64,000 nt of DNA from Alphaproteobacteria bacterium. GTDB lineage: Bacteria > Pseudomonadota > Alphaproteobacteria > Caulobacterales > Aquidulcibacteraceae. Location of the stretch: contig JAGWZH010000001.1 of assembly GCA_018971945.1 (NCBI GenBank), positions 1-64,000 on the forward strand, written 5' to 3'. This document shows, piece by piece, positions 1 through 64,000 of the stretch. Every line of letters begins with the position of its first letter. Position 1 is the first letter of the stretch. Below the pieces are notes generated by a model, which was not told the origin of the DNA, made no database searches, and was given only the letters and a program-made list of their open reading frames with translations. The position numbers and the translations under genes are program-made.

Positions 1-538
1 AGGCCGCCTCCCCCACCGCGCCCCCACCTCCTGTCGCCCCCTCCTCTTGTCGCCCCCTCCTCTTGTCGCCCCCGCCTCCAAACGCCTGCGCCCAAAACCG
101 CCAGATCCCCATCGCCAGCGCCCCTCACCCCTATGGCTGCAGGCCTCTTTGCGCATAAACCGCGTTGTTGTTGCGAGCGCTGCAGCGCCGCGGCGCCGCA
201 GCGCCCATCACCCAAGAGCCGCCCGCCGGCTCAGCCTTTTGCTCCGCGCCAATCGCCCAGCGCTCATGAGAGTGGATGGGGATCGAGGCCTTCTCGTTCC
301 GATTGCGCCCAACAACGCATGGCCAAACCGCTCATGGCCCAACAGATCGCGAATAGCCTGCGCGCGGAAGCAGCCTCGCACGGGCGCGGAGACCGCGGGG
401 ACCAAGGCCGATCGACCCCAGAGCGGCAGCGCGGCGGTCCAAAAATTCGTTTCTATTGACGCAACGGCGCCTTCGACAACCGCCTTCAGGAGCGCTACCT
501 ACTTCCTGAAGGCCAAGCCAACAGCCCGGGAGGAAAGC
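1..538. other. Non-coding left edge, no gene recognised
   Basis: No gene could be supported here. A plus-strand reading frame is open from about position 47 straight into the aldehyde dehydrogenase, but its translation is arginine/proline-rich low-complexity sequence with no family resemblance, as expected from GC-rich DNA lacking stops. A 16-bp tandem repeat lies at 27-74. The segment probably contains the promoter of the downstream gene, but I see no convincing -35/-10 pair. Confidence 0.6.
27..74. repeat. 16-bp tandem repeat, 3 units
   Basis: Three head-to-tail copies of a 16-bp unit (CCTCTTGTCGCCCCCT) start at 27, 43 and 59. The first has one substitution and the last ends in G instead of T. 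It is a pyrimidine-rich minisatellite in non-coding DNA, one of several short arrays in this window. Confidence 0.85.
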
Positions 539-1966
539 ATGCGCGAGCTTTTGAAATTCTACATCGACGGCCACTGGGTGGATCCCGCGGCCCCGCGCGC
601 CCACGACGTGATCAATCCAGCCACCGAAGAACCCGTGGCGCGCATCTCGCTTGGCTCCGCAGCGGATGTGGACAGGGCAGTCGCCGCCGCCAAGCGGGCC
701 TTCGAGACCTTCAGCCAGACCTCGGTCGAGTACCGCATCGGGCTCCTGCAGAAGATCATGGCGGGCTATCAGGCCCGGATGGGCGACCTCGCGACCGCCA
801 TTTCTGAGGAGATGGGCGCGCCGATGTGGCTCGCCCAGGCGGCCCAGGCGCCAGCGGGCCTCGGTCAGTTCATGGGGACATTAAACGCCCTTAAAGAATA
901 CCAATTCGAGTACATGATGGGGGGGGTGAAGATCCGCCGCGAACCGATCGGCGTCTGCGGCTTCATCACCCCGTGGAACTGGCCGATGAACCAGATCGCC
1001 TGCAAAGTGGCGCCGGCCCTGGCCGCCGGCTGCACCATGGTGCTGAAACCCTCCGAAATGGCGCCCCTTGACGCCATGATCCTCGCCGAAATCCTGCATG
1101 AGGCGGGCGTCCCCCCGGGCGTGTTCAATCTCGTCAATGGCGACGGCCCGGGCGTCGGCCAGGCTCTTTCCACCCATCCCGACGTGGACATGATGAGCTT
1201 CACCGGCTCAACCCGCGCCGGCGTGCTCGTGCAAAAAGCCGCCGCCGACACCGTCAAACGCGTCGCCCTTGAGCTTGGCGGCAAAAGCCCGAACATCATC
1301 CTCGACGACGCGGACCTGCAGAAATCCGTCACCGGCAGCGTGATCTCGATGTTCACCAATTCCGGCCAGAGCTGCAACGCGCCGTCGCGCATGTTGGTGC
1401 CGCGTCGGATGCACGAAGAGGCCGCAGCCATCGCCGCCGCCGTGGCCCAGAACACTAAGGTCATGGACCCTGCGACAGCCGAGAAGGGCGCGATCGGTCC
1501 TTTGGCCAACGCCAACCAGTTCGCCAAGGTGCAGGCCTTGATCCAGAAGGGCGTGGAAGAAGGCGCTACCCTGGCCGCTGGCGGCGTCGGCCGACCGGAG
1601 GGCTTCAACCGTGGCTACTTTGTCCGGCCGACGGTGTTCGCCAATGTCACCAATGATATGACCATCGCCCGGGAAGAAATCTTTGGCCCCGTCTTGGCCA
1701 TCCTGCCCTATGACACGGAGGAAGACGCCATCCGCATCGCCAACGACACGGTCTACGGCCTGTCGGGCTATGTCCAGTCCGGGAGCATCGAGCGCGCCCG
1801 CGCTGTGGCGAACAAGATCCGCGCCGGCAATGTCCATTTGAACCTCGCGGGCATGGACATCAACGCGCCCTTCGGCGGCTACAAACAGTCTGGAATCGGC
1901 CGCGAGTGGGGAAAATACGGCCTTGAGGAGTTCCTCGAGATCAAGGCCGTCCTCGGGCATGGCTGA
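539..1966 (+). CDS. NAD(P)-dependent aldehyde dehydrogenase
   Basis: 475-residue cytosolic enzyme of the aldehyde dehydrogenase superfamily, oxidising an aldehyde to the acid with NAD(P)+. The start ATG at 539 is chosen because it follows a GGGAGGAAAG ribosome site and begins the family-like sequence MRELLKFYIDG; the frame is open further upstream but without homology. Visible active-site residues are Asn147 in PWNWP, Lys170 in the cofactor site, general base Glu245 in LELGGKS and nucleophile Cys279 in NSGQSC. The length is normal for the family. Physiological substrate is not evident; a CYP153 alkane hydroxylase lies 5.6 kb downstream, so a role in oxidising alkane-derived aldehydes is possible but speculative. 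A strong hairpin follows at 1979-2006. Confidence 0.93.
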   Translation: MRELLKFYIDGHWVDPAAPRAHDVINPATEEPVARISLGSAADVDRAVAAAKRAFETFSQTSVEYRIGLLQKIMAGYQARMGDLATAISEEMGAPMWLAQAAQAPAGLGQFMGTLNALKEYQFEYMMGGVKIRREPIGVCGFITPWNWPMNQIACKVAPALAAGCTMVLKPSEMAPLDAMILAEILHEAGVPPGVFNLVNGDGPGVGQALSTHPDVDMMSFTGSTRAGVLVQKAAADTVKRVALELGGKSPNIILDDADLQKSVTGSVISMFTNSGQSCNAPSRMLVPRRMHEEAAAIAAAVAQNTKVMDPATAEKGAIGPLANANQFAKVQALIQKGVEEGATLAAGGVGRPEGFNRGYFVRPTVFANVTNDMTIAREEIFGPVLAILPYDTEEDAIRIANDTVYGLSGYVQSGSIERARAVANKIRAGNVHLNLAGMDINAPFGGYKQSGIGREWGKYGLEEFLEIKAVLGHG

Positions 1967-1978
1967 GACGCGATCGCG

Positions 1979-2006
1979 CCCCTTGTCGGCCATGGCCGAC
2001 AAGGGG
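1979..2006 (+). terminator. Perfect 28-bp palindrome, likely terminator
   Basis: A perfect inverted repeat with 14-bp arms (CCCCTTGTCGGCCA and its complement) begins 12 bp after the aldehyde dehydrogenase stop. It is followed by GCTTTG, so the U-tract is weak. The position and stability suggest a transcription terminator or 3'-end stabilising hairpin. Confidence 0.65.
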
Positions 2007-2104
2007 GCTTTGCGCCGTGATCTCGGCTCTGCGTCCATTCACCATGCTTTAGCCTTAGCGTGGCAATCCCGAGCGCCAATGCTTGCTTCGCCGGGGCTGA
2101 TTTC

Positions 2105-2608
2105 ATGACCGATCGTTTGAGCGCCGACAAAGACCCTTTTTCAATCGGCGATGCGGGCTTCGCCGAATCCGACGCCGAGAGCCCTTCGACCGGGGACTGG
2201 GTTGAGCAAGCCGTGCGCGGCGGCGGCGGGTTCGAACTCTATTTTGACGAGATCACGGGTCGGTATGAAGTGCGCCGCCTCGACGGACAGCCGCCTCTGG
2301 CGGCAGAAGACCTGCAAGCGGCCCCACGAGAGCCGATGGACTTCGCCTTCCTGTCGACCAAAACGGCCCTATCTAAAGGGGCCCCTCCCGCGGCAGAAGC
2401 CGCCGACGAGGCGCGACGGGGGCGGGGAGAGACCGCCCAAGAGGTCCCGCTTCTGTGGGCCTCTTTCGCCGGTCCCGCAGGCTCCAGCGCCTTTCATGGC
2501 CCGCTTGGGTGGACTTTGGGCGTCATTGGCGCCGCCGATTTCTCCCCGTTGCCCGCATTGGGCCAGAGCCGCGGCGGCTCGGCGTGGCCTTTGGACGCCG
2601 CAGCCTGA
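2105..2608 (+). CDS. Hypothetical protein, 167 aa
   Basis: Unrecognised protein of 167 residues. The start ATG at 2105 follows GCCGGGGCTGATTTC, a weak ribosome site; a start at 2060 would add 15 residues. The N-terminal half is acidic and contains a plausible conserved patch (GGGFELYFDEITGRYEVRRL, residues about 40-58), which could be a small beta-hairpin domain. The C-terminal half is rich in Ala, Gly and Pro with no signal peptide or membrane segment. It lies upstream of and codirectional with the PLP enzyme gene 81 bp away, so co-transcription is possible. Codon choice looks like the neighbours, which supports it being a real gene. Confidence 0.5.
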   Translation: MTDRLSADKDPFSIGDAGFAESDAESPSTGDWVEQAVRGGGGFELYFDEITGRYEVRRLDGQPPLAAEDLQAAPREPMDFAFLSTKTALSKGAPPAAEAADEARRGRGETAQEVPLLWASFAGPAGSSAFHGPLGWTLGVIGAADFSPLPALGQSRGGSAWPLDAAA

Positions 2609-2689
2609 GCGCATCGCCGCTGGGCCCAAACTGGGTTATGGAACCTCAATTGGGGGGCGCGCACGCTCCTTTGCAACGGACCCAAACCC

Positions 2690-3973
2690 ATGACAGAGAA
2701 AACCTGGCGGAAGCGCACGCTCGGGGGAAAGCCCCTTCGGCCCGAAACCCTCATGATGGGCTATGGATACGACCCAGCCCTGTCGGAAGGCTCCTTAAAG
2801 CCCCCGCTTTTCTCCACCTCCACCTTCGTGTTCAAAAGCGCTGAAGACGGAAAGAACTTTTTCGCCGCCCTGCAGGGTCGCCGCCCCTTGGGCCCCAACG
2901 AGGAGCCCGGCCTCGTCTATTCCCGCTTCAACAACCCTAATCTCGAAGTCTTGGAAGACCGCCTCGCGATCTGGGACCACGCCGAGAGCGCTTTGGCTTT
3001 TGCTTCCGGCATGGCCGCGATCTCCACCGTTCTGTGGGCCTATCTCCGGCCGGGCGATGTGGTGCTGCAGAGCCAACCCATCTACGGCGGCGCAGAAACC
3101 CTGATCGATAAGATCCTGTCCGAATTCGGCATCCGCCAGGTAGGCTTTTTCGTCGAAGACGGCGTGGAAGCCATGCGCGAAGCCGCTGAGCAGGCCAAAA
3201 ATCTGGGCCGCGTCGGCATGATCTATATCGAGACCCCGGCGAACCCGACCAATGGGCTTGTCGACATCGCCGCCGCCCGCGCCTTGTCCGAAGAACTCGC
3301 AACCTCCGATGGCCGCCGCCCTCCCGTCGTCGTCGACAACACGATGCTCGGTCCGGTTTTTTCCAGTCCGCTCGATCATGGCGGCGATATCGTGGTGACG
3401 AGCCTCACCAAATATGTCGGCGGCCATTCAGACCTCATCGCGGGGGGCGCCTCGGGCAGCAAGGCGATGATGCTTCCCGTCCGCCGCATGCGATCGACTT
3501 TGGGCGCCATGCTCGACCCCCATACCGCCTGGCTCCTGATGCGCTCCTTGGAAACCCTGAAGCTGAGGATGGAGGCCTCCGCCCGCGGCGCGCTGAGGGT
3601 GGCGGAGTTCCTGCGCGACCACCCCAAGATCGACAATGTCTGGTTTCTGGACTTTCTCCCCAAAGACCACCCCGACCGCCCGGTTCACGAGCGGCAGAAC
3701 CAGTCTGCGGGCTCCACCTTCAGCTTCGAGGTGGCGGGCGGAGAGAAAGAGGCCTTCGCTCTTCTTGACCGGCTGCAGGTCATCAAGCTGGCGGTCAGCC
3801 TGGGCGGCACCGAGACCTTGGCATCCCATCCCGCGGCCATGACCCACTCCGGCATGCCGGCGCCGGAGTTGAAAAAGCTCGGCATCACCCCCGCCTTGAT
3901 CCGGATTTCGATCGGCGTCGAAGATCCTGATGATCTCATCCTTGATTTGAAGCAGGCGCTGGAGGGGGTGTGA
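2690..3973 (+). CDS. Cystathionine gamma-synthase/lyase-family PLP enzyme
   Basis: 427-residue fold-type I PLP enzyme of the Cys/Met metabolism family (cystathionine gamma-synthase, gamma-lyase, O-acetylhomoserine sulfhydrylase). Evidence: YSRFNNPN (about residues 77-84), the cofactor-stacking SQPIYGG region near 128-134, VVVDNTML near 213-220 with the PLP-contacting Asp, and the Schiff-base lysine Lys241 in SLTKYVGGHSD. It is slightly longer than the usual 380-400 residues because of an N-terminal extension and an insert near residues 60-75. The exact reaction within the family cannot be assigned by eye. Its stop overlaps the start of the TPR-sulfotransferase gene, implying translational coupling and a shared process. 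Confidence 0.88.
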   Translation: MTEKTWRKRTLGGKPLRPETLMMGYGYDPALSEGSLKPPLFSTSTFVFKSAEDGKNFFAALQGRRPLGPNEEPGLVYSRFNNPNLEVLEDRLAIWDHAESALAFASGMAAISTVLWAYLRPGDVVLQSQPIYGGAETLIDKILSEFGIRQVGFFVEDGVEAMREAAEQAKNLGRVGMIYIETPANPTNGLVDIAAARALSEELATSDGRRPPVVVDNTMLGPVFSSPLDHGGDIVVTSLTKYVGGHSDLIAGGASGSKAMMLPVRRMRSTLGAMLDPHTAWLLMRSLETLKLRMEASARGALRVAEFLRDHPKIDNVWFLDFLPKDHPDRPVHERQNQSAGSTFSFEVAGGEKEAFALLDRLQVIKLAVSLGGTETLASHPAAMTHSGMPAPELKKLGITPALIRISIGVEDPDDLILDLKQALEGV

Positions 3974-5415
3974 ACGTCACTCTTGAGGCCCAAATCCAGC
4001 GCGCCGCGGCGTTGCGCCAGAGCGAGCGCTGGGCCGAGGCCGTCGCCGCCTACAAAGCGATCCTGTCCGCCCGACAAGACCTGCCCAACAGCTGGTACAA
4101 TTTGGGCTATTGCCTGCGCCGGGCAGGCGATCCCGTGGGAGCGCTCGACGCTTATCAGCAGGCGCTGAACTTTGGAGCGCCGGCGCCGGAGGAGGCGCGC
4201 CTGAACCGCGCGGTGATCCTGCTCGATGATCTCAACCGCGAAGAAGAAGGCGCGGCCGAACTCCAGCGCGCTCTCGCGCTCAACCCCAACTACGCCCCGG
4301 CGCTGATGAACCTCGCCAATCTGGCCGAGGACCGCGGACGCCGCGCCGACGCCCTCTCCGCCTATGAGCGGGTCTTGGCCCTGTCGGACCCGCCTCTGGA
4401 GGCGCTGGCGCGCTATCTGAGCCTCAAGGGCGCGACCGGCTCAGACGATCCCCTCCTGCAGCGGGCCGCGCGCGCGATCAACGCCGTCTCAGTGAGCCCT
4501 GAGGACAAAGCGAGCCTCGCTTTCGCCATGGGCAAAGCGCTCGACGCCGTTGGCGCCTATGATGAGGCTTTTGCGGCTTATGCGCTCGCCAATCGCATCG
4601 CCCGCGCCTTGACCCCGAAAAGCCAGCTTTTCGACCGCAAGGCCCATGCCGCCTTGATCGATGCGATCATCGCCGCCCATCCGGTCGGCGACGGTCTGGA
4701 AGCGCCGGCGGCGGATGATCCGAACCTGGTCTTTATCTGCGGTCTGTTCCGATCGGGCTCGACCCTGTGCGAACAGGTCTTGAGCGGCCATTCGCGCGTC
4801 ACGCCTGGGGGCGAGCTCCCCTGGATCCCCGCTCTCGCCCGCGAGCTGGGCTACCCGTCCGCCATTCCAAAGGCGCGCGCCGTTCAAGCGCGCGCCCTTT
4901 ACTGCGCTGGCCTCTTCCGCCAATTGCCGGCCTTCGACATCCTGACCGACAAGCGCCCCGACAATTTCCTCTATATTGGCCTGATCAAACGCCTATTCCC
5001 CGCCGCCAAGATCATCCACACCGTCCGCAATCCAAAAGACAACGCGCTCTCTCTATACTTCCTGCATCTTGATCCATCGATGAGTTACGCCCAAGATCTT
5101 TCTGACATCGCTTTCTATATCGCGCAGTATCGCAAGCTCATGGCGCACTGGAAGGCTTGTTTCGGCGCAGATATTCTGGATTTCGCTTACGATGATTTTG
5201 TCCACGCGCCCCGCCAGGCGATGGAGCCTGTGCTGCGCGGGCTTGGACTAACATGGGACGATCATTTCCTGTCGTTTCACGAACGCTCCAGCCGAGTGCG
5301 CACCGCGAGCGTCTGGCAAGTGCGCGAGCCGCTTTATGCGCACGCTTCCGGCCGCTGGCGGCGTTACGAGAGCCGGCTGAAAGCCTTGGTGGGGCTCGAA
5401 GGCGCCGGCTTTTGA
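3970..5415 (+). CDS. TPR-repeat sulfotransferase
   Basis: 481-residue protein with an N-terminal tetratricopeptide region (about residues 5-150, with WYNLGYCLRRAGDPVGALDAY-like repeats) and a C-terminal PAPS-dependent sulfotransferase domain from about residue 250. The 5'-phosphosulfate loop is visible as FICGLFRSGSTLCEQVLSGH, followed by the family-typical acidic GGELPW and TDKRPDNFLYIGLI, and a 3'-phosphate-binding IHTVRNPKDNALSLY. The start is GTG at 3970, overlapping the preceding stop (GTGTGA). It has no signal peptide, so it is probably cytosolic. Substrate is unknown: proteins of this architecture are common in alphaproteobacteria and rarely characterised. Tight coupling to a sulfur-amino-acid-type PLP enzyme is noteworthy. 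Confidence 0.87.
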   Translation: MNVTLEAQIQRAAALRQSERWAEAVAAYKAILSARQDLPNSWYNLGYCLRRAGDPVGALDAYQQALNFGAPAPEEARLNRAVILLDDLNREEEGAAELQRALALNPNYAPALMNLANLAEDRGRRADALSAYERVLALSDPPLEALARYLSLKGATGSDDPLLQRAARAINAVSVSPEDKASLAFAMGKALDAVGAYDEAFAAYALANRIARALTPKSQLFDRKAHAALIDAIIAAHPVGDGLEAPAADDPNLVFICGLFRSGSTLCEQVLSGHSRVTPGGELPWIPALARELGYPSAIPKARAVQARALYCAGLFRQLPAFDILTDKRPDNFLYIGLIKRLFPAAKIIHTVRNPKDNALSLYFLHLDPSMSYAQDLSDIAFYIAQYRKLMAHWKACFGADILDFAYDDFVHAPRQAMEPVLRGLGLTWDDHFLSFHERSSRVRTASVWQVREPLYAHASGRWRRYESRLKALVGLEGAGF

Positions 5416-5903
5416 GCCGCAACCGGCGGCGGGGCGCGAAAAATCTGTGATGGCGGGGGCGGCGGCAGTTTCGGAGCGGTCGGCGCCGCCAGTCTCAAGG
5501 ACTGCGTCTGGCCTGGGGGTAAATCCGATTGAAGGCCCCCAGGGGTCTCAAAAGACAAGCCCTTTGGTGTCAACGCCGCGTCCAGAGCGCTGAGGGCGTT
5601 AGGCCAGGGCGGTTCGGACCCGAGCGTTTCTGGACAAAACCGTTTCTGGACAAAACCGTTTCTGGCCAAAACCGTTTCTGGTCAAAATCGTTTCGGGCCA
5701 AAATCGTTTCGGGCCAAAGCGCTTTGGGTCCAAGCGATTTGGCCCCTGGCGATTATGGGACCTGGGCGCGCGCTGCGGGGCGCGTCATCGGAGGCGAGGA
5801 TCGTGACGCTGTCCAACGCCTGATCATGGCTCATCCAATCTTAAGGTGAGCTTATGCCTGCGAGCACTTTCAGCGCCAGCCGGCCAAGCCTACATCGTCT
5901 GTC
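5416..5903. other. Intergenic region with degenerate palindromic tandem array
   Basis: 488 bp without a recognisable gene. The middle is occupied by the 16-bp array described separately (5625-5760). The remaining sequence contains GC-rich stretches and short open frames lacking family resemblance. The promoter of the thioredoxin-fold lipoprotein presumably lies between the array and 5904. Confidence 0.6.
5625..5760. repeat. 16/15-bp tandem array with palindromic units
   Basis: About eight and a half consecutive units. Units 1-5 are 16 bp (CGTTTCTGGACAAAAC and variants, starting 5625, 5641, 5657, 5673, 5689); units 6-8 are 15 bp (starting 5705, 5720, 5735), and a partial unit runs to 5760. 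Identity decays from left to right. Each junction forms an inverted repeat of type CCAAAA-CG-TTTCTGG, and at 5714-5727 it is a perfect palindrome, CCAAAGCGCTTTGG. This suggests either an operator cluster or an expanding palindromic repeat element. Confidence 0.85.
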
Positions 5904-7433
5904 ATGCGCCCTCTATCCTACGCCTTTTCCGCCCTCGCCCTCGCTGTGTTGAACGCGTGCGCGCCCTCAGCTCCGCCCGCTGCAGCGCCATTGGAAATCG
6001 CTTGGCGCGACGGCGATGTCGAAGAGGCGTTTGCGGAGGCCTCAGAACGCGGCGAACCGGTTTTGCTCTACTGGGGAGCGACATGGTGCCCGCCGTGCAA
6101 CCGGCTGAAGGCGGGGCTTTTCAAAGACCCTGGTTTTGTTGCGCAGACGCTTGATTTTGTGCCGGTCTATCTGGATGGCGATTCCGCAGGCGCGCAGCTC
6201 TGGGGCGAGCACTTCGCCATTCAGGGCTATCCCACCTTGATCATCTTGCGTCCCGACCGCACCGAGATCACGCGCCTGTCTGGAGGGGGCGATCCCGATC
6301 AAATCGCGCGCGCGGTGGCGGCGGCCCGACAAAGCCCGGTCGGCGTCGCCGAGCTCATCGCCCGCGCCCAGCGCGCGCCGCAGAGCCTCAACGATGCGGA
6401 ATGGGCGCTGGTCGCGGGATATGGTTGGGAGGTGGATAATGGGAGGGCCCTGCCTCTCCAAGACCGCGCAGCCGCCTTGCAAGGTCTGGCGGCGAGCGCC
6501 CCCGAGCCCGCATTGGCCAGGCGCTTCGCGTTGCTGTCTGTCTCTTTGAGAGACCCCGAGCAGGCCCTGGATCCCGAACAGGCTGAGCGGATGCAGACGG
6601 TCTTGGATGTCGTCCTTTCAAATCCTGCCGAGGTTCGGGCCAATCGCGATGTGCTGATGGGGAGCGGGGCCGAGATCGCAGCGCTCGCAGCGCCCGATGT
6701 CCGCGCGCGATTGCAGGCGTCCTTGATCGCGGCTTTGGACGGGATCTATGCCGCGACGGACCTGCCGATCAGCGATCGGCTCTCCGCTCTCAACGCCGAG
6801 ATCGAGATTTTTCGTCAGACCGCAGCCGAGGGGGCCAGCGCGCCAAACGCTCTTTTGGAAAAGGTCCGCGGGCGCGTGGCGTGGGCCGACCAAGCCGCGC
6901 AGACCCCGCACGAGCGCCAATCCTCCATCTCCATCGCCGCGGGCTTGCTCGAGGATGTGGGCGATATCGCCGGCGCCGAAAGGCTCTTGACCGCGGAATT
7001 GGAGCGCAGCGCAACCCCGTTCTATTACATGCCAAGTCTCGCGCGCTTGGCGGAGGAGCGCGGCGACCCCGCGCGCGCTTTAGATTGGTTGCGGCAGGGA
7101 TACGAAAGCGCCGTCGGCCCCGCCTCGCGTGTGCAGTGGGGCGCGCTCTATGTCGAGGGCGTGACGCGGCTGACGCCAGGCGACGCCGTAGCGATAGAGC
7201 AGGCGGCGGCGGCGGTGATCGATGAACTCGACACGAGCCCCGATAGTTTTCACCAGCGCACGCGCGCGCGTTTTTCGCGCATTGAGGCCGCCTTGCGGGC
7301 GTGGGCTGCATCCCATGACGGCGCTGAGGTCTTGGAGCGTTTGCGGACGCTGATGGGCGAGGTTTGCCCAAAGACCCAGACCGATGAGACGGCGCGCCTA
7401 GCCTGCCAAGCCTGGCTTGGGCCATCGCCTTAG
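5904..7433 (+). CDS. Thioredoxin-fold lipoprotein
   Basis: 509-residue predicted lipoprotein. A hydrophobic signal peptide (MRPLSYAFSALALAVLNAC) ends in a lipobox-like LNAC with the lipidated Cys at residue 19. Residues about 30-150 form a thioredoxin-like domain with YWGATWCPPCNRLK (Cys62 and Cys65) and the cis-proline segment GYPTLIIL, resembling DUF255/thioredoxin-7 and DsbD C-terminal-type domains. The remaining ~350 residues are helical and repeat-like, probably TPR-type. A periplasmic thiol-disulfide role on the outer or inner membrane is likely; the partner is unknown. No good ribosome site precedes the chosen ATG. It stands alone as a transcription unit. Confidence 0.82.
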   Translation: MRPLSYAFSALALAVLNACAPSAPPAAAPLEIAWRDGDVEEAFAEASERGEPVLLYWGATWCPPCNRLKAGLFKDPGFVAQTLDFVPVYLDGDSAGAQLWGEHFAIQGYPTLIILRPDRTEITRLSGGGDPDQIARAVAAARQSPVGVAELIARAQRAPQSLNDAEWALVAGYGWEVDNGRALPLQDRAAALQGLAASAPEPALARRFALLSVSLRDPEQALDPEQAERMQTVLDVVLSNPAEVRANRDVLMGSGAEIAALAAPDVRARLQASLIAALDGIYAATDLPISDRLSALNAEIEIFRQTAAEGASAPNALLEKVRGRVAWADQAAQTPHERQSSISIAAGLLEDVGDIAGAERLLTAELERSATPFYYMPSLARLAEERGDPARALDWLRQGYESAVGPASRVQWGALYVEGVTRLTPGDAVAIEQAAAAVIDELDTSPDSFHQRTRARFSRIEAALRAWAASHDGAEVLERLRTLMGEVCPKTQTDETARLACQAWLGPSP

Positions 7434-7590
7434 AAAGCCCTCAAGCCTGTTAGGGCCGTTCCTTAAAGAGCGGACAAGGGCTCATGCCGGCCACGCCCGT
7501 CAGGGGGGCGCCTCGTTATGGACGCACGCGCCGCATCGACAGCCGGGGCGTTCGGGGGCAACATCAACGCTGCTGACACGGAGTGCTCCA

Positions 7591-8844
7591 ATGGCTGACG
7601 GCATGCTTGGCCCCAATGGCTGGCGCGATGCGTGGTCGATCCCGCTTCAAGACATCAATCCCGGAGCGCCGGAACTCTTTCGGGACGACGCGTGGGGCCC
7701 TTATTTCGCCCGCCTGCGCCGCGACGCGCCGGTGCACTATTGTGACGAGAGCGCCGTGGGGCCCTATTGGTCGATCACCCGCTTCAAAGACATCATGGCG
7801 GTCGACGTCAACCATCAGGATTTTTCCTCAGACAGTCGCTTTGGCGGCATCACTTTGCGGGACTTCGATGAAGACTTCGTCCTGCCGATGTTCATCGCCA
7901 TGGACCCGCCTCGACATGACGACCAGCGCAAAGTGGTCCAACCCATTGTCGCCCCAGCCAATCTCGCCAATTATGAGCCCCTGATCCGCGAACGGACCTG
8001 CAAGGTGCTCGACGGCCTGCCACGCAACGAGCCGTTTGATTGGGTGGACAAGGTCTCCATCGAGCTTACAGCAATGATGCTCGCCACCTTGTTCGACTTC
8101 CCCCAGGCCGAGCGCCGCCGCCTCTCCCGCTGGTCAGACGTCGCCACAGCCATCCCTGGCGCCGGAGTCATCGACACAGAGGAACAGCGCCGTGCCGAGT
8201 TATTGCAGTGTCTTGAAGCCTTCATGGGCCTCTGGAACGACCGTGTGAACGCCCCGCCCAAGGGCGATCTGATCTCCATGCTCGCCCACGGCCCTGCGAC
8301 CCGCGACATGGACCGCATGGAGTTCTTGGGCAATCTCGTCCTTCTCATCGTCGGCGGCAACGACACCACGCGCAACACAATGACTGGCGGCGTCTACGCC
8401 CTGAATCATCTGTTCCCGGATCAAGGCGCCAAGCTCCGCGCCAATCCCGCTCTGATTGAGAGCATGGTCTCAGAGGTCATCCGCTGGCAGACGCCTTTGG
8501 CCTATATGCGCCGTACCGCCCTGCGCGACGTGACGATGCATGGCCAGACCATCCGCGAAGGCGACAAGGTCGCGATGTGGTATGTCTCCGGCAATCGCGA
8601 CGAGACAGAAATCGACAATCCCGATTCTGTGATCATCGACCGCGCGCGGCCGCGCCATCATCTGTCCTTCGGCTTCGGAATCCACCGTTGCGTCGGCAAT
8701 CGCTTGGCGGAGTTGCAGCTGAAGATTCTCTGGCAGGAAATCCTTGCCCGCTTCGATCGGATTGAGATCGTCAGCGCGCCGCGGTTTGTGCCGTCGAGCT
8801 TCGTGAAGGGCTATGAGAGCCTGATGGTGCGGCTACCGGGCTAG
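7591..8844 (+). CDS. cyp153A: Cytochrome P450, CYP153-type alkane hydroxylase
   Basis: 417-residue soluble P450. Heme ligand Cys367 lies in FGFGIHRCVGNRLAE, the ExxR pair is Glu295/Arg298, and the I-helix oxygen-activation motif is GGNDTT at 255-260. Diagnostic stretches such as FDWVDKVSIELT, RWSDVAT, MWYVSGNRDE and SFVKGYESL match what I remember of the CYP153 family, terminal hydroxylases of medium-chain alkanes and fatty acids using ferredoxin and ferredoxin reductase. The start ATG at 7591 is chosen over the open frame upstream because it begins family-like sequence. No ferredoxin or reductase gene lies alongside, so redox partners must be encoded elsewhere. Its stop overlaps the convergent VOC gene's stop by 4 bp (CTAG). 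Confidence 0.9.
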   Translation: MADGMLGPNGWRDAWSIPLQDINPGAPELFRDDAWGPYFARLRRDAPVHYCDESAVGPYWSITRFKDIMAVDVNHQDFSSDSRFGGITLRDFDEDFVLPMFIAMDPPRHDDQRKVVQPIVAPANLANYEPLIRERTCKVLDGLPRNEPFDWVDKVSIELTAMMLATLFDFPQAERRRLSRWSDVATAIPGAGVIDTEEQRRAELLQCLEAFMGLWNDRVNAPPKGDLISMLAHGPATRDMDRMEFLGNLVLLIVGGNDTTRNTMTGGVYALNHLFPDQGAKLRANPALIESMVSEVIRWQTPLAYMRRTALRDVTMHGQTIREGDKVAMWYVSGNRDETEIDNPDSVIIDRARPRHHLSFGFGIHRCVGNRLAELQLKILWQEILARFDRIEIVSAPRFVPSSFVKGYESLMVRLPG

Positions 8845-9230
8845 GCCTGACTGTAGCTCACCACCTCATATTCCACCCCGTCGGGATCGATGAAATAGAA
8901 CCGCCGCCCCGGCTCATAAGAGCCATGGTTGAACGGCGTCAGCCCTTCCGCCGCCACCCGGCGCTCAGTCTCCGCCAGGTCCGTCACAACGATTGCGATA
9001 TGGTTCAGCCCACCCTTGAACCGTCCGGGATCGTGTGGCGCGTCTGTGGGCTGTCCGGGCGAGTAAACCGCGACATACCAATCCTTCGCCCCCACATGCA
9101 CGCTCTGCCCGCCGGATTTCGCCGGCCCCCGCCAACGCACATCCCAATCAAATACCCGCGCCAACAACGCCGCGGTTGCCTCTGGGTCGCTCACGGTGAC
9201 GTTCACGTGTTCCAACAGTCCTGCGTTCAT
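8841..9230 (-). CDS. VOC-family (glyoxalase/bleomycin-resistance fold) protein
   Basis: 129-residue vicinal-oxygen-chelate protein: two beta-alpha-beta-beta-beta modules, beginning LLEHVNVTVSDPEATAALL and ending RRFYFIDPDGVEYEVVSY. Likely metal-site residues are His8, the His in GGLNHIAIVV and the Glu in GVEYEVV. The reaction (isomerase, thiol transferase or dioxygenase) cannot be fixed from sequence. The start at 9230 has an excellent AAGGAG site 6 bp upstream; an in-frame ATG at 9248 is less likely. It is transcribed divergently from soxR across a SoxR-box-like palindrome, so it is probably a SoxR target involved in detoxifying redox-cycling compounds or their products. Confidence 0.88.
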   Translation of the reverse strand: MNAGLLEHVNVTVSDPEATAALLARVFDWDVRWRGPAKSGGQSVHVGAKDWYVAVYSPGQPTDAPHDPGRFKGGLNHIAIVVTDLAETERRVAAEGLTPFNHGSYEPGRRFYFIDPDGVEYEVVSYSQA

Positions 9231-9307
9231 TGAGCTCTCCTTGTTCATGAGGGGTTTGGGCGCTCCCCAGAACCACCTTTTGCCAACCGAACAAAACCAC
9301 CCTCCAA

Positions 9308-9325
9308 TCTCAAGCTCACTTGAGG
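9308..9325. promoter_or_regulatory. SoxR operator (sox box)
   Basis: TCTCAAGCTCACTTGAGG differs at three positions from the enteric soxS operator CCTCAAGTTAACTTGAGG and keeps both CTCAAG/CTTGAG half-sites. On the minus strand a -35-like TTGACC precedes it exactly as in soxS, with the palindrome filling the long spacer; the -10 (GAGGGT at the 19-bp position) is poor. This orientation drives the VOC gene at 9230. It sits 12 bp upstream of the soxR start, so it may also autoregulate soxR. Confidence 0.8.
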
Positions 9326-9337
9326 TCAAGACCCTAA

Positions 9338-9823
9338 ATGTCCAGAATAAAACCGAAGCAAAAAACAGCAACAGACCTCCTCCCCATCGGCGCCCTCGCC
9401 ACGCGCACGGGCCTCAGCGTTTCGGCCGTCCGCTTCTATGCCGATAAGGGGCTGGTCCCCTCTGTCCGCAGCCCCGGCGGCACGCGGCTCTTCCCCCGCG
9501 CGGCGATCCGGCGCTTGTCGTTCATCCTGATCGCCCAGGATCTGGGTCTCACCCTTGCCGAGATCGCCGCAGAACTCGCCCGCTTGCCCGAGGGGCGCAC
9601 ACCCACGGCAAAGGATTGGGCCGCCATTGCCGCGCGCTTTCAGACCAGCCTTGACCGCCGCATCGAGGCGCTCCAGCGCACCAAGGACCGCCTGGCCGGC
9701 TGCATCGGCTGTGGTTGCCTCTCGCTCGAAGCCTGCGGGCTTTACAACCCCGAAGACCGCGCCGCCCGCCGCGGCGCAGGCCCCCGCTATGCCCTCGGCG
9801 GCGACGATCCCGATCCAGCCTGA
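9338..9823 (+). CDS. soxR: Redox-sensing MerR-family regulator SoxR
   Basis: 161-residue [2Fe-2S] transcription activator. Residues 14-60 are a MerR winged helix (LPIGALATRTGLSVSAVRFY...), followed by a dimerisation helix and the SoxR-specific cluster motif CIGCGCLSLEAC (Cys122, 125, 127, 133; CX2CXCX5C). The cluster is oxidised by redox-cycling agents or superoxide, which remodels the long-spacer target promoter. The gene is divergent from the VOC gene with a sox box at 9308-9325. No soxS is present, consistent with the non-enteric pattern in which SoxR directly controls a small local regulon. The C-terminal tail after the cluster is slightly longer than in Escherichia coli. Confidence 0.95.
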   Translation: MSRIKPKQKTATDLLPIGALATRTGLSVSAVRFYADKGLVPSVRSPGGTRLFPRAAIRRLSFILIAQDLGLTLAEIAAELARLPEGRTPTAKDWAAIAARFQTSLDRRIEALQRTKDRLAGCIGCGCLSLEACGLYNPEDRAARRGAGPRYALGGDDPDPA

Positions 9824-9866
9824 GGAAGTTTGCCTATAAGGCCTCCAAACCGGCTATGCTTCGCCT

Positions 9867-11150
9867 ATGACTCGTTTGCCTGATCCGGCCGCCCAGGCCC
9901 GCGAAGCGCTGGAAGACGGCGCCCCCGTTGTGATGCTGTTGGGCCGCGCCGGCACCGGCAAGAGCCATTTCATCCGGGAGCTGATTAAAGATGCCGATCG
10001 CCCCCAGGTGATCTTGGCCCCCACAGGCCTTGCCGCGATGAACATCGGCGGCCAAACGGTTCACTCGTTTTTCGGTCTGCCGCCGCGTCCGCTCGTCGGC
10101 TTCAGCGAAAAGCCCAACTGGTTCTTCACCAAGGCCGCGAGGGGGGCGAGCCGCATCATCGTCGATGAGATATCCATGCTGCGCGCCGACGTGCTTGACG
10201 CCATGGACGCCCAGCTGCGGGCGGCGCGTCGTTCCTCAAGACCCTTTGGCGGCGTGCAGATGCTGCTCGTGGGCGATTTCCATCAGCTTCCCCCGGTCGT
10301 CCGCGGCGCCGAGGCCGAGATTCTCGCCGAGGCCGGCTATGCCTCGCCCTTCGCCTTTTCCGCCCATGTCCTGCGCGAGGCCGACGTCGTCTTGTGCGAA
10401 CTCGATGAGGTGCGCCGCCAGTCCGACCCTTATTTCATCGACCTTTTGGCCCGTCTTCGGGAGGACAGGGATGTCGAGGGCGCGATAGAGGACCTGAACG
10501 AACGCTGCGTTGGCGCGGTCCTCGACCAGGAGCCCGTGTTGCTCGCCGCCACCAACGCCGTCGCCGACGCCTATAATCGCCGGGGACTTGAAGGGCTCGG
10601 CGGCCAGACCGGAATCTTCAACGGCGCTTTCAAGGGCGAAAGGGCGCCCAAAGAGCCGCCCCCGGGCGACCGCCTTCCCGCTCCAGCCCAGCTGATTTTG
10701 CGGCGCGGGGCCCGCGTGATCTTCACCCAGAACGATCCGGAGGGACGCTGGGTCAATGGTTCCTTGGGCCGCGTCGTCGAGTTCGAACCCAACCGCATCG
10801 CCGTCAAGCTCGACGCCAATGGCGAAATCCACGAAGTCGCCAAGGCGCGTTGGCCGCAGGCCCGTTGGGTCTGGAACGACGCGCTCAAAGAGCTTGAGCC
10901 CAAGGAGGACTATTCCTATGAGCAGTTCCCCTTGGCCCACGCCTGGGCGCTGACCATTCATAAAGCCCAGGGCATGACCCTTGACGCGGTGGAGATTGAT
11001 CTTGGCCGCGGGGCGTTTGCAGCGGGACAGACCTATGTCGCGCTCTCCCGCGCCCGAAGTCTTGAGGGCCTGCGTCTGGCCCGTCCCCTGAAGCCCCGCG
11101 ATGTGCAGATCGATCCGGTCATTGAGGAAGGCCTCGCCCGGTTTCGCTGA
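9867..11150 (+). CDS. PIF1/RecD-like ATP-dependent helicase
   Basis: 427-residue superfamily 1B helicase. The Walker A motif is LLGRAGTGKSHF (about residues 24-35), followed by ILAPTGLAAMNIGGQTVHSFFG (motif Ia region), Walker B IIVDEISMLRAD, motif III LVGDFHQLPPVV and the C-terminal motif V/VI region AWALTIHKAQGMTLD plus YVALSRARSLEGL. This order matches the PIF1-type DNA helicases used in G-quadruplex and replication-fork processing. It lacks the extra N-terminal domains of RecD2. It is 43 bp downstream of soxR and codirectional; the tRNA-Cys-like gene lies convergently just after its stop. Confidence 0.9.
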   Translation: MTRLPDPAAQAREALEDGAPVVMLLGRAGTGKSHFIRELIKDADRPQVILAPTGLAAMNIGGQTVHSFFGLPPRPLVGFSEKPNWFFTKAARGASRIIVDEISMLRADVLDAMDAQLRAARRSSRPFGGVQMLLVGDFHQLPPVVRGAEAEILAEAGYASPFAFSAHVLREADVVLCELDEVRRQSDPYFIDLLARLREDRDVEGAIEDLNERCVGAVLDQEPVLLAATNAVADAYNRRGLEGLGGQTGIFNGAFKGERAPKEPPPGDRLPAPAQLILRRGARVIFTQNDPEGRWVNGSLGRVVEFEPNRIAVKLDANGEIHEVAKARWPQARWVWNDALKELEPKEDYSYEQFPLAHAWALTIHKAQGMTLDAVEIDLGRGAFAAGQTYVALSRARSLEGLRLARPLKPRDVQIDPVIEEGLARFR

Positions 11151-11165
11151 GGCGTTTGAAAAATC

Positions 11166-11240
11166 TGGAGGCCGGGCCTGGACTTTAACCAGGGTGCTCG
11201 GATTTGCGGTCCGAGGCGTTATCTCCTCCGCCACCCGGCC
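11166..11240 (-). tRNA. tRNA-Cys(GCA)-like gene with non-canonical loop bases
   Basis: 75-nt minus-strand cloverleaf including an encoded CCA (11166-11168). Acceptor stem GGCCGGG/CCCGGCC is perfect, the discriminator is U73 (a major cysteinyl-tRNA synthetase identity base), the D stem is 3-4 bp, the anticodon stem TCGGA/TCCGA and T stem CCTGG/CCAGG are perfect. The anticodon loop CCGCAAA reads GCA (Cys). Three loop positions are abnormal: C at 33 where U is almost universal, A at 56 in TTAAAGT where C is normal, and a D loop (GAGGAGATAA) that does not place G18-G19 conventionally. Intact stems argue against random decay. It could be the working tRNA-Cys, a specialised variant, or a pseudogene. 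Confidence 0.72.
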
Positions 11241-11483
11241 ATGGCGAGTGCCGTAAACTGAATTCGCTAAGACTTCTGGAAATCATGAGGTTAAGCCATT
11301 TTGACCATCCCGATGGACCCAAGCTGAGCGAGGCCTTCCTGTCCTCCTCCCTTGCGCGGGCGCTCGTGAAGCGCCGTGGCGAGGACCAAAGCGCCTCCCC
11401 ATGGGCCCTTCCCAAAAATCAGGCCGTCTGGCGCCAAGGTCTGGACAGAGCGGAGGCCTCTTTGTGTCGCGGACAGCGCGCCA

Positions 11484-13517
11484 CTAACCCGTCGCCCCGT
11501 CGCAGGCATAAGGCAGACGCGGATCGGAGCAGAAATCGGGCCATATCCCGGTCTGCCGCCAATAGCCCAGTAGCCCGCTATGGGCCATCAGCTGCAGATA
11601 CCGCGGATCGTGCAGCAAGTCCCGAAACGCCGGCGCGGCCGCGAGGTCTGCAGGAAACGCCAGGGCTTCCCCTTGCGCAGCCATTTGCCTGTCTGCGAGG
11701 GCGAAGGCGGCGTCTCGGTCTCCAAGCCAGCTGATCATCAAGACCGCATCATCGGTGAGCGCCGGATCGCGTTCGGCCGCCGCCCGCCAAGACGCGATCG
11801 CCTCTGCGCGCTGGCTCCGCGCCCGCAATCCCGCCGCCGTAGCGGCGAACAAGCCGGCCATTCTTTCATCCGTTTCGCTTGGCCGCACCCGCGGGTCGAG
11901 CAACGCCGCCGCCCCCGCATGGTCGCCATCGAACAGGGCGAAAAGGAACCTTGTGTTCCAAACGGCGCGCCCCTGTCTCTGCGCCGCCCGCGCAAGGCCT
12001 GCTCGCGCCTCTGTCCGCCGGCCCAGAGCCTCCCGCGTCCACGCCAACAGAAGCTGTGCGTCCAGAGGATCGAGGGCTTGCGCCGCCAGAAGATCTTCCA
12101 GAGCCGCGTGGAGATAGCCCATCTGCGACAACAATCTTGCCCGCGCCCGCAAGACTTGCGCATCGCTGGGCGCGAGCCGCACGGCCTGGTCCAACCACGC
12201 GCGCCGCGCAGCCCAGGCCTGTGGCGGCTCGAGCCCCGCCTTGACCGCCATCGCGTAGGCGTTCTCCGGGTTAAGGCGCAAGGCTTGCGCCGCGTTCTCC
12301 GCCGCAGCGAGGCGCAACGCTTCTGCATCCGCCGGCCTCAAATCCGCAAGGATCAGCTGCGCCCCCGCAAGCTCCGCCCATGCCCGATCAAAACCCGGCG
12401 CAGCGTCGGTCGCTCGCGTCAAAAGCGCGATCGCCTGTTCTAGATCATAGACGCCGCGACGCAGCCTCCCCTCGCGTCCGGCATAATAGAGCTCCAGAGC
12501 CTCCTCCGAGGCGCTCGATGCCGCAGCGGCCACGCTTGTCCGCGTGCTCCCGGCTATGGCCTGGGCGACGCCTGCTGCGATCTGGCGCTGGGCGAGACCA
12601 GCCATGCCAGGCTCCGCCAGCACCGTCTCCGACCAGACCACACTCGACCCGCGTCCAACCTCGCTCAGCTGCGCATTGACAGACCATCGCCCGTCGGCGA
12701 GCCGGACCGCCCCATCCAAAACATACCGGGCCCGGAGCATCCGCCCGACCTCGCGGCGCCGCTCCCCGGTAAATTGGAAACTGGAGGCGCGCGCCGCCAC
12801 GCGAAGACCCGGCTCGGAGGCGAGGCTTGTGATCACGTCGTCCGCGAGACCCTGCGCTGTCGCCGCCATGTCAGAAGTGGCGGCTTCAAACGGCAACACC
12901 GCCACAAGGGGGATGGGATCGGGTCGCGGCCAGACGCTCACGGCCGCGACCGCCGCCACGGTCCCGAGTCCCAAAGCGAGCGCCCAAGGCCGCCTTCGCG
13001 CCAGCCGTAATCGTGCGATCAGCCCGACTTTGCCGGCCAGACCATGCACATTGACTGTCCCAGACATCTTGTCGAGTTGCACCGGCCCTTGCGCGCGCAG
13101 CAGTCTCTGCACACGCTGCGGCAGCGGCCGCCGCACGGCCTCTGAGAGCAAGAGCCCGCGAGGCGCCGCCAATTGCATGAGCCTTGCTGCGACATTGACG
13201 CCATGGCCCAAAAGGTCCCCGTCCGGCGTGGTCCGCACCTCGCCCAGATGCGCCCCGATCCGCACCGCGGGGCCCCCATGCGAAAGCCGTCGCAACAGGG
13301 CCGTCGCGAAGCGCACGGCGCTCAACGCCGAACCGAACTCCGCCATGAAGCCGTCGCCCGCTTTGTTGAAGAGGCGCCCCTGGTGGGTGAGGCAGAGCGC
13401 CATGACGGCTGCGCGCACCTGGTCGACCGAAGCGATCGCAGCGTTCTCGTCCTTCTCGCTCAAAGACGAGTAGCCGACCATATCCACCGAGACGATCGCG
13501 GCGAGCTTGCGGTCCAC
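11484..13517 (-). CDS. Class III nucleotide cyclase fused to TPR region
   Basis: 677-residue membrane-anchored protein. Residues 1-160 are a class III adenylate/guanylate cyclase domain: metal-binding Asp12 in VSVDMVGYSSL and Asp55 in NKAGDGFMAEFG, and transition-state residues Asn108 and Arg112 in GVNVAARL, so it looks catalytically competent. A single transmembrane helix follows (about 174-197, ALALGLGTVAAVAAVSVW). Residues 205-330 resemble the TolB-like module found in this protein class, and the rest is TPR-like repeats. The architecture is common in alphaproteobacteria. It probably makes cAMP in response to a periplasmic cue. A CRP-type palindrome lies about 310 bp upstream. Confidence 0.88.
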   Translation of the reverse strand: MDRKLAAIVSVDMVGYSSLSEKDENAAIASVDQVRAAVMALCLTHQGRLFNKAGDGFMAEFGSALSAVRFATALLRRLSHGGPAVRIGAHLGEVRTTPDGDLLGHGVNVAARLMQLAAPRGLLLSEAVRRPLPQRVQRLLRAQGPVQLDKMSGTVNVHGLAGKVGLIARLRLARRRPWALALGLGTVAAVAAVSVWPRPDPIPLVAVLPFEAATSDMAATAQGLADDVITSLASEPGLRVAARASSFQFTGERRREVGRMLRARYVLDGAVRLADGRWSVNAQLSEVGRGSSVVWSETVLAEPGMAGLAQRQIAAGVAQAIAGSTRTSVAAAASSASEEALELYYAGREGRLRRGVYDLEQAIALLTRATDAAPGFDRAWAELAGAQLILADLRPADAEALRLAAAENAAQALRLNPENAYAMAVKAGLEPPQAWAARRAWLDQAVRLAPSDAQVLRARARLLSQMGYLHAALEDLLAAQALDPLDAQLLLAWTREALGRRTEARAGLARAAQRQGRAVWNTRFLFALFDGDHAGAAALLDPRVRPSETDERMAGLFAATAAGLRARSQRAEAIASWRAAAERDPALTDDAVLMISWLGDRDAAFALADRQMAAQGEALAFPADLAAAPAFRDLLHDPRYLQLMAHSGLLGYWRQTGIWPDFCSDPRLPYACDGATG

Positions 13518-13586
13518 CGATGTTTCCTCAATCGCGCTGAAACCCCCAGGATTTTAGCACGCCCAAACCCAAAGCGCACGGGGCCA

Positions 13587-13603
13587 GCTTTTTGCGAAAA
13601 AGC
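13587..13603 (-). terminator. Hairpin between fur and cyclase gene
   Basis: Inverted repeat GCTTTTT-GCG-AAAAAGC with 7-bp arms. Its A/T-rich arms and position after the fur gene on the minus strand are compatible with a terminator, but it has low GC in the stem for a classic intrinsic terminator, so it may instead be a protein-binding site. Confidence 0.35.
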
Positions 13604-13824
13604 CCGGACGCGTCCGAGCTAATGGCTTTGGGTGCACGGGGCTGAAACAAAGCCTGCGGCGGTCACCAGAAGCTGGCGTCCGCGGACAGCGCGGCGTCAC
13701 AGCCTTCATGCCGATCTGAGACAAACCGAGCACGGAAGAACGCCTGAGAAAACACGGTCTGGCGTCCTGTCCTCCGCTGTCGGACGGCCATGTCCAAACG
13801 GCGCCAGGGCCCGCTCCTCAAATC

Positions 13825-13840
13825 TGTGATCCAAGTCACG
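13825..13840. promoter_or_regulatory. CRP/FNR-type palindrome
   Basis: TGTGATCCAAGTCACG matches the CRP consensus TGTGA-N6-TCACA except for the final base. It lies between fur (ending 13857) and the nucleotide cyclase gene (start 13517), both minus strand, 308 bp upstream of the cyclase start. Function is inferred only from the motif. Confidence 0.4.
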
Positions 13841-13856
13841 ATAAGAGCGCCGCCTC

Positions 13857-14291
13857 TCAGCCCCCCTTCGGGCTCTTCCTATCCTCCTCCAGCGGCACGC
13901 CGTAAAGCTCAAGCCGATGATCCACCAGCCGATAGCCCAGCCGGCGTGCGATCTCTTCTTGCAGCCGCTCAATTTCAGGATCGACGAACTCCAAAACCCG
14001 CCCGGTCTTCATATCGATCAGGTGGTCATGATGGTCCTCGCTTGCTTCTTCGTACCGCGCCCTGCCGTCCCGGAAGTCCCGCTTTTCGATGATGCCGGCT
14101 TCTTCAAAAAGGCGCACCGTGCGATAGACCGTCGCAATGGAGATCCCTGCGTCCACCGCAGCGGCGCGGCGATGCACCTCTTCCACATCGGGATGGTCTT
14201 TGGCGTCGGACAAGATGCGCGCGATGACCCTGCGCTGATCGGTCATCCGCATGCCTTTTTCGATGCAGAGGTTCTCGATGCGGTCCGGCAC
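13857..14291 (-). CDS. fur: Ferric uptake regulator-family repressor
   Basis: 144-residue Fur-family metalloregulator. The winged-helix region spans about residues 10-80 (RMTDQRRVIARILSD, then GISIATVYRTVRLFEEAGII), followed by the dimerisation and metal-binding domain with HHDHLIDMKTGRVLEF. The C-terminal structural-zinc CxxC pairs of gamma-proteobacterial Fur are absent, as in many alphaproteobacterial members. Start is GTG at 14291; an ATG at residue 15 would delete the first helix. It is the last gene of a minus-strand run with rimI, tsaB and a nitroreductase. Fur versus Mur (manganese-responsive) identity cannot be settled from sequence alone. Confidence 0.93.
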   Translation of the reverse strand: MPDRIENLCIEKGMRMTDQRRVIARILSDAKDHPDVEEVHRRAAAVDAGISIATVYRTVRLFEEAGIIEKRDFRDGRARYEEASEDHHDHLIDMKTGRVLEFVDPEIERLQEEIARRLGYRLVDHRLELYGVPLEEDRKSPKGG

Positions 14292-14394
14292 GGGTCAAAT
14301 CTCCGGCAAAAACGGCGTCCCGCCGATATGGGCCGATCCTTTCGCCCTGTCTAGCCGACCCATCGTCCAGCCGACCCACCGCCGCCTTAATCAA

Positions 14395-14859
14395 TCACCC
14401 AGCGCGCCCTTCGCCCAGACCTCGATCGGGCGGCGCCGCCCAGGCCATGACATAGGCGTCAGATGAGCCTTGCGCGCCTGCATAATAGGCCGGCCGGCGC
14501 CCCACGACGCGAAAGCCAAAACGCGCGTAGAGCGCCAGCGCTGGCGTATTGTCGACCGCGGTCTCCAGCACGACCCGCAAACACCCCCGCGCGAGGGCCT
14601 CGGCCAACCCCGCCTGCAGCAGGCGCGACCCAAGGCCTTTTCGCCGGGCGAAAGGGGTCACGGCGAGCGTCAAGACCTCCGCTTCGTCCCCGTGCGCCCA
14701 GCTGAGGATAAACCCCTGGCCCTCGACAATATGGGCGAAGGCCCCTGGCGCGCCGAGCAATTTAGAGAAATCCGAAGCCGACCAAGGCTTGGGGAAGCTC
14801 AGCGCGTGCAGCGCCGCCAGAGCCGCCGCGTCCTCAGCCTGCGCCAAACGGGCGTTCAT
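14395..14859 (-). CDS. rimI: Ribosomal-protein alanine N-acetyltransferase RimI
   Basis: 154-residue GNAT acetyltransferase. The acetyl-CoA-binding motif A is visible as [17 protein letters not shown] (about residues 65-81), followed by the beta-bulge segment [21 protein letters not shown] typical of RimI. It acetylates the N-terminus of ribosomal protein S18 in characterised bacteria. Its start overlaps the tsaB stop by 4 bp, an association seen across bacteria. The C-terminal tail (residues about 140-154) is extra and low complexity. Confidence 0.9.
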
Positions 14860-15488
14860 CCCGCCGCCGCAGCGCCAGCCGACCGCAAATAGGTCGGGTC
14901 GGGGGGATAAGAGGCTGGGTCAAGGCTCGCAGCCCATAGCGCAAGGCGATCGACATTAGGACAGACGCGTTCCTGAAGCGCCCAAGCGGGCCCCAAGGCC
15001 GGCAGGGCCGAGAGGCCAGGCCCTATCAAGGTTCCCTGAGCGAACGGCCAAAGCAGCGCCGCGATTTCGTCTCGCTCCGCTGCGCGCGGGGCCAGCGACA
15101 GAGCGCCCGTTTCTTCCCAGACAGCGACATAAGCCGCGCCCGGCGTCACCACACATCCTGCCCTGACCCCAGCCGCGTCCTCACTCCGCGCCAAGGCCTC
15201 AAGCGTGGAGACCCCGAGGCAAGGCCTGTCCAAAGCCGCGGCCAGGCTGCGGGCGAAAGCGAGCCCGACCCGCACGCCGGTGAACGACCCTGGCCCCGTA
15301 GTGACGATGATCCTGTCGAGCTCCGCGAAGGCGATCCCTGCCTCTTCCATCAAGGCCTTCGCCAACGGGGCCAACCGCTCCGCCTGGCCGCGCGCCATCG
15401 GTTCGACCAGCGCCGCCCGCACGGTTCCGTCAGCAGCCACAGCCGCCGAGCAGGCGTTGAGCGCGGTGTCGATGGCTAAGGTGATCAC
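14856..15488 (-). CDS. tsaB: tRNA t6A biosynthesis protein TsaB
   Basis: 210-residue ASKHA-fold protein that scaffolds TsaD in making N6-threonylcarbamoyladenosine at position 37 of ANN-decoding tRNAs. Characteristic sequence: [16 protein letters not shown] at the N-terminus and [24 protein letters not shown] near residues 60-80. Length fits alphaproteobacterial TsaB. It overlaps rimI (14856-14859) and the upstream nitroreductase gene (15485-15488) by 4 bp each, so the three genes are translationally coupled. Confidence 0.93.
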
Positions 15489-16090
15489 AGGATCTGGCAG
15501 GCTTCTTCAAAGCTCAGCCGCGGCGATCTTGGGAACAATTGATGGTCGTCGCCATAGCCCAGATTGCACAGGAAGTTGCTTTTCCAGCTTTCGGTTTCCC
15601 GATCGCCTGCGAAAAACGCGGCGTCCACCCCTGCCTTGTCGAAGCCGCTCATCGGCCCGCAATCAAGGCCCAACGAACGCGCCGCGAGCATCAGATAAGC
15701 GCCCTGCAGCGTACCGTTGCGAAACGCGGCGTCAAAGGTGGCTTCTGGCGAGGTCGTAAACCAGTGTTTCGCGTCCGGATTATGTGGAAACAATTGCGGC
15801 GTTTTCTCATAGAACGCCATGTCCATGGCGATGATGACGGTGTAAGGCGCAGCCATCGCCTTCTCGACATTGCCAGCAGACAGGAAGGGTTTCAGCTTCG
15901 CCTTGGCTGCAGGCGTTGTCAGGAACACAAACCGCGCAGGCGAGCAATTCGCGCTCGTGGGCCCCATCTTGGCGAGGTCGTAGACCGCCCGGATCAGGGT
16001 TTCGGGCACCGTCTTGTCCTCCCACCCGTTGCGCGAGCGGGCCTGAAAGAAAAGCTGGTTCAGCGAAGCGTCGGGAAGCGGCGTGTGCAT
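15485..16090 (-). CDS. RutE/HadB-like nitroreductase (malonic semialdehyde reductase)
   Basis: 201-residue FMN-dependent nitroreductase-fold protein close to RutE (malonic semialdehyde reductase of pyrimidine catabolism) and the related HadB group: [19 protein letters not shown] near the N-terminus, [16 protein letters not shown] (FMN-binding, about residues 40-56) and [20 protein letters not shown]. No other rut gene is adjacent, so a Rut role is uncertain; a general NAD(P)H reductase is equally possible. The ATG at 16090 is preferred; an in-frame TTG at 16108 would add six residues. First gene of the tsaB-rimI run. Confidence 0.85.
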
Positions 16091-16268
16091 GTGCGTGAAG
16101 AGCCCCAAGGGCAGGTCGACCGCCGACCCGCCTCGTACCGAAGCGGGGGCTTATCACGCAGGCGGCGACGGGCAAGAGGCGTTGGTGAAGCGCCTCGTCT
16201 GGGAAGACCCGCGCCGCTGGCTTGCAGATCCGCAGCGCTCGTCCATAGTCCCTGCCGACGGAGGGGTC

Positions 16269-16991
16269 ATGGCCATCGAACGCATTTCCACCCCTGAGAT
16301 CTCTCAGCGGCACTTCAAGTACTACGACTTCTGCATGGCGGCTTTTGTCGCTGTTCTCATCTGTTCGAACCTGATTGGCGCGGCCAAGCCTGCCGAGGTC
16401 GTTCTTTTCGGAAACGCCTTTGTCTTTGGCGCAGGCATTCTGTTTTTCCCCCTGAGCTATGTCTTGGGCGACGTGCTGACCGAGGTCTATGGCTACGCCC
16501 GCGCCCGCCGCGTCGTCTGGGCCGGCTTCGCAGCGGTCTTGTTCATGGCCTTCATGGCTTGGGTCGTGGTGTCGCTTCCCGCTGCCCAAGGCTGGACGGG
16601 GCAGGCCGCCTATCTCGAGGTCTTCGGCCAGACCCCCCGCATCGTCCTGGCTTCGGTGTTGGCCTTCTGGGCTGGCGAGTTCGCCAATGCTTTCGTGATG
16701 GCCCGCATGAAGATATGGACCCAAGGCAAACATCTCTGGACGAGGACCATAGGCTCGACAGCCATCGGCCAAGGGGTCGACAGCGTGATCTTTTATCCCG
16801 TCGCGTTTCTCGGCGTTTGGTCCACAGAACAAGTGATCGCTGTGATGATCACGAATTACGCCCTGAAGGTCGCCTGGGAGGCCCTTTTGACCCCGGTCAC
16901 CTACCAAGTCGTCGGCGCCCTGAAGCGTCACGAGGGCGTTGATGTTTATGACGACCACACCAATTTCACACCGTTTTCCGTCGACCGCTGA
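16269..16991 (+). CDS. yhhQ: Queuosine-precursor transporter (YhhQ/VUT family)
   Basis: 240-residue inner-membrane protein with about six hydrophobic segments, resembling the VUT/DUF165 family that imports queuosine precursors for tRNA wobble modification. Family-like sequence includes VAVLICSNLIGAAK in the first helix, LFFPLSYVLGDVLTEVYGY after the second, and IGQGVDSVIFYPVAFLG with the conserved Gln-Gly-x-Asp-Ser. The ATG at 16269 has a GGAGGGG ribosome site; the frame extends upstream without homology. It is divergent from the nitroreductase-tsaB-rimI run, itself partly devoted to tRNA modification. No preQ1 riboswitch could be recognised in its leader. Confidence 0.9.
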   Translation: MAIERISTPEISQRHFKYYDFCMAAFVAVLICSNLIGAAKPAEVVLFGNAFVFGAGILFFPLSYVLGDVLTEVYGYARARRVVWAGFAAVLFMAFMAWVVVSLPAAQGWTGQAAYLEVFGQTPRIVLASVLAFWAGEFANAFVMARMKIWTQGKHLWTRTIGSTAIGQGVDSVIFYPVAFLGVWSTEQVIAVMITNYALKVAWEALLTPVTYQVVGALKRHEGVDVYDDHTNFTPFSVDR

Positions 16992-17078
16992 AACTGGAGG
17001 GACTTAACCATTTCCCTAGACGGTTTGGTCACCAAGCCCAAGCTAACCTCGGCCTCGATCGCTCAGCAGGGACCGATC

Positions 17079-17435
17079 ATGTGGGTCGATGTGGGAACTT
17101 ATGAGGGGCCGGACCGCCGGCGGGCGCAGCGATGGCGGCTGATCGACCGGCGCGCGTTCAACGAGGCCCGAAAGCCCCCTTCTTTGGAGACAAAGCTCCG
17201 TCAGCTTCGGGTCAAGGCGCTGAATACCGCCACGCGTGAGGCGCGCGCCGAATTCGCCGCAGCGGCGCGCGCTGCAAGCCTCCTGGCTGAGCTGCATGAC
17301 AGAAACAGGGAAGCTTTCGCCCTGAACCATCTCGCCGCTCAGGTCTGCGCGATGCCTTTGTCGGTTCATTTGTCCGACTGGCTCGATCGTGAGCTTGAAG
17401 CGGTGCTCCAGCGCTCTTCGAGCCCGTTGGGTTAG
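17079..17435 (+). CDS. Hypothetical protein, 118 aa
   Basis: Unrecognised basic, helical protein. The preferred start is ATG at 17079 behind AGCAGGGACCG; a TTG at 17025 would add 18 residues. The N-terminus contains YEGPDRRRAQRWRLIDRRA, an arginine-rich pattern seen in many small alphaproteobacterial proteins of unknown function. Residues 35-95 are predicted to be continuous helix rich in Ala, Glu and Arg. There is no signal peptide or membrane segment. It follows yhhQ by 87 bp and is convergent with nfuA, whose stop lies 11 bp away. Confidence 0.55.
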   Translation: MWVDVGTYEGPDRRRAQRWRLIDRRAFNEARKPPSLETKLRQLRVKALNTATREARAEFAAAARAASLLAELHDRNREAFALNHLAAQVCAMPLSVHLSDWLDRELEAVLQRSSSPLG

Positions 17436-17445
17436 GTCCGCCTGA

Positions 17446-18027
17446 TTACTCTGCCGCCTGCTCCACCCGCACGACCTCGGGCACATAGGTTCTCAGCATC
17501 GTCTCGATGCCTTGTTTGAGGGTGAGCGTAGAGGACGGACACCCCGCACACGCCCCCTTCATCGTGAGCCGAACCACGCCCGCCTCATGCTCCCAGGAAT
17601 GGAAACAAATATCGCCTCCATCCTGCGCGACCGCGGGTCTGATCCGCGTATCGATAAGCGCCTTGATCTGCGTGACGATCTCTAGGGCGTCCCCTTCGTA
17701 AATCATCGAGGCCGCCTCTGCGACGTCGCCAGTCGCGCCGTCAAGCAGAATCGGCGCTCCGGAGACGAAATGCTCCATGATCGCGCCAAGAACGTGCGGC
17801 TTGACATGTTTCCAGTCGACGTCGGCGTGTTTTGTGACGGTGATGAAATCGGCGCCAAGATAGACGCGTTCCACAGCCGCCGCCCGAAACACCGCCTCCG
17901 CCAGGGGCGATACGCCTGCTGCGACCTCCGGGGTTGGGAAGTCGCGGGCGCCTGCGCCCAGGACATCGCGCCCGGGCAGGAACTTCAGCGTTTGGGGATT
18001 TGGCGTGCTTTCGGTCTGGATAAACAT
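17446..18027 (-). CDS. nfuA: NfuA/Nfu1-type Fe-S cluster carrier
   Basis: 193-residue iron-sulfur carrier. Residues 1-90 are the N-terminal Nfu domain (MFIQTESTPNPQTLKFLPG) found in alphaproteobacterial and mitochondrial Nfu1, and residues about 115-190 are the NifU C-terminal domain with the cluster-binding Cys160 and Cys163 in KGACAGCPSS. It delivers [4Fe-4S] clusters to client enzymes. Start ATG at 18027 is chosen because it begins the conserved domain; the frame opens six codons earlier. Downstream of the universal-stress-protein gene on the same strand, 58 bp apart. Confidence 0.93.
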   Translation of the reverse strand: MFIQTESTPNPQTLKFLPGRDVLGAGARDFPTPEVAAGVSPLAEAVFRAAAVERVYLGADFITVTKHADVDWKHVKPHVLGAIMEHFVSGAPILLDGATGDVAEAASMIYEGDALEIVTQIKALIDTRIRPAVAQDGGDICFHSWEHEAGVVRLTMKGACAGCPSSTLTLKQGIETMLRTYVPEVVRVEQAAE

Positions 18028-18085
18028 GGCGGCGGCCCCGATCATGGCTTTTCAGAAAACCAAGTGGCGTTCTAAGGATTTGATT

Positions 18086-18586
18086 TCAACCCGTTGTCCC
18101 GTTGGGTTTCTGCGGCAGAGTCGCCAGCGCCTTGAGGTCTTGCTTGGTCAAGTGCCCCGGCACGATCACCACTGGCGCCCGCCCCCAGGGTCCTGTGCCC
18201 TTGCCGATGGACGACACGAGCGGCCCCGGCCCTGCGCCGCCTGCGCCTGCCGCCAGGACGACGAAATGGATGGAAGCGTCCTCCTCCAGGAGCCGCTTGA
18301 TTTCCGCCCGCAACTCGCCTTCGCGGAAGATCAGCTCGGGTTCGAGCCCCGCCTCCGCACGGGCCTCCTCGACGCACCGCGCGGCGAGCCCCTGGGCTTC
18401 CTGAAACGCCTCCGCTCGGATCTGCGCATCCACGCTGGCCCATCCGGCCGCCTCGACGGGTTCGACCACCATCAGAACCTTGAGGCTCCCGCCGATCGCC
18501 TTGGCCCATAGAGCGGCGAAAAGGAGCGCCGCGGAGAACTCCGGGCTCTCGTCGGCGACGACCAGAAGGGCAAAGCCCTGGCTCAC
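18086..18586 (-). CDS. Universal stress protein (UspA family)
   Basis: 166-residue UspA-fold protein. It opens with the typical beta-strand ALLVVADESPEFSAALLFA and has the C-terminal nucleotide-loop-like stretch VVLAAGAGGAGPGPLVSS followed by a short PVVIVPG strand. The usual ATP-binding G-2x-G-9x-G(S/T) pattern is present only in degenerate form, so nucleotide binding is uncertain. The start overlaps the stop of the small membrane-protein gene by 4 bp (18583-18586). Confidence 0.88.
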   Translation of the reverse strand: MSQGFALLVVADESPEFSAALLFAALWAKAIGGSLKVLMVVEPVEAAGWASVDAQIRAEAFQEAQGLAARCVEEARAEAGLEPELIFREGELRAEIKRLLEEDASIHFVVLAAGAGGAGPGPLVSSIGKGTGPWGRAPVVIVPGHLTKQDLKALATLPQKPNGTTG

Positions 18587-18828
18587 AGAAACGCCCCCGT
18601 AGCGGTCGCAAGGACGAGAATGGCAATCGCGGCCCCCAAAAACAGCACGCGCTGCGTTATTTGCCGCCGCGCTCGTCGCCGGGCGGTCCGAGCGATCTCT
18701 TCCAGCCGCTTGCGGTTCTCTGCGAGCCGCAGATGCTCTTGCGCGCTTAAGGGTTCGTTATCCACGCCGGGATCGATCCGCCGTCTCAGGCGGTAGGCGA
18801 TCTGCCTTCGGCGCTGGGCGAGCAGCAT
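18583..18828 (-). CDS. Small basic membrane protein, 81 aa
   Basis: Unrecognised 81-residue protein: a strongly basic helix-rich N-terminus (residues 1-58, many Arg) followed by one C-terminal transmembrane helix (about 59-80, VLFLGAAIAILVLATATGAF). The start at 18828 is preferred because GGAAGGAAG lies 6-7 bp upstream; an in-frame ATG at 18915 would add 29 residues rich in Arg. It overlaps the universal stress protein gene by 4 bp, indicating coupled expression. Topology would put the basic part in the cytoplasm. Confidence 0.6.
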   Translation of the reverse strand: MLLAQRRRQIAYRLRRRIDPGVDNEPLSAQEHLRLAENRKRLEEIARTARRRARRQITQRVLFLGAAIAILVLATATGAFL

Positions 18829-19207
18829 CGCACGCTTCCTTCCCTTGCGGCGTCTGGACCGCGCTTCATACCGAGTCAGAAGTGTGACGCGTCCGCCGCA
18901 CCCCGTCCAGACCATGGTGACCGCTTATGGATACCGGCCATGGTTAAGCGCGTGCATGATGCAGGCGATGGGGCGGGCGTCCGCGCGGCATGGGCTTTGT
19001 TCGCCGCGGAGGCGGAGGCCTTTGGGGGAGGCGGGGCCTTGATGACCATGCGCTGGTTCACTGGCCGCTATCCTTTGGCGCCGATCGGATGGCGCCTGTT
19101 CTGCAGAGCGGCTGGGCGAGATCGACCTTGGGCGCTTCGGCGGTCTCCCAAGGACTGAACGAGAAAGCGCTGTTGGATGCGGCTAGCCCGCGCTGAGGAC
19201 ATGGGCT
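18829..19207. other. Intergenic region downstream of trpS
   Basis: About 380 bp with no convincing gene. A plus-strand frame at 18940-19158 (72 codons) has no recognisable similarity and lacks a good ribosome site, so it is left uncalled. It holds the upstream region of the small membrane protein/usp pair and the 3' end of the trpS transcript; I see no strong terminator. Confidence 0.5.
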
Positions 19208-20239
19208 TTAGCGCCAGAATCCCACCACGCGCCGGACCTCCTCCATGACGGGTTCAGCGATGGCGTTCGCCTGTTCCGCGCCCTCCCTCAGCATGGCGTC
19301 GAGGGTGGGGACGTCGCCCATCAGCCGCCGCTGTTCGGCCGCGATCGGCGCGAGCCGCTGCGCCGCAAGCTCCGCCAGGGCCGGCTTGAATACGCCGAAG
19401 CCCTTGCCGCCAAACGCCTTGAGCACGGCCTCTTGGCTCATGTCCGAAAGCGCGGCGTAGATCCCCACAAGGTTCGCCACCTCAGGACGTCCCTCCAGCC
19501 CCTCCACGCTCTCGGGCAGGGGCAGGGGGTCGGTTGTAGCCTTTTTGAACTTGGCGAGAATTGTGTCGGCGTCGTCGGTTAGATTGATCCGGCTCATGTC
19601 TGAAGGATCGGACTTGCTCATTTTTTTGGCCCCGTCCCGGAGCGACATGATCCGCGCCCCCGGACCCTGGATCAAAGGCTCCGGCAGGGGGAAAAACCCG
19701 GGCGCGTCGAAGTCGTTGTTGAACTTCTGCGCGATATCCCGGCTCAACTCCAAGTGCTGCTTCTGATCCTCACCCACAGGCACGTGAGTGGCTTTGTAGG
19801 CGAGGATGTCGGCCGCCTGCAGCACCGGGTAGTCGAAAAGCCCGACGCTGGAACGCTCGGCGTGTTTGCCCGCCTTGTCCTTGAACTGGGTCATCCGCTC
19901 AAGCCATCCCATCCGCGCCACGCAATTAAAGATCCAAGCGAGTTCGGTGTGGGCCCGCACGGCGCTCTGGATGAAGACGATGCTCTTCTTCGGGTCCACC
20001 CCCGCAGCGAAGAACGCGGCCGCGACTTCCCGCGAATTGGCGGCGAGCGAGCGGGGGTCTGGATCGGCTGTGATCGCATGCAGATCAACGACGCAATAGA
20101 TCGACTTGTAGTGATCCTGCAGGCGGACGAACTTCGTCAGCGCGCCCAGATAATTGCCGAGATGCAGGCCTCCTGTGGGCTGCATGCCTGAAAAAACGCG
20201 CTGCGGGCCTGCATAGGCCGGCGGTGGGGTGTCGCTCAT
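19208..20239 (-). CDS. trpS: Tryptophanyl-tRNA synthetase
   Basis: 343-residue class I aminoacyl-tRNA synthetase. The HIGH-equivalent motif is HLGN (residues 26-29) in [15 protein letters not shown], and the KMSKS loop is [10 protein letters not shown] near residue 212. [11 protein letters not shown] and [21 protein letters not shown] are typical TrpRS sequence. It charges tRNA-Trp in the cytoplasm. Downstream of murJ and glnD on the same strand with a 215-bp gap, a block order familiar from Caulobacterales. Confidence 0.97.
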
Positions 20240-20454
20240 GGGGAATGTCCTGCAGGCGAGGTCTTAAGATGATGCGATCCGCCCCAAACGCTGAAAACCC
20301 GCCAAATCACTTGATTATATCGCTTTTCGACGGAAAACCGGCCCATCCGCTGTTTCTTGAAAGCCGACCTTGGGCGTGGTCGCTCGAAAGCCGATCAGGC
20401 GCGCCATCGCTCTGCGAGCAGGAAAAAGCGGTTCAAAGCCATGCCGGGCTTCTA

Positions 20455-22056
20455 TCAGCCGTCCATCCCCGTCGGCAAGACCGGAGACGAAGGCCCGCGT
20501 TCTCGTCGGAACGCCGCGCGCACTTCCGCGACCGTCACAGCCCTGAAAAGAAAGGCGCAGAGGAAATAGAAGCCGCCGCCGCCGAAGATGAAGGCGGCGA
20601 TCGCGATTTCCTTGGACCCAAACATCAGCGCCGTCAGCGCCTCCCGATTGAGCGCCATGCCCGCCATCACGAGCCAAAGCGCCGCCGTCGCGAGCCCGAT
20701 CCGCAACAGACGCCCCCATGCCGCCCGGGTCGGCTTATAGGCGCCGCGCCGCACCAACGCCCGCACCATCAAGGCGACATTGACCCAAGCCGCGAGGCTT
20801 GTGGCGATGGCGAGGCCTGGAAAACCGGGCAGGCCCATCGCCCGCAGGCTGAAGAACAACGCAGCGCCAAAGCTGATATTCAAGATCATCGACACGATCG
20901 CGTAGCGCATGGGCGCCCTTGTGTCGTCCCGGGCGAAAAACGCAGGCGCGTAGATTTTCGCGAGCACGAAGGCCGGCACGCCCCACCCGTAGTGCAGCAG
21001 GGCCATGCCGACCATCGCGGCGTCGTCGCTCGTGAACGCGCCCCTTGAGAAGAGGCCGTCGATCAGAAACACCGGCGCTGCCATCATCGCCGCCGCCGCG
21101 GGAAGGGTGAACGCCATCGCAAGAGCCACCGCCTCGTCCATCGCCGCCCTGGCGCCGTCTTGGTCGCCATTCACCACCATCCGCGACAACCGAGGCAGCA
21201 TCGCCACGCCGACGGCGATCCCGATAAGCCCCAAGGGGAGCTGATAGAGCCGATCTGCGACGTTCAGAAACGTGATGGCCCCTTCCTCAAAGGACGCCAA
21301 TGCCTGGCTGGTCATGATATTGACTTGCAGCGCGCCTCCCGCGATCGCGCCGGGGACAGCGAGCGCGATGATCGCCTTCACGTCCGGCGTCAGCCGCGGG
21401 GCCCTCAGCCTTGTCCTCACGCCGGACCGTCTCGCCGCAAGCCAAACCCACAAGGCCTGCAGCACACCGGACACGGCCACCGCCGCCGCCGCCGCATAAG
21501 CTGCGGTTTGCGGGTCGTCGCGCACCGGCCAAACCGCTGCGAGCAGACACAGATTGAGCAAAATGGGCGCCGCGGCCGCCGCAAAAAACCGTCCCCTAGC
21601 GTTGAGCATCGAGGAGAACACGGTCGCAGCCGTGATCGCGATCAGATAGCTCATTGTGATCATTGTGAGCGTGTTGGCGAGGGCGAAAGTCTCTGGATCG
21701 TCCCGATAGCCGGCGAATATCACGCTATTGATCGCCGGCATGGCGAGCATGGCGAGCCCGGTCGCTGCGCCTGTGACCGCCAGGAGTACGCTGAGCGCTT
21801 CCCCCGCAAGCCGATCCGCGATCTCTGGACCTTCGGCCTCGAGCCTTTTGGCGTATTGGGGAGCGAAAGCCTGGGTGAACGCGCCCTCCGCGAACAGGCG
21901 CCGAAAAAGATTAGGGAACCGCAACGCCGCGTTGAAGGCGTCTGATACCGGCCCCGCCCCCAACGCTGCCGCAAGAACAAGGTCTCGCGCAAAACCAAAA
22001 ACGCGGGACACCAAGGTCAGCCCGCCGATCACGGCGGTGTTGCGCGCCAAACTCAA
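20455..22056 (-). CDS. murJ: Lipid II flippase MurJ
   Basis: 533-residue MOP-superfamily membrane protein with about 14 transmembrane helices; it flips the peptidoglycan precursor lipid II to the periplasm. The N-terminus SLARNTAVIGGLTLVSRVFGFARDLVLA and the following GPVSDAFNAALRFPNLFRRLFAEGAFTQAFAP are diagnostic of MurJ/MviN. The usual essential arginines (in SRVFGFARD and FRRLFAEG) are present. It sits 32 bp downstream of glnD, probably in one transcript with it. Confidence 0.96.
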   Translation of the reverse strand: MSLARNTAVIGGLTLVSRVFGFARDLVLAAALGAGPVSDAFNAALRFPNLFRRLFAEGAFTQAFAPQYAKRLEAEGPEIADRLAGEALSVLLAVTGAATGLAMLAMPAINSVIFAGYRDDPETFALANTLTMITMSYLIAITAATVFSSMLNARGRFFAAAAAPILLNLCLLAAVWPVRDDPQTAAYAAAAAVAVSGVLQALWVWLAARRSGVRTRLRAPRLTPDVKAIIALAVPGAIAGGALQVNIMTSQALASFEEGAITFLNVADRLYQLPLGLIGIAVGVAMLPRLSRMVVNGDQDGARAAMDEAVALAMAFTLPAAAAMMAAPVFLIDGLFSRGAFTSDDAAMVGMALLHYGWGVPAFVLAKIYAPAFFARDDTRAPMRYAIVSMILNISFGAALFFSLRAMGLPGFPGLAIATSLAAWVNVALMVRALVRRGAYKPTRAAWGRLLRIGLATAALWLVMAGMALNREALTALMFGSKEIAIAAFIFGGGGFYFLCAFLFRAVTVAEVRAAFRRERGPSSPVLPTGMDG

Positions 22057-22088
22057 GCCCGAATCCCCTCGCTGCGGTCTGCTTTCCC

Positions 22089-24974
22089 TTAGCGCAGCGT
22101 GCTGGCCTGCGCGACGGCCATCGGCTGTTTGGCCGGATCGGCGGGCGCGGCGGGCTCCTCCGCCCCAAGCACTTCCTCGAGCTTCAATTTAAGAGCGGCG
22201 TTCGCCGCCGGATCCGTCAGTTTTTCACCCCTCGCGTCTGTGATGTAGAAAACGTCCGCGACCCGCTCGCCATAGGAGCCGATATGCGCCGACCCGATCT
22301 GGAGCCCGGCGTCCGCAAGCACCCGGGCGAGCTCCGCCAAGAGCCCGGGCCGGTCCCGTCCCGACACCTCGAGCACGGTCGCATGCCGCGCCGCATCATG
22401 ATCGAGCCGCACCCACGGCGCGATGGCGAACGCCGTCATCCGCCGCGGGGTCGCCCTTTTGGGCGCGATCGCGTCCGTCGTCGCCGCTTTCCGCATGCGC
22501 GTGATCAGGCCGTGCAGCGTGTTGGCGTCTTCTGCGCCGAAGGCCCCCCCGTCGATCCCCTGCAGACTGAAGACGTCAAAGGCGAGGCCGTTGGCGACGG
22601 TGTAAATCCTTGCGTCGGCGATATCGGCGCCGGCCTGCGCGCAGGCTGCGGCGAAGCTTGCGAACAATCCGGGTCGGTCTGGAGCGATGGCCACAAGCTC
22701 AGTCGCTCCGAAACTCGGCCGCGGCCGCACCGCCACATGGACCTTGGTCGTGTCTTGAAGCGCCGCGTCCGCTGCAGCGGCGTGCCAGGCGAGGGTCTGT
22801 TGGTCAAAGGAGAGCCAATAGGCGTCCTCTAGCCCTGCAAACCAGAACGCAAGCCGGCGCCGGGCGTCTGGGGCGAGCCCCTGCGACAAGGCGGCCCGGC
22901 TCTCGCGCGCCTGCTGCTCCAATCGTTCCATCACGGCCGCTTCATCGGTGCGGCCGCCGGTGCGGCCCCCGTGCAGGGCAGCTTCCGTCAGCCGGTAAAG
23001 GTCCCGCAAAAGCTGCGCCTTCCAGCCGTTCCACACCCCTGGTCCCACCGCCCGAATGTCTGCGATCGTCAACACCAACAGCAGCCGCAGCCTCTCCAGC
23101 GTACCGACGGTCTGGGCGAACTGCGCCACTGTTCGGCTGTCCCCCAAATCCCGTTTCTGGGCGACATCGCTCATCACCAAGTGATGACCGACAAGCCACG
23201 CGGCGAGTTCGGCCTCCTCCGGCGGCAGCCCCAGTCGCAAGCAGGCCGTGAGCGCCGACTTCGCCCCTTCCACCTGCTGATCCCCGATGCCTTTGCCCGT
23301 GTCGTGCAAAAGCATCGCGAGATAAAGCGCGCGGCGATTAATGATCTTGGGGAAAATATCCGACGCCAGCGGATGCTCCCCCCTTGCCCTGCCATGCTCG
23401 ATATCGGCGATCACCTCGATGCCGCGCAGCGTATGCTCGTCCACCGTGAAATGGTGATACATATTGAACTGCATTTGCGCCACGATCCGCCCGAACTCCG
23501 GCAGGAAGCGTCCCAAGACCCCGACTTCGTTCATCAGCCGCAGCGCCCGCGCCGGGTCATGGGGGCTCGCCGCGACCGACAAGAACAATTGCGCCGCTTC
23601 CGGTTGCCGCCGCACCGCGGGCGTGATCCTCCGCACCCGCTGCGCCGCCTGCCTCAAGGCGTCCGGATGGACATCGAGCTGCTTTTGGTCAGCGATGGCG
23701 AACAGCCGCAGCAGGTTTAAGGGATCCTGCAGGGTTTCCGCCGACAGCGTCTCAAGTCGCCCCCCCCTTGAGGCGAAGCCGTGCCCCTCCTCCTCGAGCG
23801 GGGCCGGTTTACGGGTCGGCAGAAACCGGCCCCATCCTTTCGCGGGTGCCTTGAGCCCGTCTTCTTCCAGTTTCGCCGAGGCCACCCGCGTCAACGCGCC
23901 GACATCTCTCGCGGCGAGGAAATAGCGCTTCATGAAGCGCTCCACCCCCTGTTGCCCCGCCCGTTCCCCGAAGCCAAGTCGCCGGGCGAGCTCCGGCTGG
24001 ACATCGAACGAGAGGCGCTCCTCCGCCCGCCCTGTCAGGAAGTGCAGATGGCACCGCACCGTCCACAAAAAATCGTTCGCCCGTTTGAAGCGCATCACCT
24101 CGTCGAGGGTGAACACGCCCGCCCGCACATAGTCCGTCAGCGCATCAAACCCGTACCTGTGCCGGGCCATCCAAAAGAGCGTATGCAGGTCCCTGAGGCC
24201 GCCTTTGCCTTCTTTGATATTGGGCTCCACCATATAGCGGCTGGCGCCGGAGCGTGCGTGCCGTTTGTCCCGCTCAGCGAGCTTGGCCGCGATGAAGGCG
24301 GCGTGCCGGCCCTCTACCGCCTCCTTACGGAAACGCGTGAACAGATCCTGCGCCAATTCCGGGTCGCCGGCGATGCGCCGTCCCTCAAGAATGGCCGTCT
24401 CGATCGTGTGGTCGTCTCGGGCGAGTTTAAGGCACTCTTCGATTGATCGTGACGAGTGCCCGACCTTGAGACCCATATCCCAGAGCATATAGAGCATGTA
24501 CTCGGTCACGCTCTCCGCCCAGGCCGTGGGTTTATAGGATCGGAGAAAGAGGAGATCGATATCGGAGGACGGCGCGAGTTCTCCCCTGCCATAGCCGCCG
24601 ACCGCCAGCACCGCCATCCGCTCGCCTTCGGTTGGGTTGCGCGCGCGGAAGACGTGCACGGTGGTGAAATCGAACAGCGCGGCGATCACCTGATCAGCGA
24701 CCTTGGCGAGCAGCCGCGCGGTTTGCCAGCCGCTCTCCCCGTCCTCCAGGCGCTCTTTGGCGATCATCCGGCCTCGAAACAAAGCCCCGTGCAGCAAGTC
24801 CTTCGCCCGCGCGCGGGTCGCGGCCTCGTCGCCAAGCGTGTCGAGGGCCGCCGCCGTCAGCTGCGCCCTTAGCCGCGCTCCATCGACCACCTGATCGATT
24901 TTGGCCGGCGGCGGTCGGCGGAGGCGTCGCCTCGTGGGCGGGGTCGCGGCGGCGGGACGCATGGGGGACTTCAT
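22089..24974 (-). CDS. glnD: Bifunctional PII uridylyltransferase/uridylyl-removing enzyme
   Basis: 961-residue nitrogen sensor that uridylylates PII when glutamine is low and removes UMP when it is high. The nucleotidyltransferase motif is GGYGRGELAPSSDIDLLFL (about residues 126-144, catalytic Asp138/Asp140). The HD domain for deuridylylation has LLHDTGKG with His557-Asp558. Two C-terminal ACT domains that bind glutamine follow (VAIAPDRPGLFASF near 745 and VLEVSGRDRPGLLAEL near 860). The basic N-terminus before residue 30 is probably not conserved. Domain order and length are normal. Confidence 0.96.
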   Translation of the reverse strand: MKSPMRPAAATPPTRRRLRRPPPAKIDQVVDGARLRAQLTAAALDTLGDEAATRARAKDLLHGALFRGRMIAKERLEDGESGWQTARLLAKVADQVIAALFDFTTVHVFRARNPTEGERMAVLAVGGYGRGELAPSSDIDLLFLRSYKPTAWAESVTEYMLYMLWDMGLKVGHSSRSIEECLKLARDDHTIETAILEGRRIAGDPELAQDLFTRFRKEAVEGRHAAFIAAKLAERDKRHARSGASRYMVEPNIKEGKGGLRDLHTLFWMARHRYGFDALTDYVRAGVFTLDEVMRFKRANDFLWTVRCHLHFLTGRAEERLSFDVQPELARRLGFGERAGQQGVERFMKRYFLAARDVGALTRVASAKLEEDGLKAPAKGWGRFLPTRKPAPLEEEGHGFASRGGRLETLSAETLQDPLNLLRLFAIADQKQLDVHPDALRQAAQRVRRITPAVRRQPEAAQLFLSVAASPHDPARALRLMNEVGVLGRFLPEFGRIVAQMQFNMYHHFTVDEHTLRGIEVIADIEHGRARGEHPLASDIFPKIINRRALYLAMLLHDTGKGIGDQQVEGAKSALTACLRLGLPPEEAELAAWLVGHHLVMSDVAQKRDLGDSRTVAQFAQTVGTLERLRLLLVLTIADIRAVGPGVWNGWKAQLLRDLYRLTEAALHGGRTGGRTDEAAVMERLEQQARESRAALSQGLAPDARRRLAFWFAGLEDAYWLSFDQQTLAWHAAAADAALQDTTKVHVAVRPRPSFGATELVAIAPDRPGLFASFAAACAQAGADIADARIYTVANGLAFDVFSLQGIDGGAFGAEDANTLHGLITRMRKAATTDAIAPKRATPRRMTAFAIAPWVRLDHDAARHATVLEVSGRDRPGLLAELARVLADAGLQIGSAHIGSYGERVADVFYITDARGEKLTDPAANAALKLKLEEVLGAEEPAAPADPAKQPMAVAQASTLR

Positions 24975-25173
24975 GGCCTCGTTAAGTTCGCTTCATGGGC
25001 GTTGTATGGGCCAAGTCTCGCCCTATTTGCGAGCTCTAAGGAGAGGCCCGCAGCGCCGCATGACGCTGCGTTCTCTAGATGGGTTCGAAACGCAGGTCAG
25101 CGCAAGCTTTTGCTGGCGCAACCGCCGCGGTCGACCGGCAAGCCGGGCCTTCTCCGGTGGGGAGCAAGAAGCA

Positions 25174-25512
25174 ATGAGCCGCAGCAGCGTCGCGAAAAAG
25201 CTGGTCGCCGTGGACGAAGAGCTGATCGAGGCCATGCCTCAGCGCCGAGGCCTCGTGCCTTTTGACGCCGACGACCATGTGTGGCGGCAGCAGCTGCGGC
25301 GGGAACGTGCGGGCGCCTATTGGTTCGCTGCAGCCAAATGGGGCATGCTCGGCCTGGTCGTCGGGGCCTGCTTGGGCGGCTTTATGATGTATGTGGCCTC
25401 CACCGCGACGGTCGACATCGCCGCCGACGCGGTCTCCCGCGGCCAGGCGATTGAGGCGGCCCGCAGCGCTGTGGAGCAAGGCCTCAATCGTCAGCCCGCC
25501 CCGGCCCCCTGA
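25174..25512 (+). CDS. Small single-pass membrane protein, 112 aa
   Basis: 112-residue protein of unknown function. The start ATG at 25174 follows GGTGGGGAGCAAGAAGCA; the frame is open upstream to 24901 without plausible sequence. Residues 1-50 are charged and probably cytoplasmic, one transmembrane helix spans about 52-76 ([19 protein letters not shown]), and a short periplasmic tail follows. Its 3' end overlaps the convergent mutS gene by 22 bp. The small size and lack of motifs prevent a functional call. Confidence 0.6.
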
Positions 25513-28154
25513 TCGACCAAAGCTTTGAGTCGATAAAGGAGGGCCAAAGCTTCCCGCGGCGTCAACGCATCGGGATCAGTCTCGGCGAGGAGCGCGTCGA
25601 GCGGGGAAGGCGCTGCCGATTGCGGCGCCGCCGCAGCGAACAACGGCATGGCTTCGCTGAGCTGAGGGCCCGCGCTTTTCCCTGCCTCCAATCGGGCGAG
25701 AAGCGCGCGCGCGCGCTCCACAACGCTTCGGGGCAGCCCTGCGAGCTTCGCCACCTGCACCCCATAGCTGCGGTCGGCGGCCCCCGTCGCCACCTCGTGC
25801 AGGAAAATCAGCTCGCCCTTGTACTCTTTCGCCCGCACATGGGCGTTCGCCGTCGCGGGCTTCTTGTCTGAAAGCGCTGTGAGCTCGTGGAAATGCGTCG
25901 CGAACACAGCGCGGCAGCGATTGGCGTCGTGCAGATGCTCCGCCGTGGCCCAGGCGATGGCGAGCCCATCAAACGTCGCCGTCCCTCGTCCGATCTCATC
26001 AAGGATGACCAGCGCCCGCGGCCCGGCCTGGTTCAAAATCGCCGCCGTCTCGACCATCTCGGTCATGAAGGTGGATCGGCCCCGCGCCAAATCGTCTGAC
26101 GCCCCCACCCGCGAAAACACCCGATCGCAGACGCCAAGCTTCAGCCGCCGGGCCGGCGCAAAGCTCCCCGCCTGCGCCAGGATCGCCAAAAGCGCCGTCT
26201 GCCGCAGATAGGTGCTTTTGCCCCCCATGTTCGGGCCCGTGACGATCAAGAGCCGTGGCCCCGCCCGGCCCTCTGCGTCCAGCCGGATGTCGTTGGGCGA
26301 AAACCCGCGCCCCTGCCGCCGCAGCGCCTCTTCCACAACAGGGTGCCGCGCGCCTTCCGCGATCAGGGCCCCGCCGGCGTCGATCTCCGGCCGGCAGGCC
26401 TGCGCATCCTCAGCCCATTCGGCCAAAGCCGCCGACAGATCAAGGATCGCCGCCCCGTCCGCCGCCGCCCGCAGCGGCGCCTCGAGCTCTGCCGCCCGCG
26501 CCGCGAACGCCTCAAACAGCGCCCGCTCCCGCGCCAGCGCCGCATCCCCCGCCCGGCTGATCCGGGAATCGAGATCGGCAAGCGCGGGCGTTGTGAATCG
26601 CACCGCGTTCGCCGTCGTCTGCCGATGGATGAACTGCTCGCTCAAAGGCGCCCGCATCAGGCTTTCCGCCTGCTTGGTCGTCGCTTCGATGTGATAGCCT
26701 AAAACATTGTTATGCTTGATCTTCAGCGGCTGGCCTGTCTCGTCCTTGTAGGTCTGCTCCAGCCCCGCGATCACCTGCCGGGCGTCGGTCTTCAACGCCC
26801 GATGCTCATCCAGAGCCGCGTCATAGCCTGGGGCGATGAACCCCCCGTCCCGCGTCAAAAGCGGCAGAGCGTCCGACAGCGCCGCCGCCAGATCCTGACA
26901 TAGATGCGCGGGTTCCGGTCCCAGCCGACATGCCGCGGCGGCCTCCTGCAGCGCCGCCGGCGCCTCTGCGCCCACACAAACCGCGGCAGCCTCCCCCGAC
27001 ACGAGCCCCACCCGCAGGCTCGCCAGATCCCGCGGGCCCCCGCGCCCCAAAGCCAATCGCGTTAAAGCCCGGGCCACATCACCCGCGCCTTTCAACACCT
27101 CCCGCACCCGGTCGCGGGCGTCCCGCTCGGCGACAAACCACGCCACAGCGTCAAGACGCGCATTGATCTGGTCAGGATCGAGCAGCGGCGAAGCCAGCCG
27201 TTCCGCGAGCATCCGCCCGCCGGCCGCCGTCACGGTCCGGTCGATCGCACCAAGAAGCGAGCCTTTCCGTCCCCCGTCTGTCGCCCGCTCGATCTCAAGG
27301 CTAGCCCGCGTCACAGGGTCGATCGCCATCACCGACAGCGCCGCCTCTCGCCGCGGCGGCGCAAGCCGGGGCGCAGCCCCCGCCTGCGTCAGTTCGATGT
27401 AGTCGACCAAAAGCGCGATGGCCGAAAGCTCCACCGCGCTGAACCCGCCAAAGCTGTCGAGCGTCGCCACTTCAAAAAGCGCCGCCAGCCGCCGCGCGCC
27501 AAATTGCGGATCGGCTTTCACCAACGGCCGCACGGTGACCCGCGCTCCTGTCCCAGCAAATGCCGAGGTCAGATAAGGCCGCTGCGCATCCTCGTCGGTC
27601 GCCAGTATCTCCGCTGGCCGCAGGCCCGCCAACACGTCCGCGACTGCGGTCAGCGGCCCTTCCTGCACCGTGAAGGCGCCCGTGGAGATATCGGCGCTCG
27701 CTGTCGCCGCCCGATCCCCCGCCACCGCCACAGCAACCAGCCGATTTGAGGTTCGGGCGTCCAAAAGCGTCTCTTCCGTCAGCGTCCCCGGCGTGACGAC
27801 GCGCACCACCTCCCGCCGGACGATAGCCTTTGACCCGCGCTTTTTGGCCTCCGCCGGATCTTCGGTCTGTTCGCACACTGCGACCGAAAACCCTGCCCGG
27901 ATCAGGCGTTCAAGATAGCCCTCAGCCTGATGCCACGGCACCCCGGCCATCGGGATGGGATCACCGCCATGGCTGCCGCGCTGGGTCAGCGTGATCCCCA
28001 GCGCTGCCGCCGCCTGCACCGCGTCCTCGAAAAACAGCTCGTAGAAATCCCCCATCCGGAAGAACAGCAAAGCCTCCGGATGCTCCGCTTTCGCAGCCAG
28101 ATACTGCGCCATGAACGGCGTCAGGGTGGGGGAAGAGACGGCGGAATCAGCCAT
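25491..28154 (-). CDS. mutS: DNA mismatch repair ATPase MutS
   Basis: 887-residue mismatch-recognition protein. The N-terminus contains the mismatch-intercalating FYE in [14 protein letters not shown], with the family-typical [16 protein letters not shown] shortly after. The C-terminal ATPase has Walker [14 protein letters not shown], Walker [18 protein letters not shown] and [11 protein letters not shown], followed by a helix-turn-helix dimerisation tail. It acts with MutL in post-replicative repair. The start ATG at 28154 fits the family start. The tail overlaps a small convergent membrane-protein gene. Confidence 0.97.
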
Positions 28155-28192
28155 AGTGCAGCTTTAGCCGCAAACGCTCCGCCCCGGCCAGC

Positions 28193-29108
28193 CTACTCCA
28201 TTAGGCAAAACGCGATCGGCAGACACAAACGCCGGCCCTCGGAAGGCGCGCGGTCCGTGAGCATCGGTCCAACTTGGAAGCCCTCAGTCGCCAGCGTCTT
28301 CGCAGCGATCCCGAGGCCGTGCCCAAGGGGCTCTTCCGACGCGACCTCGCATGCGGCCATCCGCCCCTGCGAAATGGTGCATAACACGGCGCTCTCCCTC
28401 ACCACGGCTTGCTCTAACGCAGCCGCAGGATAGGCGCGCCAGAACATGCCGGAACCAGGCCGACGCGTTATCTGCCCCTGCGAGAAATAAAGGATCTCGG
28501 CCCCTCCACCACCGCCATCAGACTCTCGTTCAAAGCATGGATCTCCTGCGTCGCCGCAACGCCCAGAAAGGCGGCATCCTCCAGGGCGAACGGCTCCAAC
28601 CCACAATAAAGCCCAGCATCAAGGGCGACCGCGGCGATCGCGCTGCTGTCCCCAGGGTTGCTTTGGCGATCCTCCCAGACGCCTTGCACAACGGCATAGC
28701 CATAGCCGCGCCGCACAAGGAAAATTCCCTGGACGCGCGGCAAAAGCGGCCCTTCCGGCAAAACCGCGGGCGGCGCAGGAGTCGGCCCGCGCAGCCACCG
28801 ACGGCTTAGCCAGACGTCGACCGCTTCATGGCAGGCTTCGGCCCGACGTGCATTCTCCGCCGCGTTGTCCGCCAAGAAAAGACCGACCCGCCCCGTTCCT
28901 CGTTCCGCCAGCGGGCCAAATTGCCCATGGCTGAGAGGGCGTTTTCAAGGGTAGGGTCGTTCACCCCCGCCAGGGTCTCCGGAGCGGTGGCAGGCGTGGC
29001 CACGGGCAGCTGGACCGAGCCAGACCCCCCGCGCAGCGTTTGTCCCGCCGCCATCGGCGCGGTGAGGAGCGCAGCAAAGCTGAAGACACCAGCCCAAAAC
29101 CGCTTCAT
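28193..29108 (-). pseudogene. Secreted protein gene broken by two frameshifts
   Basis: A continuous protein appears only if reading changes frame twice. It opens at ATG 29108 with a clear signal peptide (MKRFWAGVFSFAALLTAP), continues to ...ERGGSVF near 28880, resumes one base back as LADNAAENARRAEACHEAVD... to ...ALNESLMAVVEG near 28505, and resumes one base back again as ILYFSQGQITRR... to the TAG at 28193. Both shifts sit at homopolymers (TTTT, GGGG) and both equal one missing base; restoring them gives about 305 residues. The product is a predicted periplasmic protein of unknown function, 38 bp upstream of mutS. Either a recent pseudogene or two assembly indels. Confidence 0.6.
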
Positions 29109-29205
29109 AAGCCGTCCCCCAAGGTCATCAGCGCATTGACGCAGACGCGCCCCCCTTTACGCTGACGCGACGCGCAAGAGACTAGGTTGAAAGCGGCAGG
29201 GCTCC

Positions 29206-31494
<2,289 letters not shown>

Positions 31495-31848
31495 CTTCCA
31501 TCGCCGCGCGGCAGGGTTTCATCAAGCCCCCTGCCGACCTGGCATCGCTGAACGCCTCCCCATCTTCCTGAGTGCGCAACGCATTGAGACGCTGCGCGCA
31601 AGGGGGATGAGGCCGAAAGCCTTGTTGGCTAATCTGGCGATGAGGTTATCGGGGGAGCGTTCTTTGAATAACGCCCCTGGCGTCGCCCTGCTCCGGGGGG
31701 CCTCGAAGATCCCGGCGGCTTGACCCCAATCGGCAGCGCCAATGGTCCGCCTAAGCCGCCGTCGCATTCGGCATCAGCCAAGAAGCCGATGGTTTCGCAA
31801 AAGGTCGCGCGCCTGGCCAAGCGCGAGCGTAAAGGCGCCCGCGCGACA

Positions 31849-32040
31849 TTCCGGGTGGCGGTGCTGGTCGGGCCGCGCCAATACGGCAAAGAGACCTTGG
31901 CGCAGTTGTTCGAAAAGGGGCGGGCCATTCCTGTCGCTCGACGACTCTGCGACACGCGCCGCAGCTCGTTCCGGTCTTTGGACGGATTGATTTCGATGGC
32001 CTGCCCGGTGGCGATCTTTGGGACTTTGCTCACCACCTCA
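31849..32040 (+). pseudogene. Remnant of AAA/DUF4143-type ATPase
   Basis: Fragments match the N-terminal part of the AAA_14/DUF4143 ATPase family as I know it. In one frame, 31849-31920 reads FRVAVLVGPRQYGKETLAQL, a P-loop in which the usual GKTT has become GKET. In the next frame, 31919-31975 reads GGPFLSLDDSATRAAARSG, the next conserved block. The original frame then resumes as DGLISMACPVAI. At least two frameshifts and the loss of the rest of the ~400-residue protein make it a pseudogene, possibly the residue of a mobile or toxin-antitoxin-like locus. Confidence 0.5.
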
Positions 32041-32111
32041 AGACAAGCCCAGCGCCGCGCTCTGCGTCGCCGCCCAAGACCTCCTGATCTCCGAAAGCGG
32101 GACGCTTTCCC

Positions 32112-32225
32112 CTCAGGACCTCGCTTCCCCCTCAGGGCCTCGCTTCCCCCTCAGGGCCTCGCTTCCCCCTCAGGGCCTCGCTTCCCCCTCAGGGCCTCGC
32201 TTCCCCCTCAGGGCCTCGCTTCAAC
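32112..32225. repeat. 19-bp tandem repeat, 6 units
   Basis: Six head-to-tail units of CTCAGGGCCTCGCTTCCCC begin at 32112, 32131, 32150, 32169, 32188 and 32207. Inner copies are identical; the first has one substitution (GGACC) and the last diverges in its final bases. Near-perfect identity indicates recent expansion or homogenisation, so copy number may vary among strains. Confidence 0.95.
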
Positions 32226-32453
32226 GTCAGACGAAGTCGGCCGCCATTTCCGAAACCCGACGACCCAGAGGCGCCGCCGCTATGGACAGCCCGCCACCTG
32301 CCGGGCTCCATGGCGATGGTCCGACCACGATGAAGAGGCGTCCTGGCGCGGTCGCTGAATCGATGTCCATGTTTGCGCAGCGAACAGACCGACCAACCCG
32401 GCAGCCCCCTTTATCAAGAAGGAGACTAATCGTTCAGCAAGAAACTCTGACGA

Positions 32454-34220
32454 TCACGCCCCCGGTGAAGGCGTCGCCGCGGCAGATTGAGTTTTCGCTT
32501 TCTCCTGGCTCTGCCGGCGCCATTCCACGAGGGCGAGCGCCACCGCCGCCACCCCGATCCAGGCGGCGAAAATAAAGACGTCGGTGAAACGGTCGGCCTG
32601 CGCCTCCAGGCCCTGGTCCTTGGCCCGATCGACATAGGCCCCGATCTGGGGCCGGAAGATCACACCGATCAGCATCGCAAGGGACGCCAGAAGAGCGTAC
32701 TGCACCGCGGCGTAGTCGCGGTTCACGATGGAGGACAGCCAGGCGATGTGCACCGCGCTGGCGAACCCGCCGGCCAGGTTCTCCATGGTGATCACCGCGG
32801 TGAGTTGGGTGAGCCGATCATTCACGCTCACGCCGTCAAAGATCGTCGCTCCTGTCGCTTGGACGCTGCCCACAAAACCGTCAAGCAGCCACGAGAGCAC
32901 GGGGCCAATACCGGTGACGGCCAAAAAATTGGCGGTCCAAAGGGCGCCCATAGCCAAGTCTGCGTAGAGCAGATTGGTCAGGGACGCGAGCACCGCTCCC
33001 ACGATCAAGGCCGGCATGCGGCCGATCATGGCGATCGCTATTCCGCCGAGCGCGATGCCCGCCAAAGTGGCGAACACGCCGACCATTTTCGAGGCGACCG
33101 CCACATCCGAGTTGGAATGCTGCAGGATCGACAGATAAAATGGATTGGCGAAGCTCCCCCAGATCGAATCGGCGATCCGATAGGTCATCGCCAAAAGAAG
33201 GATTGGGATCGCCCAGAGCCAATAGCGCCGCACGACGTCCGCTAGCGGCGCCAGCACGCGTTGGAACAGCACGTCCGTCAACCGATGGGCGCCTGCCTGG
33301 GCGTCCATCACACCTGGCTTTCGGACCAGCCAAAAACTTAGCGCCAGAGGCAGACCGATCGTCGCCATAAGAATCCAAGGCACGGCCGCGTCGCGGAACT
33401 CCGCTGCGGAGACCTCCTGATCCCAGAGCGTATAGAACATGAAGCCTAAAAGAGCAGCGCCCGAAAGCGCCCAACCAATCGCGACAGGGGTCACTGCAGC
33501 GCGCCGGATCCGTGCGGTTTCCGCATCCGCCTGAGGGGACGCCGAAGGCGCCGGCGGAACGGTCTTCGGCCGCAAGAGCGGCTCGGGCGCCGCGAACGAC
33601 GCGGCGACGCACAGGCCCATGAGCGCAGCCATGGCCAAAAAGATCGGCGGCCAGCCGGCGGCCGCATCGGAAGCCGTCGCCCACAGATCCGCCAGCAGCA
33701 ACGCCACCGCGCCCGCCATGATCGCCGCCAGGCGGTAGCCGAACTGATAGCGCAGGGAAATCTGGTCGATCCCGACGCGTTCGTTGGCGGACTCGATCCT
33801 CCAGGCGTCGATCACGATATCCTGACTGGCGGAGGCGAACGCGGCCGCCACCGCGAAAGCAGCGAACAGCAGAATGGAGTCGCGGGGGTCGATGAAAGAC
33901 ATGGCGAACAAGCAGCCCGCGATCACGATCTGGCAGAGCGCCATCCAGCCCCGTCGCCGCCCGACAGAATTGAGCCCTGGCGGCGCCAGCCAGTCAAACA
34001 TCGGCGCCCAAAGAAACTTGAACGCGTAAAACAGTCCGATCCAGCTCAAGGCGCCGATCGTGCCAAACCCTACCCCGGCGTTTGTGAGCCACACCCCTAC
34101 CGAGCCCACCAGGAGCGAGAACGGCAAGCCCGCGGCGAAACCGAGCGCCAAGCTGAGCGGCAAGATCCTTCGGTCTCTGGCCGCGGAGACGGCTCCCATC
34201 GTCGTCGCCTGTTCGCTCAT
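32454..34220 (-). CDS. AmpG-like MFS permease
   Basis: 588-residue inner-membrane transporter of the major facilitator superfamily, with about 14 hydrophobic segments. LGFAAGLPFSLLVGSVGVWLT, LSWIGLFYAFKFLWAPMFDW and ASQDIVIDAWRIE are characteristic of AmpG, which imports anhydromuropeptides for cell-wall recycling. It is longer than enterobacterial AmpG (about 490). The start ATG at 34220 has GGGAGGA upstream; the frame opens six codons earlier. Substrate assignment within the AmpG-like group is not certain. It lies downstream of the hybrid kinase gene on the same strand. Confidence 0.85.
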   Translation of the reverse strand: MSEQATTMGAVSAARDRRILPLSLALGFAAGLPFSLLVGSVGVWLTNAGVGFGTIGALSWIGLFYAFKFLWAPMFDWLAPPGLNSVGRRRGWMALCQIVIAGCLFAMSFIDPRDSILLFAAFAVAAAFASASQDIVIDAWRIESANERVGIDQISLRYQFGYRLAAIMAGAVALLLADLWATASDAAAGWPPIFLAMAALMGLCVAASFAAPEPLLRPKTVPPAPSASPQADAETARIRRAAVTPVAIGWALSGAALLGFMFYTLWDQEVSAAEFRDAAVPWILMATIGLPLALSFWLVRKPGVMDAQAGAHRLTDVLFQRVLAPLADVVRRYWLWAIPILLLAMTYRIADSIWGSFANPFYLSILQHSNSDVAVASKMVGVFATLAGIALGGIAIAMIGRMPALIVGAVLASLTNLLYADLAMGALWTANFLAVTGIGPVLSWLLDGFVGSVQATGATIFDGVSVNDRLTQLTAVITMENLAGGFASAVHIAWLSSIVNRDYAAVQYALLASLAMLIGVIFRPQIGAYVDRAKDQGLEAQADRFTDVFIFAAWIGVAAVALALVEWRRQSQEKAKTQSAAATPSPGA

Positions 34221-34297
34221 GCCGCGCTTTCCTCCCAAGGATGGCCGGGTGGGTCAGTTAGGCGGTGTTTGCGCCCCGCAGCAAGTCGCACGCCTGC

Positions 34298-34345
34298 GCG
34301 CGCGTCTGGGCGCGCGAGTGGGCGCGCGTCTGGGCGCGCGTCTGG
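34298..34345. repeat. 12-bp tandem repeat, 4 units
   Basis: Four units of GCGCGCGTCTGG begin at 34298, 34310, 34322 and 34334; the second reads GCGCGCGAGTGG. It sits in the 148-bp gap between the hybrid kinase stop and the AmpG-like gene start. Confidence 0.85.
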
Positions 34346-34368
34346 GCGAGCCAAACGCGGCCCCGCCT

Positions 34369-36204
34369 TCAGCCCGCCAATCGGTTTTGACTGAGATAGC
34401 GGCCCGCCAGCGCCTCGAGCGCCGCTGGCGAGATCGGCTTGGTCACAAAATCATTCATGCCCGAAGCCAACGCGGCGGCCCGGTCCTCTGGACTCGCCTC
34501 TGCGGTGAGCGCGATCAGGGTCGCTGCAGCGCCTTCCGGCCCCGAGGCCCGGATCCGGCGCGCCGCGCCCAACCCGTCCAGTCGCGGCATCCTGAGATCG
34601 AGCAATACAAGATCAAAGCTTGGCTGCGCCCGAAACGCCGCCACCGCCTCCTCGCCGTCCGCCGCCAGCGTGACCTGCGCCCCGGCCCTGCCAAGGACGG
34701 TTCGCGCCAAGAGCGCGTTCACAGGATTGTCCTCGGCCACCAGCACGCTCAGCCCTTGCAAACTGTGCGGGCTCAGCCGGTCGTCCTGGGCCGCGCTCCC
34801 CCCTCCCGAGGGCGACGCGACGAGCCCTTGCGCAGCCAAGATCTGTTCGAGCAGCGACCGCCGTCGCAGCGGCTTGATCAGGTAGCGCTCAATGCCGAGC
34901 CGCCGATAATGGTCGATGAGCCCCCGGTCGCCTGGCGCGATCATCAAGATCAGGGGAGGCGCTGCGGCCGCGAACGCCTCGATCGCGGCGTTGGACAAAC
35001 CCGAAAGAAGCGCGTTGTCGACCAGGGCCACGTCGAGCGCGCTTCGCGTGAGGGGCAAATCAGAAAAAAGCAAGGGCTTCGCCTGGATCGCCCGCAAAAG
35101 GCTGGCCGCCCCCTCCCGGAGCACCGCCTCCCGGGAGACCACCCCGACCCGCGCCCCCGTTGCTTCCGCGCTTCTCTCCACAGCGTCTGCGCCGAGGGCG
35201 TTCGGCCGAGCCTCCGGCAAAGGCAAATCCACCCAAAACATCGCGCCCGCCCCAGGCTGACTTTGCAGGCCGACCCGCCCGCGCATGGCTGTAGCCAAGC
35301 GTCGCACGATCGCGAGCCCAAGGCCCGCGCCTCCGAAGCGCCGGGCGATGCTGGCGTCGGCCTGGGCGAACTCCTCAAAAATACGCTCCTGATGATCGAG
35401 GGGAATGCCGGGACCAGTGTCCTTGACTGTGAACCTGAGCGCGCCGTCCGCCCGCCGGCTTGCTTGCAGCGTCACCCCGCCTTGCTCTGTGAATTTGATG
35501 GCGTTGCCGGCCAGGTTGAACAGGATTTGCCTGATGCGCCCATCGTCGCCGCTGACCGGCCCGAGAGCGCCTGGTCCTGGCGCGGCGATGATCTCTAAGC
35601 CCTTCTCCTGCGCCCGGGGCGCCAAAAGCTCCGCTACGCTTTGGATGAGATCTTCCGGAGAAAACACGACCGTCTCAAGACTGAGCCGCCCGGTCTCCAA
35701 CCGCGAATAATCAAGAATGTCTGTGATGAGCTCCAAGAGGTGCTCCCCAGACTGCCTTATGGCGCGCAGATAATCCGTTTCGGCGGGTTCAAGATCGGCC
35801 CGTCCCAAAAGTTCCGCCAACCCCAGAATGCCGTTGAGCGGGGTCCGCAATTCATGGGTCAGGGTTGCGAACAAAAGCGTCTTGGCCCGCGCGGCGTCTT
35901 CCGCGGCGGCGATACGCTCGCTGACGTCACGGGCGATCAGCAGGCTGCCGCCGGCCGCGAGCTGCTGCTGGGTCCACTCAAAGCGCCGTCCGTCGGGGGC
36001 CCCAGCCTCAAACCGGCGGAGCCCGTCTTTGAAAGGCGGCGGGGTCCACCGGCCCCAGACGGGCCGATCCGGGCCGACATGGTGGCGGAACGCAGCGCGA
36101 AACGCAGCGTTCGCCCAAACGAGACCCCCCCCAGCGTCCAGGGTCGCGATGGGATCGGGGGCGGATTCAAACCAGACCGGATCGGCAGAGACAGAGGTGC
36201 TCAT
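34369..36204 (-). CDS. Hybrid sensor histidine kinase
   Basis: 611-residue hybrid histidine kinase without transmembrane segments, so probably cytoplasmic. Residues 10-100 are PAS-like (FESAPDPIATLDAGGGLVWAN). The HisKA domain has the phosphorylated His117 in THELRTPLNG, and the ATPase has NLAGNAIKFT, DTGPGIP and GGAGLGLAI. A middle region (about 365-480) is a degenerate receiver lacking the phosphoacceptor Asp. The C-terminal receiver (481-611) is intact, with Asp536 in LVLLDLRMP and Lys589. The start ATG at 36204 has a weak ribosome site; the frame is open further upstream. No partner phosphotransferase is adjacent. Confidence 0.92.
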   Translation of the reverse strand: MSTSVSADPVWFESAPDPIATLDAGGGLVWANAAFRAAFRHHVGPDRPVWGRWTPPPFKDGLRRFEAGAPDGRRFEWTQQQLAAGGSLLIARDVSERIAAAEDAARAKTLLFATLTHELRTPLNGILGLAELLGRADLEPAETDYLRAIRQSGEHLLELITDILDYSRLETGRLSLETVVFSPEDLIQSVAELLAPRAQEKGLEIIAAPGPGALGPVSGDDGRIRQILFNLAGNAIKFTEQGGVTLQASRRADGALRFTVKDTGPGIPLDHQERIFEEFAQADASIARRFGGAGLGLAIVRRLATAMRGRVGLQSQPGAGAMFWVDLPLPEARPNALGADAVERSAEATGARVGVVSREAVLREGAASLLRAIQAKPLLFSDLPLTRSALDVALVDNALLSGLSNAAIEAFAAAAPPLILMIAPGDRGLIDHYRRLGIERYLIKPLRRRSLLEQILAAQGLVASPSGGGSAAQDDRLSPHSLQGLSVLVAEDNPVNALLARTVLGRAGAQVTLAADGEEAVAAFRAQPSFDLVLLDLRMPRLDGLGAARRIRASGPEGAAATLIALTAEASPEDRAAALASGMNDFVTKPISPAALEALAGRYLSQNRLAG

Positions 36205-36616
36205 CGCTGAACAGAGGGCGCAGCTCGCGTTAATTTCCAGTGCCTTTGAAAGGGCGCCGACGCCATCGCAAGAGCGGCCGGCGACGTCTTGATCGCCTTG
36301 GCGAAAAGCGGCGGTCAGCCAAGGCCGACCGGACGCGGCGCCGCAGCAGGCCCAAAGCAAGCCCAGCATGGGCCGAGCGCAGGCCCCGCACACTTATCCA
36401 CAGGGCGGCCCGAGCTCGAACAGAGGAAGAACAAAGGAAAGACGAGAAGCAAACAAAACCCTGGGCGATCCCATCCCTCCCCGCGGCGTGGAAGGGGCTG
36501 ACAGGCTTGGTGTGGCGAGCGACCTTGAAAGGATGCCCCAGCGTTCAAACGCCGGGACCCCATAGAACGCCTCGCGGCGGCGCTCCGAATTCCTGCGATG
36601 GGTGCAAGCCCTGGAT
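36205..36616. other. Intergenic region upstream of hybrid kinase
   Basis: 412 bp with no gene I can support. It contains a consensus DnaA-box nonamer (36394-36402) and immediately after it a purine-rich, comparatively AT-rich stretch (about 36419-36462) unlike the surrounding DNA. Short frames on both strands have no recognisable similarity. A structured RNA cannot be excluded in 36480-36610, but I recognise none. Confidence 0.5.
36394..36402 (+). other. DnaA-box consensus nonamer
   Basis: TTATCCACA matches the high-affinity DnaA box exactly. It is single, with no second box or dnaA gene nearby, so it is not an origin; it could be a titration or regulatory site or chance. Confidence 0.3.
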
Positions 36617-37387
36617 TTAGGAGCCTGAGAGGTCGATTGGCGCTCCCGACGGCCCTGCGGTCGGCCCGAGCAGGGAGGCCGGCGGGGGAGGCTCCACCGT
36701 GAGCGGCGACCTGCGTTCTGCGCCGGCCCATTCTCCAGTCCATGCTGCGGCATTTGCCTGGAGCGGCGCCTCAGCCTGAGCCGACGGAACCGCCGGCCCG
36801 ATCCGCTCGCGCGGCGCTCTTGTTTGCATATAAGACACCACCCGTCGCACGCCGGGAGTGACGCTGGCGATTTCCGCCGCCCTTTGGATTTCCGCTTCGT
36901 CCCGCGCGAGGCCCATAAGATAGACGACGCCGCGGCTCGTCTCGATATTCACATTGACCGCCCGCACGTCGGAGGAAGCGATGAGCCGGCTCCGCACCTG
37001 CAGGGTGACCGCTTCATCGAGACTGGTGCGCCAGAGGCCTGTTGCGCCTCCCACCTCGATTTCATTGGCGACCGCTTGGATCTGCTCCACGCTCCAAGCG
37101 ATCCGCTCGGCGTCAATACGATGGTCCAGGCTTGGCGCCGTCCCCGACAGCAGTAAACGCCCGTCGACGATTTCGATGCCGACGTCTGAGAACCCGCGCG
37201 GGTCCAGCGCCATCAGCCGCGCCCGCAACTGGGTGGCCGCCGCGCCATCGTCAAGCGCGGCCCCCAGGCTGCGCTCTTGCGCCACGATCGCGCCCACGCC
37301 CGCCGCAGCGCCCACGGCGGCGGTGACGCAGCCGCCGACGCTGGCTGCGGCGCCGGCCGCCATCGCCATCAGAACTGCGCGACGCAT
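36617..37387 (-). CDS. BON-domain lipoprotein (DolP/OsmY-like)
   Basis: 256-residue predicted outer-membrane lipoprotein. Signal peptide MRRAVLMAMAAGAAASVGGC ends in a lipobox Cys at residue 20. Two BON domains follow (about residues 47-115 and 125-195), each with the family-typical pattern of RLMALDPRGFSDVGIEIVDG and VNVNIETSRGVVYLMGLA. The C-terminal 60 residues are Pro/Ala-rich. Proteins of this type (YraP/DolP) support outer-membrane integrity. Proximity to rsmI (YraL) and lppC (YraM) mirrors the enterobacterial yraL-yraM-yraP neighbourhood. The start ATG at 37387 has AGGAGCGG upstream. Confidence 0.88.
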   Translation of the reverse strand: MRRAVLMAMAAGAAASVGGCVTAAVGAAAGVGAIVAQERSLGAALDDGAAATQLRARLMALDPRGFSDVGIEIVDGRLLLSGTAPSLDHRIDAERIAWSVEQIQAVANEIEVGGATGLWRTSLDEAVTLQVRSRLIASSDVRAVNVNIETSRGVVYLMGLARDEAEIQRAAEIASVTPGVRRVVSYMQTRAPRERIGPAVPSAQAEAPLQANAAAWTGEWAGAERRSPLTVEPPPPASLLGPTAGPSGAPIDLSGS

Positions 37388-37604
37388 GCTCCGCTCCTGT
37401 CCAAAAAATTCAACGCTCGCTATCAAGCATAGGAGGGTTAGAAGCCCCTTAACCGCCCGCGCTGTTCTGCCCTTTCAGGCGGTCGCTTTGCGGAGTCGGA
37501 TGTCGTCAGGACTTGGGTCGGACAAGGGTCTTGAAGGACCCAGCGCCGTGGCGATCCCCTCTAGGCAGGCCGTCGTCTTGTGGCTTGGGCCGTCCGTTTC
37601 GCGC

Positions 37605-38522
37605 TCAAGCATCCTCGTCTTTGAGGGCGAGGCCTCGGGCGTAGAGCGCCTGCGCCGACAGCCCGAACTGCGCCGCCACAGCCTTCGCGCCGGCTTTAAG
37701 GCCGCTTTCAAGGATCGCGGCGCGCAATGCGGCGTCGACGGCGTCCTCGCTCGGCTGCTCTGCCGGCCCTGGCGGCCCCACCACCACCACGATCTCTCCC
37801 TTTGGCGCCCCGGCGGCGTCGTAATGGGCCGCCAGCTCCTGCAAAGACCCTCGACGAAACTCCTCGAAAAGCTTGGTCATCTCCCGCGCCACCGCTGCGG
37901 GCCGATCGCCCAGGGTCGCCGCCATCGCAGCGAGGCTCTCCGCCAGCCGCGGCCCTGTTTCGAAGAAGATCAGCGTCGCCGGCGTATCCTTGAGCGCGGC
38001 GAGAGCGCTCCGTCTCGCCGCGGCCTTGGCGGGCGGAAATCCGGCGAACAAAAACCGGTCGCTCGGGAGCCCCGAGGCCGATAGGGCGGCGATCGGCGCG
38101 CTTGCTCCGGGGACCGGGATCACCTTAAGCCCCTGTGCGATCGCGGATCGCACGAGCCGGTAGCCCGGGTCCGACACCAAAGGCGTTCCAGCGTCGCTGA
38201 CAAGCGCCACCGCCGCGCCGGCCGCAATCAGATCAAGCGCCCGCTGGCCGGCCTCTGGCCCGCTATGATCGTGATAGGACGCGAGTTTGCCGCTGATCCC
38301 AAGAGCGCTCAGGAGCTTCCGCGTCACACGGGTGTCTTCGGCGAGGATCAACGAAACGGCGCCAAGCGTCGCCGCCGCCCGATGCGTCACATCCGAAAGA
38401 TTGCCGATCGGGGTCGAAACCACGTAAAGGGCCGGCTCAAGCGATAGACGGGCGCGGTCAGGACCACTAGGGTCCGACCGATCCGACGCCGTCGAAGGGA
38501 GACTGCTGGGAATGCGCGTCAT
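37605..38522 (-). CDS. rsmI: 16S rRNA (cytidine1402-2'-O)-methyltransferase RsmI
   Basis: 305-residue SAM-dependent methyltransferase of the tetrapyrrole-methylase fold that 2'-O-methylates C1402 in the ribosomal decoding centre. Diagnostic sequence: LYVVSTPIGNLSDVTHRA, LILAEDTRVTRKLLS, LVSDAGTPLVSDPGYRLV and VIPVPGASAPIAALSASGLP. The ATG at 38522 is the first plausible start, leaving about 32 residues before the conserved core; no internal start is available. That start overlaps the divergent lppC start by 11 bp, so promoters must lie inside the opposite coding sequence or one start is misplaced. Confidence 0.94.
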   Translation of the reverse strand: MTRIPSSLPSTASDRSDPSGPDRARLSLEPALYVVSTPIGNLSDVTHRAAATLGAVSLILAEDTRVTRKLLSALGISGKLASYHDHSGPEAGQRALDLIAAGAAVALVSDAGTPLVSDPGYRLVRSAIAQGLKVIPVPGASAPIAALSASGLPSDRFLFAGFPPAKAAARRSALAALKDTPATLIFFETGPRLAESLAAMAATLGDRPAAVAREMTKLFEEFRRGSLQELAAHYDAAGAPKGEIVVVVGPPGPAEQPSEDAVDAALRAAILESGLKAGAKAVAAQFGLSAQALYARGLALKDEDA

Positions 38523-39786
38523 GGGCTCACTGATCTTGTCCGCCGCTTCAGCCTTATCCTCAAGCGGCCGCGCCTTGAAGCGCGCGCGCGCTCTTTTGGC
38601 CGGCGTTCTGCTCGCGACGGTCGCCGCCTGCGCCACGACCGGCCCCTCAGGTCCGCTGGCGGGCCCCGCAGGGCCTGTAGAGCCGCGCGCGCCGCAGGAT
38701 GAGCCCCGACGCGACGACCGCGGCGGCCTCACCCCTCCGTTCATGGCGGACCGGGCTTTGGTGCGGGTTGGTCTTCTTTTGCCGTTCTCCACGCGGCCTG
38801 AGGAAGCGTCCTCGCTTTACCGCGCCGCTGAGCTCGCGCTGTTTGAGCATGGCGGCCGCAACATGTTGCTGATCCCTCGCGACAGCGGCGCTGGCGAGGC
38901 CGAGGCGGCCTCCGCCGCCTCGGGTCTCCTCGCCGACGGGGTGGATATCATCATCGGCCCTGTGCTGCGGGAAGGAGTGCTTGGCGCCTCGCGCGTGGCG
39001 CAGGACCGGCGCATCCCCATGATCGGCCTCTCCTCCGACCGTTCCGTCGCCAATGACGGGGTCTATCTTTTGTCCTTCCAGCTGGAGGATGAAGTAGCAA
39101 GGATCATCGCCTACGCCGCCTCCCGCGGCGTCCGCTCGATCGCGATGATGGGCCCTGAGAACGAATACGGCCGCCGCGTGGCGCAGGCCCTGCGCGCCGA
39201 GGCCGCCCGATGGGGCGTCGCCATCGTCGCCGAGACGCTTTACACCCGCGATGTCGCCCAAGCGGCTCCGGCGGCGGCTCGCTTGCGGTCGAGCCTTGCG
39301 GGCGCGCCGGTGCAAGCCGTGATGATCGCGGACTCAGGTTCGGTTCTGCGCGCGGTCACCGCAGCCCTCGCCCGGGACGGCCTGGCTGGGCCCAATGTGC
39401 GCCTTCTGGGCACCAGCGCCTGGGCTGGCGCCGAGACAAACGCCGAGGCCCCGCTTGTGGGCGGGTGGTATGTGGCCCCCGACCCTTCGCTCCGAACGGC
39501 CTTTGAGCAAAACTATCGCAGCGCCTATGGTGACGATCCGATCCGGCTTGCGAGCCTTGCCTATGACGCGATAGCGCTCGCGGCTCTTTTGTCCCGCGAC
39601 CAGGGCCCTGACGGTCTCTCGCAGCAAGAAATCGAACGGCAGGAAGGGTTTTTGGGCTCCGATGGGGTGTTTCGGTTCCGCGCGAACGGCTCGATTGAAC
39701 GCGGCTGGGCGGTGATGGAAGTCCGGCCCTCTGGGGCCGCCGTTATCGCGCCGGCCCCAAGAGCCTTTGAGCGGCCGGTTTCCTGA
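38512..39786 (+). CDS. LppC-family lipoprotein (penicillin-binding protein activator)
   Basis: Up to 424 residues, with a lipoprotein signal ending TVAAC and a periplasmic-binding-protein fold (LppC/LpoA C-terminal type): VRVGLLLPFS, the substrate-fold segment DGVDIIIGPVLREGVLGAS and LLSFQLEDEVARIIAYAA. In Escherichia coli LpoA activates PBP1A. Start is uncertain: ATG 38512 overlaps the rsmI start, ATG 38521 is possible, and TTG 38575 would give a compact signal peptide (MKRARALLAGVLLATVAAC) without a Shine-Dalgarno site. Context with rsmI and the BON lipoprotein supports an envelope function. Confidence 0.85.
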   Translation: MRVMGSLILSAASALSSSGRALKRARALLAGVLLATVAACATTGPSGPLAGPAGPVEPRAPQDEPRRDDRGGLTPPFMADRALVRVGLLLPFSTRPEEASSLYRAAELALFEHGGRNMLLIPRDSGAGEAEAASAASGLLADGVDIIIGPVLREGVLGASRVAQDRRIPMIGLSSDRSVANDGVYLLSFQLEDEVARIIAYAASRGVRSIAMMGPENEYGRRVAQALRAEAARWGVAIVAETLYTRDVAQAAPAAARLRSSLAGAPVQAVMIADSGSVLRAVTAALARDGLAGPNVRLLGTSAWAGAETNAEAPLVGGWYVAPDPSLRTAFEQNYRSAYGDDPIRLASLAYDAIALAALLSRDQGPDGLSQQEIERQEGFLGSDGVFRFRANGSIERGWAVMEVRPSGAAVIAPAPRAFERPVS

Positions 39787-39875
39787 AGAGCCTGTCCAAA
39801 CAAGGGCGTTAAATCCCGTCTCCCAAAGCCCCCTAAAGGCCTCTGTGCTGAGGGCGCTTTTGCCGGCGTCCCCGC

Positions 39876-41012
39876 TCAAGGCGTCGAAAGCTCAAGGGCG
39901 ATCCGGTCCGCCACGATGAGCCCTTTCGCCGTCAGCCTCACAAACCCGTCCTCGGCGGTGAGGAAGCCTTCGCTTTGCAATAGGGCCAGTCGGTCGCGTC
40001 GCATCGGCCTGCCCCAGAACGCCTCAATGTCAGCGATCGGCGCGCCAAGCACGGTCCGCAGTCCCATCAAAAGCCGTTCATCCCCTGCCTCCTCCCCGGT
40101 CAGACAATAAGACTGATCCCACCCAATCCCGGTTTCGCGCACGGCGCGGATATAGGCCTCGGGTCGGGCATGGGCCTCGGTTGCGATCAAGCCTTTGGGG
40201 GTCAATAGGCGCCCATGCGCCCCGGGGCCGAGACCAAGCCATTGCCCTCCAGTCCAATAGAGCAGATTGTGCGCCGACCAGGCGGCCCGGTTTCGGGCAT
40301 GATTGGACACCTCATAAGCGGGAAACCCCAGCGCCTGGGTCGTCATGAGCGTGGCCTCATAAAAGGCGCTGGCGAGCTCGGGACCGGGCGCCGCCAGCAC
40401 ACCCCGGGCCTGCGCCCGAGCAAAGGCTGTGCCCGCCTTCACAGTCAGCTGATAGAGCGAGGCGTGCTCCACCGGCCAGGACAGGGCGCGGCGAAGCTCT
40501 TTGTCCCAATCGCTGAGGCTCTGGCCATGCCGCGCGTAGATCAAATCCAGCGACACCCGCCCCCCTGTGCGCGCCGCGGCCTCAACCGCGGCTTCGGCCT
40601 CCGCGCTGGCGTGAAACCGCCCGAGAGCCTTAAGAGCGGCGTCGTCCAGGGCTTGGGCCCCGATGGAAAAACGATTGATCCCTGCCGCCGCCTGTTCAGC
40701 AAAGCGGCTCCGATCCTCAGGGTTCGCTTCCAGAGTGATCTCGGCCCCGGGCGTCAGGCCTAGGATGCGTTCCACGGCAGCGAGGAGCCGTCCGATTTGG
40801 CGGCCGTTCAAGAGCGAAGGCGTTCCTCCGCCCAAGAACAAGGTTTGCGCGGGCGACGTCGGAAAACGGGCTGCGTGGCCCTCAAGATCAGCGATCAGCG
40901 CCTCAAGCAGCGGCTCAGGGTCACGGTCTTTGGCGCGATAGACGTTGAAATCGCAATAGGGGCAGATCGCAGCGCAATAGGGCCAGTGGATATAGACGCC
41001 GAAACCGCTCAA
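39876..41012 (-). CDS. hemW: Heme chaperone HemW (radical SAM family)
   Basis: 378-residue radical-SAM protein. The cluster motif is CAAICPYC (CX3CX2C) in [18 protein letters not shown], preceded by the HemW-specific extra Cys pattern, and [11 protein letters not shown] follows. HemW lacks the fourth-residue pattern needed for coproporphyrinogen oxidation and acts as a heme chaperone. The start is TTG at 41012, overlapping the rdgB stop (TTGA); it gives the normal family length. ATG starts lie only inside rdgB. Translationally coupled to rdgB. Confidence 0.93.
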
Positions 41013-41611
41013 GCCGGCGCGCCCCAAAAAGCCAGGAGTTTTTTGAACGCCATGGCGCGGTGGCTGATGGCGTGCTTGGCCTCCGGCGTCATCTCCCCGC
41101 ACGTTTTTTCCTGACCCTCAGGCACAAAAATCGGGTCATAACCGAAGCCGTTTTTGCCGCGCGGCGGCCAGGTCAAAGCGCCGCGCAGTTGCCCTTCGAA
41201 CACCGCCTGCGCCCCGTCGGGCTGCGCAAGAGCGAGCGCGCAAACAAACCGCGCGCTACGATCGAGCGTTCCCGACGCCGCCAGTTCTCGCTCCACCCGC
41301 GCCATGGCGACGCCGAAGTCTTTTTCGGGCCCGGCCCAACGGGCGCTCACCACGCCCGGCGCGCCGCCAAGGGCCGCCACCTCAAGCCCGCTATCGTCCG
41401 ACAGAGCGGGAAGCCCCGACGACGACGCCGCAGCCCGCGCCTTCAGCAAGGCGTTGCCAGCGAAACTATCCTCGGTCTCTTCAGGCTCGGGCAGGCCAAG
41501 GTCCCCCGCTGCGATAACCCCTACCCCGAGCGGAGCCAGGAGTGCGCTGATTTCCCGCACTTTTCCTGGATTATGGGTGGCGAGGACGAGCCGAGGCGGC
41601 GGCTGTGGCAT
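41009..41611 (-). CDS. rdgB: XTP/dITP pyrophosphatase RdgB
   Basis: 200-residue Ham1/RdgB nucleotide-sanitising enzyme that removes dITP, XTP and dXTP. Motifs: [14 protein letters not shown] at the N-terminus, [22 protein letters not shown] (catalytic Asp region, about residues 68-88), [15 protein letters not shown] and [10 protein letters not shown] near the C-terminus. ATG at 41611 begins the conserved sequence; the frame opens upstream into low-complexity residues. Its stop overlaps hemW. Confidence 0.96.
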
Positions 41612-41726
41612 AATCGGGGTTCCTGTTTGACGCGGCCTTCGCCGGGCTATATCGGCAATCGTGAGAAGTGTACGACGACGCTTCATGCGGCGTCTCCAGT
41701 GTCCTGTAACGCAAGGAGCGTGGGCC

Positions 41727-42317
41727 ATGAAGGCCTTAGGGCGAGGCTCGATCGCATCGGTGATCAAGACCGGTCTATCCCTGGCCGGCGTGGTGATGTG
41801 GATTGGTCTTGCGATCGTAGGGATGGTCGCAGCGCTCGCCCTTTTGGCGGGTCTCGCCGCAGCCCTTTCGGGTCCCTTCCGCGTTGACGGCGACCTCGCT
41901 GTGACAGTCTCGGGAGTGACCCTGCGCGGGGATCATCCTGAAGTTCTTCCATGGCCTTTTGCCGCAGCAGTGCTTCTGGCGGCGGCGGTGGGTTTGGGCG
42001 GCGCGTTGGCGATTGTGCATCGTCTCAAGCGCTTGTTTGAGAACTTTACCTCAAACGAGCCCTTCAACCGCGCCAACGCCGACCATCTGCGCGCCATTTG
42101 GATCATTATGCTCGCCATGGAGGTGGCGCGCTACGGCTTCGCGGCGGCTGTGGGCTGGTCGGCTGCGATCTATGGCAGGCCGCAGGGCTTGGAGCCCTTG
42201 ATGATCGAACCGGGCTTTGACCTCTCGACCTGGACTTCTATTCTGGTTCTGATCGTGTTGGCGGAAGTGTTCCGAGAGGGCGCACGCCTTCGTGAGGACC
42301 AGGATTTGACCATTTGA
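41727..42317 (+). CDS. DUF2975 four-helix membrane protein
   Basis: 196-residue inner-membrane protein with about four hydrophobic segments (around 11-45, 76-98, 118-140 and 165-187) matching the DUF2975 pattern, including [23 protein letters not shown] after the second helix. The start ATG at 41727 has an AAGGAGCG site. Members are typically encoded just before a small Cro/C1-type regulator, as here (42336), forming a two-gene module of unknown function. It is divergent from rdgB. Confidence 0.85.
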
Positions 42318-42335
42318 CCGGAAAGATCGTGTAGT

Positions 42336-42596
42336 TTGGCCATTCGCGTGACATTGGACCGTGTGCTGTTGGAGCGCCGTCTCTCCTTGACGGAACTCTG
42401 CGAGCGCGTGGGCGTCACCATGGCCAATCTGTCGATCTTGAAGACTGGAAAAGCCAGGGCCATCCGGTTCTCCACGCTGAACGCGCTGTGCCGCGAACTG
42501 AAATGCCAGCCTGCAGACATCCTGATCTATGAGATGGGAGATGAGGAGGAGAGCGGCCTGAGGGAGGTCGACGCCCCTCACGAAACCGCCGAATGA
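42336..42596 (+). CDS. Cro/C1-type HTH regulator (YozG-like)
   Basis: 86-residue helix-turn-helix protein of the short XRE group that accompanies DUF2975 membrane proteins: VTLDRVLLERRLSLTELCERVG, then ANLSILKTGKARAIRFSTLNALCRELKCQPADIL. The start is TTG at 42336, 18 bp after the DUF2975 stop; the next codon choices (GTG at 42348) would truncate the first strand. It probably regulates this two-gene operon. The last 20 residues are acidic and not part of the domain. Confidence 0.88.
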   Translation: MAIRVTLDRVLLERRLSLTELCERVGVTMANLSILKTGKARAIRFSTLNALCRELKCQPADILIYEMGDEEESGLREVDAPHETAE

Positions 42597-42650
42597 AGAT
42601 CAAGACCGGGTGTCGAGCAGGCCGGCCCAGGCCAAACGACGCCGAACGCC

Positions 42651-42714
42651 GCATGGGCCGAAAACCGCATGGGCCGAACACAGCATGGGCCGAACACAGC
42701 ATGGGCCGAACACA
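42651..42714. repeat. 16-bp tandem repeat, 4 units
   Basis: Units of GCATGGGCCGAACACA begin at 42651, 42667, 42683 and 42699, with a partial copy from 42715. The first unit ends AAAACC. It lies in the 171-bp gap between the HTH gene and the convergent corA gene. Confidence 0.9.
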
Positions 42715-42767
42715 GCATGGAAGGGGCGAGGGCGCGTCGCCTCGGTTCCGTCGGATCGGAAGCGGCT

Positions 42768-43736
42768 TTAGAACCATCGTCTCCAGCGGGCCATGGCGAA
42801 CAGCGCCCCGGGCGCAGCCAGCATCAGGGTCCCTGCCGCCCATGGTCCCCAGGGCCGATCAAGCCAACCCAGATGGGCGAAATTCATCCCAAATATGGAG
42901 GCGATCAGCGTCGCGGGCGCAAGCGCGATCGTGGCCAAAGCCAAGGTCCGCAGCGACGCGTTTTGCGCCGCTGAGGTCAAACCCAGGGCTGCTTCCATCA
43001 GAAACTCGACGTGCGTCTGCAGGCTTTCCGCGCGTCGCTCCAATTCTCGCACATCGCGTTCAATGGCCTGGATCGCTGCGTCGGGCACGCCGAACTTTGA
43101 GCCCTGCGCAAACACGAAGGCGCAAAGGCGCGAAAGGCTCGACAGGCTCTCATGCGTCAAAGCCGCCATCGTTCCGTAGCGTCCAAGCTCTTTAAGGACG
43201 GCGCGGAAATCCGAACGCTCATTCAAGACAAAAATCTGCGCCGAAAGCGCGTTGCAGGCCCGTGTCGTCTCCTGCAGCACGTCCGCGCTCCGTTCCACGA
43301 CGCCGTCCAAAAGCGCCGCCAACACCCCGCCTCCGTCTTTCGCGTCCCGCACCCGCGCCGAGGCCCTGGCCTCCCCGATGGCGAACGCCCGCGGCGCGAT
43401 GCTGCGCACAGTGACGAGCTTGCCTTCCTTGAGGATGAACGTGACCCCGTCTGCGACGAACGCGCCCTCTCCTCTTTGTCCCATGAGCGTGGCGGTGAGA
43501 AACAGCGCCCCATCCTCGATGTAAAAGCGTGCGCTTTCCTCAAACGCCACCCGATCGAGTTTGGTGGGCACATCGAGCTGCAACGCCGCCTCGATCGCCG
43601 CCTCCGCCTCAGCCAGGCTCTCGGTTTCGGCGGGCGCGTATAGGTCCGCCCATACAAACCTTCCCGATGCCGCAGCGCCAAGGGCGTCAGCCGTCGCCGT
43701 AAGGCCGAGGGGCGTTGAGACATAGGCTGTGAGCAT
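42768..43736 (-). CDS. CorA-family divalent-metal transporter
   Basis: 322-residue CorA/ZntB-type channel: a soluble N-terminal domain (residues 1-255), then two C-terminal transmembrane helices (about 264-284 and 296-314) joined by the signature GMN in SIFGMNFAHLGW. It moves Mg2+ or, if ZntB-like, Zn2+; the two cannot be told apart here. The ATG at 43736 overlaps the rph stop (TGATG), and a GTG one codon earlier is possible. Last gene of the minus-strand MFS-rph-corA run. Confidence 0.9.
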   Translation of the reverse strand: MLTAYVSTPLGLTATADALGAAASGRFVWADLYAPAETESLAEAEAAIEAALQLDVPTKLDRVAFEESARFYIEDGALFLTATLMGQRGEGAFVADGVTFILKEGKLVTVRSIAPRAFAIGEARASARVRDAKDGGGVLAALLDGVVERSADVLQETTRACNALSAQIFVLNERSDFRAVLKELGRYGTMAALTHESLSSLSRLCAFVFAQGSKFGVPDAAIQAIERDVRELERRAESLQTHVEFLMEAALGLTSAAQNASLRTLALATIALAPATLIASIFGMNFAHLGWLDRPWGPWAAGTLMLAAPGALFAMARWRRWF

Positions 43737-44440
43737 CACCCCCTCTGGATGTCAAAGAGCTTTCCTGAGCCTGCGTCCGCCAACACCAAGATGGCGGCGA
43801 ACTCCTCCTTGCTGAAGGGACGGCCTTCGCCTGTCGCCTGCACCTCGATCAGCCGTCCGTCCCCCGCCATCACGAAATTAGCGTCCACCTCCGCGCTTGA
43901 GTCTTCTTCATAATCGAGGTCAAGGACCGGCGCGCCCGCCACGACCCCGCAGCTGATGGCCGCCACCTGTCCGATAAGCGGAGAGGCTTTCAGCACCCCT
44001 TCGGAAACCAGATAGAGGCAGGCCATGTCAAGCGCGCACCAGGCGCCCGTGATCGCCGCAGTCCGGGTGCCGCCGTCGGCTTGCAGGACGTCGCAATCAA
44101 GCGTGACGGTCCGCTCTCCCAGCGCCTTGAGGTCGACCACGCTCCGGAGCGATCGCCCGATCAGCCGCTGGATTTCCTGCGTCCGCCCGGACTGTTTGCC
44201 TTGCGCCGCCTCCCGCCGGCTTCTGGAATGCGTGGCTCGCGGCAGCATGCCGTACTCCGCTGTCACCCAGCCTTTCCCTTGGCCTTTGAGCCATCCAGGA
44301 ACCCCAGCCTCAACCGACGCCGTGATCAGGACATGGGTGTGACCGAACTTGGCCAGGCACGACCCCTCCGCGTAGCGTGTCACGCCCCGCTCAAGCGTGA
44401 CGGGGCGAAGCTGATCTGGAGCGCGGCCGGAAGGGCGCAT
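43736..44440 (-). CDS. rph: Ribonuclease PH
   Basis: 234-residue phosphorolytic 3'-5' exoribonuclease that trims tRNA 3' ends. The start [21 protein letters not shown] and later [21 protein letters not shown] (phosphate-site arginines) and [21 protein letters not shown] are diagnostic. ATG at 44440 gives normal family length; the frame extends upstream into non-homologous residues. It overlaps corA and lies 70 bp downstream of an MFS transporter gene. Confidence 0.96.
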
Positions 44441-44510
44441 AAGAACCTCATAAGAAAAGGGATGCAAGCGCGTCATCAAGCAGGGATGAGGGGCCCTGTC
44501 GAGGGGCGGC

Positions 44511-45869
44511 TCACGCCGCGTCCTTTGCAAGCCCCCGCGCAGCGAGAAGGAAGTGCAGCCCTCCCCAAGCGTTGAACAACGACAAAATCACGAGCGCCCA
44601 CACAAGCCCGCGCCCGTCCGCCGCCGCCGCTGCTAATCCTTGGCCCATCAGATGATCTTTGAAGACGTCGTTCAAGACGCCGACGAAGAACGGGCCAAGC
44701 CCCATGCCCAAAAGACCGGCGACCAACAGATAGACGGAAACCGCCACCGCCCGGGTTTCGTCGCGCGCCAAGCTCTGCACGGCCGCAAAGGTCGGCCCAT
44801 AATAAAAAGTGCCTGCGATGGTCGGCGCCGCAAACAGCACCATCGCCATGAGCGGCGTGGATTGAAAAAGGCCCAGCATAAACAGCGGCGTCGACGCGAT
44901 CATCAACAACGCCGGCACGACCAGGGTCCACCCCACGCCGCGCTTGCGCACCGCGTCCGCGACGACCCCGCCGCTCCACGCCCCCAGCGCGCCGGAGAGC
45001 CCGATCATCAAGCCGAGAGCTACGCCCATCGTGGCGAAGTCCCATGTTCCTGGGGGGGTCTCTGGGGTGACTTCCATGACCACGCCTTGGACGCGAATAA
45101 AATAGCCCCCGTAAAAGGCTGCAAACCCATAGGCGACGAACTGCACCATCACCCCTGCCGCCACGAGGTGCCAATAGGTCGGCTTGGCTGCGAGTTCTTT
45201 GAACGCCTCTTTGAATTTGAGTTGCCCCTCCGGCGCCTTGAAAGCTTGAGAAATTCTCGGGTTCCCCCGCGGCTCCCGGATCGTCGCCCAGACCAGGACC
45301 GCCAATAAAAGGCCGGGCGCGCCCGCCAGGAAAAACGCTTCCCGCCAGGAAAAATGCTGGGTGACCCACCCGCCGCCCGCATAGGCGATCAGCGCGCCGA
45401 ACGGCACCGCCATGCCATAGACCCCGAGCGCGCCCGCACGTTTTTCGGGCGGATAAAGATTGGCGAGCAGCGAGTGCGAGGCGGGGCCTGACCCCGCCTC
45501 TCCCACGCCCACCCCGACCCGCGCCAAGAACATGCTCAAGAAATTTCCGGCCATGCCGCAGAGCACGGTGAACCCGGACCAGACGCCCAAGGACAAAGCG
45601 ATGATCTTGGGCCGGTGCCAGCGGTCCGCCAGCAAAGCGATCGGCACCCCAAGCGTTGTGTAGAAAATCGCAAACGACAGCCCCGTCATCAGCCCCACTT
45701 GCGTATTGGTGAGGCCCAGATCGGCTTTGATCGGCTCCGCCAGGATCGACATGATCTGCCGATCGAGGAAATTGAGCAGCATCACAAAGAACAGCACCGC
45801 CAGCACATAGCTGGCGTAGGCGGGGGTTGGAGCCTGCGCAGGCGCCGTTGGCGCAGCGGTGTCGGACAA
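44511..45869 (-). CDS. MFS transporter (Spinster-like)
   Basis: 452-residue 12-helix major facilitator superfamily permease. [23 protein letters not shown] in helix 1, [22 protein letters not shown] (motif A) and [21 protein letters not shown] are typical of the Spns1/Spinster-like bacterial group. The start is TTG at 45869, chosen for its strong GAGGAGG site; a frame open upstream lacks similarity. Substrate unknown; lipid, sugar or drug transport are all possible. It is divergent from hrcA. Confidence 0.85.
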
Positions 45870-45984
45870 CGGCGTTCCTCCTCTATCGGCTCTTGACGGC
45901 CGTGATCCGACAACCATAGCCGGACTTTGTCTCTTGTCGCCCCCGCTTGCGCTTAAAATCGAGATCGCTACCTAAGGAGCGCCG

Positions 45985-47082
45985 ATGATGACGCCGCCGG
46001 ACCTTCAGACCCTGGACGCCCGCTCGCGCGAGATCTTCCGCGAGATCGTGGAGGCGTTTCTTGAAACGGGCGATCCCGTTGGCTCCCGCACCCTGTCGCG
46101 GCGAGCGATGCTGCATCTATCGCCTGCTTCGATCCGCAACACGATGCAGGATCTTGTGTCTTTGGGCCTGCTTGATGCGCCGCACGCGATGGCTGGCCGC
46201 AAGCCCACCCAGCTTGGCCTCCGGTTTTTCGTCGATAGCTTGTTGCAGGTGGGAGAGCTGGCCGACGCCGAGAAGCGCGAGATCGACGCGCACATGGCCC
46301 AGGCCGGGCGCAATCGTGACGAGGTCCTCGCCGCCGCCACCGAGTTGATCTCCGGGGTCGCCGGCGGCGCGGGCCTGGTTGTCACAGCTGGCCGTGAGGC
46401 CCCCATCAAACATATGGAGATCATGGCCATTGGTCCCGGCCAAGGGCTGATGATACTGGTCTTTGAAGACGGCCAGGTGGAGAACCGCCTCATCGACGTG
46501 CCGGCCGGCCTCACGCCCTCGGGTCTCATCGAGGCGTCCAATTTCCTCAACGCCCGATTCAAGGGCAAATCCCTCACCGAGGCCCGCGCGGCGGTGGAAG
46601 AGGCCCTTGAACGCGACCGCGCCGCCCTTGACGAGGCCGCCGCAAATCTCGTGCAGCAAGGTTTAGCCGACTGGTCTGGCGAGGATCCCCGCGCCGGCCG
46701 CAGCCTCATCGTGCGAGGCCGCGCCAATCTTTTGCAAGACACGGAGGCGCTTGCCGATCTTGAGCGCGTCCGCCGCCTGTTCGATGATCTGGAAAAGAGC
46801 CAGGAATTGCTGCACGTCCTGGACGTCGCCCGCCAGGGCGATCCGGTTCGCATTTTTATTGGCTCTGAAAACCCGCTCTTTTCCCTGTCGGGCTCAAGCC
46901 TGATCGTCGCCCCCTACACCAATGAAAGCCGCAAGGTCTTGGGGGCCTTGGGGGTCATCGGGCCAACCAGGTTGAACTACGCCCGGGTGATCCCGGTGAT
47001 CGATTACACCGCCCGCGCCGTGGGTCGCCTCATTGGACGGCAGGGCGAGCAAAACCGCATGAGGGACCACGATGAGCACTGA
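45985..47082 (+). CDS. hrcA: Heat-inducible transcription repressor HrcA
   Basis: 365-residue repressor of class I heat-shock genes. The winged-helix N-terminus includes [31 protein letters not shown] and [14 protein letters not shown]; the dimerisation and ligand-like domain follows, with [22 protein letters not shown] near the end. It normally binds CIRCE (TTAGCACTC-N9-GAGTGCTAA), but I find no CIRCE in the 115 bp upstream of this gene, so it may not be autoregulated. The ATG at 45985 has TAAGGAG upstream. Overlaps grpE by 11 bp. Confidence 0.95.
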
Positions 47083-47686
47083 ACCCCCGATCTCCCAGCC
47101 CCACTCTCCCCAAGAGCCCGAGGCTTCCGCCGAGGCGCTGGAAAACCCGGTTGCGGGCGATCCCGTAGCCCTTCTGCAGGAGGAGCTGGCGCAAACCAAA
47201 GAGCAGCTCCTGCGTGTTCTGGCTGACCAGCAAAACGCCCTGCGCCGCGCCGAAAAGCAAGCCCAGGACGCCCGCGCCTACGCCATCGACCGGTTCGCAG
47301 GCGATCTGTTGCCGGTGGCGGACAATCTCCGCCGCGCGATCGAAGCGGTCCCGGCGGAGGCCCGCAGCCACGCGGCCGTCAATACGCTGCTCGTGGGCGT
47401 GGAGCTCACCGAGCGGATCATGCTCGAAACCTTTGGCAAGAACGGGCTGAAGCCCGTGGGCGCAAAGGGCGACGCCTTCGACCCCAACCTCCACCAGGCT
47501 GTGGCCCAAATCCCTTCTGAAAGCCCCGCAGGCGCCATCGCAGAAGTGATGCAGCAGGGCTTTGTCTTGAACGGCCGCACAGTCCGTCCCGCGCTTGTGG
47601 CTCTGAGCCTGGGCCAGGCCGCGCCGCCGCCAGGGGCCCCCGCCTCCGGCGAGGAGCCCGGCGGGCAGGTGGACGTCGTCGTCTAG
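47072..47686 (+). CDS. grpE: Nucleotide exchange factor GrpE
   Basis: 204-residue DnaK nucleotide exchange factor. The long N-terminal coiled coil (about residues 30-90, [22 protein letters not shown]) leads to the conserved [18 protein letters not shown], and the C-terminal beta domain ends [16 protein letters not shown]. The Pro/Gly-rich tail after residue 183 is typical of alphaproteobacteria. It overlaps the end of hrcA, so both heat-shock genes form one transcript, with a palindromic hairpin 90 bp downstream. Confidence 0.95.
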
Positions 47687-47773
47687 TCCCTCAAGAGATC
47701 CGACCGCGCCTCACGCCTCTGTCTGGAGCGGGGGGAGGCGCGGTCTTGGGTCACTGGCGGCCTTGGGCGCCTC

Positions 47774-47793
47774 CGGCGAGCGCGCGCTCGCCG
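47774..47793. terminator. Perfect 20-bp palindrome between convergent genes
   Basis: CGGCGAGCGCGCGCTCGCCG forms a perfect hairpin between grpE and the convergent S9 peptidase gene. There is no U-tract on either strand, so it may end transcription weakly or merely protect 3' ends. Confidence 0.45.
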
Positions 47794-47886
47794 AAAGCCC
47801 TAGCGCGATCCTGCATCGCAGCGTTCCTTCAAGACCCTTCTCCCCGCGATCCAGGGCCGCCCTGCGCCGCGGGACGATGGAAGGAC

Positions 47887-50010
47887 CTAATGCGGCAAAG
47901 GCGCGCTGCGACCGCTCGCTGACCGCGCGACCTCGTCCGGCGAAGGCGTCCACAAAGGCGTGGCCGCAGCGTCCGGCCCTGGCGGCGCCCACTGCTCCGC
48001 CCACGCGCGATAGGCGCTGTACCAGAAGATCGAATTGTCCCGCTTCAGGATCCAATGGTTCTCGTTGGGATAATAGATCATCCGCGACGGCACGCCCCTG
48101 GTCTGCAGCGTGGAGAACAGCTCAAAGCCGTGGTTCACCGGCACGCGGTAGTCGAGTTGGCCGTGGATGATCAAGGTCGGCGTCACGAAGTTCTCCGCAG
48201 CCATATGGGGAGAATAGGCCTGCCACCGCGCCGGATCCTCCCAATATTGAAAGAAGCGATCTTCCTCCGGGCCATAGTCCGCCGCCACTTGGGTATAATT
48301 ATTATAGACCGCAGCATGGGCGACCAGGGCCCGGAACGGGTGGTCCCGTCCCATGAGCACGCTCGCGAGATAGCCGCCATAGGAGCCGCCCCCCGCCATC
48401 ATCCGCTCCGCATCGATCCATGGCTGCGCCGTGAACCACTCCGCAGCCGCGATCGTGTCATGATAAGGCAGATCCGATCGGTTCGGATTAATGCTGTCGG
48501 TGAAGGCTTGGCCGAATCCGGACGATCCATGGAAATTGTGCCATGCGGTCACATAGCCCCAGCCCGCGAAGACCTGCGCGTTCCATCGATAGGTCCAGGA
48601 ATTGGTGATCCCGTTATGCGGACCCCCATGCAGAAGCAGCATCAGCGGGTATTTTCGGCTGGCGTCGAACCCGGGCGGATAAACGACCCACATCTGGATC
48701 TCCGCCCCATTGGCGCCGGGATAGGTCACGCTTTCCACGCGCCCCATCTCGATCCCCGCCAAAGCCTCCGTGTTCCAATCATAAAGGGCCGCCGCCTCGC
48801 CACTCCTGGGATTGATCCGCACCAGATGCGGCGGCGCGCTGAAGGACTGGCGCACGCCCACCATGACCCCTGCCGCCGACACGGCCAAACTGTCGATGTC
48901 CTCACCCGTGGTGAGCCGCTGCGGCGGCCCACCGTTCACCGGGTAGCGGTAGGCCCGGCGCACGCTGGCGTCGTCGACCGAACCGAACAGCGATCGGCTG
49001 TCCGGCGCCCAGATAAGCCCTGAGGCGCTGCGGTCGAACGCGGAGGCGAGCTCTTGGACGCCGCCATGGCGCCGATCCAGAAGCATCGGCCGCACCTTGT
49101 CGCCATAGAATCCGAAGATCCGCTGCTGCCCCCATAAGAGATAGCGCCCGTCCGGGCTGTAGAGCGGCTCGCTGTCGTCAGCGATATTGGCCTCGGTGAG
49201 GTTACGGGTTTCGCCCGTCGAAAGATTCAGCGTGAAGACATCGAGGTTCGGCCGCACCCCCGTCGGATCCACGTCCGCCATGAAGGCGATCTCACCGCCG
49301 TCAGGCGACACCGCGTAGGAGCGGGGGCCGGGAGAGACCGCGTAGACCGGCCGGCCAGTCTCCACTTCGGCGACGACGCCCGTGTCCACATCCGCCTGGA
49401 ACAACCGATACTCCCTATCGTCGACGAACTGATCCCAATAGGTGAACGGGGCACGGTCCCACACCCGGGCGGTCATCCTGCCATTCGCCCGCTCCCGCGC
49501 CCGTTCGCCCTGCGCCGCCCAGCCCTCCAGATCGGGCCAGACCGGGGCGAGAAAGAAAACGCTCCCTCCATCGGGGGCCCATCGCGGCTGGCTGACCCCG
49601 GTGGGAATATCGGTGAGACGCTGCGCTTCTCCCCCTGCCATCGGCAAAAGATAAATCTGGGCGGCATCGTCTTCGTCCCGCCGGGCGATGAAGGCGAGCG
49701 CGGCGCCATCGGGGCTGAACTCCGGGTTGCTTTCAGAGGCCGGGTCCGAGGTCAGCCGCCGCGCCACGCCCCCGTCTGTGGGAACAAGAAAAAGATCGAC
49801 TGCGGGGCTTTCCGCGTCCGCCGGAAATCGGGTCACCGCGACCACCGCGCTCCGCCCATCAGGGGCGAGCGCCGGGGCGCCGATCCGCGCGAAATCCCAC
49901 ATCGCCTCTGGTGTGAGCGCCGCTCTCTCCTGCGCGGCCACGGGCGCGAGCCCAGCAAGCCATACGCCTAAACCCGTCGCCAAAGCGACCCCCAAAGCCC
50001 TCCCCCACAT
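47887..50010 (-). CDS. Secreted S9-family prolyl oligopeptidase/acylaminoacyl peptidase
   Basis: 707-residue secreted serine peptidase. Signal peptide MWGRALGVALATGLGVW...VAAQ is followed by a TolB/WD-like beta-propeller (about 35-420) and an alpha/beta-hydrolase domain with the nucleophile in GGGSYGGYLA, the Asp in HGQLDYRVPV and the His in NENHWIL. It cleaves short peptides in the periplasm or outside. It is divergent from the FecA-like TonB receptor gene, whose predicted regulatory sequence lies between them. Confidence 0.93.
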   Translation of the reverse strand: MWGRALGVALATGLGVWLAGLAPVAAQERAALTPEAMWDFARIGAPALAPDGRSAVVAVTRFPADAESPAVDLFLVPTDGGVARRLTSDPASESNPEFSPDGAALAFIARRDEDDAAQIYLLPMAGGEAQRLTDIPTGVSQPRWAPDGGSVFFLAPVWPDLEGWAAQGERARERANGRMTARVWDRAPFTYWDQFVDDREYRLFQADVDTGVVAEVETGRPVYAVSPGPRSYAVSPDGGEIAFMADVDPTGVRPNLDVFTLNLSTGETRNLTEANIADDSEPLYSPDGRYLLWGQQRIFGFYGDKVRPMLLDRRHGGVQELASAFDRSASGLIWAPDSRSLFGSVDDASVRRAYRYPVNGGPPQRLTTGEDIDSLAVSAAGVMVGVRQSFSAPPHLVRINPRSGEAAALYDWNTEALAGIEMGRVESVTYPGANGAEIQMWVVYPPGFDASRKYPLMLLLHGGPHNGITNSWTYRWNAQVFAGWGYVTAWHNFHGSSGFGQAFTDSINPNRSDLPYHDTIAAAEWFTAQPWIDAERMMAGGGSYGGYLASVLMGRDHPFRALVAHAAVYNNYTQVAADYGPEEDRFFQYWEDPARWQAYSPHMAAENFVTPTLIIHGQLDYRVPVNHGFELFSTLQTRGVPSRMIYYPNENHWILKRDNSIFWYSAYRAWAEQWAPPGPDAAATPLWTPSPDEVARSASGRSAPLPH

Positions 50011-50334
50011 GCGAACTCCTTGATTTCACAAGCGCCACTGTCTGACCAAAGCCCTAGCGCGAGACCCGCCGCAACGGAAGACAATTCACTGTGCGGGGCA
50101 GAAGGCCTGACGCCGCGCGATGAGCGCTTGGGGGGCTCAGAGCCACGACCGAAATGGCCCGCCGGCGCAAAGCCCACGCCCCAGCCGTTCAATCCCGCGC
50201 ATTCGCGTCACCGGCAGCCGACCAATAGCGCCCAACACGCCCTCCATGGCCGAACCTTTTCGTCGCGCCGCGAAAAGGATGAAGGATTGACCGCCTCGAT
50301 TTTGCGACTTATTCGCATTTACGAGGAGGTGAGA
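50011..50334. other. Divergent promoter region, peptidase and TonB receptor
   Basis: 324 bp with no gene; the frame upstream of the TonB receptor is open but non-homologous. It must contain promoters for both genes. A Fur-box-like inverted repeat lies at 50303-50317. Confidence 0.6.
50303..50317. promoter_or_regulatory. Fur-box-like palindrome before TonB receptor
   Basis: TGCGACTTATTCGCA is a 7-1-7 inverted repeat with six of seven arm positions matching, the layout of a Fur box (TGATAAT-N-ATTATCA) with C/G substitutions. It ends 17 bp upstream of the receptor ATG, so repression by iron-Fur is plausible. Confidence 0.45.
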
Positions 50335-52518
50335 ATGGTTTGCAAAAGCATCTGGCCGACCGCTCTGGCGGCCGCCCTCATCGGTTGGTCGGCGCCCGCC
50401 GCCGCCGCCGCCCAAACACTCATCGCCTTAGAGGGAGAGGAGGGGGAGGAAGGGGCCGCCGCGGCGAGCCCGATTGTTGTGATCGGCGCGCGCGACCGCC
50501 TGCGGGACATTCCTGGCTCTGGCGCGATCATCGACGAAGAAAACTTGGAGCGGTCTCGGGTCTTCACAGTGAACGAGGCCCTTCGCCAGGTGCCGGGCCT
50601 CACCGTCCGGGACGAGGAAGGTCTGGGTCTGCGTCCGAATATCGGCGTTCGCGGCCTTAATCCGACCCGTTCCGCCGAGATCATCCTGCTCGAAGACGGC
50701 CTTCCTCTGACCTATGGGCTTTACGGCGACAACGCCGCCTATTCCCACCCGCCGCTCCGCCGCTTCTCCCGCATCGAAGTGCTCAAGGGCGCAAGCCAGA
50801 TCCGCTTCGGCCCCCACACGATAGGCGGGGTCGTCAACTATATAACCCCACCCGCGCCCGCCAGCTTTGGCGGAAACGCCACCTTCGCGGGCGGCGCCGA
50901 GGGCTACCGTGAAGCCGATCTGTCCTTGGGCGGGCCATTGGCAGGCTTCCGATGGCTCGCGCACGCCAACCTCACAGGCTTTGATGGCGTCAAGGAAAAC
51001 CAGGGCTTCGCGTTTTCCGACTTTTACTTGAAGGCCGAGCGGGATTTCGGCGAAGGCCAGCTCCTGGTCTTGAGGGCAGGCCTTTACGAGGAAGACAGCC
51101 AAGTGGGCTATTCCGGTCTCACCAAAGCGGAGTTCGAGGCCAACCCTCGCGCCTACCCCTTCCCCAATGACAGCTTCATCACCGAGCGCTTCACCGCGTC
51201 CGCCACCCATGTCTGGCCAATGGGACCGGCCCTCGAGCTCGTCACAAGCGCCTACGCCATTTGGTTCGACCGTGACTGGTGGCGTCAATCCTCCAACTCC
51301 AGACAAAGGCCCGCCGACAGCTCCGATCCCCTCTGCGGCGGCATGGAAAACCTTAACATCGCCTGCGGCAATGAGGGTCGTCTGCGCGAATATAATGTCT
51401 ACGGATTGGAAGCACGCCTGTTTTGGGAAGGCGCTTTTCTTGGCGCCGCCGCCGAGGTCGAGATCGGCGGCCGCTACCAGAGCGAGCGCCAAAATCGCCT
51501 TCAGATCAATGGCGACACGCCAAACGCCCGCACCCCCGGAACCTCAATCAACGCCGGCGTCCGCGAAAACAATCTGCGCTATGTTCGCGCCTGGTCAGGC
51601 TTTTTGGCCGCGACCTTGGATTATGGGCGGATCAGTCTGAGCCCCGGCGTGAGGTTTGAGGCCATCGATTACGAGCGGGTCAGCCGGTTGACCGGCGCCC
51701 GCGGCCAGACCAGCGTCTCCGAGCTCATCCCAGGCCTTGGCTTCACGATTGAAGCGCGCGACGACATCGTCCTCTATGGCGGGGTCTATCGCGGTTTCTC
51801 CCCGCCCGGCGTCGCCGACATCATCACCGACGCCGGCGGCTCAGTTGATCTGGATCCGGAAGAAAGCGTCAATTGGGAGCTGGGTATCCGCGGCGAGATG
51901 GCAAAAGGCCTCCGCTTCGATGGCGCGGCGTTCTTGATGGATTTCGGAAATCAGATCGTCCCCGCTTCCATCGCTGGCGGCGTTGGGGCCGGCTTGACCA
52001 GCGCCGGCGCCACACGACACCGCGGGCTTGAACTCTCTATCAACGGATCATTGCGCGACATGGGCTTGATGCGGACTGACGATATCTATGTCCGAGCCGC
52101 CCTCACCTGGCTTGAGGAGGCGTCCTATCGTGGCCAGCGTTTTTCCTCAACGCCTGGGTTCGCGGCTGTTTCTGTGTCCGGAAACCGTTTGCCCTATGCG
52201 CCAGAGCGGCAGTTTACGGGCGCGGTCGGCTACGCTTGGGGCCAAACCGTGACCGCGCAGATCGAATATGTGTTGGTCGGCGAGCAGTTCGCCGACGACC
52301 TCAACACCCGAGCCGCCGGTCCCGACGGCCAAAATGGGCTCATTCCAGCCCAACACATCTGGAACGCGAGCCTCAACTACACCCCCGGCGAGGGCCCTGT
52401 GACCCTTTATGTGACGGTGAAGAACATCGCCGACGAGACCTTCATCGTGGACCGCACCCGCGGCATCTTGCCCAACGCCCCGCGCCTTTTCCAGGTTGGC
52501 GCAAGCGCCCGCTTTTGA
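50335..52518 (+). CDS. TonB-dependent receptor, FecA-like siderophore uptake
   Basis: 727-residue outer-membrane receptor. A signal peptide (about residues 1-27) precedes the plug domain (VIGARDRLRDIPGSGAIIDEENL, NEALRQVPGLTVRDEEG, RIEVLKGASQIRFGPHTIGGVVNYITPP), which closely resembles FecA, and the C-terminal 22-strand barrel ends in the typical aromatic-terminated strand. It imports ferric citrate or another siderophore with TonB energy. The ATG at 50335 has a GAGGAGGTGA site. No FecI/FecR sigma-regulator pair is nearby. It overlaps the alternative TTG start of the downstream hydrolase. Confidence 0.9.
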   Translation: MVCKSIWPTALAAALIGWSAPAAAAAQTLIALEGEEGEEGAAAASPIVVIGARDRLRDIPGSGAIIDEENLERSRVFTVNEALRQVPGLTVRDEEGLGLRPNIGVRGLNPTRSAEIILLEDGLPLTYGLYGDNAAYSHPPLRRFSRIEVLKGASQIRFGPHTIGGVVNYITPPAPASFGGNATFAGGAEGYREADLSLGGPLAGFRWLAHANLTGFDGVKENQGFAFSDFYLKAERDFGEGQLLVLRAGLYEEDSQVGYSGLTKAEFEANPRAYPFPNDSFITERFTASATHVWPMGPALELVTSAYAIWFDRDWWRQSSNSRQRPADSSDPLCGGMENLNIACGNEGRLREYNVYGLEARLFWEGAFLGAAAEVEIGGRYQSERQNRLQINGDTPNARTPGTSINAGVRENNLRYVRAWSGFLAATLDYGRISLSPGVRFEAIDYERVSRLTGARGQTSVSELIPGLGFTIEARDDIVLYGGVYRGFSPPGVADIITDAGGSVDLDPEESVNWELGIRGEMAKGLRFDGAAFLMDFGNQIVPASIAGGVGAGLTSAGATRHRGLELSINGSLRDMGLMRTDDIYVRAALTWLEEASYRGQRFSSTPGFAAVSVSGNRLPYAPERQFTGAVGYAWGQTVTAQIEYVLVGEQFADDLNTRAAGPDGQNGLIPAQHIWNASLNYTPGEGPVTLYVTVKNIADETFIVDRTRGILPNAPRLFQVGASARF

Positions 52519-52546
52519 CGCGTTCCAAGGCGTGCTACCCAAACCA

Positions 52547-53923
52547 ATGCCCGTCTCAAGCGCTCCCAGTCCTCAAGCCCCTCCTCAAGCCCCTCCTCAA
52601 GCCCCTCCTCAAGCCCCTACTCACGCCCTTTGTCCCACCCGTCGCGCCGCTGTCGCGGGCCTTGGAGCTTTGGCGGTGTCTGGGTTTGATGATCTGGCTT
52701 CTGTCCAGACTCTCTCGCTGGGCGCGCTGCCTGGACCGCCAATGGCCTGCGCCGGCGCCATCGCGGTCGACGGCGATGGCCGGCCCGTCTTGCTGGCCGT
52801 TGCAAGTCATGAGGCCGCGGCCCGTCCTTTCAGTCTGACCTCGGCCTTTCGGATCGCCTCGGTTTCCAAGCTCGTCGCCGCCCTTGGGTTCATGACCTTG
52901 GTCGAAGAAGGCGCTCTCGGCCTCGATGACGACGTCGCCTATTGGCTGGGGCCCGCCTTTCGCCACCCCGCCCACCCCCATCGTCCCCTGACCCCTCGGC
53001 GCCTTCTGAGCCACACAAGCGGACTTCGCAATGGGGAGGACTTCCCTGTCCCCGCCGGTCTCAGTCTGAGCGCGCGTCTTGAGCGCGCGGCCCAGGAGCC
53101 AGGCTATGGGGGCTGGTTCGCTCCGATCGACGCGCCCCCCGAATGGTTCAGCTACAGCGACACCAATCTTGCAGCGCTGGGCCAGCTGATAGAGGCGGTG
53201 AGCGGACGACGCTTCGACCTCTTCATGGCGGAGCGGGTCTTCGCCGCCGACCCTCCCTTCGCCGCGGGCTATAATTGGAGCGGCGTGGATCAGCAAACGC
53301 GGGCCTTGGCGTGGCCGGGCCTGCGTCTGTTTAGCGGAACATGGACCCCCCAGGTCGACGCCCCCCCGCCGCCAGCCCCCGCCATTGCTCTTTATCGCGG
53401 CGATGCTTCTTATGCGCCGAACCCAGACGATCTTCCTTTGGCGCAAAACGGTTTCGTCTTCGCCCCCCATGGCGGACTGAGGGCCTCGCTCGCCGATCTC
53501 GCCCGCCTCGGCCAGGCCATGGCGGGCCAAGCCGAGCGCGTCGGCCTCGCCCATTTAGCGCCCGCCGCCCGGCGGCTCCACGGCCGGATGGGCTGGCGTT
53601 ACCGTCCCGAATGGCCCAACGGCGACAGTCTGGAGGGTTTTTATCAGGCCTTTGGTCCGGGGCCCCAGCGTTTGATCGGAACATCAGGTCCTGGCTTCGG
53701 AGACGCCTTTTTCGGTTCGCAATCCAGAGACTGGGTGGGTCATGCGGGCGACGCTTACGGCTGGATGAGCGGACTTTGGTGGAACCGGCGAAGTAAAGCG
53801 GTCGTCGCCTATGCTGTGAACGGCATGCCGGAAACCGACAGGCCTCAAGGCCTTCGTTCGGCGATGACGAGCACGGAGGAAGCCATGATCGATCTCTGTC
53901 TTCAAGCGCTTGGGTCGGGATGA
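52547..53923 (+). CDS. Serine hydrolase of the class C beta-lactamase/esterase family
   Basis: 458-residue (from ATG 52547; TTG 52496 would give 475) exported serine hydrolase. Residues about 8-25 are a PQAP repeat encoded by the 12-bp array, followed by a twin-arginine-like signal (PTRRAAVAGLGALAVSG). Catalytic motifs: SVSK (Ser-x-x-Lys) in FRIASVSKLVAAL, the YSD variant of YxN in WFSYSDTNLAAL, and HAG (HxG) in WVGHAGDAYGW. Substrate could be a peptide, lactam or ester. There is no Shine-Dalgarno sequence at the ATG, and the close linkage to the receptor suggests coupled expression. Confidence 0.82.
   Translation: MPVSSAPSPQAPPQAPPQAPPQAPTHALCPTRRAAVAGLGALAVSGFDDLASVQTLSLGALPGPPMACAGAIAVDGDGRPVLLAVASHEAAARPFSLTSAFRIASVSKLVAALGFMTLVEEGALGLDDDVAYWLGPAFRHPAHPHRPLTPRRLLSHTSGLRNGEDFPVPAGLSLSARLERAAQEPGYGGWFAPIDAPPEWFSYSDTNLAALGQLIEAVSGRRFDLFMAERVFAADPPFAAGYNWSGVDQQTRALAWPGLRLFSGTWTPQVDAPPPPAPAIALYRGDASYAPNPDDLPLAQNGFVFAPHGGLRASLADLARLGQAMAGQAERVGLAHLAPAARRLHGRMGWRYRPEWPNGDSLEGFYQAFGPGPQRLIGTSGPGFGDAFFGSQSRDWVGHAGDAYGWMSGLWWNRRSKAVVAYAVNGMPETDRPQGLRSAMTSTEEAMIDLCLQALGSG
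52571..52618. repeat. 12-bp in-frame tandem repeat, 4 units
   Basis: Four exact copies of CCTCAAGCCCCT start at 52571, 52583, 52595 and 52607. As 12 bp is a multiple of three, the array encodes Pro-Gln-Ala-Pro repeats at the N-terminus of the serine hydrolase. Confidence 0.9.
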
Positions 53924-53951
53924 GCGCGGCTAACGCCGCTGGCGGGGCGGA

Positions 53952-54626
53952 TTATTTCTTGCGGACGATCATCACCCCATCGCCGATGGCGACCATGATC
54001 GCATGCACCCGCGGGTCGTCCTTCGCTTTGGCCGCAACCTCCCGCAGCGCGATCGTTTCGGTGTCAAGAGCGCCGGAGTCGGCGACGGCCCCGCTCCAAA
54101 GCACATTGTCAAACAGGATCGCCCCGCCCGGCCGCAACAGCGCGAGCGCCTGCTCATAATAGCCGCCATAACCGGTCTTGTCCGCATCGATGAAGGCGAG
54201 GTCATAGGTCTCGGCCTCGCCGCCCGCGATCCGCGCGTCGAGGGTCTCGGAAGCGGAGCGGATCTGCAGATCGATGATGTCGGCCACGCCCGCCTCCGCC
54301 CAATAGAGGCGGCCTTTGGCGGTCCATTCCTCGGCGACGTCGCAAGCCAGGATATGCGCCTCCGCGCCATGCATCTCTTTCAGCACGAGCCCCATGGTGA
54401 GCGCGGAGTAGCCTGTGAAAACGCCGACCTCGAGATAACGCCTTGCGCCTGTCAGACGAGCCAGCATTTGCATGAAGGCCCCTTGCTCAGGGCTGATCTG
54501 CATCCGCGCCACCCAGCCCAGGCGCGCCGTGTCTTCCCGGCACTTCCGTTGGACGGGGTGCTCGGACGGGTTCACGCTCGCGAGATAGGCGATGATCTCG
54601 GGGGGGAGGCCGAAGGATCGGGACAT
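53952..54626 (-). CDS. Class I SAM-dependent O-methyltransferase
   Basis: 224-residue methyltransferase of the caffeoyl-CoA O-methyltransferase type. It has YLEVGVFTGYSALTMGL (SAM-binding glycine loop, about residues 62-78), AHILACDV, DLAFIDADKTGY (metal-binding Asp) and RPGGAILFDNVLWSG. It probably methylates a catechol-like substrate with a divalent metal. The ATG at 54626 has CAGGAG 8 bp upstream; the frame extends beyond with no homology. It is convergent with the serine hydrolase gene, 28 bp from its stop. Confidence 0.93.
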   Translation of the reverse strand: MSRSFGLPPEIIAYLASVNPSEHPVQRKCREDTARLGWVARMQISPEQGAFMQMLARLTGARRYLEVGVFTGYSALTMGLVLKEMHGAEAHILACDVAEEWTAKGRLYWAEAGVADIIDLQIRSASETLDARIAGGEAETYDLAFIDADKTGYGGYYEQALALLRPGGAILFDNVLWSGAVADSGALDTETIALREVAAKAKDDPRVHAIMVAIGDGVMIVRKK

Positions 54627-55252
54627 GCGAAATCTCCTGCACCCGCTTCTTGGCAAAGTCGGCTTGACCCTGCGACGCGTTTGGACCGGCTCTCTGCCGC
54701 CGGGTCGGCGAGACGCGCAAAGCGCTCTGGTTCGAAACCGATGCTGCGGGTCTGGAAACCGACCGCGCCGCGTCGACATCGAGAGCGAAAGGCGTCGCAC
54801 AATCAAGCGTCCGTCGGGGAAAAAAACACTTAAGACGGAGCAGCGCTTCTCGAACTTTGATCCATTCCGCTCCGCCGGCCTAAATAGCGCCCGCCTGTTC
54901 CTGATCTCCGCCTTGGAAAACGGCGCAGTCCATGACCGCGAGGCCTATGAGACGCGCCTTCGGCGCAGGGTGTGGTTTTGGCGGCCAGGGGGCCACTGGC
55001 CTGGGGGCCGCTGACCTGGGAACCGCTGGCCTGGGAACCGCTGACCTGGGAACCGCTGACCTGGGGGCCGCTGACCTGGGGGCCGCTGGCTTGGGGGGCG
55101 CTGGCTTGGGCGCGGACGCGGCGCCGCGCCCCCAAAAAACCGCCCCTTGGCCGCGTTCAGAGCGGCGTGGCCCAAAAACGGGGGAGCGCATACGCAGAGC
55201 GGACCGCCCAAAGCAGATGGCGGCTGAGAACGACTCTGCTTACGCTGCGAGC
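54627..55252. other. Region between methyltransferase and dut with 15-bp repeat
   Basis: 626 bp with no independently supported gene. The plus frame from 54932 is open into dut and would add 107 residues, mostly the pentapeptide-like product of the 15-bp array; a plus frame at 54592-55014 is also open but unremarkable. I see no other features. Confidence 0.5.
54996..55115. repeat. 15-bp tandem repeat, 8 units
   Basis: Eight units of type CTGACCTGGGGGCCG start at 54996, 55011, 55026, 55041, 55056, 55071, 55086 and 55101, with substitutions that make the last two diverge. In the dut frame each unit encodes a pentapeptide such as ADLGT or ADLGA. Confidence 0.9.
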
Positions 55253-55705
55253 ATGTCTGCTCCTGCGATCGCCGTTCGGCGCCTGCCGCACAATCCGGAT
55301 CTGCCCCTTCCAGCCTATGAGACCCCCTTATCGGCCGGCCAGGACCTGCGCGCGGCCTTGGCCGAACCCAAAACCCTTGCCCCCGGAGATCGCGCTTTGA
55401 TCCCCACGGGCCTCGCCATGGCCATTCCCGCAGGCTTTGAAGTCCAGATCCGCCCCCGGTCAGGATTGGCCTTCAAGCACGGGGTCACCTGCCTCAACAC
55501 GCCGGGCACCATCGACGCCGATTATCGCGGCGAGGTGAAGGTTTTGCTGGTCAATTTGGGGTCCGAGCCTTTCACGATCCGCCGCGGCGACCGGATCGCT
55601 CAAATGGTGATCGCCCCCGTCGTCCAGGCGCAATGGAAAGAGATGGACGCGCTTGACGAGACCGCCCGAGGATCCGGCGGCTTCGGATCGACGGGAACAT
55701 CCTGA
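55253..55705 (+). CDS. dut: dUTP diphosphatase
   Basis: 150-residue trimeric dUTPase converting dUTP to dUMP and pyrophosphate, keeping uracil out of DNA. Motifs in order: AGQDLRAAL (motif 1), [11 protein letters not shown] (motif 2), [15 protein letters not shown] (motif 3 with catalytic Asp), [11 protein letters not shown] (motif 4) and the C-terminal GSGGFGSTG (motif 5 arm). ATG 55253 gives the normal length; ATG 55217 would add 12 residues, and the frame is open to 54932 through the pentapeptide array. The frame ends with the Ser-terminal motif 5 intact. Confidence 0.93.
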
Positions 55706-55823
55706 GCCGCCCTATTGGCCGCGCTGGGAGTTAGAAAAACTAACCGCAGCCCTTATGCCGCTGCGCTGCCGCTTTTTCGCCGCGCGCTCTATGCACAACA
55801 ACGCCTCTTGGAGCCCAACCACA

Positions 55824-56789
55824 ATGGCGCATGACGCTTCTTCTCGGCCCGGCCGTGGCCGCATTTACGATGACATCACCCAAACCATCGGCGACACGCC
55901 TTTGGTGCGCTTATCGAAAATAGCCAAGGCCCATGGAGTGAAGGCTGAAATCCTTGGCAAGCTGGAGTTCTTCAATCCCATCGCCAGCGTCAAGGATCGC
56001 ATTGGCGTGGCCATGATCGAGGCTCTGGAAGAGACCGGCGCGATCGGCCCAGACACCGTGCTTGTGGAGCCGACTTCCGGCAATACCGGCATCGCCCTCG
56101 CCTTCGTCGCGGCCCAGCGCGGCTACCGGCTGATCCTGGTGATGCCGGAAACCATGTCGCTGGAGCGACGCAAAATGCTCGTCTTTCTGGGCGCAGAGCT
56201 GGTGTTGACCCCTGGCGCGGAAGGCATGCGCGGCGCGGTGGCGCGGGCCAATGCGATACTGGCGGAGACCCCAAACGCCGTCATGCCCCAACAATTCAAT
56301 AATCCTGCCAATCCTGCGATCCACCAGCGCACGACGGCCGAGGAAATCTGGAACGACGCCCAGGGCGTGTTGGATTATTTTGTCGCCGGCGTCGGCACGG
56401 GCGGCACCATCACGGGGGTTGGCCAAGTGCTCAAACCCCGCCTGCCGGGTCTCAAAATCGTGGCGGTGGAGCCGGAAGCCTCCCCTATCCTCTCTGGCGG
56501 CGCGGCGGGGCCGCACAAGATCCAAGGGATCGGGGCGGGCTTCGTCCCCAACGTCTTGGACACCCATATCTATGACGAGGTGCAACGGGTCTCAAACGAC
56601 GATGCGTTCGCCTTCTCCCGAGAATTGGCGCGCATTGAGGGCGTCCCCGGCGGCATCTCGAGCGGCGCGGCCATTGCGGCCGCCGTCCGCGTGGGCCAGC
56701 GCCCAGAGGCAGAGGGCAAGCGGATTGTGGCGATCATTCCGTCCTTCGCCGAACGCTATATATCGTCTTCTCTGTTCGAGTTCGATTGA
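55824..56789 (+). CDS. cysK: Cysteine synthase A (O-acetylserine sulfhydrylase)
   Basis: 321-residue fold-type II PLP enzyme making cysteine from O-acetylserine and sulfide. Schiff-base Lys57 is in [11 protein letters not shown], the substrate loop TSGNTG is at 84-89, the phosphate-binding GTGGTITG is near 190, and the C-terminal Ser is in [11 protein letters not shown] at 55824 precedes the conserved [13 protein letters not shown]; the frame opens upstream into low-complexity sequence. It makes the sulfur-assimilation theme more plausible alongside the PLP enzyme at 2690, although they are far apart. Confidence 0.95.
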
Positions 56790-56844
56790 AAGCGAAATTA
56801 ACGTTTTCGCGCTAAAGCCCGTGAGGATAGGACGGGGGTTTGGC

Positions 56845-57414
56845 GTGAAACGATGGATGATAGCGGCTTTGGCCTCGCTGGCGCCGGCGGGATGCTCCCA
56901 AGCGCCCGGGCCAAGCCTTGCGCAAGCGGCGCAAAATGAGGGCCTCCGCGGCCGCGGCGAGAGCGTCAATGCGTGCGAGGCCCAAGACGCCGTCTACAGC
57001 CTGCGCAGCGCCAATGGCCCCGAACTCAACTTTATGGACAATCGCCAGACCGACGGCGCAGGAGATCTTGTCGTGCGCGTGAGGGCCTATGGCGCCACCC
57101 ATTGGTTCTGGATCAACCAAGGGGCGGACTTCGCCTCCATCAACGCCGCGCGTGGGCCAGACCCCACAGACCCCTATGAGGAGCCGACGACCTGGCAGGC
57201 TCACGCTGGCGACATCACAAGCTTCACCCTGTTCACCCCGCAATTCGACGTCATCGACCGCGCCCCCCGGCTCGGCGACCCGGCGCCCGCTCATATTTTT
57301 GCGCCGAACATGGGCGCCGCCCTTCTCGGCTCCGCTCCCCGCGATGATGGAGGCGCCGTAGCGATCCTTCCCGTCGCGATGTGGGACTTTGCCCGGTGCG
57401 AGGACGACGGCTAA
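56845..57414 (+). CDS. Predicted exported protein, 189 aa
   Basis: Unrecognised exported protein. The GTG at 56845 begins MKRWMIAALASLAPAGCSQAPG, a short signal peptide ending in a lipobox-like AGC, although Pro at -3 is atypical. A GGGGG ribosome site lies about 6 bp upstream; GTG 56821 is an alternative. The mature part has a conserved-looking core (NGPELNFMDNRQTDGAGDLVVRVRAYGATHWFW) and two Cys residues (in NACEAQDA and FARCEDDG) that could form a disulfide. It sits between cysK and moeB; function unknown. The reading frame is open far upstream, but those residues are the out-of-frame shadow of cysK. Confidence 0.6.
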   Translation: MKRWMIAALASLAPAGCSQAPGPSLAQAAQNEGLRGRGESVNACEAQDAVYSLRSANGPELNFMDNRQTDGAGDLVVRVRAYGATHWFWINQGADFASINAARGPDPTDPYEEPTTWQAHAGDITSFTLFTPQFDVIDRAPRLGDPAPAHIFAPNMGAALLGSAPRDDGGAVAILPVAMWDFARCEDDG

Positions 57415-57425
57415 GCTCCTGGCCC

Positions 57426-58253
57426 ATGAGCCTGTCCAAGGAAGAAATCGAGCGTTATGCCCGCCACATCATGCTCAAAGAGGTGGGCGGCCCCGGCCAG
57501 CAGCGCCTGAAGCGCGCGACGGCGGCTTTGGTGGGCATAGGCGGCCTGGGCGCGCCCGCAGCCTTGTACCTCGCCGCCGCCGGCGTCGGCAGGCTTATTC
57601 TCATCGACGACGACGCGATCGCTCTCTCCAACCTGCAACGGCAAATCCTCTTCACCACGGCAAGCGTGGGCGAGAGCAAAACCGGCCGCGCCGCCGCAGC
57701 CCTCGTCGCCCTTAACCCTTCGGTGGCGTTCGACCAGCGTCAAACCCGCCTGGGCCCTGCCAACGCCGAGGAGCTTTTGGCGGACGCCGAGATCGTTCTT
57801 GACGGATCGGACAGTTTTTCAACGCGTTTCGCCGTCAACGCCGCCTGTCACGCTTTGGGCCTGCCCCTGGTCGCCGGCGCCGTTGGGCGGTGGGACGGCC
57901 AGCTTGGCCTGTTCGCTTCAGGCCTTACCAAAGCCAAGCCCTTGAGCCAGCGCCTGCCCTGTTATCGTTGTTTTGTGTCTGAAGAGCCCCCTCAAGTCGA
58001 AACCTGCGCAGCCGCCGGCGTCATCGGCGCTCTCCCCGGCGTCATCGGCGCGGCCATGGCGCTGGAGGCTGTCAAACACCTCGCCGGCGCAGGCCAGACC
58101 CTGGCGGGGCGTCTTTGGCTGTTCGACGGCCTGCGCCTGGAGAGCCGCACCTTGGTCCTGCCCCCCGATCCCGCCTGCCCGGTCTGCGGCGATCATTCTG
58201 CAGCGCTGATCCCGCATAGGAAAGGGGTTTGCTCGGGACCGAATGCGCCCTAG
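57426..58253 (+). CDS. moeB: ThiF/MoeB/HesA-family adenylyltransferase
   Basis: 275-residue E1-like enzyme that adenylates the C-terminus of a ubiquitin-fold sulfur carrier (MoaD or ThiS). ERYARHIMLKEVGGPGQQRL opens the family, GIGGLGAPAALYLAAAG is the nucleotide loop (about residues 37-54), and LSNLQRQILFTTASVGESKT follows. Zinc ligands are the CYRC and CPVC pairs. MoeB and ThiF cannot be distinguished by sequence alone, and no moaD or thiS gene is adjacent. ATG at 57426 is preferred because the upstream open frame lacks similarity. Confidence 0.88.
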   Translation: MSLSKEEIERYARHIMLKEVGGPGQQRLKRATAALVGIGGLGAPAALYLAAAGVGRLILIDDDAIALSNLQRQILFTTASVGESKTGRAAAALVALNPSVAFDQRQTRLGPANAEELLADAEIVLDGSDSFSTRFAVNAACHALGLPLVAGAVGRWDGQLGLFASGLTKAKPLSQRLPCYRCFVSEEPPQVETCAAAGVIGALPGVIGAAMALEAVKHLAGAGQTLAGRLWLFDGLRLESRTLVLPPDPACPVCGDHSAALIPHRKGVCSGPNAP

Positions 58254-58284
58254 GTATCGAGCAGCGCACGGGAACGCGATAAAA

Positions 58285-59322
58285 ATGAAGCTTCTGATGA
58301 ACATGGTTTTGGGACTCTTCGCCCTGGTTCTGATCCTAGCCGGCGTCGGCTGCGCCGCCATCCACCGCCCGGACATCCCTTACGCGACCCTGCGCCAGAC
58401 CTATGCGTTTCCCGAAAGCGCCTATCAGCCCCTGCCCTCGGGCGTTCTGATGCATTATCGCGAGACCGGACCGGCGGAGGCTCCGACGCTGATTCTGGTT
58501 CATGGCTTCGGCGCCTCGGTTCATTCCTGGGACGGTTGGACCAAAGGACTGTCAGACCGGTACCGCGTCATCAGCGTCGACCTTCCCGGCCACGGCCTGA
58601 CCGAAGCGCCGGAGGACTACGCCCCTTCCATGAGGCGCTTTGCTGACGACGTGCGCGCGTTCGTGGAGGCCAAGGCCATAGACCGCTTTGTCATCGCAGG
58701 CTTTTCCATGGGCGGCCATGTCGCCGCCAAATACGCCCTTGCCTATCCCGACAGCACCCAGGGCCTCATCCTCATCGGCGCTGCGGGATGGTGGGACGAG
58801 CGGGCGGATGGGGCGCCCTTATTGTTTCGGCTTATGAGCGTGCCTCTGGTCCGAGACGTCCTCCGCGACGCCGACGCCAGCGCCTTCACGCGGCGCACCC
58901 TGCGTGCAGCCTTTGTCGATCAATCATTCGCCACCGAGGCCATGGTCGCGCGCTACACCGACCTGTCCCGCGGCCCCGGGCATCGGCTGATCATTAGCCG
59001 CATGATAACCCGCATCCGCGATGAAGAATATATGACCCCAGAGCGCTTGGCGCCCTTGGCTTCTGTCCCGACCCTGGTGCTGCATGGAGAACAGGATCGT
59101 CTGGTGCCTGTCGATTTTGGCCGCCGCTACCACGCCGCCATCCCAGGCAGCGAATTGGTCACCTGGCCCGATGTCGGCCATCTGCCGCAAGAAGAGATCA
59201 CTGAGGGCTCGCTCGCCGTGGTCAGACCATTCCTGGCGCGGATTGTTTCAGCCCAAGCCTCGACTTTGGTGGCGCAACAGACATCGTCCCCCCAAGAGAG
59301 ATCGGCCGCTCCCAACCCGTGA
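58285..59322 (+). CDS. Membrane-anchored alpha/beta hydrolase
   Basis: 345-residue hydrolase with an N-terminal transmembrane anchor or uncleaved signal (MKLLMNMVLGLFALVLILAG). The alpha/beta-hydrolase core has LVHGFGASVHSWDGW (oxyanion hole), the nucleophile Ser in IAGFSMGGHVAA, Asp in VLHGEQDRLVP and His in WPDVGHLPQEE. Substrate (ester, lactone or epoxide) cannot be assigned. ATG at 58285 is chosen at the start of the anchor, after AACGCGATAAAA; 31 bp downstream of moeB. Confidence 0.9.
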   Translation: MKLLMNMVLGLFALVLILAGVGCAAIHRPDIPYATLRQTYAFPESAYQPLPSGVLMHYRETGPAEAPTLILVHGFGASVHSWDGWTKGLSDRYRVISVDLPGHGLTEAPEDYAPSMRRFADDVRAFVEAKAIDRFVIAGFSMGGHVAAKYALAYPDSTQGLILIGAAGWWDERADGAPLLFRLMSVPLVRDVLRDADASAFTRRTLRAAFVDQSFATEAMVARYTDLSRGPGHRLIISRMITRIRDEEYMTPERLAPLASVPTLVLHGEQDRLVPVDFGRRYHAAIPGSELVTWPDVGHLPQEEITEGSLAVVRPFLARIVSAQASTLVAQQTSSPQERSAAPNP

Positions 59323-59500
59323 CCCCACCAACCCGAGAAGCGCCAGTAAGCGAAGCTTTAGCCCACACGTCGTCCGCATCTCTTGGGCTCCCAAAGCTTG
59401 ACCCCGGCCCAAACCGCTGCGCCATAACCGTCACACCAATTTCGCACGGACGTTCTAAAAAGCCCCTTGCGCTCAAGATCAGAAGGGGAGCTTCAGGCTC

Positions 59501-61168
59501 ATGACTGTGATCACCCGACGTTCTGCTTTGTTCGCCGCGGGCCTCGCCGCTGCAGTTCCTGTTCCTGCCTGGGCGCGGGACCTTCCGCAGGGCGCGTTCA
59601 CCCATAGCGTCGCCTCTGGCGATCCGACCGCCGACGCCGTCATGATCTGGACGCGCTTTGTCCCGGCAAACGGAGCCTATGGCGAGATCGCCTGGGAGGT
59701 CGCCGAGGATGAAGCCTTCGCGGTCACTTTAGCCCGCGGCCGGGTCCTCGCCCGCGCTGCGAACGACTATTGCGCCAAGGTCGACGTCCAGGGTCTGCGG
59801 CCAGGCAGACGCTATTTCTATCGGTTTCTATCCGGATCCGGACCATCGCCGACGGGCCTCACCCTGACTGCGCCGCAAGGGCGCGCAAGAAGCCTGAAAC
59901 TGGCGCTTTTTTCCTGCTCTAATTTTGGCTTCGGCTATTTCCACGCTTACGCCCACGCCGCCGCCGACCCCTCAATCGACGTGGTGGTCCATGTGGGTGA
60001 TTATATCTATGAGTATGGCGCGGACAGCTATCCGAGCCCAGGCCGGGCTGTCCGCCTTGTCTCCCCGAGCGTCGAGATCGTGGGGCTTCAGCAATATTAT
60101 GAGCGCTACCAGACCTATCGCGCCGATCAAGGCCTTCAGGAGCTCCACCGCCTGAAGCCCTGGATCACGGTCTGGGACGATCACGAGCTGGCCAATGACG
60201 CCTGGGTTGGCGGCGCAGAGGAACATGATCCTGCCGCTGAGGGTGATTGGGCGTCACGCTTCGCCCATGCCTGGAAAGCCTATCTTGATTGGATGCCCAT
60301 TCGCGTGGCCATGACCCCTGCAGGGTCCATTTACCGGAGCTTCCAATGGGGAGATCTCGCGGGGCTCGCCATGCTGGACACCCGTTGGGTCGGGCGCGAG
60401 CTTCAGTTTGACTATGCTGCAGCGCTCGCCCCGGCGATGAGCGGCGGGCCCGCAGAGCAGATGGCGGCCGTAGCCGCCCTTCAGCGGCGGATCGCCAGCC
60501 CGGAAAGGACCCTTTTGGGCGCCGAGCAGGAGGCCTGGCTCGCTCGCCAATTCGCCCGCTTCGCTGACGCCGGCGCGCCCTGGACAATCCTGGGACAACA
60601 GGTCGTCTTCGCCCCGCTCGTCGCCGCGCCGCAAATCCCTGCCTTTCTTCCCGACGACGCGTCCGACTTTGTCCGCCAATACGCGGTCACGGGGGCGATG
60701 CTTGGACAAGCCGGACTGGAGTGGAATCTCGACGCATGGTCGGGCTATCCCGCCGCGCGCGCCAGGGTCGTCGAGCAAGCCTTGCAGACCAACGCCAACA
60801 CGATCATTTTGTCAGGAGACAGCCATAATTGCTGGGTGTCCAACATTGATGGAGGCCTCGGCGATGGCCGTCCAGGCCTTGTCGAGGTCGCAGGCGCAAG
60901 CGTCACCAGCCCGGGCCTTGAAGCCTATCTGACCCGCGCCGAGCCTGGGCAGCGGGAGGCGAGCATGCGGGCCGCCAATCCTGGACTCGCCTTCGCCGAC
61001 CTGACCCACAGGGGCTATGCCGCCTTGAGCCTCGACCGGCGCAGCGCGTCCGTCGAGATCGTGAGCTTTGCAGGCTGGCGCGATCCTTTAGCGTCGACCC
61101 CCTCGCGGCGGAGATTGGCTGTGGAAGCGGTCCGCGGCCCTGGCCTCACCCCCTGGTCGGAGGCTTAG
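59501..61168 (+). CDS. phoD: PhoD-type alkaline phosphatase, Tat-exported
   Basis: 555-residue calcium/iron-dependent phosphatase/phosphodiesterase. A twin-arginine signal (ITRRSALFAAGLAAA) ends near AWA-RD. Metal-binding and catalytic elements of the PhoD family are visible: FSCSNFGFGYFHAY, VHVGDYIYEYG (Asp/Tyr), ITVWDDHELANDAW and GDSHNCWV. It releases phosphate in the periplasm or outside, usually under phosphate limitation; I found no PHO box upstream. It converges with the tamB-like gene. Confidence 0.93.
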   Translation: MTVITRRSALFAAGLAAAVPVPAWARDLPQGAFTHSVASGDPTADAVMIWTRFVPANGAYGEIAWEVAEDEAFAVTLARGRVLARAANDYCAKVDVQGLRPGRRYFYRFLSGSGPSPTGLTLTAPQGRARSLKLALFSCSNFGFGYFHAYAHAAADPSIDVVVHVGDYIYEYGADSYPSPGRAVRLVSPSVEIVGLQQYYERYQTYRADQGLQELHRLKPWITVWDDHELANDAWVGGAEEHDPAAEGDWASRFAHAWKAYLDWMPIRVAMTPAGSIYRSFQWGDLAGLAMLDTRWVGRELQFDYAAALAPAMSGGPAEQMAAVAALQRRIASPERTLLGAEQEAWLARQFARFADAGAPWTILGQQVVFAPLVAAPQIPAFLPDDASDFVRQYAVTGAMLGQAGLEWNLDAWSGYPAARARVVEQALQTNANTIILSGDSHNCWVSNIDGGLGDGRPGLVEVAGASVTSPGLEAYLTRAEPGQREASMRAANPGLAFADLTHRGYAALSLDRRSASVEIVSFAGWRDPLASTPSRRRLAVEAVRGPGLTPWSEA

Positions 61169-61170
61169 CG

Positions 61171-61187
61171 GGCGCGCTCAGCGCGCC
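61171..61187. terminator. Hairpin between phoD and tamB-like gene
   Basis: GGCGCGCTCAGCGCGCC forms a hairpin with 7-bp arms around TCA, which is also the tamB-like stop codon on the minus strand. It sits exactly between the convergent genes, so it may act in both directions; there is no U-tract. Confidence 0.45.
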
Positions 61188-64000
61188 TCGTCCTCTTCAT
61201 CCTCCTCGCGCCAGCGCAACGAAACCCGCTGCTCTCGATCCCCAGAGAAACTGGTGATCAGCGTCAGATCCGGCCTCAACAACCATTCCATACGGGTTTG
61301 CGCCTCCCCAAGTCCGTTTCGGCCCAGTTCGACATAGACCTGCCGGGTCAAATAGCGCCCCCCTGACACAAGCACGCCGTCTTCTTCCGTGCGGATGTCG
61401 AACCGATCAAGACCAGCGATCCGGCGCGTCAAATCAACGAAATCGAAGGCCGATCCTCCGGTCAGGGCCGACAACCTGCTCGCCAATTGAGCCGCTTGCA
61501 AAGCCGACAACTCGGCTTGCGTGGCGCCAAAAAGCAAGAGTGGCGCCGTCTCGTCCTCTGGCAGACCCTGATCATTCTCAAGCCTGATCTCGGGCGCTCC
61601 GACGGTGCCGGACAACACCACCCGCGCTGTCAAATCAGGCGTCTCCTGCTCAGCGACGATGTCGAGTTCAGCGTCCATGAGCGGCCCGCGGAAACGCACC
61701 GCGCCGCGAGAAAAAATCAATGGCCTTCCCGCGAGCTGCGCCTCCCCGCGCAACAGCCGGGCCTCGCCCGCCAGCTCAGGAGCGCTGACGTCTCCAGCGA
61801 CCAAGAGGTCCAACGACCACTCCGCGTCCACCCCGCGAAAACGGGTAAACGCCCGGCTCGGCGCCCTGACCCGCAAAGACGCTTCTGTGGGGAGACCGCG
61901 GCGTCCCAAAGCCTGTGGGGTCACCACCGAGACGCCTTCGGGACGGTTGATTTCGATCACCTCCAAGCGCGGAATGTCCCTTGCTCCCGCCAGCGCTCCC
62001 CGGATCGTCGCCTCCCTTAGCCTCAGCTCTCCCGACAAAAGCGCGCCGCTTGGGCTCCATCCAAAAGCCAAGTCCCCATCGGCCCGCGCCGTCGCCTCCT
62101 CCCGATCGACGAAATAAAGATTATCCAGACGAAGCTGCAACGACCCCGCTTGGGCTGCATCCATTGATCCTGATCCGGACAGACGCCCGCCGCGACCATC
62201 GGTCGCCGACAAGGCCTCCAGCACAGCCAGTTCATCCGAAAGCCTTACATCAAAGGAAACATCCCTTAGCCTCACGCCGCTAAGGCGGTCTTCAAAGACC
62301 CCTCCCCGCAAGGCCAAGGCGCCGCTCCCCGACAAGGTTCCTGGTCCGAAACGCGCCTCTCCCGAACCCGACAAGTCCCCAGAAACGGATTGATCTGGCG
62401 TCCCCGCCAGGGCCCAGACCATATCAGCCGGTCCCCGGACGCTCCAGGCGGCGCGCCCGAGACTCCCAGGCGCCAACCCGATCCGAAGAGGCGAGGCCTG
62501 TGTGGCGAGGTCCGCGGAGAGGTCGACCCGGGCCTGCAAACCTTCCTCCGATGTCGCGCTGACCAGCGCGCTGATGGTGTCATCACCCAACCGGCCGCTG
62601 AGACGAAGATCCACGGGCGAACGCATGCGGCCGCGCACGCGAAAGCCGCTGGCGGAGAAATCCGCCTCGCCTGCTAAACGACCCTGCAAAGATCTGAACG
62701 CGGCCCGGCCGCTAAGAGCGCCCTCGTGAGGCTCTCCTGTGAAACCGGAAAATGCCGCCATGGATAGCGATTGCGCCTCCAAAGAAGCCGTCAGGGCGTC
62801 GCCTTGCTTGAGCCATGTGAACGCCGCCGACCCTCCGCCAATGGACACCGAGCCGGCTGCGCTTTGCGCCTCTCCCCGTCGCATCGCCACGATCGGCTCC
62901 AAGGACCGCACCTCAAGGCCGGCTGCGGTTCCCTGAAGAGACGCCGTCAACGCCATCCCACCCTCTTCGATCGAAGCGGTTCCTTCCGCCTCGAGACGAA
63001 AAGGCGTCTCCCAGGCCGTCCCCTCCCAGCGCGCGTCAAAGCCGAGCGCCTGAAGCGGCCCGGAAGCGGTGAAGCTCGCTTGAGAGATCCTGGCGCCGCC
63101 CAGCATGGCGTCGCGCAAATGACCGCGCGCGTCCGCCACCAGCCGCCCTCCTGTTCCCGAAAGCGTCAGCGCAGCGACGATGGATCCGCTCTGACCTGTC
63201 AGACCCACAAGCGGGCCATTTAAATCAAACGATCCGGACAAGGACCCGTCTGTGACTTCAAGCGACCCTTCGGCGGACAGGCCTATGAGTTCCGCCCTCA
63301 AGCCCTCGATCAGGACGCTCCTCTCACGGACGATCACGTCGCCGGTAGCCATTAGCGGATGGCCGCCGTAGAGCGCCGAGAGGGCGACCGCGCCCGCGCC
63401 CTCAGCATAGGCGAACCGAACCTGCGCCGGGGCGAGCGTCACGGCCCCAAGATCGAGCGCGGCGAGGCGCCCGACGCCGGTGATCCGCGGCGCCTCAGGC
63501 CGTCCGAGCGCCCGGCCCGAGGCGTCCAAAGCCCCGCTGACGCCAACCCCCGCAAAGCGCGCAGGCCCTCGTCCGCTCGCCTCCCAGACAAGATCGAGAT
63601 TGTCTTGGTTAAGCCGTCCCCTTGCCCCCAGCCGCAGCCGATCGCCCATCAGCGTCACCCGCTGCACAACAAGATCGCCCCCCGTAACAAGGCCTGAAAA
63701 GGACAAACGCGGCCGCGGCCCCAGAAGCTCCGCCCCCGGGCCGGGAAAACGCGCCTGGCTCGCCTCTCCCTCGCCGAGAATCCGCCAAATCTCCCCTTCC
63801 CTGCCGATCTCGAAACGCGCGTCAAAAGCGCCCGACGCCTGCGGAGCGATCAAGGACAGGTCCGCAAGCCGGGCCGTCCCGGTCAACCGCTCTGGGACGC
63901 CCTGCGCCTCGACGCGAATGACCGGGCCCTCAAGGAGAAAGCGTCGAATGACCAGCGTCTGCGTTTGCCGACCATAGACGACTGAGCCCTCCGCTTCCGT
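61178..64000 (-). CDS. TamB-like translocation/assembly protein, 3' part
   Basis: Partial gene: the frame is open through the right edge, so only the C-terminal ~940 residues are present. Sequence before the first start-like TTG (63886) reads coherently as ...VVYGRQTQTLVIRRFLLEGP..., showing the true start lies outside. The repeated beta-strand, glycine-rich character and the C-terminus (SRLSALTGGSAFDFVDLT, LLRPDLTLITSFSG) identify a TamB/AsmA-like DUF490 protein that bridges inner and outer membranes and helps insert or move lipids and outer-membrane proteins. Its gene ends against a hairpin next to phoD. Confidence 0.88.
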   Translation of the reverse strand, partial: TEAEGSVVYGRQTQTLVIRRFLLEGPVIRVEAQGVPERLTGTARLADLSLIAPQASGAFDARFEIGREGEIWRILGEGEASQARFPGPGAELLGPRPRLSFSGLVTGGDLVVQRVTLMGDRLRLGARGRLNQDNLDLVWEASGRGPARFAGVGVSGALDASGRALGRPEAPRITGVGRLAALDLGAVTLAPAQVRFAYAEGAGAVALSALYGGHPLMATGDVIVRERSVLIEGLRAELIGLSAEGSLEVTDGSLSGSFDLNGPLVGLTGQSGSIVAALTLSGTGGRLVADARGHLRDAMLGGARISQASFTASGPLQALGFDARWEGTAWETPFRLEAEGTASIEEGGMALTASLQGTAAGLEVRSLEPIVAMRRGEAQSAAGSVSIGGGSAAFTWLKQGDALTASLEAQSLSMAAFSGFTGEPHEGALSGRAAFRSLQGRLAGEADFSASGFRVRGRMRSPVDLRLSGRLGDDTISALVSATSEEGLQARVDLSADLATQASPLRIGLAPGSLGRAAWSVRGPADMVWALAGTPDQSVSGDLSGSGEARFGPGTLSGSGALALRGGVFEDRLSGVRLRDVSFDVRLSDELAVLEALSATDGRGGRLSGSGSMDAAQAGSLQLRLDNLYFVDREEATARADGDLAFGWSPSGALLSGELRLREATIRGALAGARDIPRLEVIEINRPEGVSVVTPQALGRRGLPTEASLRVRAPSRAFTRFRGVDAEWSLDLLVAGDVSAPELAGEARLLRGEAQLAGRPLIFSRGAVRFRGPLMDAELDIVAEQETPDLTARVVLSGTVGAPEIRLENDQGLPEDETAPLLLFGATQAELSALQAAQLASRLSALTGGSAFDFVDLTRRIAGLDRFDIRTEEDGVLVSGGRYLTRQVYVELGRNGLGEAQTRMEWLLRPDLTLITSFSGDREQRVSLRWREEDEEDEAR

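What the first reader, a model, noticed from the sequence alone, without database searches (positions are those of the whole stretch)
11166..11240. tRNA-Cys-like gene with C33 and A56
All four stems are perfect, the CCA end is encoded and discriminator U73 fits cysteine, but the anticodon loop CCGCAAA has C at 33 instead of the nearly universal U, the T loop TTAAAGT has A at 56 instead of C, and the D loop does not show ordinary G18-G19. Together these would disturb the D-T elbow and the U-turn. Intact stems suggest constraint, so this may be a functional, structurally unusual tRNA-Cys or a specialised Cys-decoding tRNA, rather than a random pseudogene.
Basis: partly seen in the sequence, partly recalled or inferred. 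Interest (0 to 1): 0.72.

Follow-up and report, generated by a model that had tools for sequence, protein, structure and literature searches.

The report
Odd second cysteine tRNA gene
This bacterium carries, besides its normal cysteine tRNA, a second one whose stems are all intact but whose ribosome-facing and elbow bases are abnormal; such extra, deviant cysteine tRNAs are rare, but similar ones turn up in a few unrelated bacteria and one of those is clearly kept by selection, so it may serve something other than ordinary protein synthesis.

Summary
A tRNA-Cys(GCA)-like gene lies at 11166-11240 on the minus strand, with C33, A56, no G19, U73, encoded CCA and 20/20 stem pairs. It is a second copy: the genome (3.4 Mb, 99% complete) also has a canonical tRNA-Cys beside tRNA-Asn on another contig, and one CysRS. 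In 398 genomes of the order, tRNA-Cys is almost always single; 10 genomes have two, and besides this one only two second copies are intact but deviant, each found in one species. Neither 398 order genomes nor 385 class genomes gave an orthologue. Against 71 canonical tRNA-Cys, the gene changes positions 19, 26, 33 and 56, which are invariant or nearly so, yet breaks no stem pair; random mutation gives that with P <= 0.0005. Deviant C33 extra copies also occur in Desulfosporosinus, Paenibacillus and two Gammaproteobacteria MAGs. In the last pair the odd gene is 75/75 identical while its spacers are 77-85% identical, so that one is under selection. Best reading: a chargeable tRNA-Cys shielded from EF-Tu/ribosome use, like the non-proteinogenic tRNA-Gly of Staphylococcus. 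Close rival: a redundant copy early in decay. Expression, charging and a client enzyme are undemonstrated.

The parts
11166..11240 (-). odd tRNA-Cys(GCA) gene, 75 nt, CCA encoded
   Evidence: ARAGORN; Rfam RF00005 50.6 bits; sequence
11205..11207 (-). anticodon GCA
11208..11208 (-). C33 (U in 71/71 canonical tRNA-Cys compared)
11219..11227 (-). D loop AGGAGATAA (A14 to A21/A22): one base longer than canonical, G19 replaced by A (G in 71/71)
11215..11215 (-). C26 (A in 70/71 canonical); can pair with G9
11182..11188 (-). T loop TTAAAGT; A56 at 11186 (C in 71/71 canonical)
11191..11191 (-). U51 of the 51-63 pair (U-A, partner at 11179), C-G in 69/71 canonical; this pair is an EF-Tu affinity determinant in the literature
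   Evidence: PMC4052509
11169..11169 (-). discriminator U73
9867..11150 (+). PIF1/RecD-like helicase gene, convergent neighbour; its stop lies 15 bp from the tRNA 3' end; conserved in the family without an adjacent tRNA
11484..13517 (-). adenylate-cyclase-like/TPR protein gene upstream of the tRNA, same strand

Best explanation
A second, divergent tRNA-Cys gene that is still kept as a folded RNA. Shown: the cloverleaf is intact, the cysteine identity features that can be read from sequence (GCA anticodon, U73) are kept, and the D-T elbow (G19-C56), the U-turn base (33) and the 51-63 T-stem pair are changed. Inferred: the genome's single CysRS can charge it, but its weak elbow, C33 and altered EF-Tu contact keep its Cys-tRNA largely out of the ribosome, so it supplies cysteine, or acts as an RNA, for some use outside ordinary elongation. 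This is the arrangement known for the non-proteinogenic tRNA-Gly genes of Staphylococcus. The client process is not identified.
For: Stems 20/20 paired although 15 or more positions differ from the nearest of 71 canonical tRNA-Cys; neutral simulation P <= 0.0005 over all ancestors. Changes fall on loop positions invariant or nearly so in canonical genes: 19, 26, 33, 56. A canonical copy exists, so decoding does not depend on this one. Other extra tRNA-Cys share parts of the pattern with stems kept: G261 (T19, C26, A57, stems 20/20) and G121 (8-nt anticodon loop, 6-bp T stem). In two Gammaproteobacteria MAGs an extra C33 tRNA-Cys that also lost G19 sits between canonical tRNA-Cys and tRNA-Leu and is 75/75 identical, while the flanking spacers are 85% and 77% identical. 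Two Desulfosporosinus species and Paenibacillus caseinilyticus carry extra C33 tRNA-Cys genes, with a canonical one elsewhere in the genome. Staphylococcal non-proteinogenic tRNA-Gly replaces GG18-19 and weakens 51-63 (PMC4052509).
Against: No orthologue of this copy in 398 order genomes or 385 class genomes; the helicase locus in 11 relatives has no tRNA. Its genus has no second species in the held set. No sigma-70-type promoter or terminator match near it. No dedicated CysRS. No Lant_dehydr_C (PEARL-type) gene found, although the control for that search was silent too, so this is weak. The link between the window gene and the gammaproteobacterial one is resemblance, not homology.
Confidence: 0.42

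Rival explanations
1. A redundant duplicate or horizontally acquired tRNA-Cys in an early stage of decay. Its stems were inherited paired from an unsampled donor, loop mutations have accumulated first, and it has no function.
For: Present in one species only; canonical copy present. Other second copies in the order are also species-specific, and the G261 copy is absent at the same locus in four genus mates. Truncated tRNA-Cys copies at likely element borders do occur in the order (G243, G109). If the donor had identical stems, only the loop changes count.
Against: Even then, six changes at otherwise near-invariant loop sites with none in 40 of 74 stem bases has P about 0.009 ((34/74)^6, inference). 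No sampled canonical gene has the same stems: the fewest stem differences are 6 bases, all paired in the odd gene. The search also detected copies with destroyed stems (G243 at 51 bits), so intact stems are not only a detection bias.
Confidence: 0.35
2. A phage-type tRNA-Cys captured by the chromosome, whose C33 and loop changes originally helped it escape host anticodon nucleases or toxins.
For: C33 tRNA-Cys genes occur in six IMG/VR contigs, three of them near-identical to one in a Selenomonadaceae MAG.
Against: No viral contig carries the window's C33 + TTAAA combination in a tRNA; one weak match among phage records (75.7%). Neighbouring genes are metabolic, regulatory and housekeeping, not phage.
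Confidence: 0.12
3. An ordinary, if inefficient, elongator tRNA-Cys that adds to Cys decoding, the unusual loop bases being tolerated.
For: Chloroflexi and Elusimicrobia MAGs carry otherwise canonical-looking tRNA-Cys with C33, so C33 alone may be tolerated.
Against: Here C33 is combined with loss of the G19-C56 pair; each is otherwise invariant in 71 canonical genes; a canonical copy already serves decoding.
Confidence: 0.11

Closest known systems
Canonical alphaproteobacterial tRNA-Cys(GCA), e.g. G000:C70:1546-1619
   Same: GCA anticodon, U73, CCA, 7/5 acceptor-T arrangement, G13 and A22, U8, A14, U54, A58
   Different: C33, A56, A57, A19, C26, D loop one base longer, U51-A63 and further compensated stem pairs
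Non-proteinogenic tRNA-Gly isoacceptors of Staphylococcus aureus (FemXAB substrates; PMC4052509)
   Same: Extra isoacceptor beside normal ones; GG18-19 motif lost; 51-63 EF-Tu pair changed; cloverleaf kept
   Different: Amino acid; U33 is lost here as well; no FemXAB-like client shown here; not conserved in relatives
selC* tRNA-Cys (Mukai 2017; reviewed in PMC7609411)
   Same: Extra tRNA-Cys with GCA and U73 and an unusual body
   Different: selC* is 8/4 with an A51a bulge and tRNA-Sec-like arms, sometimes with selB*/cysS*; this one is 7/5, has no bulge, and no second CysRS was found
Extra C33 tRNA-Cys of Gammaproteobacteria MAGs JAJVHZ010000093 / JAJVIQ010000016, Desulfosporosinus and Paenibacillus caseinilyticus (found here)
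   Same: Second tRNA-Cys with C33 and disturbed elbow or T stem, canonical copy also present; G19 also lost in the Gammaproteobacteria copy
   Different: Those have a bulged C in the T stem; the Gammaproteobacteria and Desulfosporosinus copies lie inside tRNA clusters; homology to the window copy not shown

Membership tests
Canonical elongator tRNA-Cys | Cloverleaf with GCA anticodon, U73 and CCA | tested here: met
Canonical elongator tRNA-Cys | U33 | tested here: not met
   C33; U in 71/71 canonical
Canonical elongator tRNA-Cys | G18-G19 / U55-C56 elbow | tested here: not met
   A19 and A56; G19 and C56 in 71/71 canonical
selC* tRNA-Cys | 8/4 acceptor-T structure with A51a bulge | tested here: not met
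   7/5, no bulge; definition from PMC7609411
selC* tRNA-Cys | second CysRS (CysS*) in some lineages | tested here: not met
   one full-length PF01406 match in the genome, the other is a short weak match within a 986-aa frame
Non-proteinogenic (EF-Tu-averse) isoacceptor | GG18-19 replaced | tested here: met
   G18 A19; definition from PMC4052509; only position 19 is replaced
Non-proteinogenic (EF-Tu-averse) isoacceptor | T-stem EF-Tu pairs altered (51-63) | tested here: met
   U51-A63 versus C-G in 69/71; affinity itself not measured
Non-proteinogenic (EF-Tu-averse) isoacceptor | charged, but used by a non-ribosomal enzyme | not testable with these tools
   no client identified; PF14028 search silent, its control too
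tRNA pseudogene | degraded secondary structure | tested here: not met
   20/20 pairs; 50.6 bits
tRNA pseudogene | not conserved between species | tested here: inconclusive
   no orthologue found, but no second species of the genus was available

The most novel reading that the evidence does not exclude
Extra tRNA-Cys genes with a disabled elbow and U-turn arise repeatedly across bacteria (Alphaproteobacteria, Gammaproteobacteria, Desulfosporosinus, Paenibacillus) as a class of cysteine donors kept out of the ribosome, serving an unknown cysteine-transfer or regulatory role; the window gene is one of them.
Probability: 0.25. Interest if true: 0.8.

Novelty: new variant of a known kind. Interest (0 to 1): 0.5.

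Why it matters
U33 and the G19-C56 elbow pair are among the most conserved features of elongator tRNAs. An intact tRNA-Cys that breaks both, next to a normal one, is a ready substrate for asking whether bacteria other than Staphylococcus keep amino-acid-charged tRNAs outside translation, here for cysteine, for which peptide aminoacyl-tRNA ligases that use Cys-tRNA are known (PMC9016710).

Tried and rejected
Viral origin by exact C33 + TTAAA pattern: 27 viral matches, none a tRNA-Cys. Plasmid and phage BLAST: one weak 75.7% match each. BLAST with the 75-nt gene in 398 genomes: only itself, but insensitive, since canonical genes were missed as well; replaced by covariance models R1 and R2. R2 built from the window copy and the G261 copy to look for a shared family: top class hits that were inspected were canonical, and four 75-nt hits were canonical with a longer D loop. 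Dedicated CysRS: none. PEARL-type gene: none found, control silent. Defence-system link: only weak generic helicase and MerR matches. Terminal-repeat element around the tRNA: no direct repeats; one 17/20 inverted match, E 0.017 in the pair comparison, judged possible chance.

Full report
Observation. The tRNA-like gene is real: ARAGORN reports tRNA-Cys(GCA) at 11166-11240, minus strand, and the Rfam tRNA model scores 50.6 bits, above its gathering score of 29. All 20 stem pairs form. In this model D-stem pairs are 10-12/23-25 with G13 and A22 as in the canonical family genes, and a G9-C26 pair can be added.

It is a second copy. The window lies in a 3.4 Mb, 233-contig assembly, 99% complete; 37 places match the tRNA model. 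A canonical tRNA-Cys lies at C70:1546-1619 beside tRNA-Asn, the same neighbourhood as in several relatives. A covariance model of tRNA-Cys (R1) finds tRNA-Cys in 54 of 60 family genomes and 379 of 398 order genomes, nearly always once. Ten genomes show two. Five second copies are canonical (G238, G200, G293, G301, G320). G243 and G109 are truncated copies, as left by elements at tRNA genes. Only G000, G261 and G121 have full-length deviant second copies.

What changed. Compared with 71 canonical tRNA-Cys from the order and class, the window gene differs at positions that are constant or nearly so: 19 (G in 71/71), 26 (A in 70/71), 33 (U in 71/71), 56 (C in 71/71), with one inserted D-loop base. 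The 51-63 pair is U-A; it is C-G in 69/71. The nearest canonical gene differs at 15 alignment columns, 6 in stems; every changed stem position is paired. Simulating the same number of random substitutions from each of the 71 genes keeps all stems paired with P at most 0.0005; for the G261 copy P is at most 0.0013 and for G121 0.010. A limit: if the donor was an unsampled gene with identical stems, only the loop changes count, and six changes at near-invariant loop sites with none in the 40 stem bases has P about 0.009. The search could see copies with broken stems (G243 at 51 bits), so this is not only a detection bias.

Relatives of this copy. None was found: not in 398 order genomes (BLAST, model R1), not in 385 class genomes with a model from the window and G261 copies, and not beside the conserved helicase in 11 relatives. 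The G261 copy is likewise absent beside the same peptidase gene in four genus mates. So each deviant copy in this order looks young.

A wider survey. One scan of 84,980 species genomes for tRNA-Cys with C33 gave 15 stretches, none named as alphaproteobacterial (the tool may leave out the window's own genome). Some are otherwise canonical tRNAs in Chloroflexi or Elusimicrobia MAGs; some are damaged copies (Trinickia, Janthinobacterium MAG). Three groups resemble the window case in being extra copies with disturbed bodies: two Desulfosporosinus species, Paenibacillus caseinilyticus (two adjacent), and two Gammaproteobacteria MAGs; each genome also has another tRNA-Cys with U33. All three carry an extra C in the T stem. 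In the Gammaproteobacteria the odd gene lies between canonical tRNA-Cys and tRNA-Leu, lacks G19 as the window gene does, and shows 0 differences in 75 bases while the spacers on its two sides are 85% and 77% identical. That copy is under purifying selection. Phages also carry C33 tRNA-Cys.

Mechanism. The parts that CysRS reads in sequence (GCA, U73) are kept and the genome has a single full-length CysRS, so charging is plausible. The parts needed for use in elongation are the ones altered: the G19-C56 elbow, the U-turn base and a T-stem pair that sets EF-Tu affinity. The same combination, GG18-19 lost and 51-63 weakened, marks the tRNA-Gly isoacceptors that S. aureus diverts to cell-wall synthesis (PMC4052509). 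I therefore favour a chargeable tRNA-Cys kept away from the ribosome, at 0.42. Charging, expression and client are inferred or unknown. The main rival, a redundant copy early in decay, gets 0.35, because the copy is confined to one species and no promoter or terminator match was seen.

Membership. It is not a canonical elongator tRNA-Cys (U33 and elbow tested and not met), not selC* tRNA-Cys (8/4 structure and bulge tested and not met; PMC7609411), and not a degraded pseudogene by fold. It works like a non-proteinogenic isoacceptor on two sequence features, but use by a non-ribosomal enzyme could not be tested.

Noticed in passing
L198:7268-7342 and L201:6235-6309: Gammaproteobacteria MAGs: an extra tRNA-Cys with C33, G19 lost and a bulged C in the T stem, inside a Gly-Cys-Leu tRNA cluster, fully conserved while its spacers diverge.
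   Followed up: yes
L202:1192-1266, L205:5956-6030, L194:7811-7988: Desulfosporosinus (two species) and Paenibacillus caseinilyticus (two adjacent copies) carry extra tRNA-Cys with C33 and a bulged C in the T stem; the Desulfosporosinus copies sit in tRNA clusters and differ by one base.
   Followed up: partly
L143:1501-1574 (G261:C8:637909-637982): Extra tRNA-Cys with T19, C26, C38 and A57 and all stems paired; absent at that locus in four genus mates.
   Followed up: yes
L146:1501-1577 (G121:C8:62173-62249): Extra tRNA-Cys-like gene with an 8-nt anticodon loop and a 6-bp T stem, 77 nt.
   Followed up: partly
L213:3457-3532, L215:1394-1469, L218:8544-8619, L196:1033-1108: Near-identical C33 tRNA-Cys in three viral contigs and one Selenomonadaceae MAG.
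   Followed up: no
L193, L199, L204, L200: Chloroflexi and Elusimicrobia MAGs with an otherwise canonical-looking tRNA-Cys bearing C33; whether it is their only tRNA-Cys was not tested.
   Followed up: no
L118:1501-2872 (G243:C219): A 3' tRNA-Cys fragment about 1.3 kb downstream of the intact tRNA-Cys, as left by an element integrated at the gene.
   Followed up: no
window 11125-11144 and 11321-11340: Inverted 17/20 match (13 exact) on either side of the tRNA, one arm inside the helicase 3' end; may be chance.
   Followed up: partly
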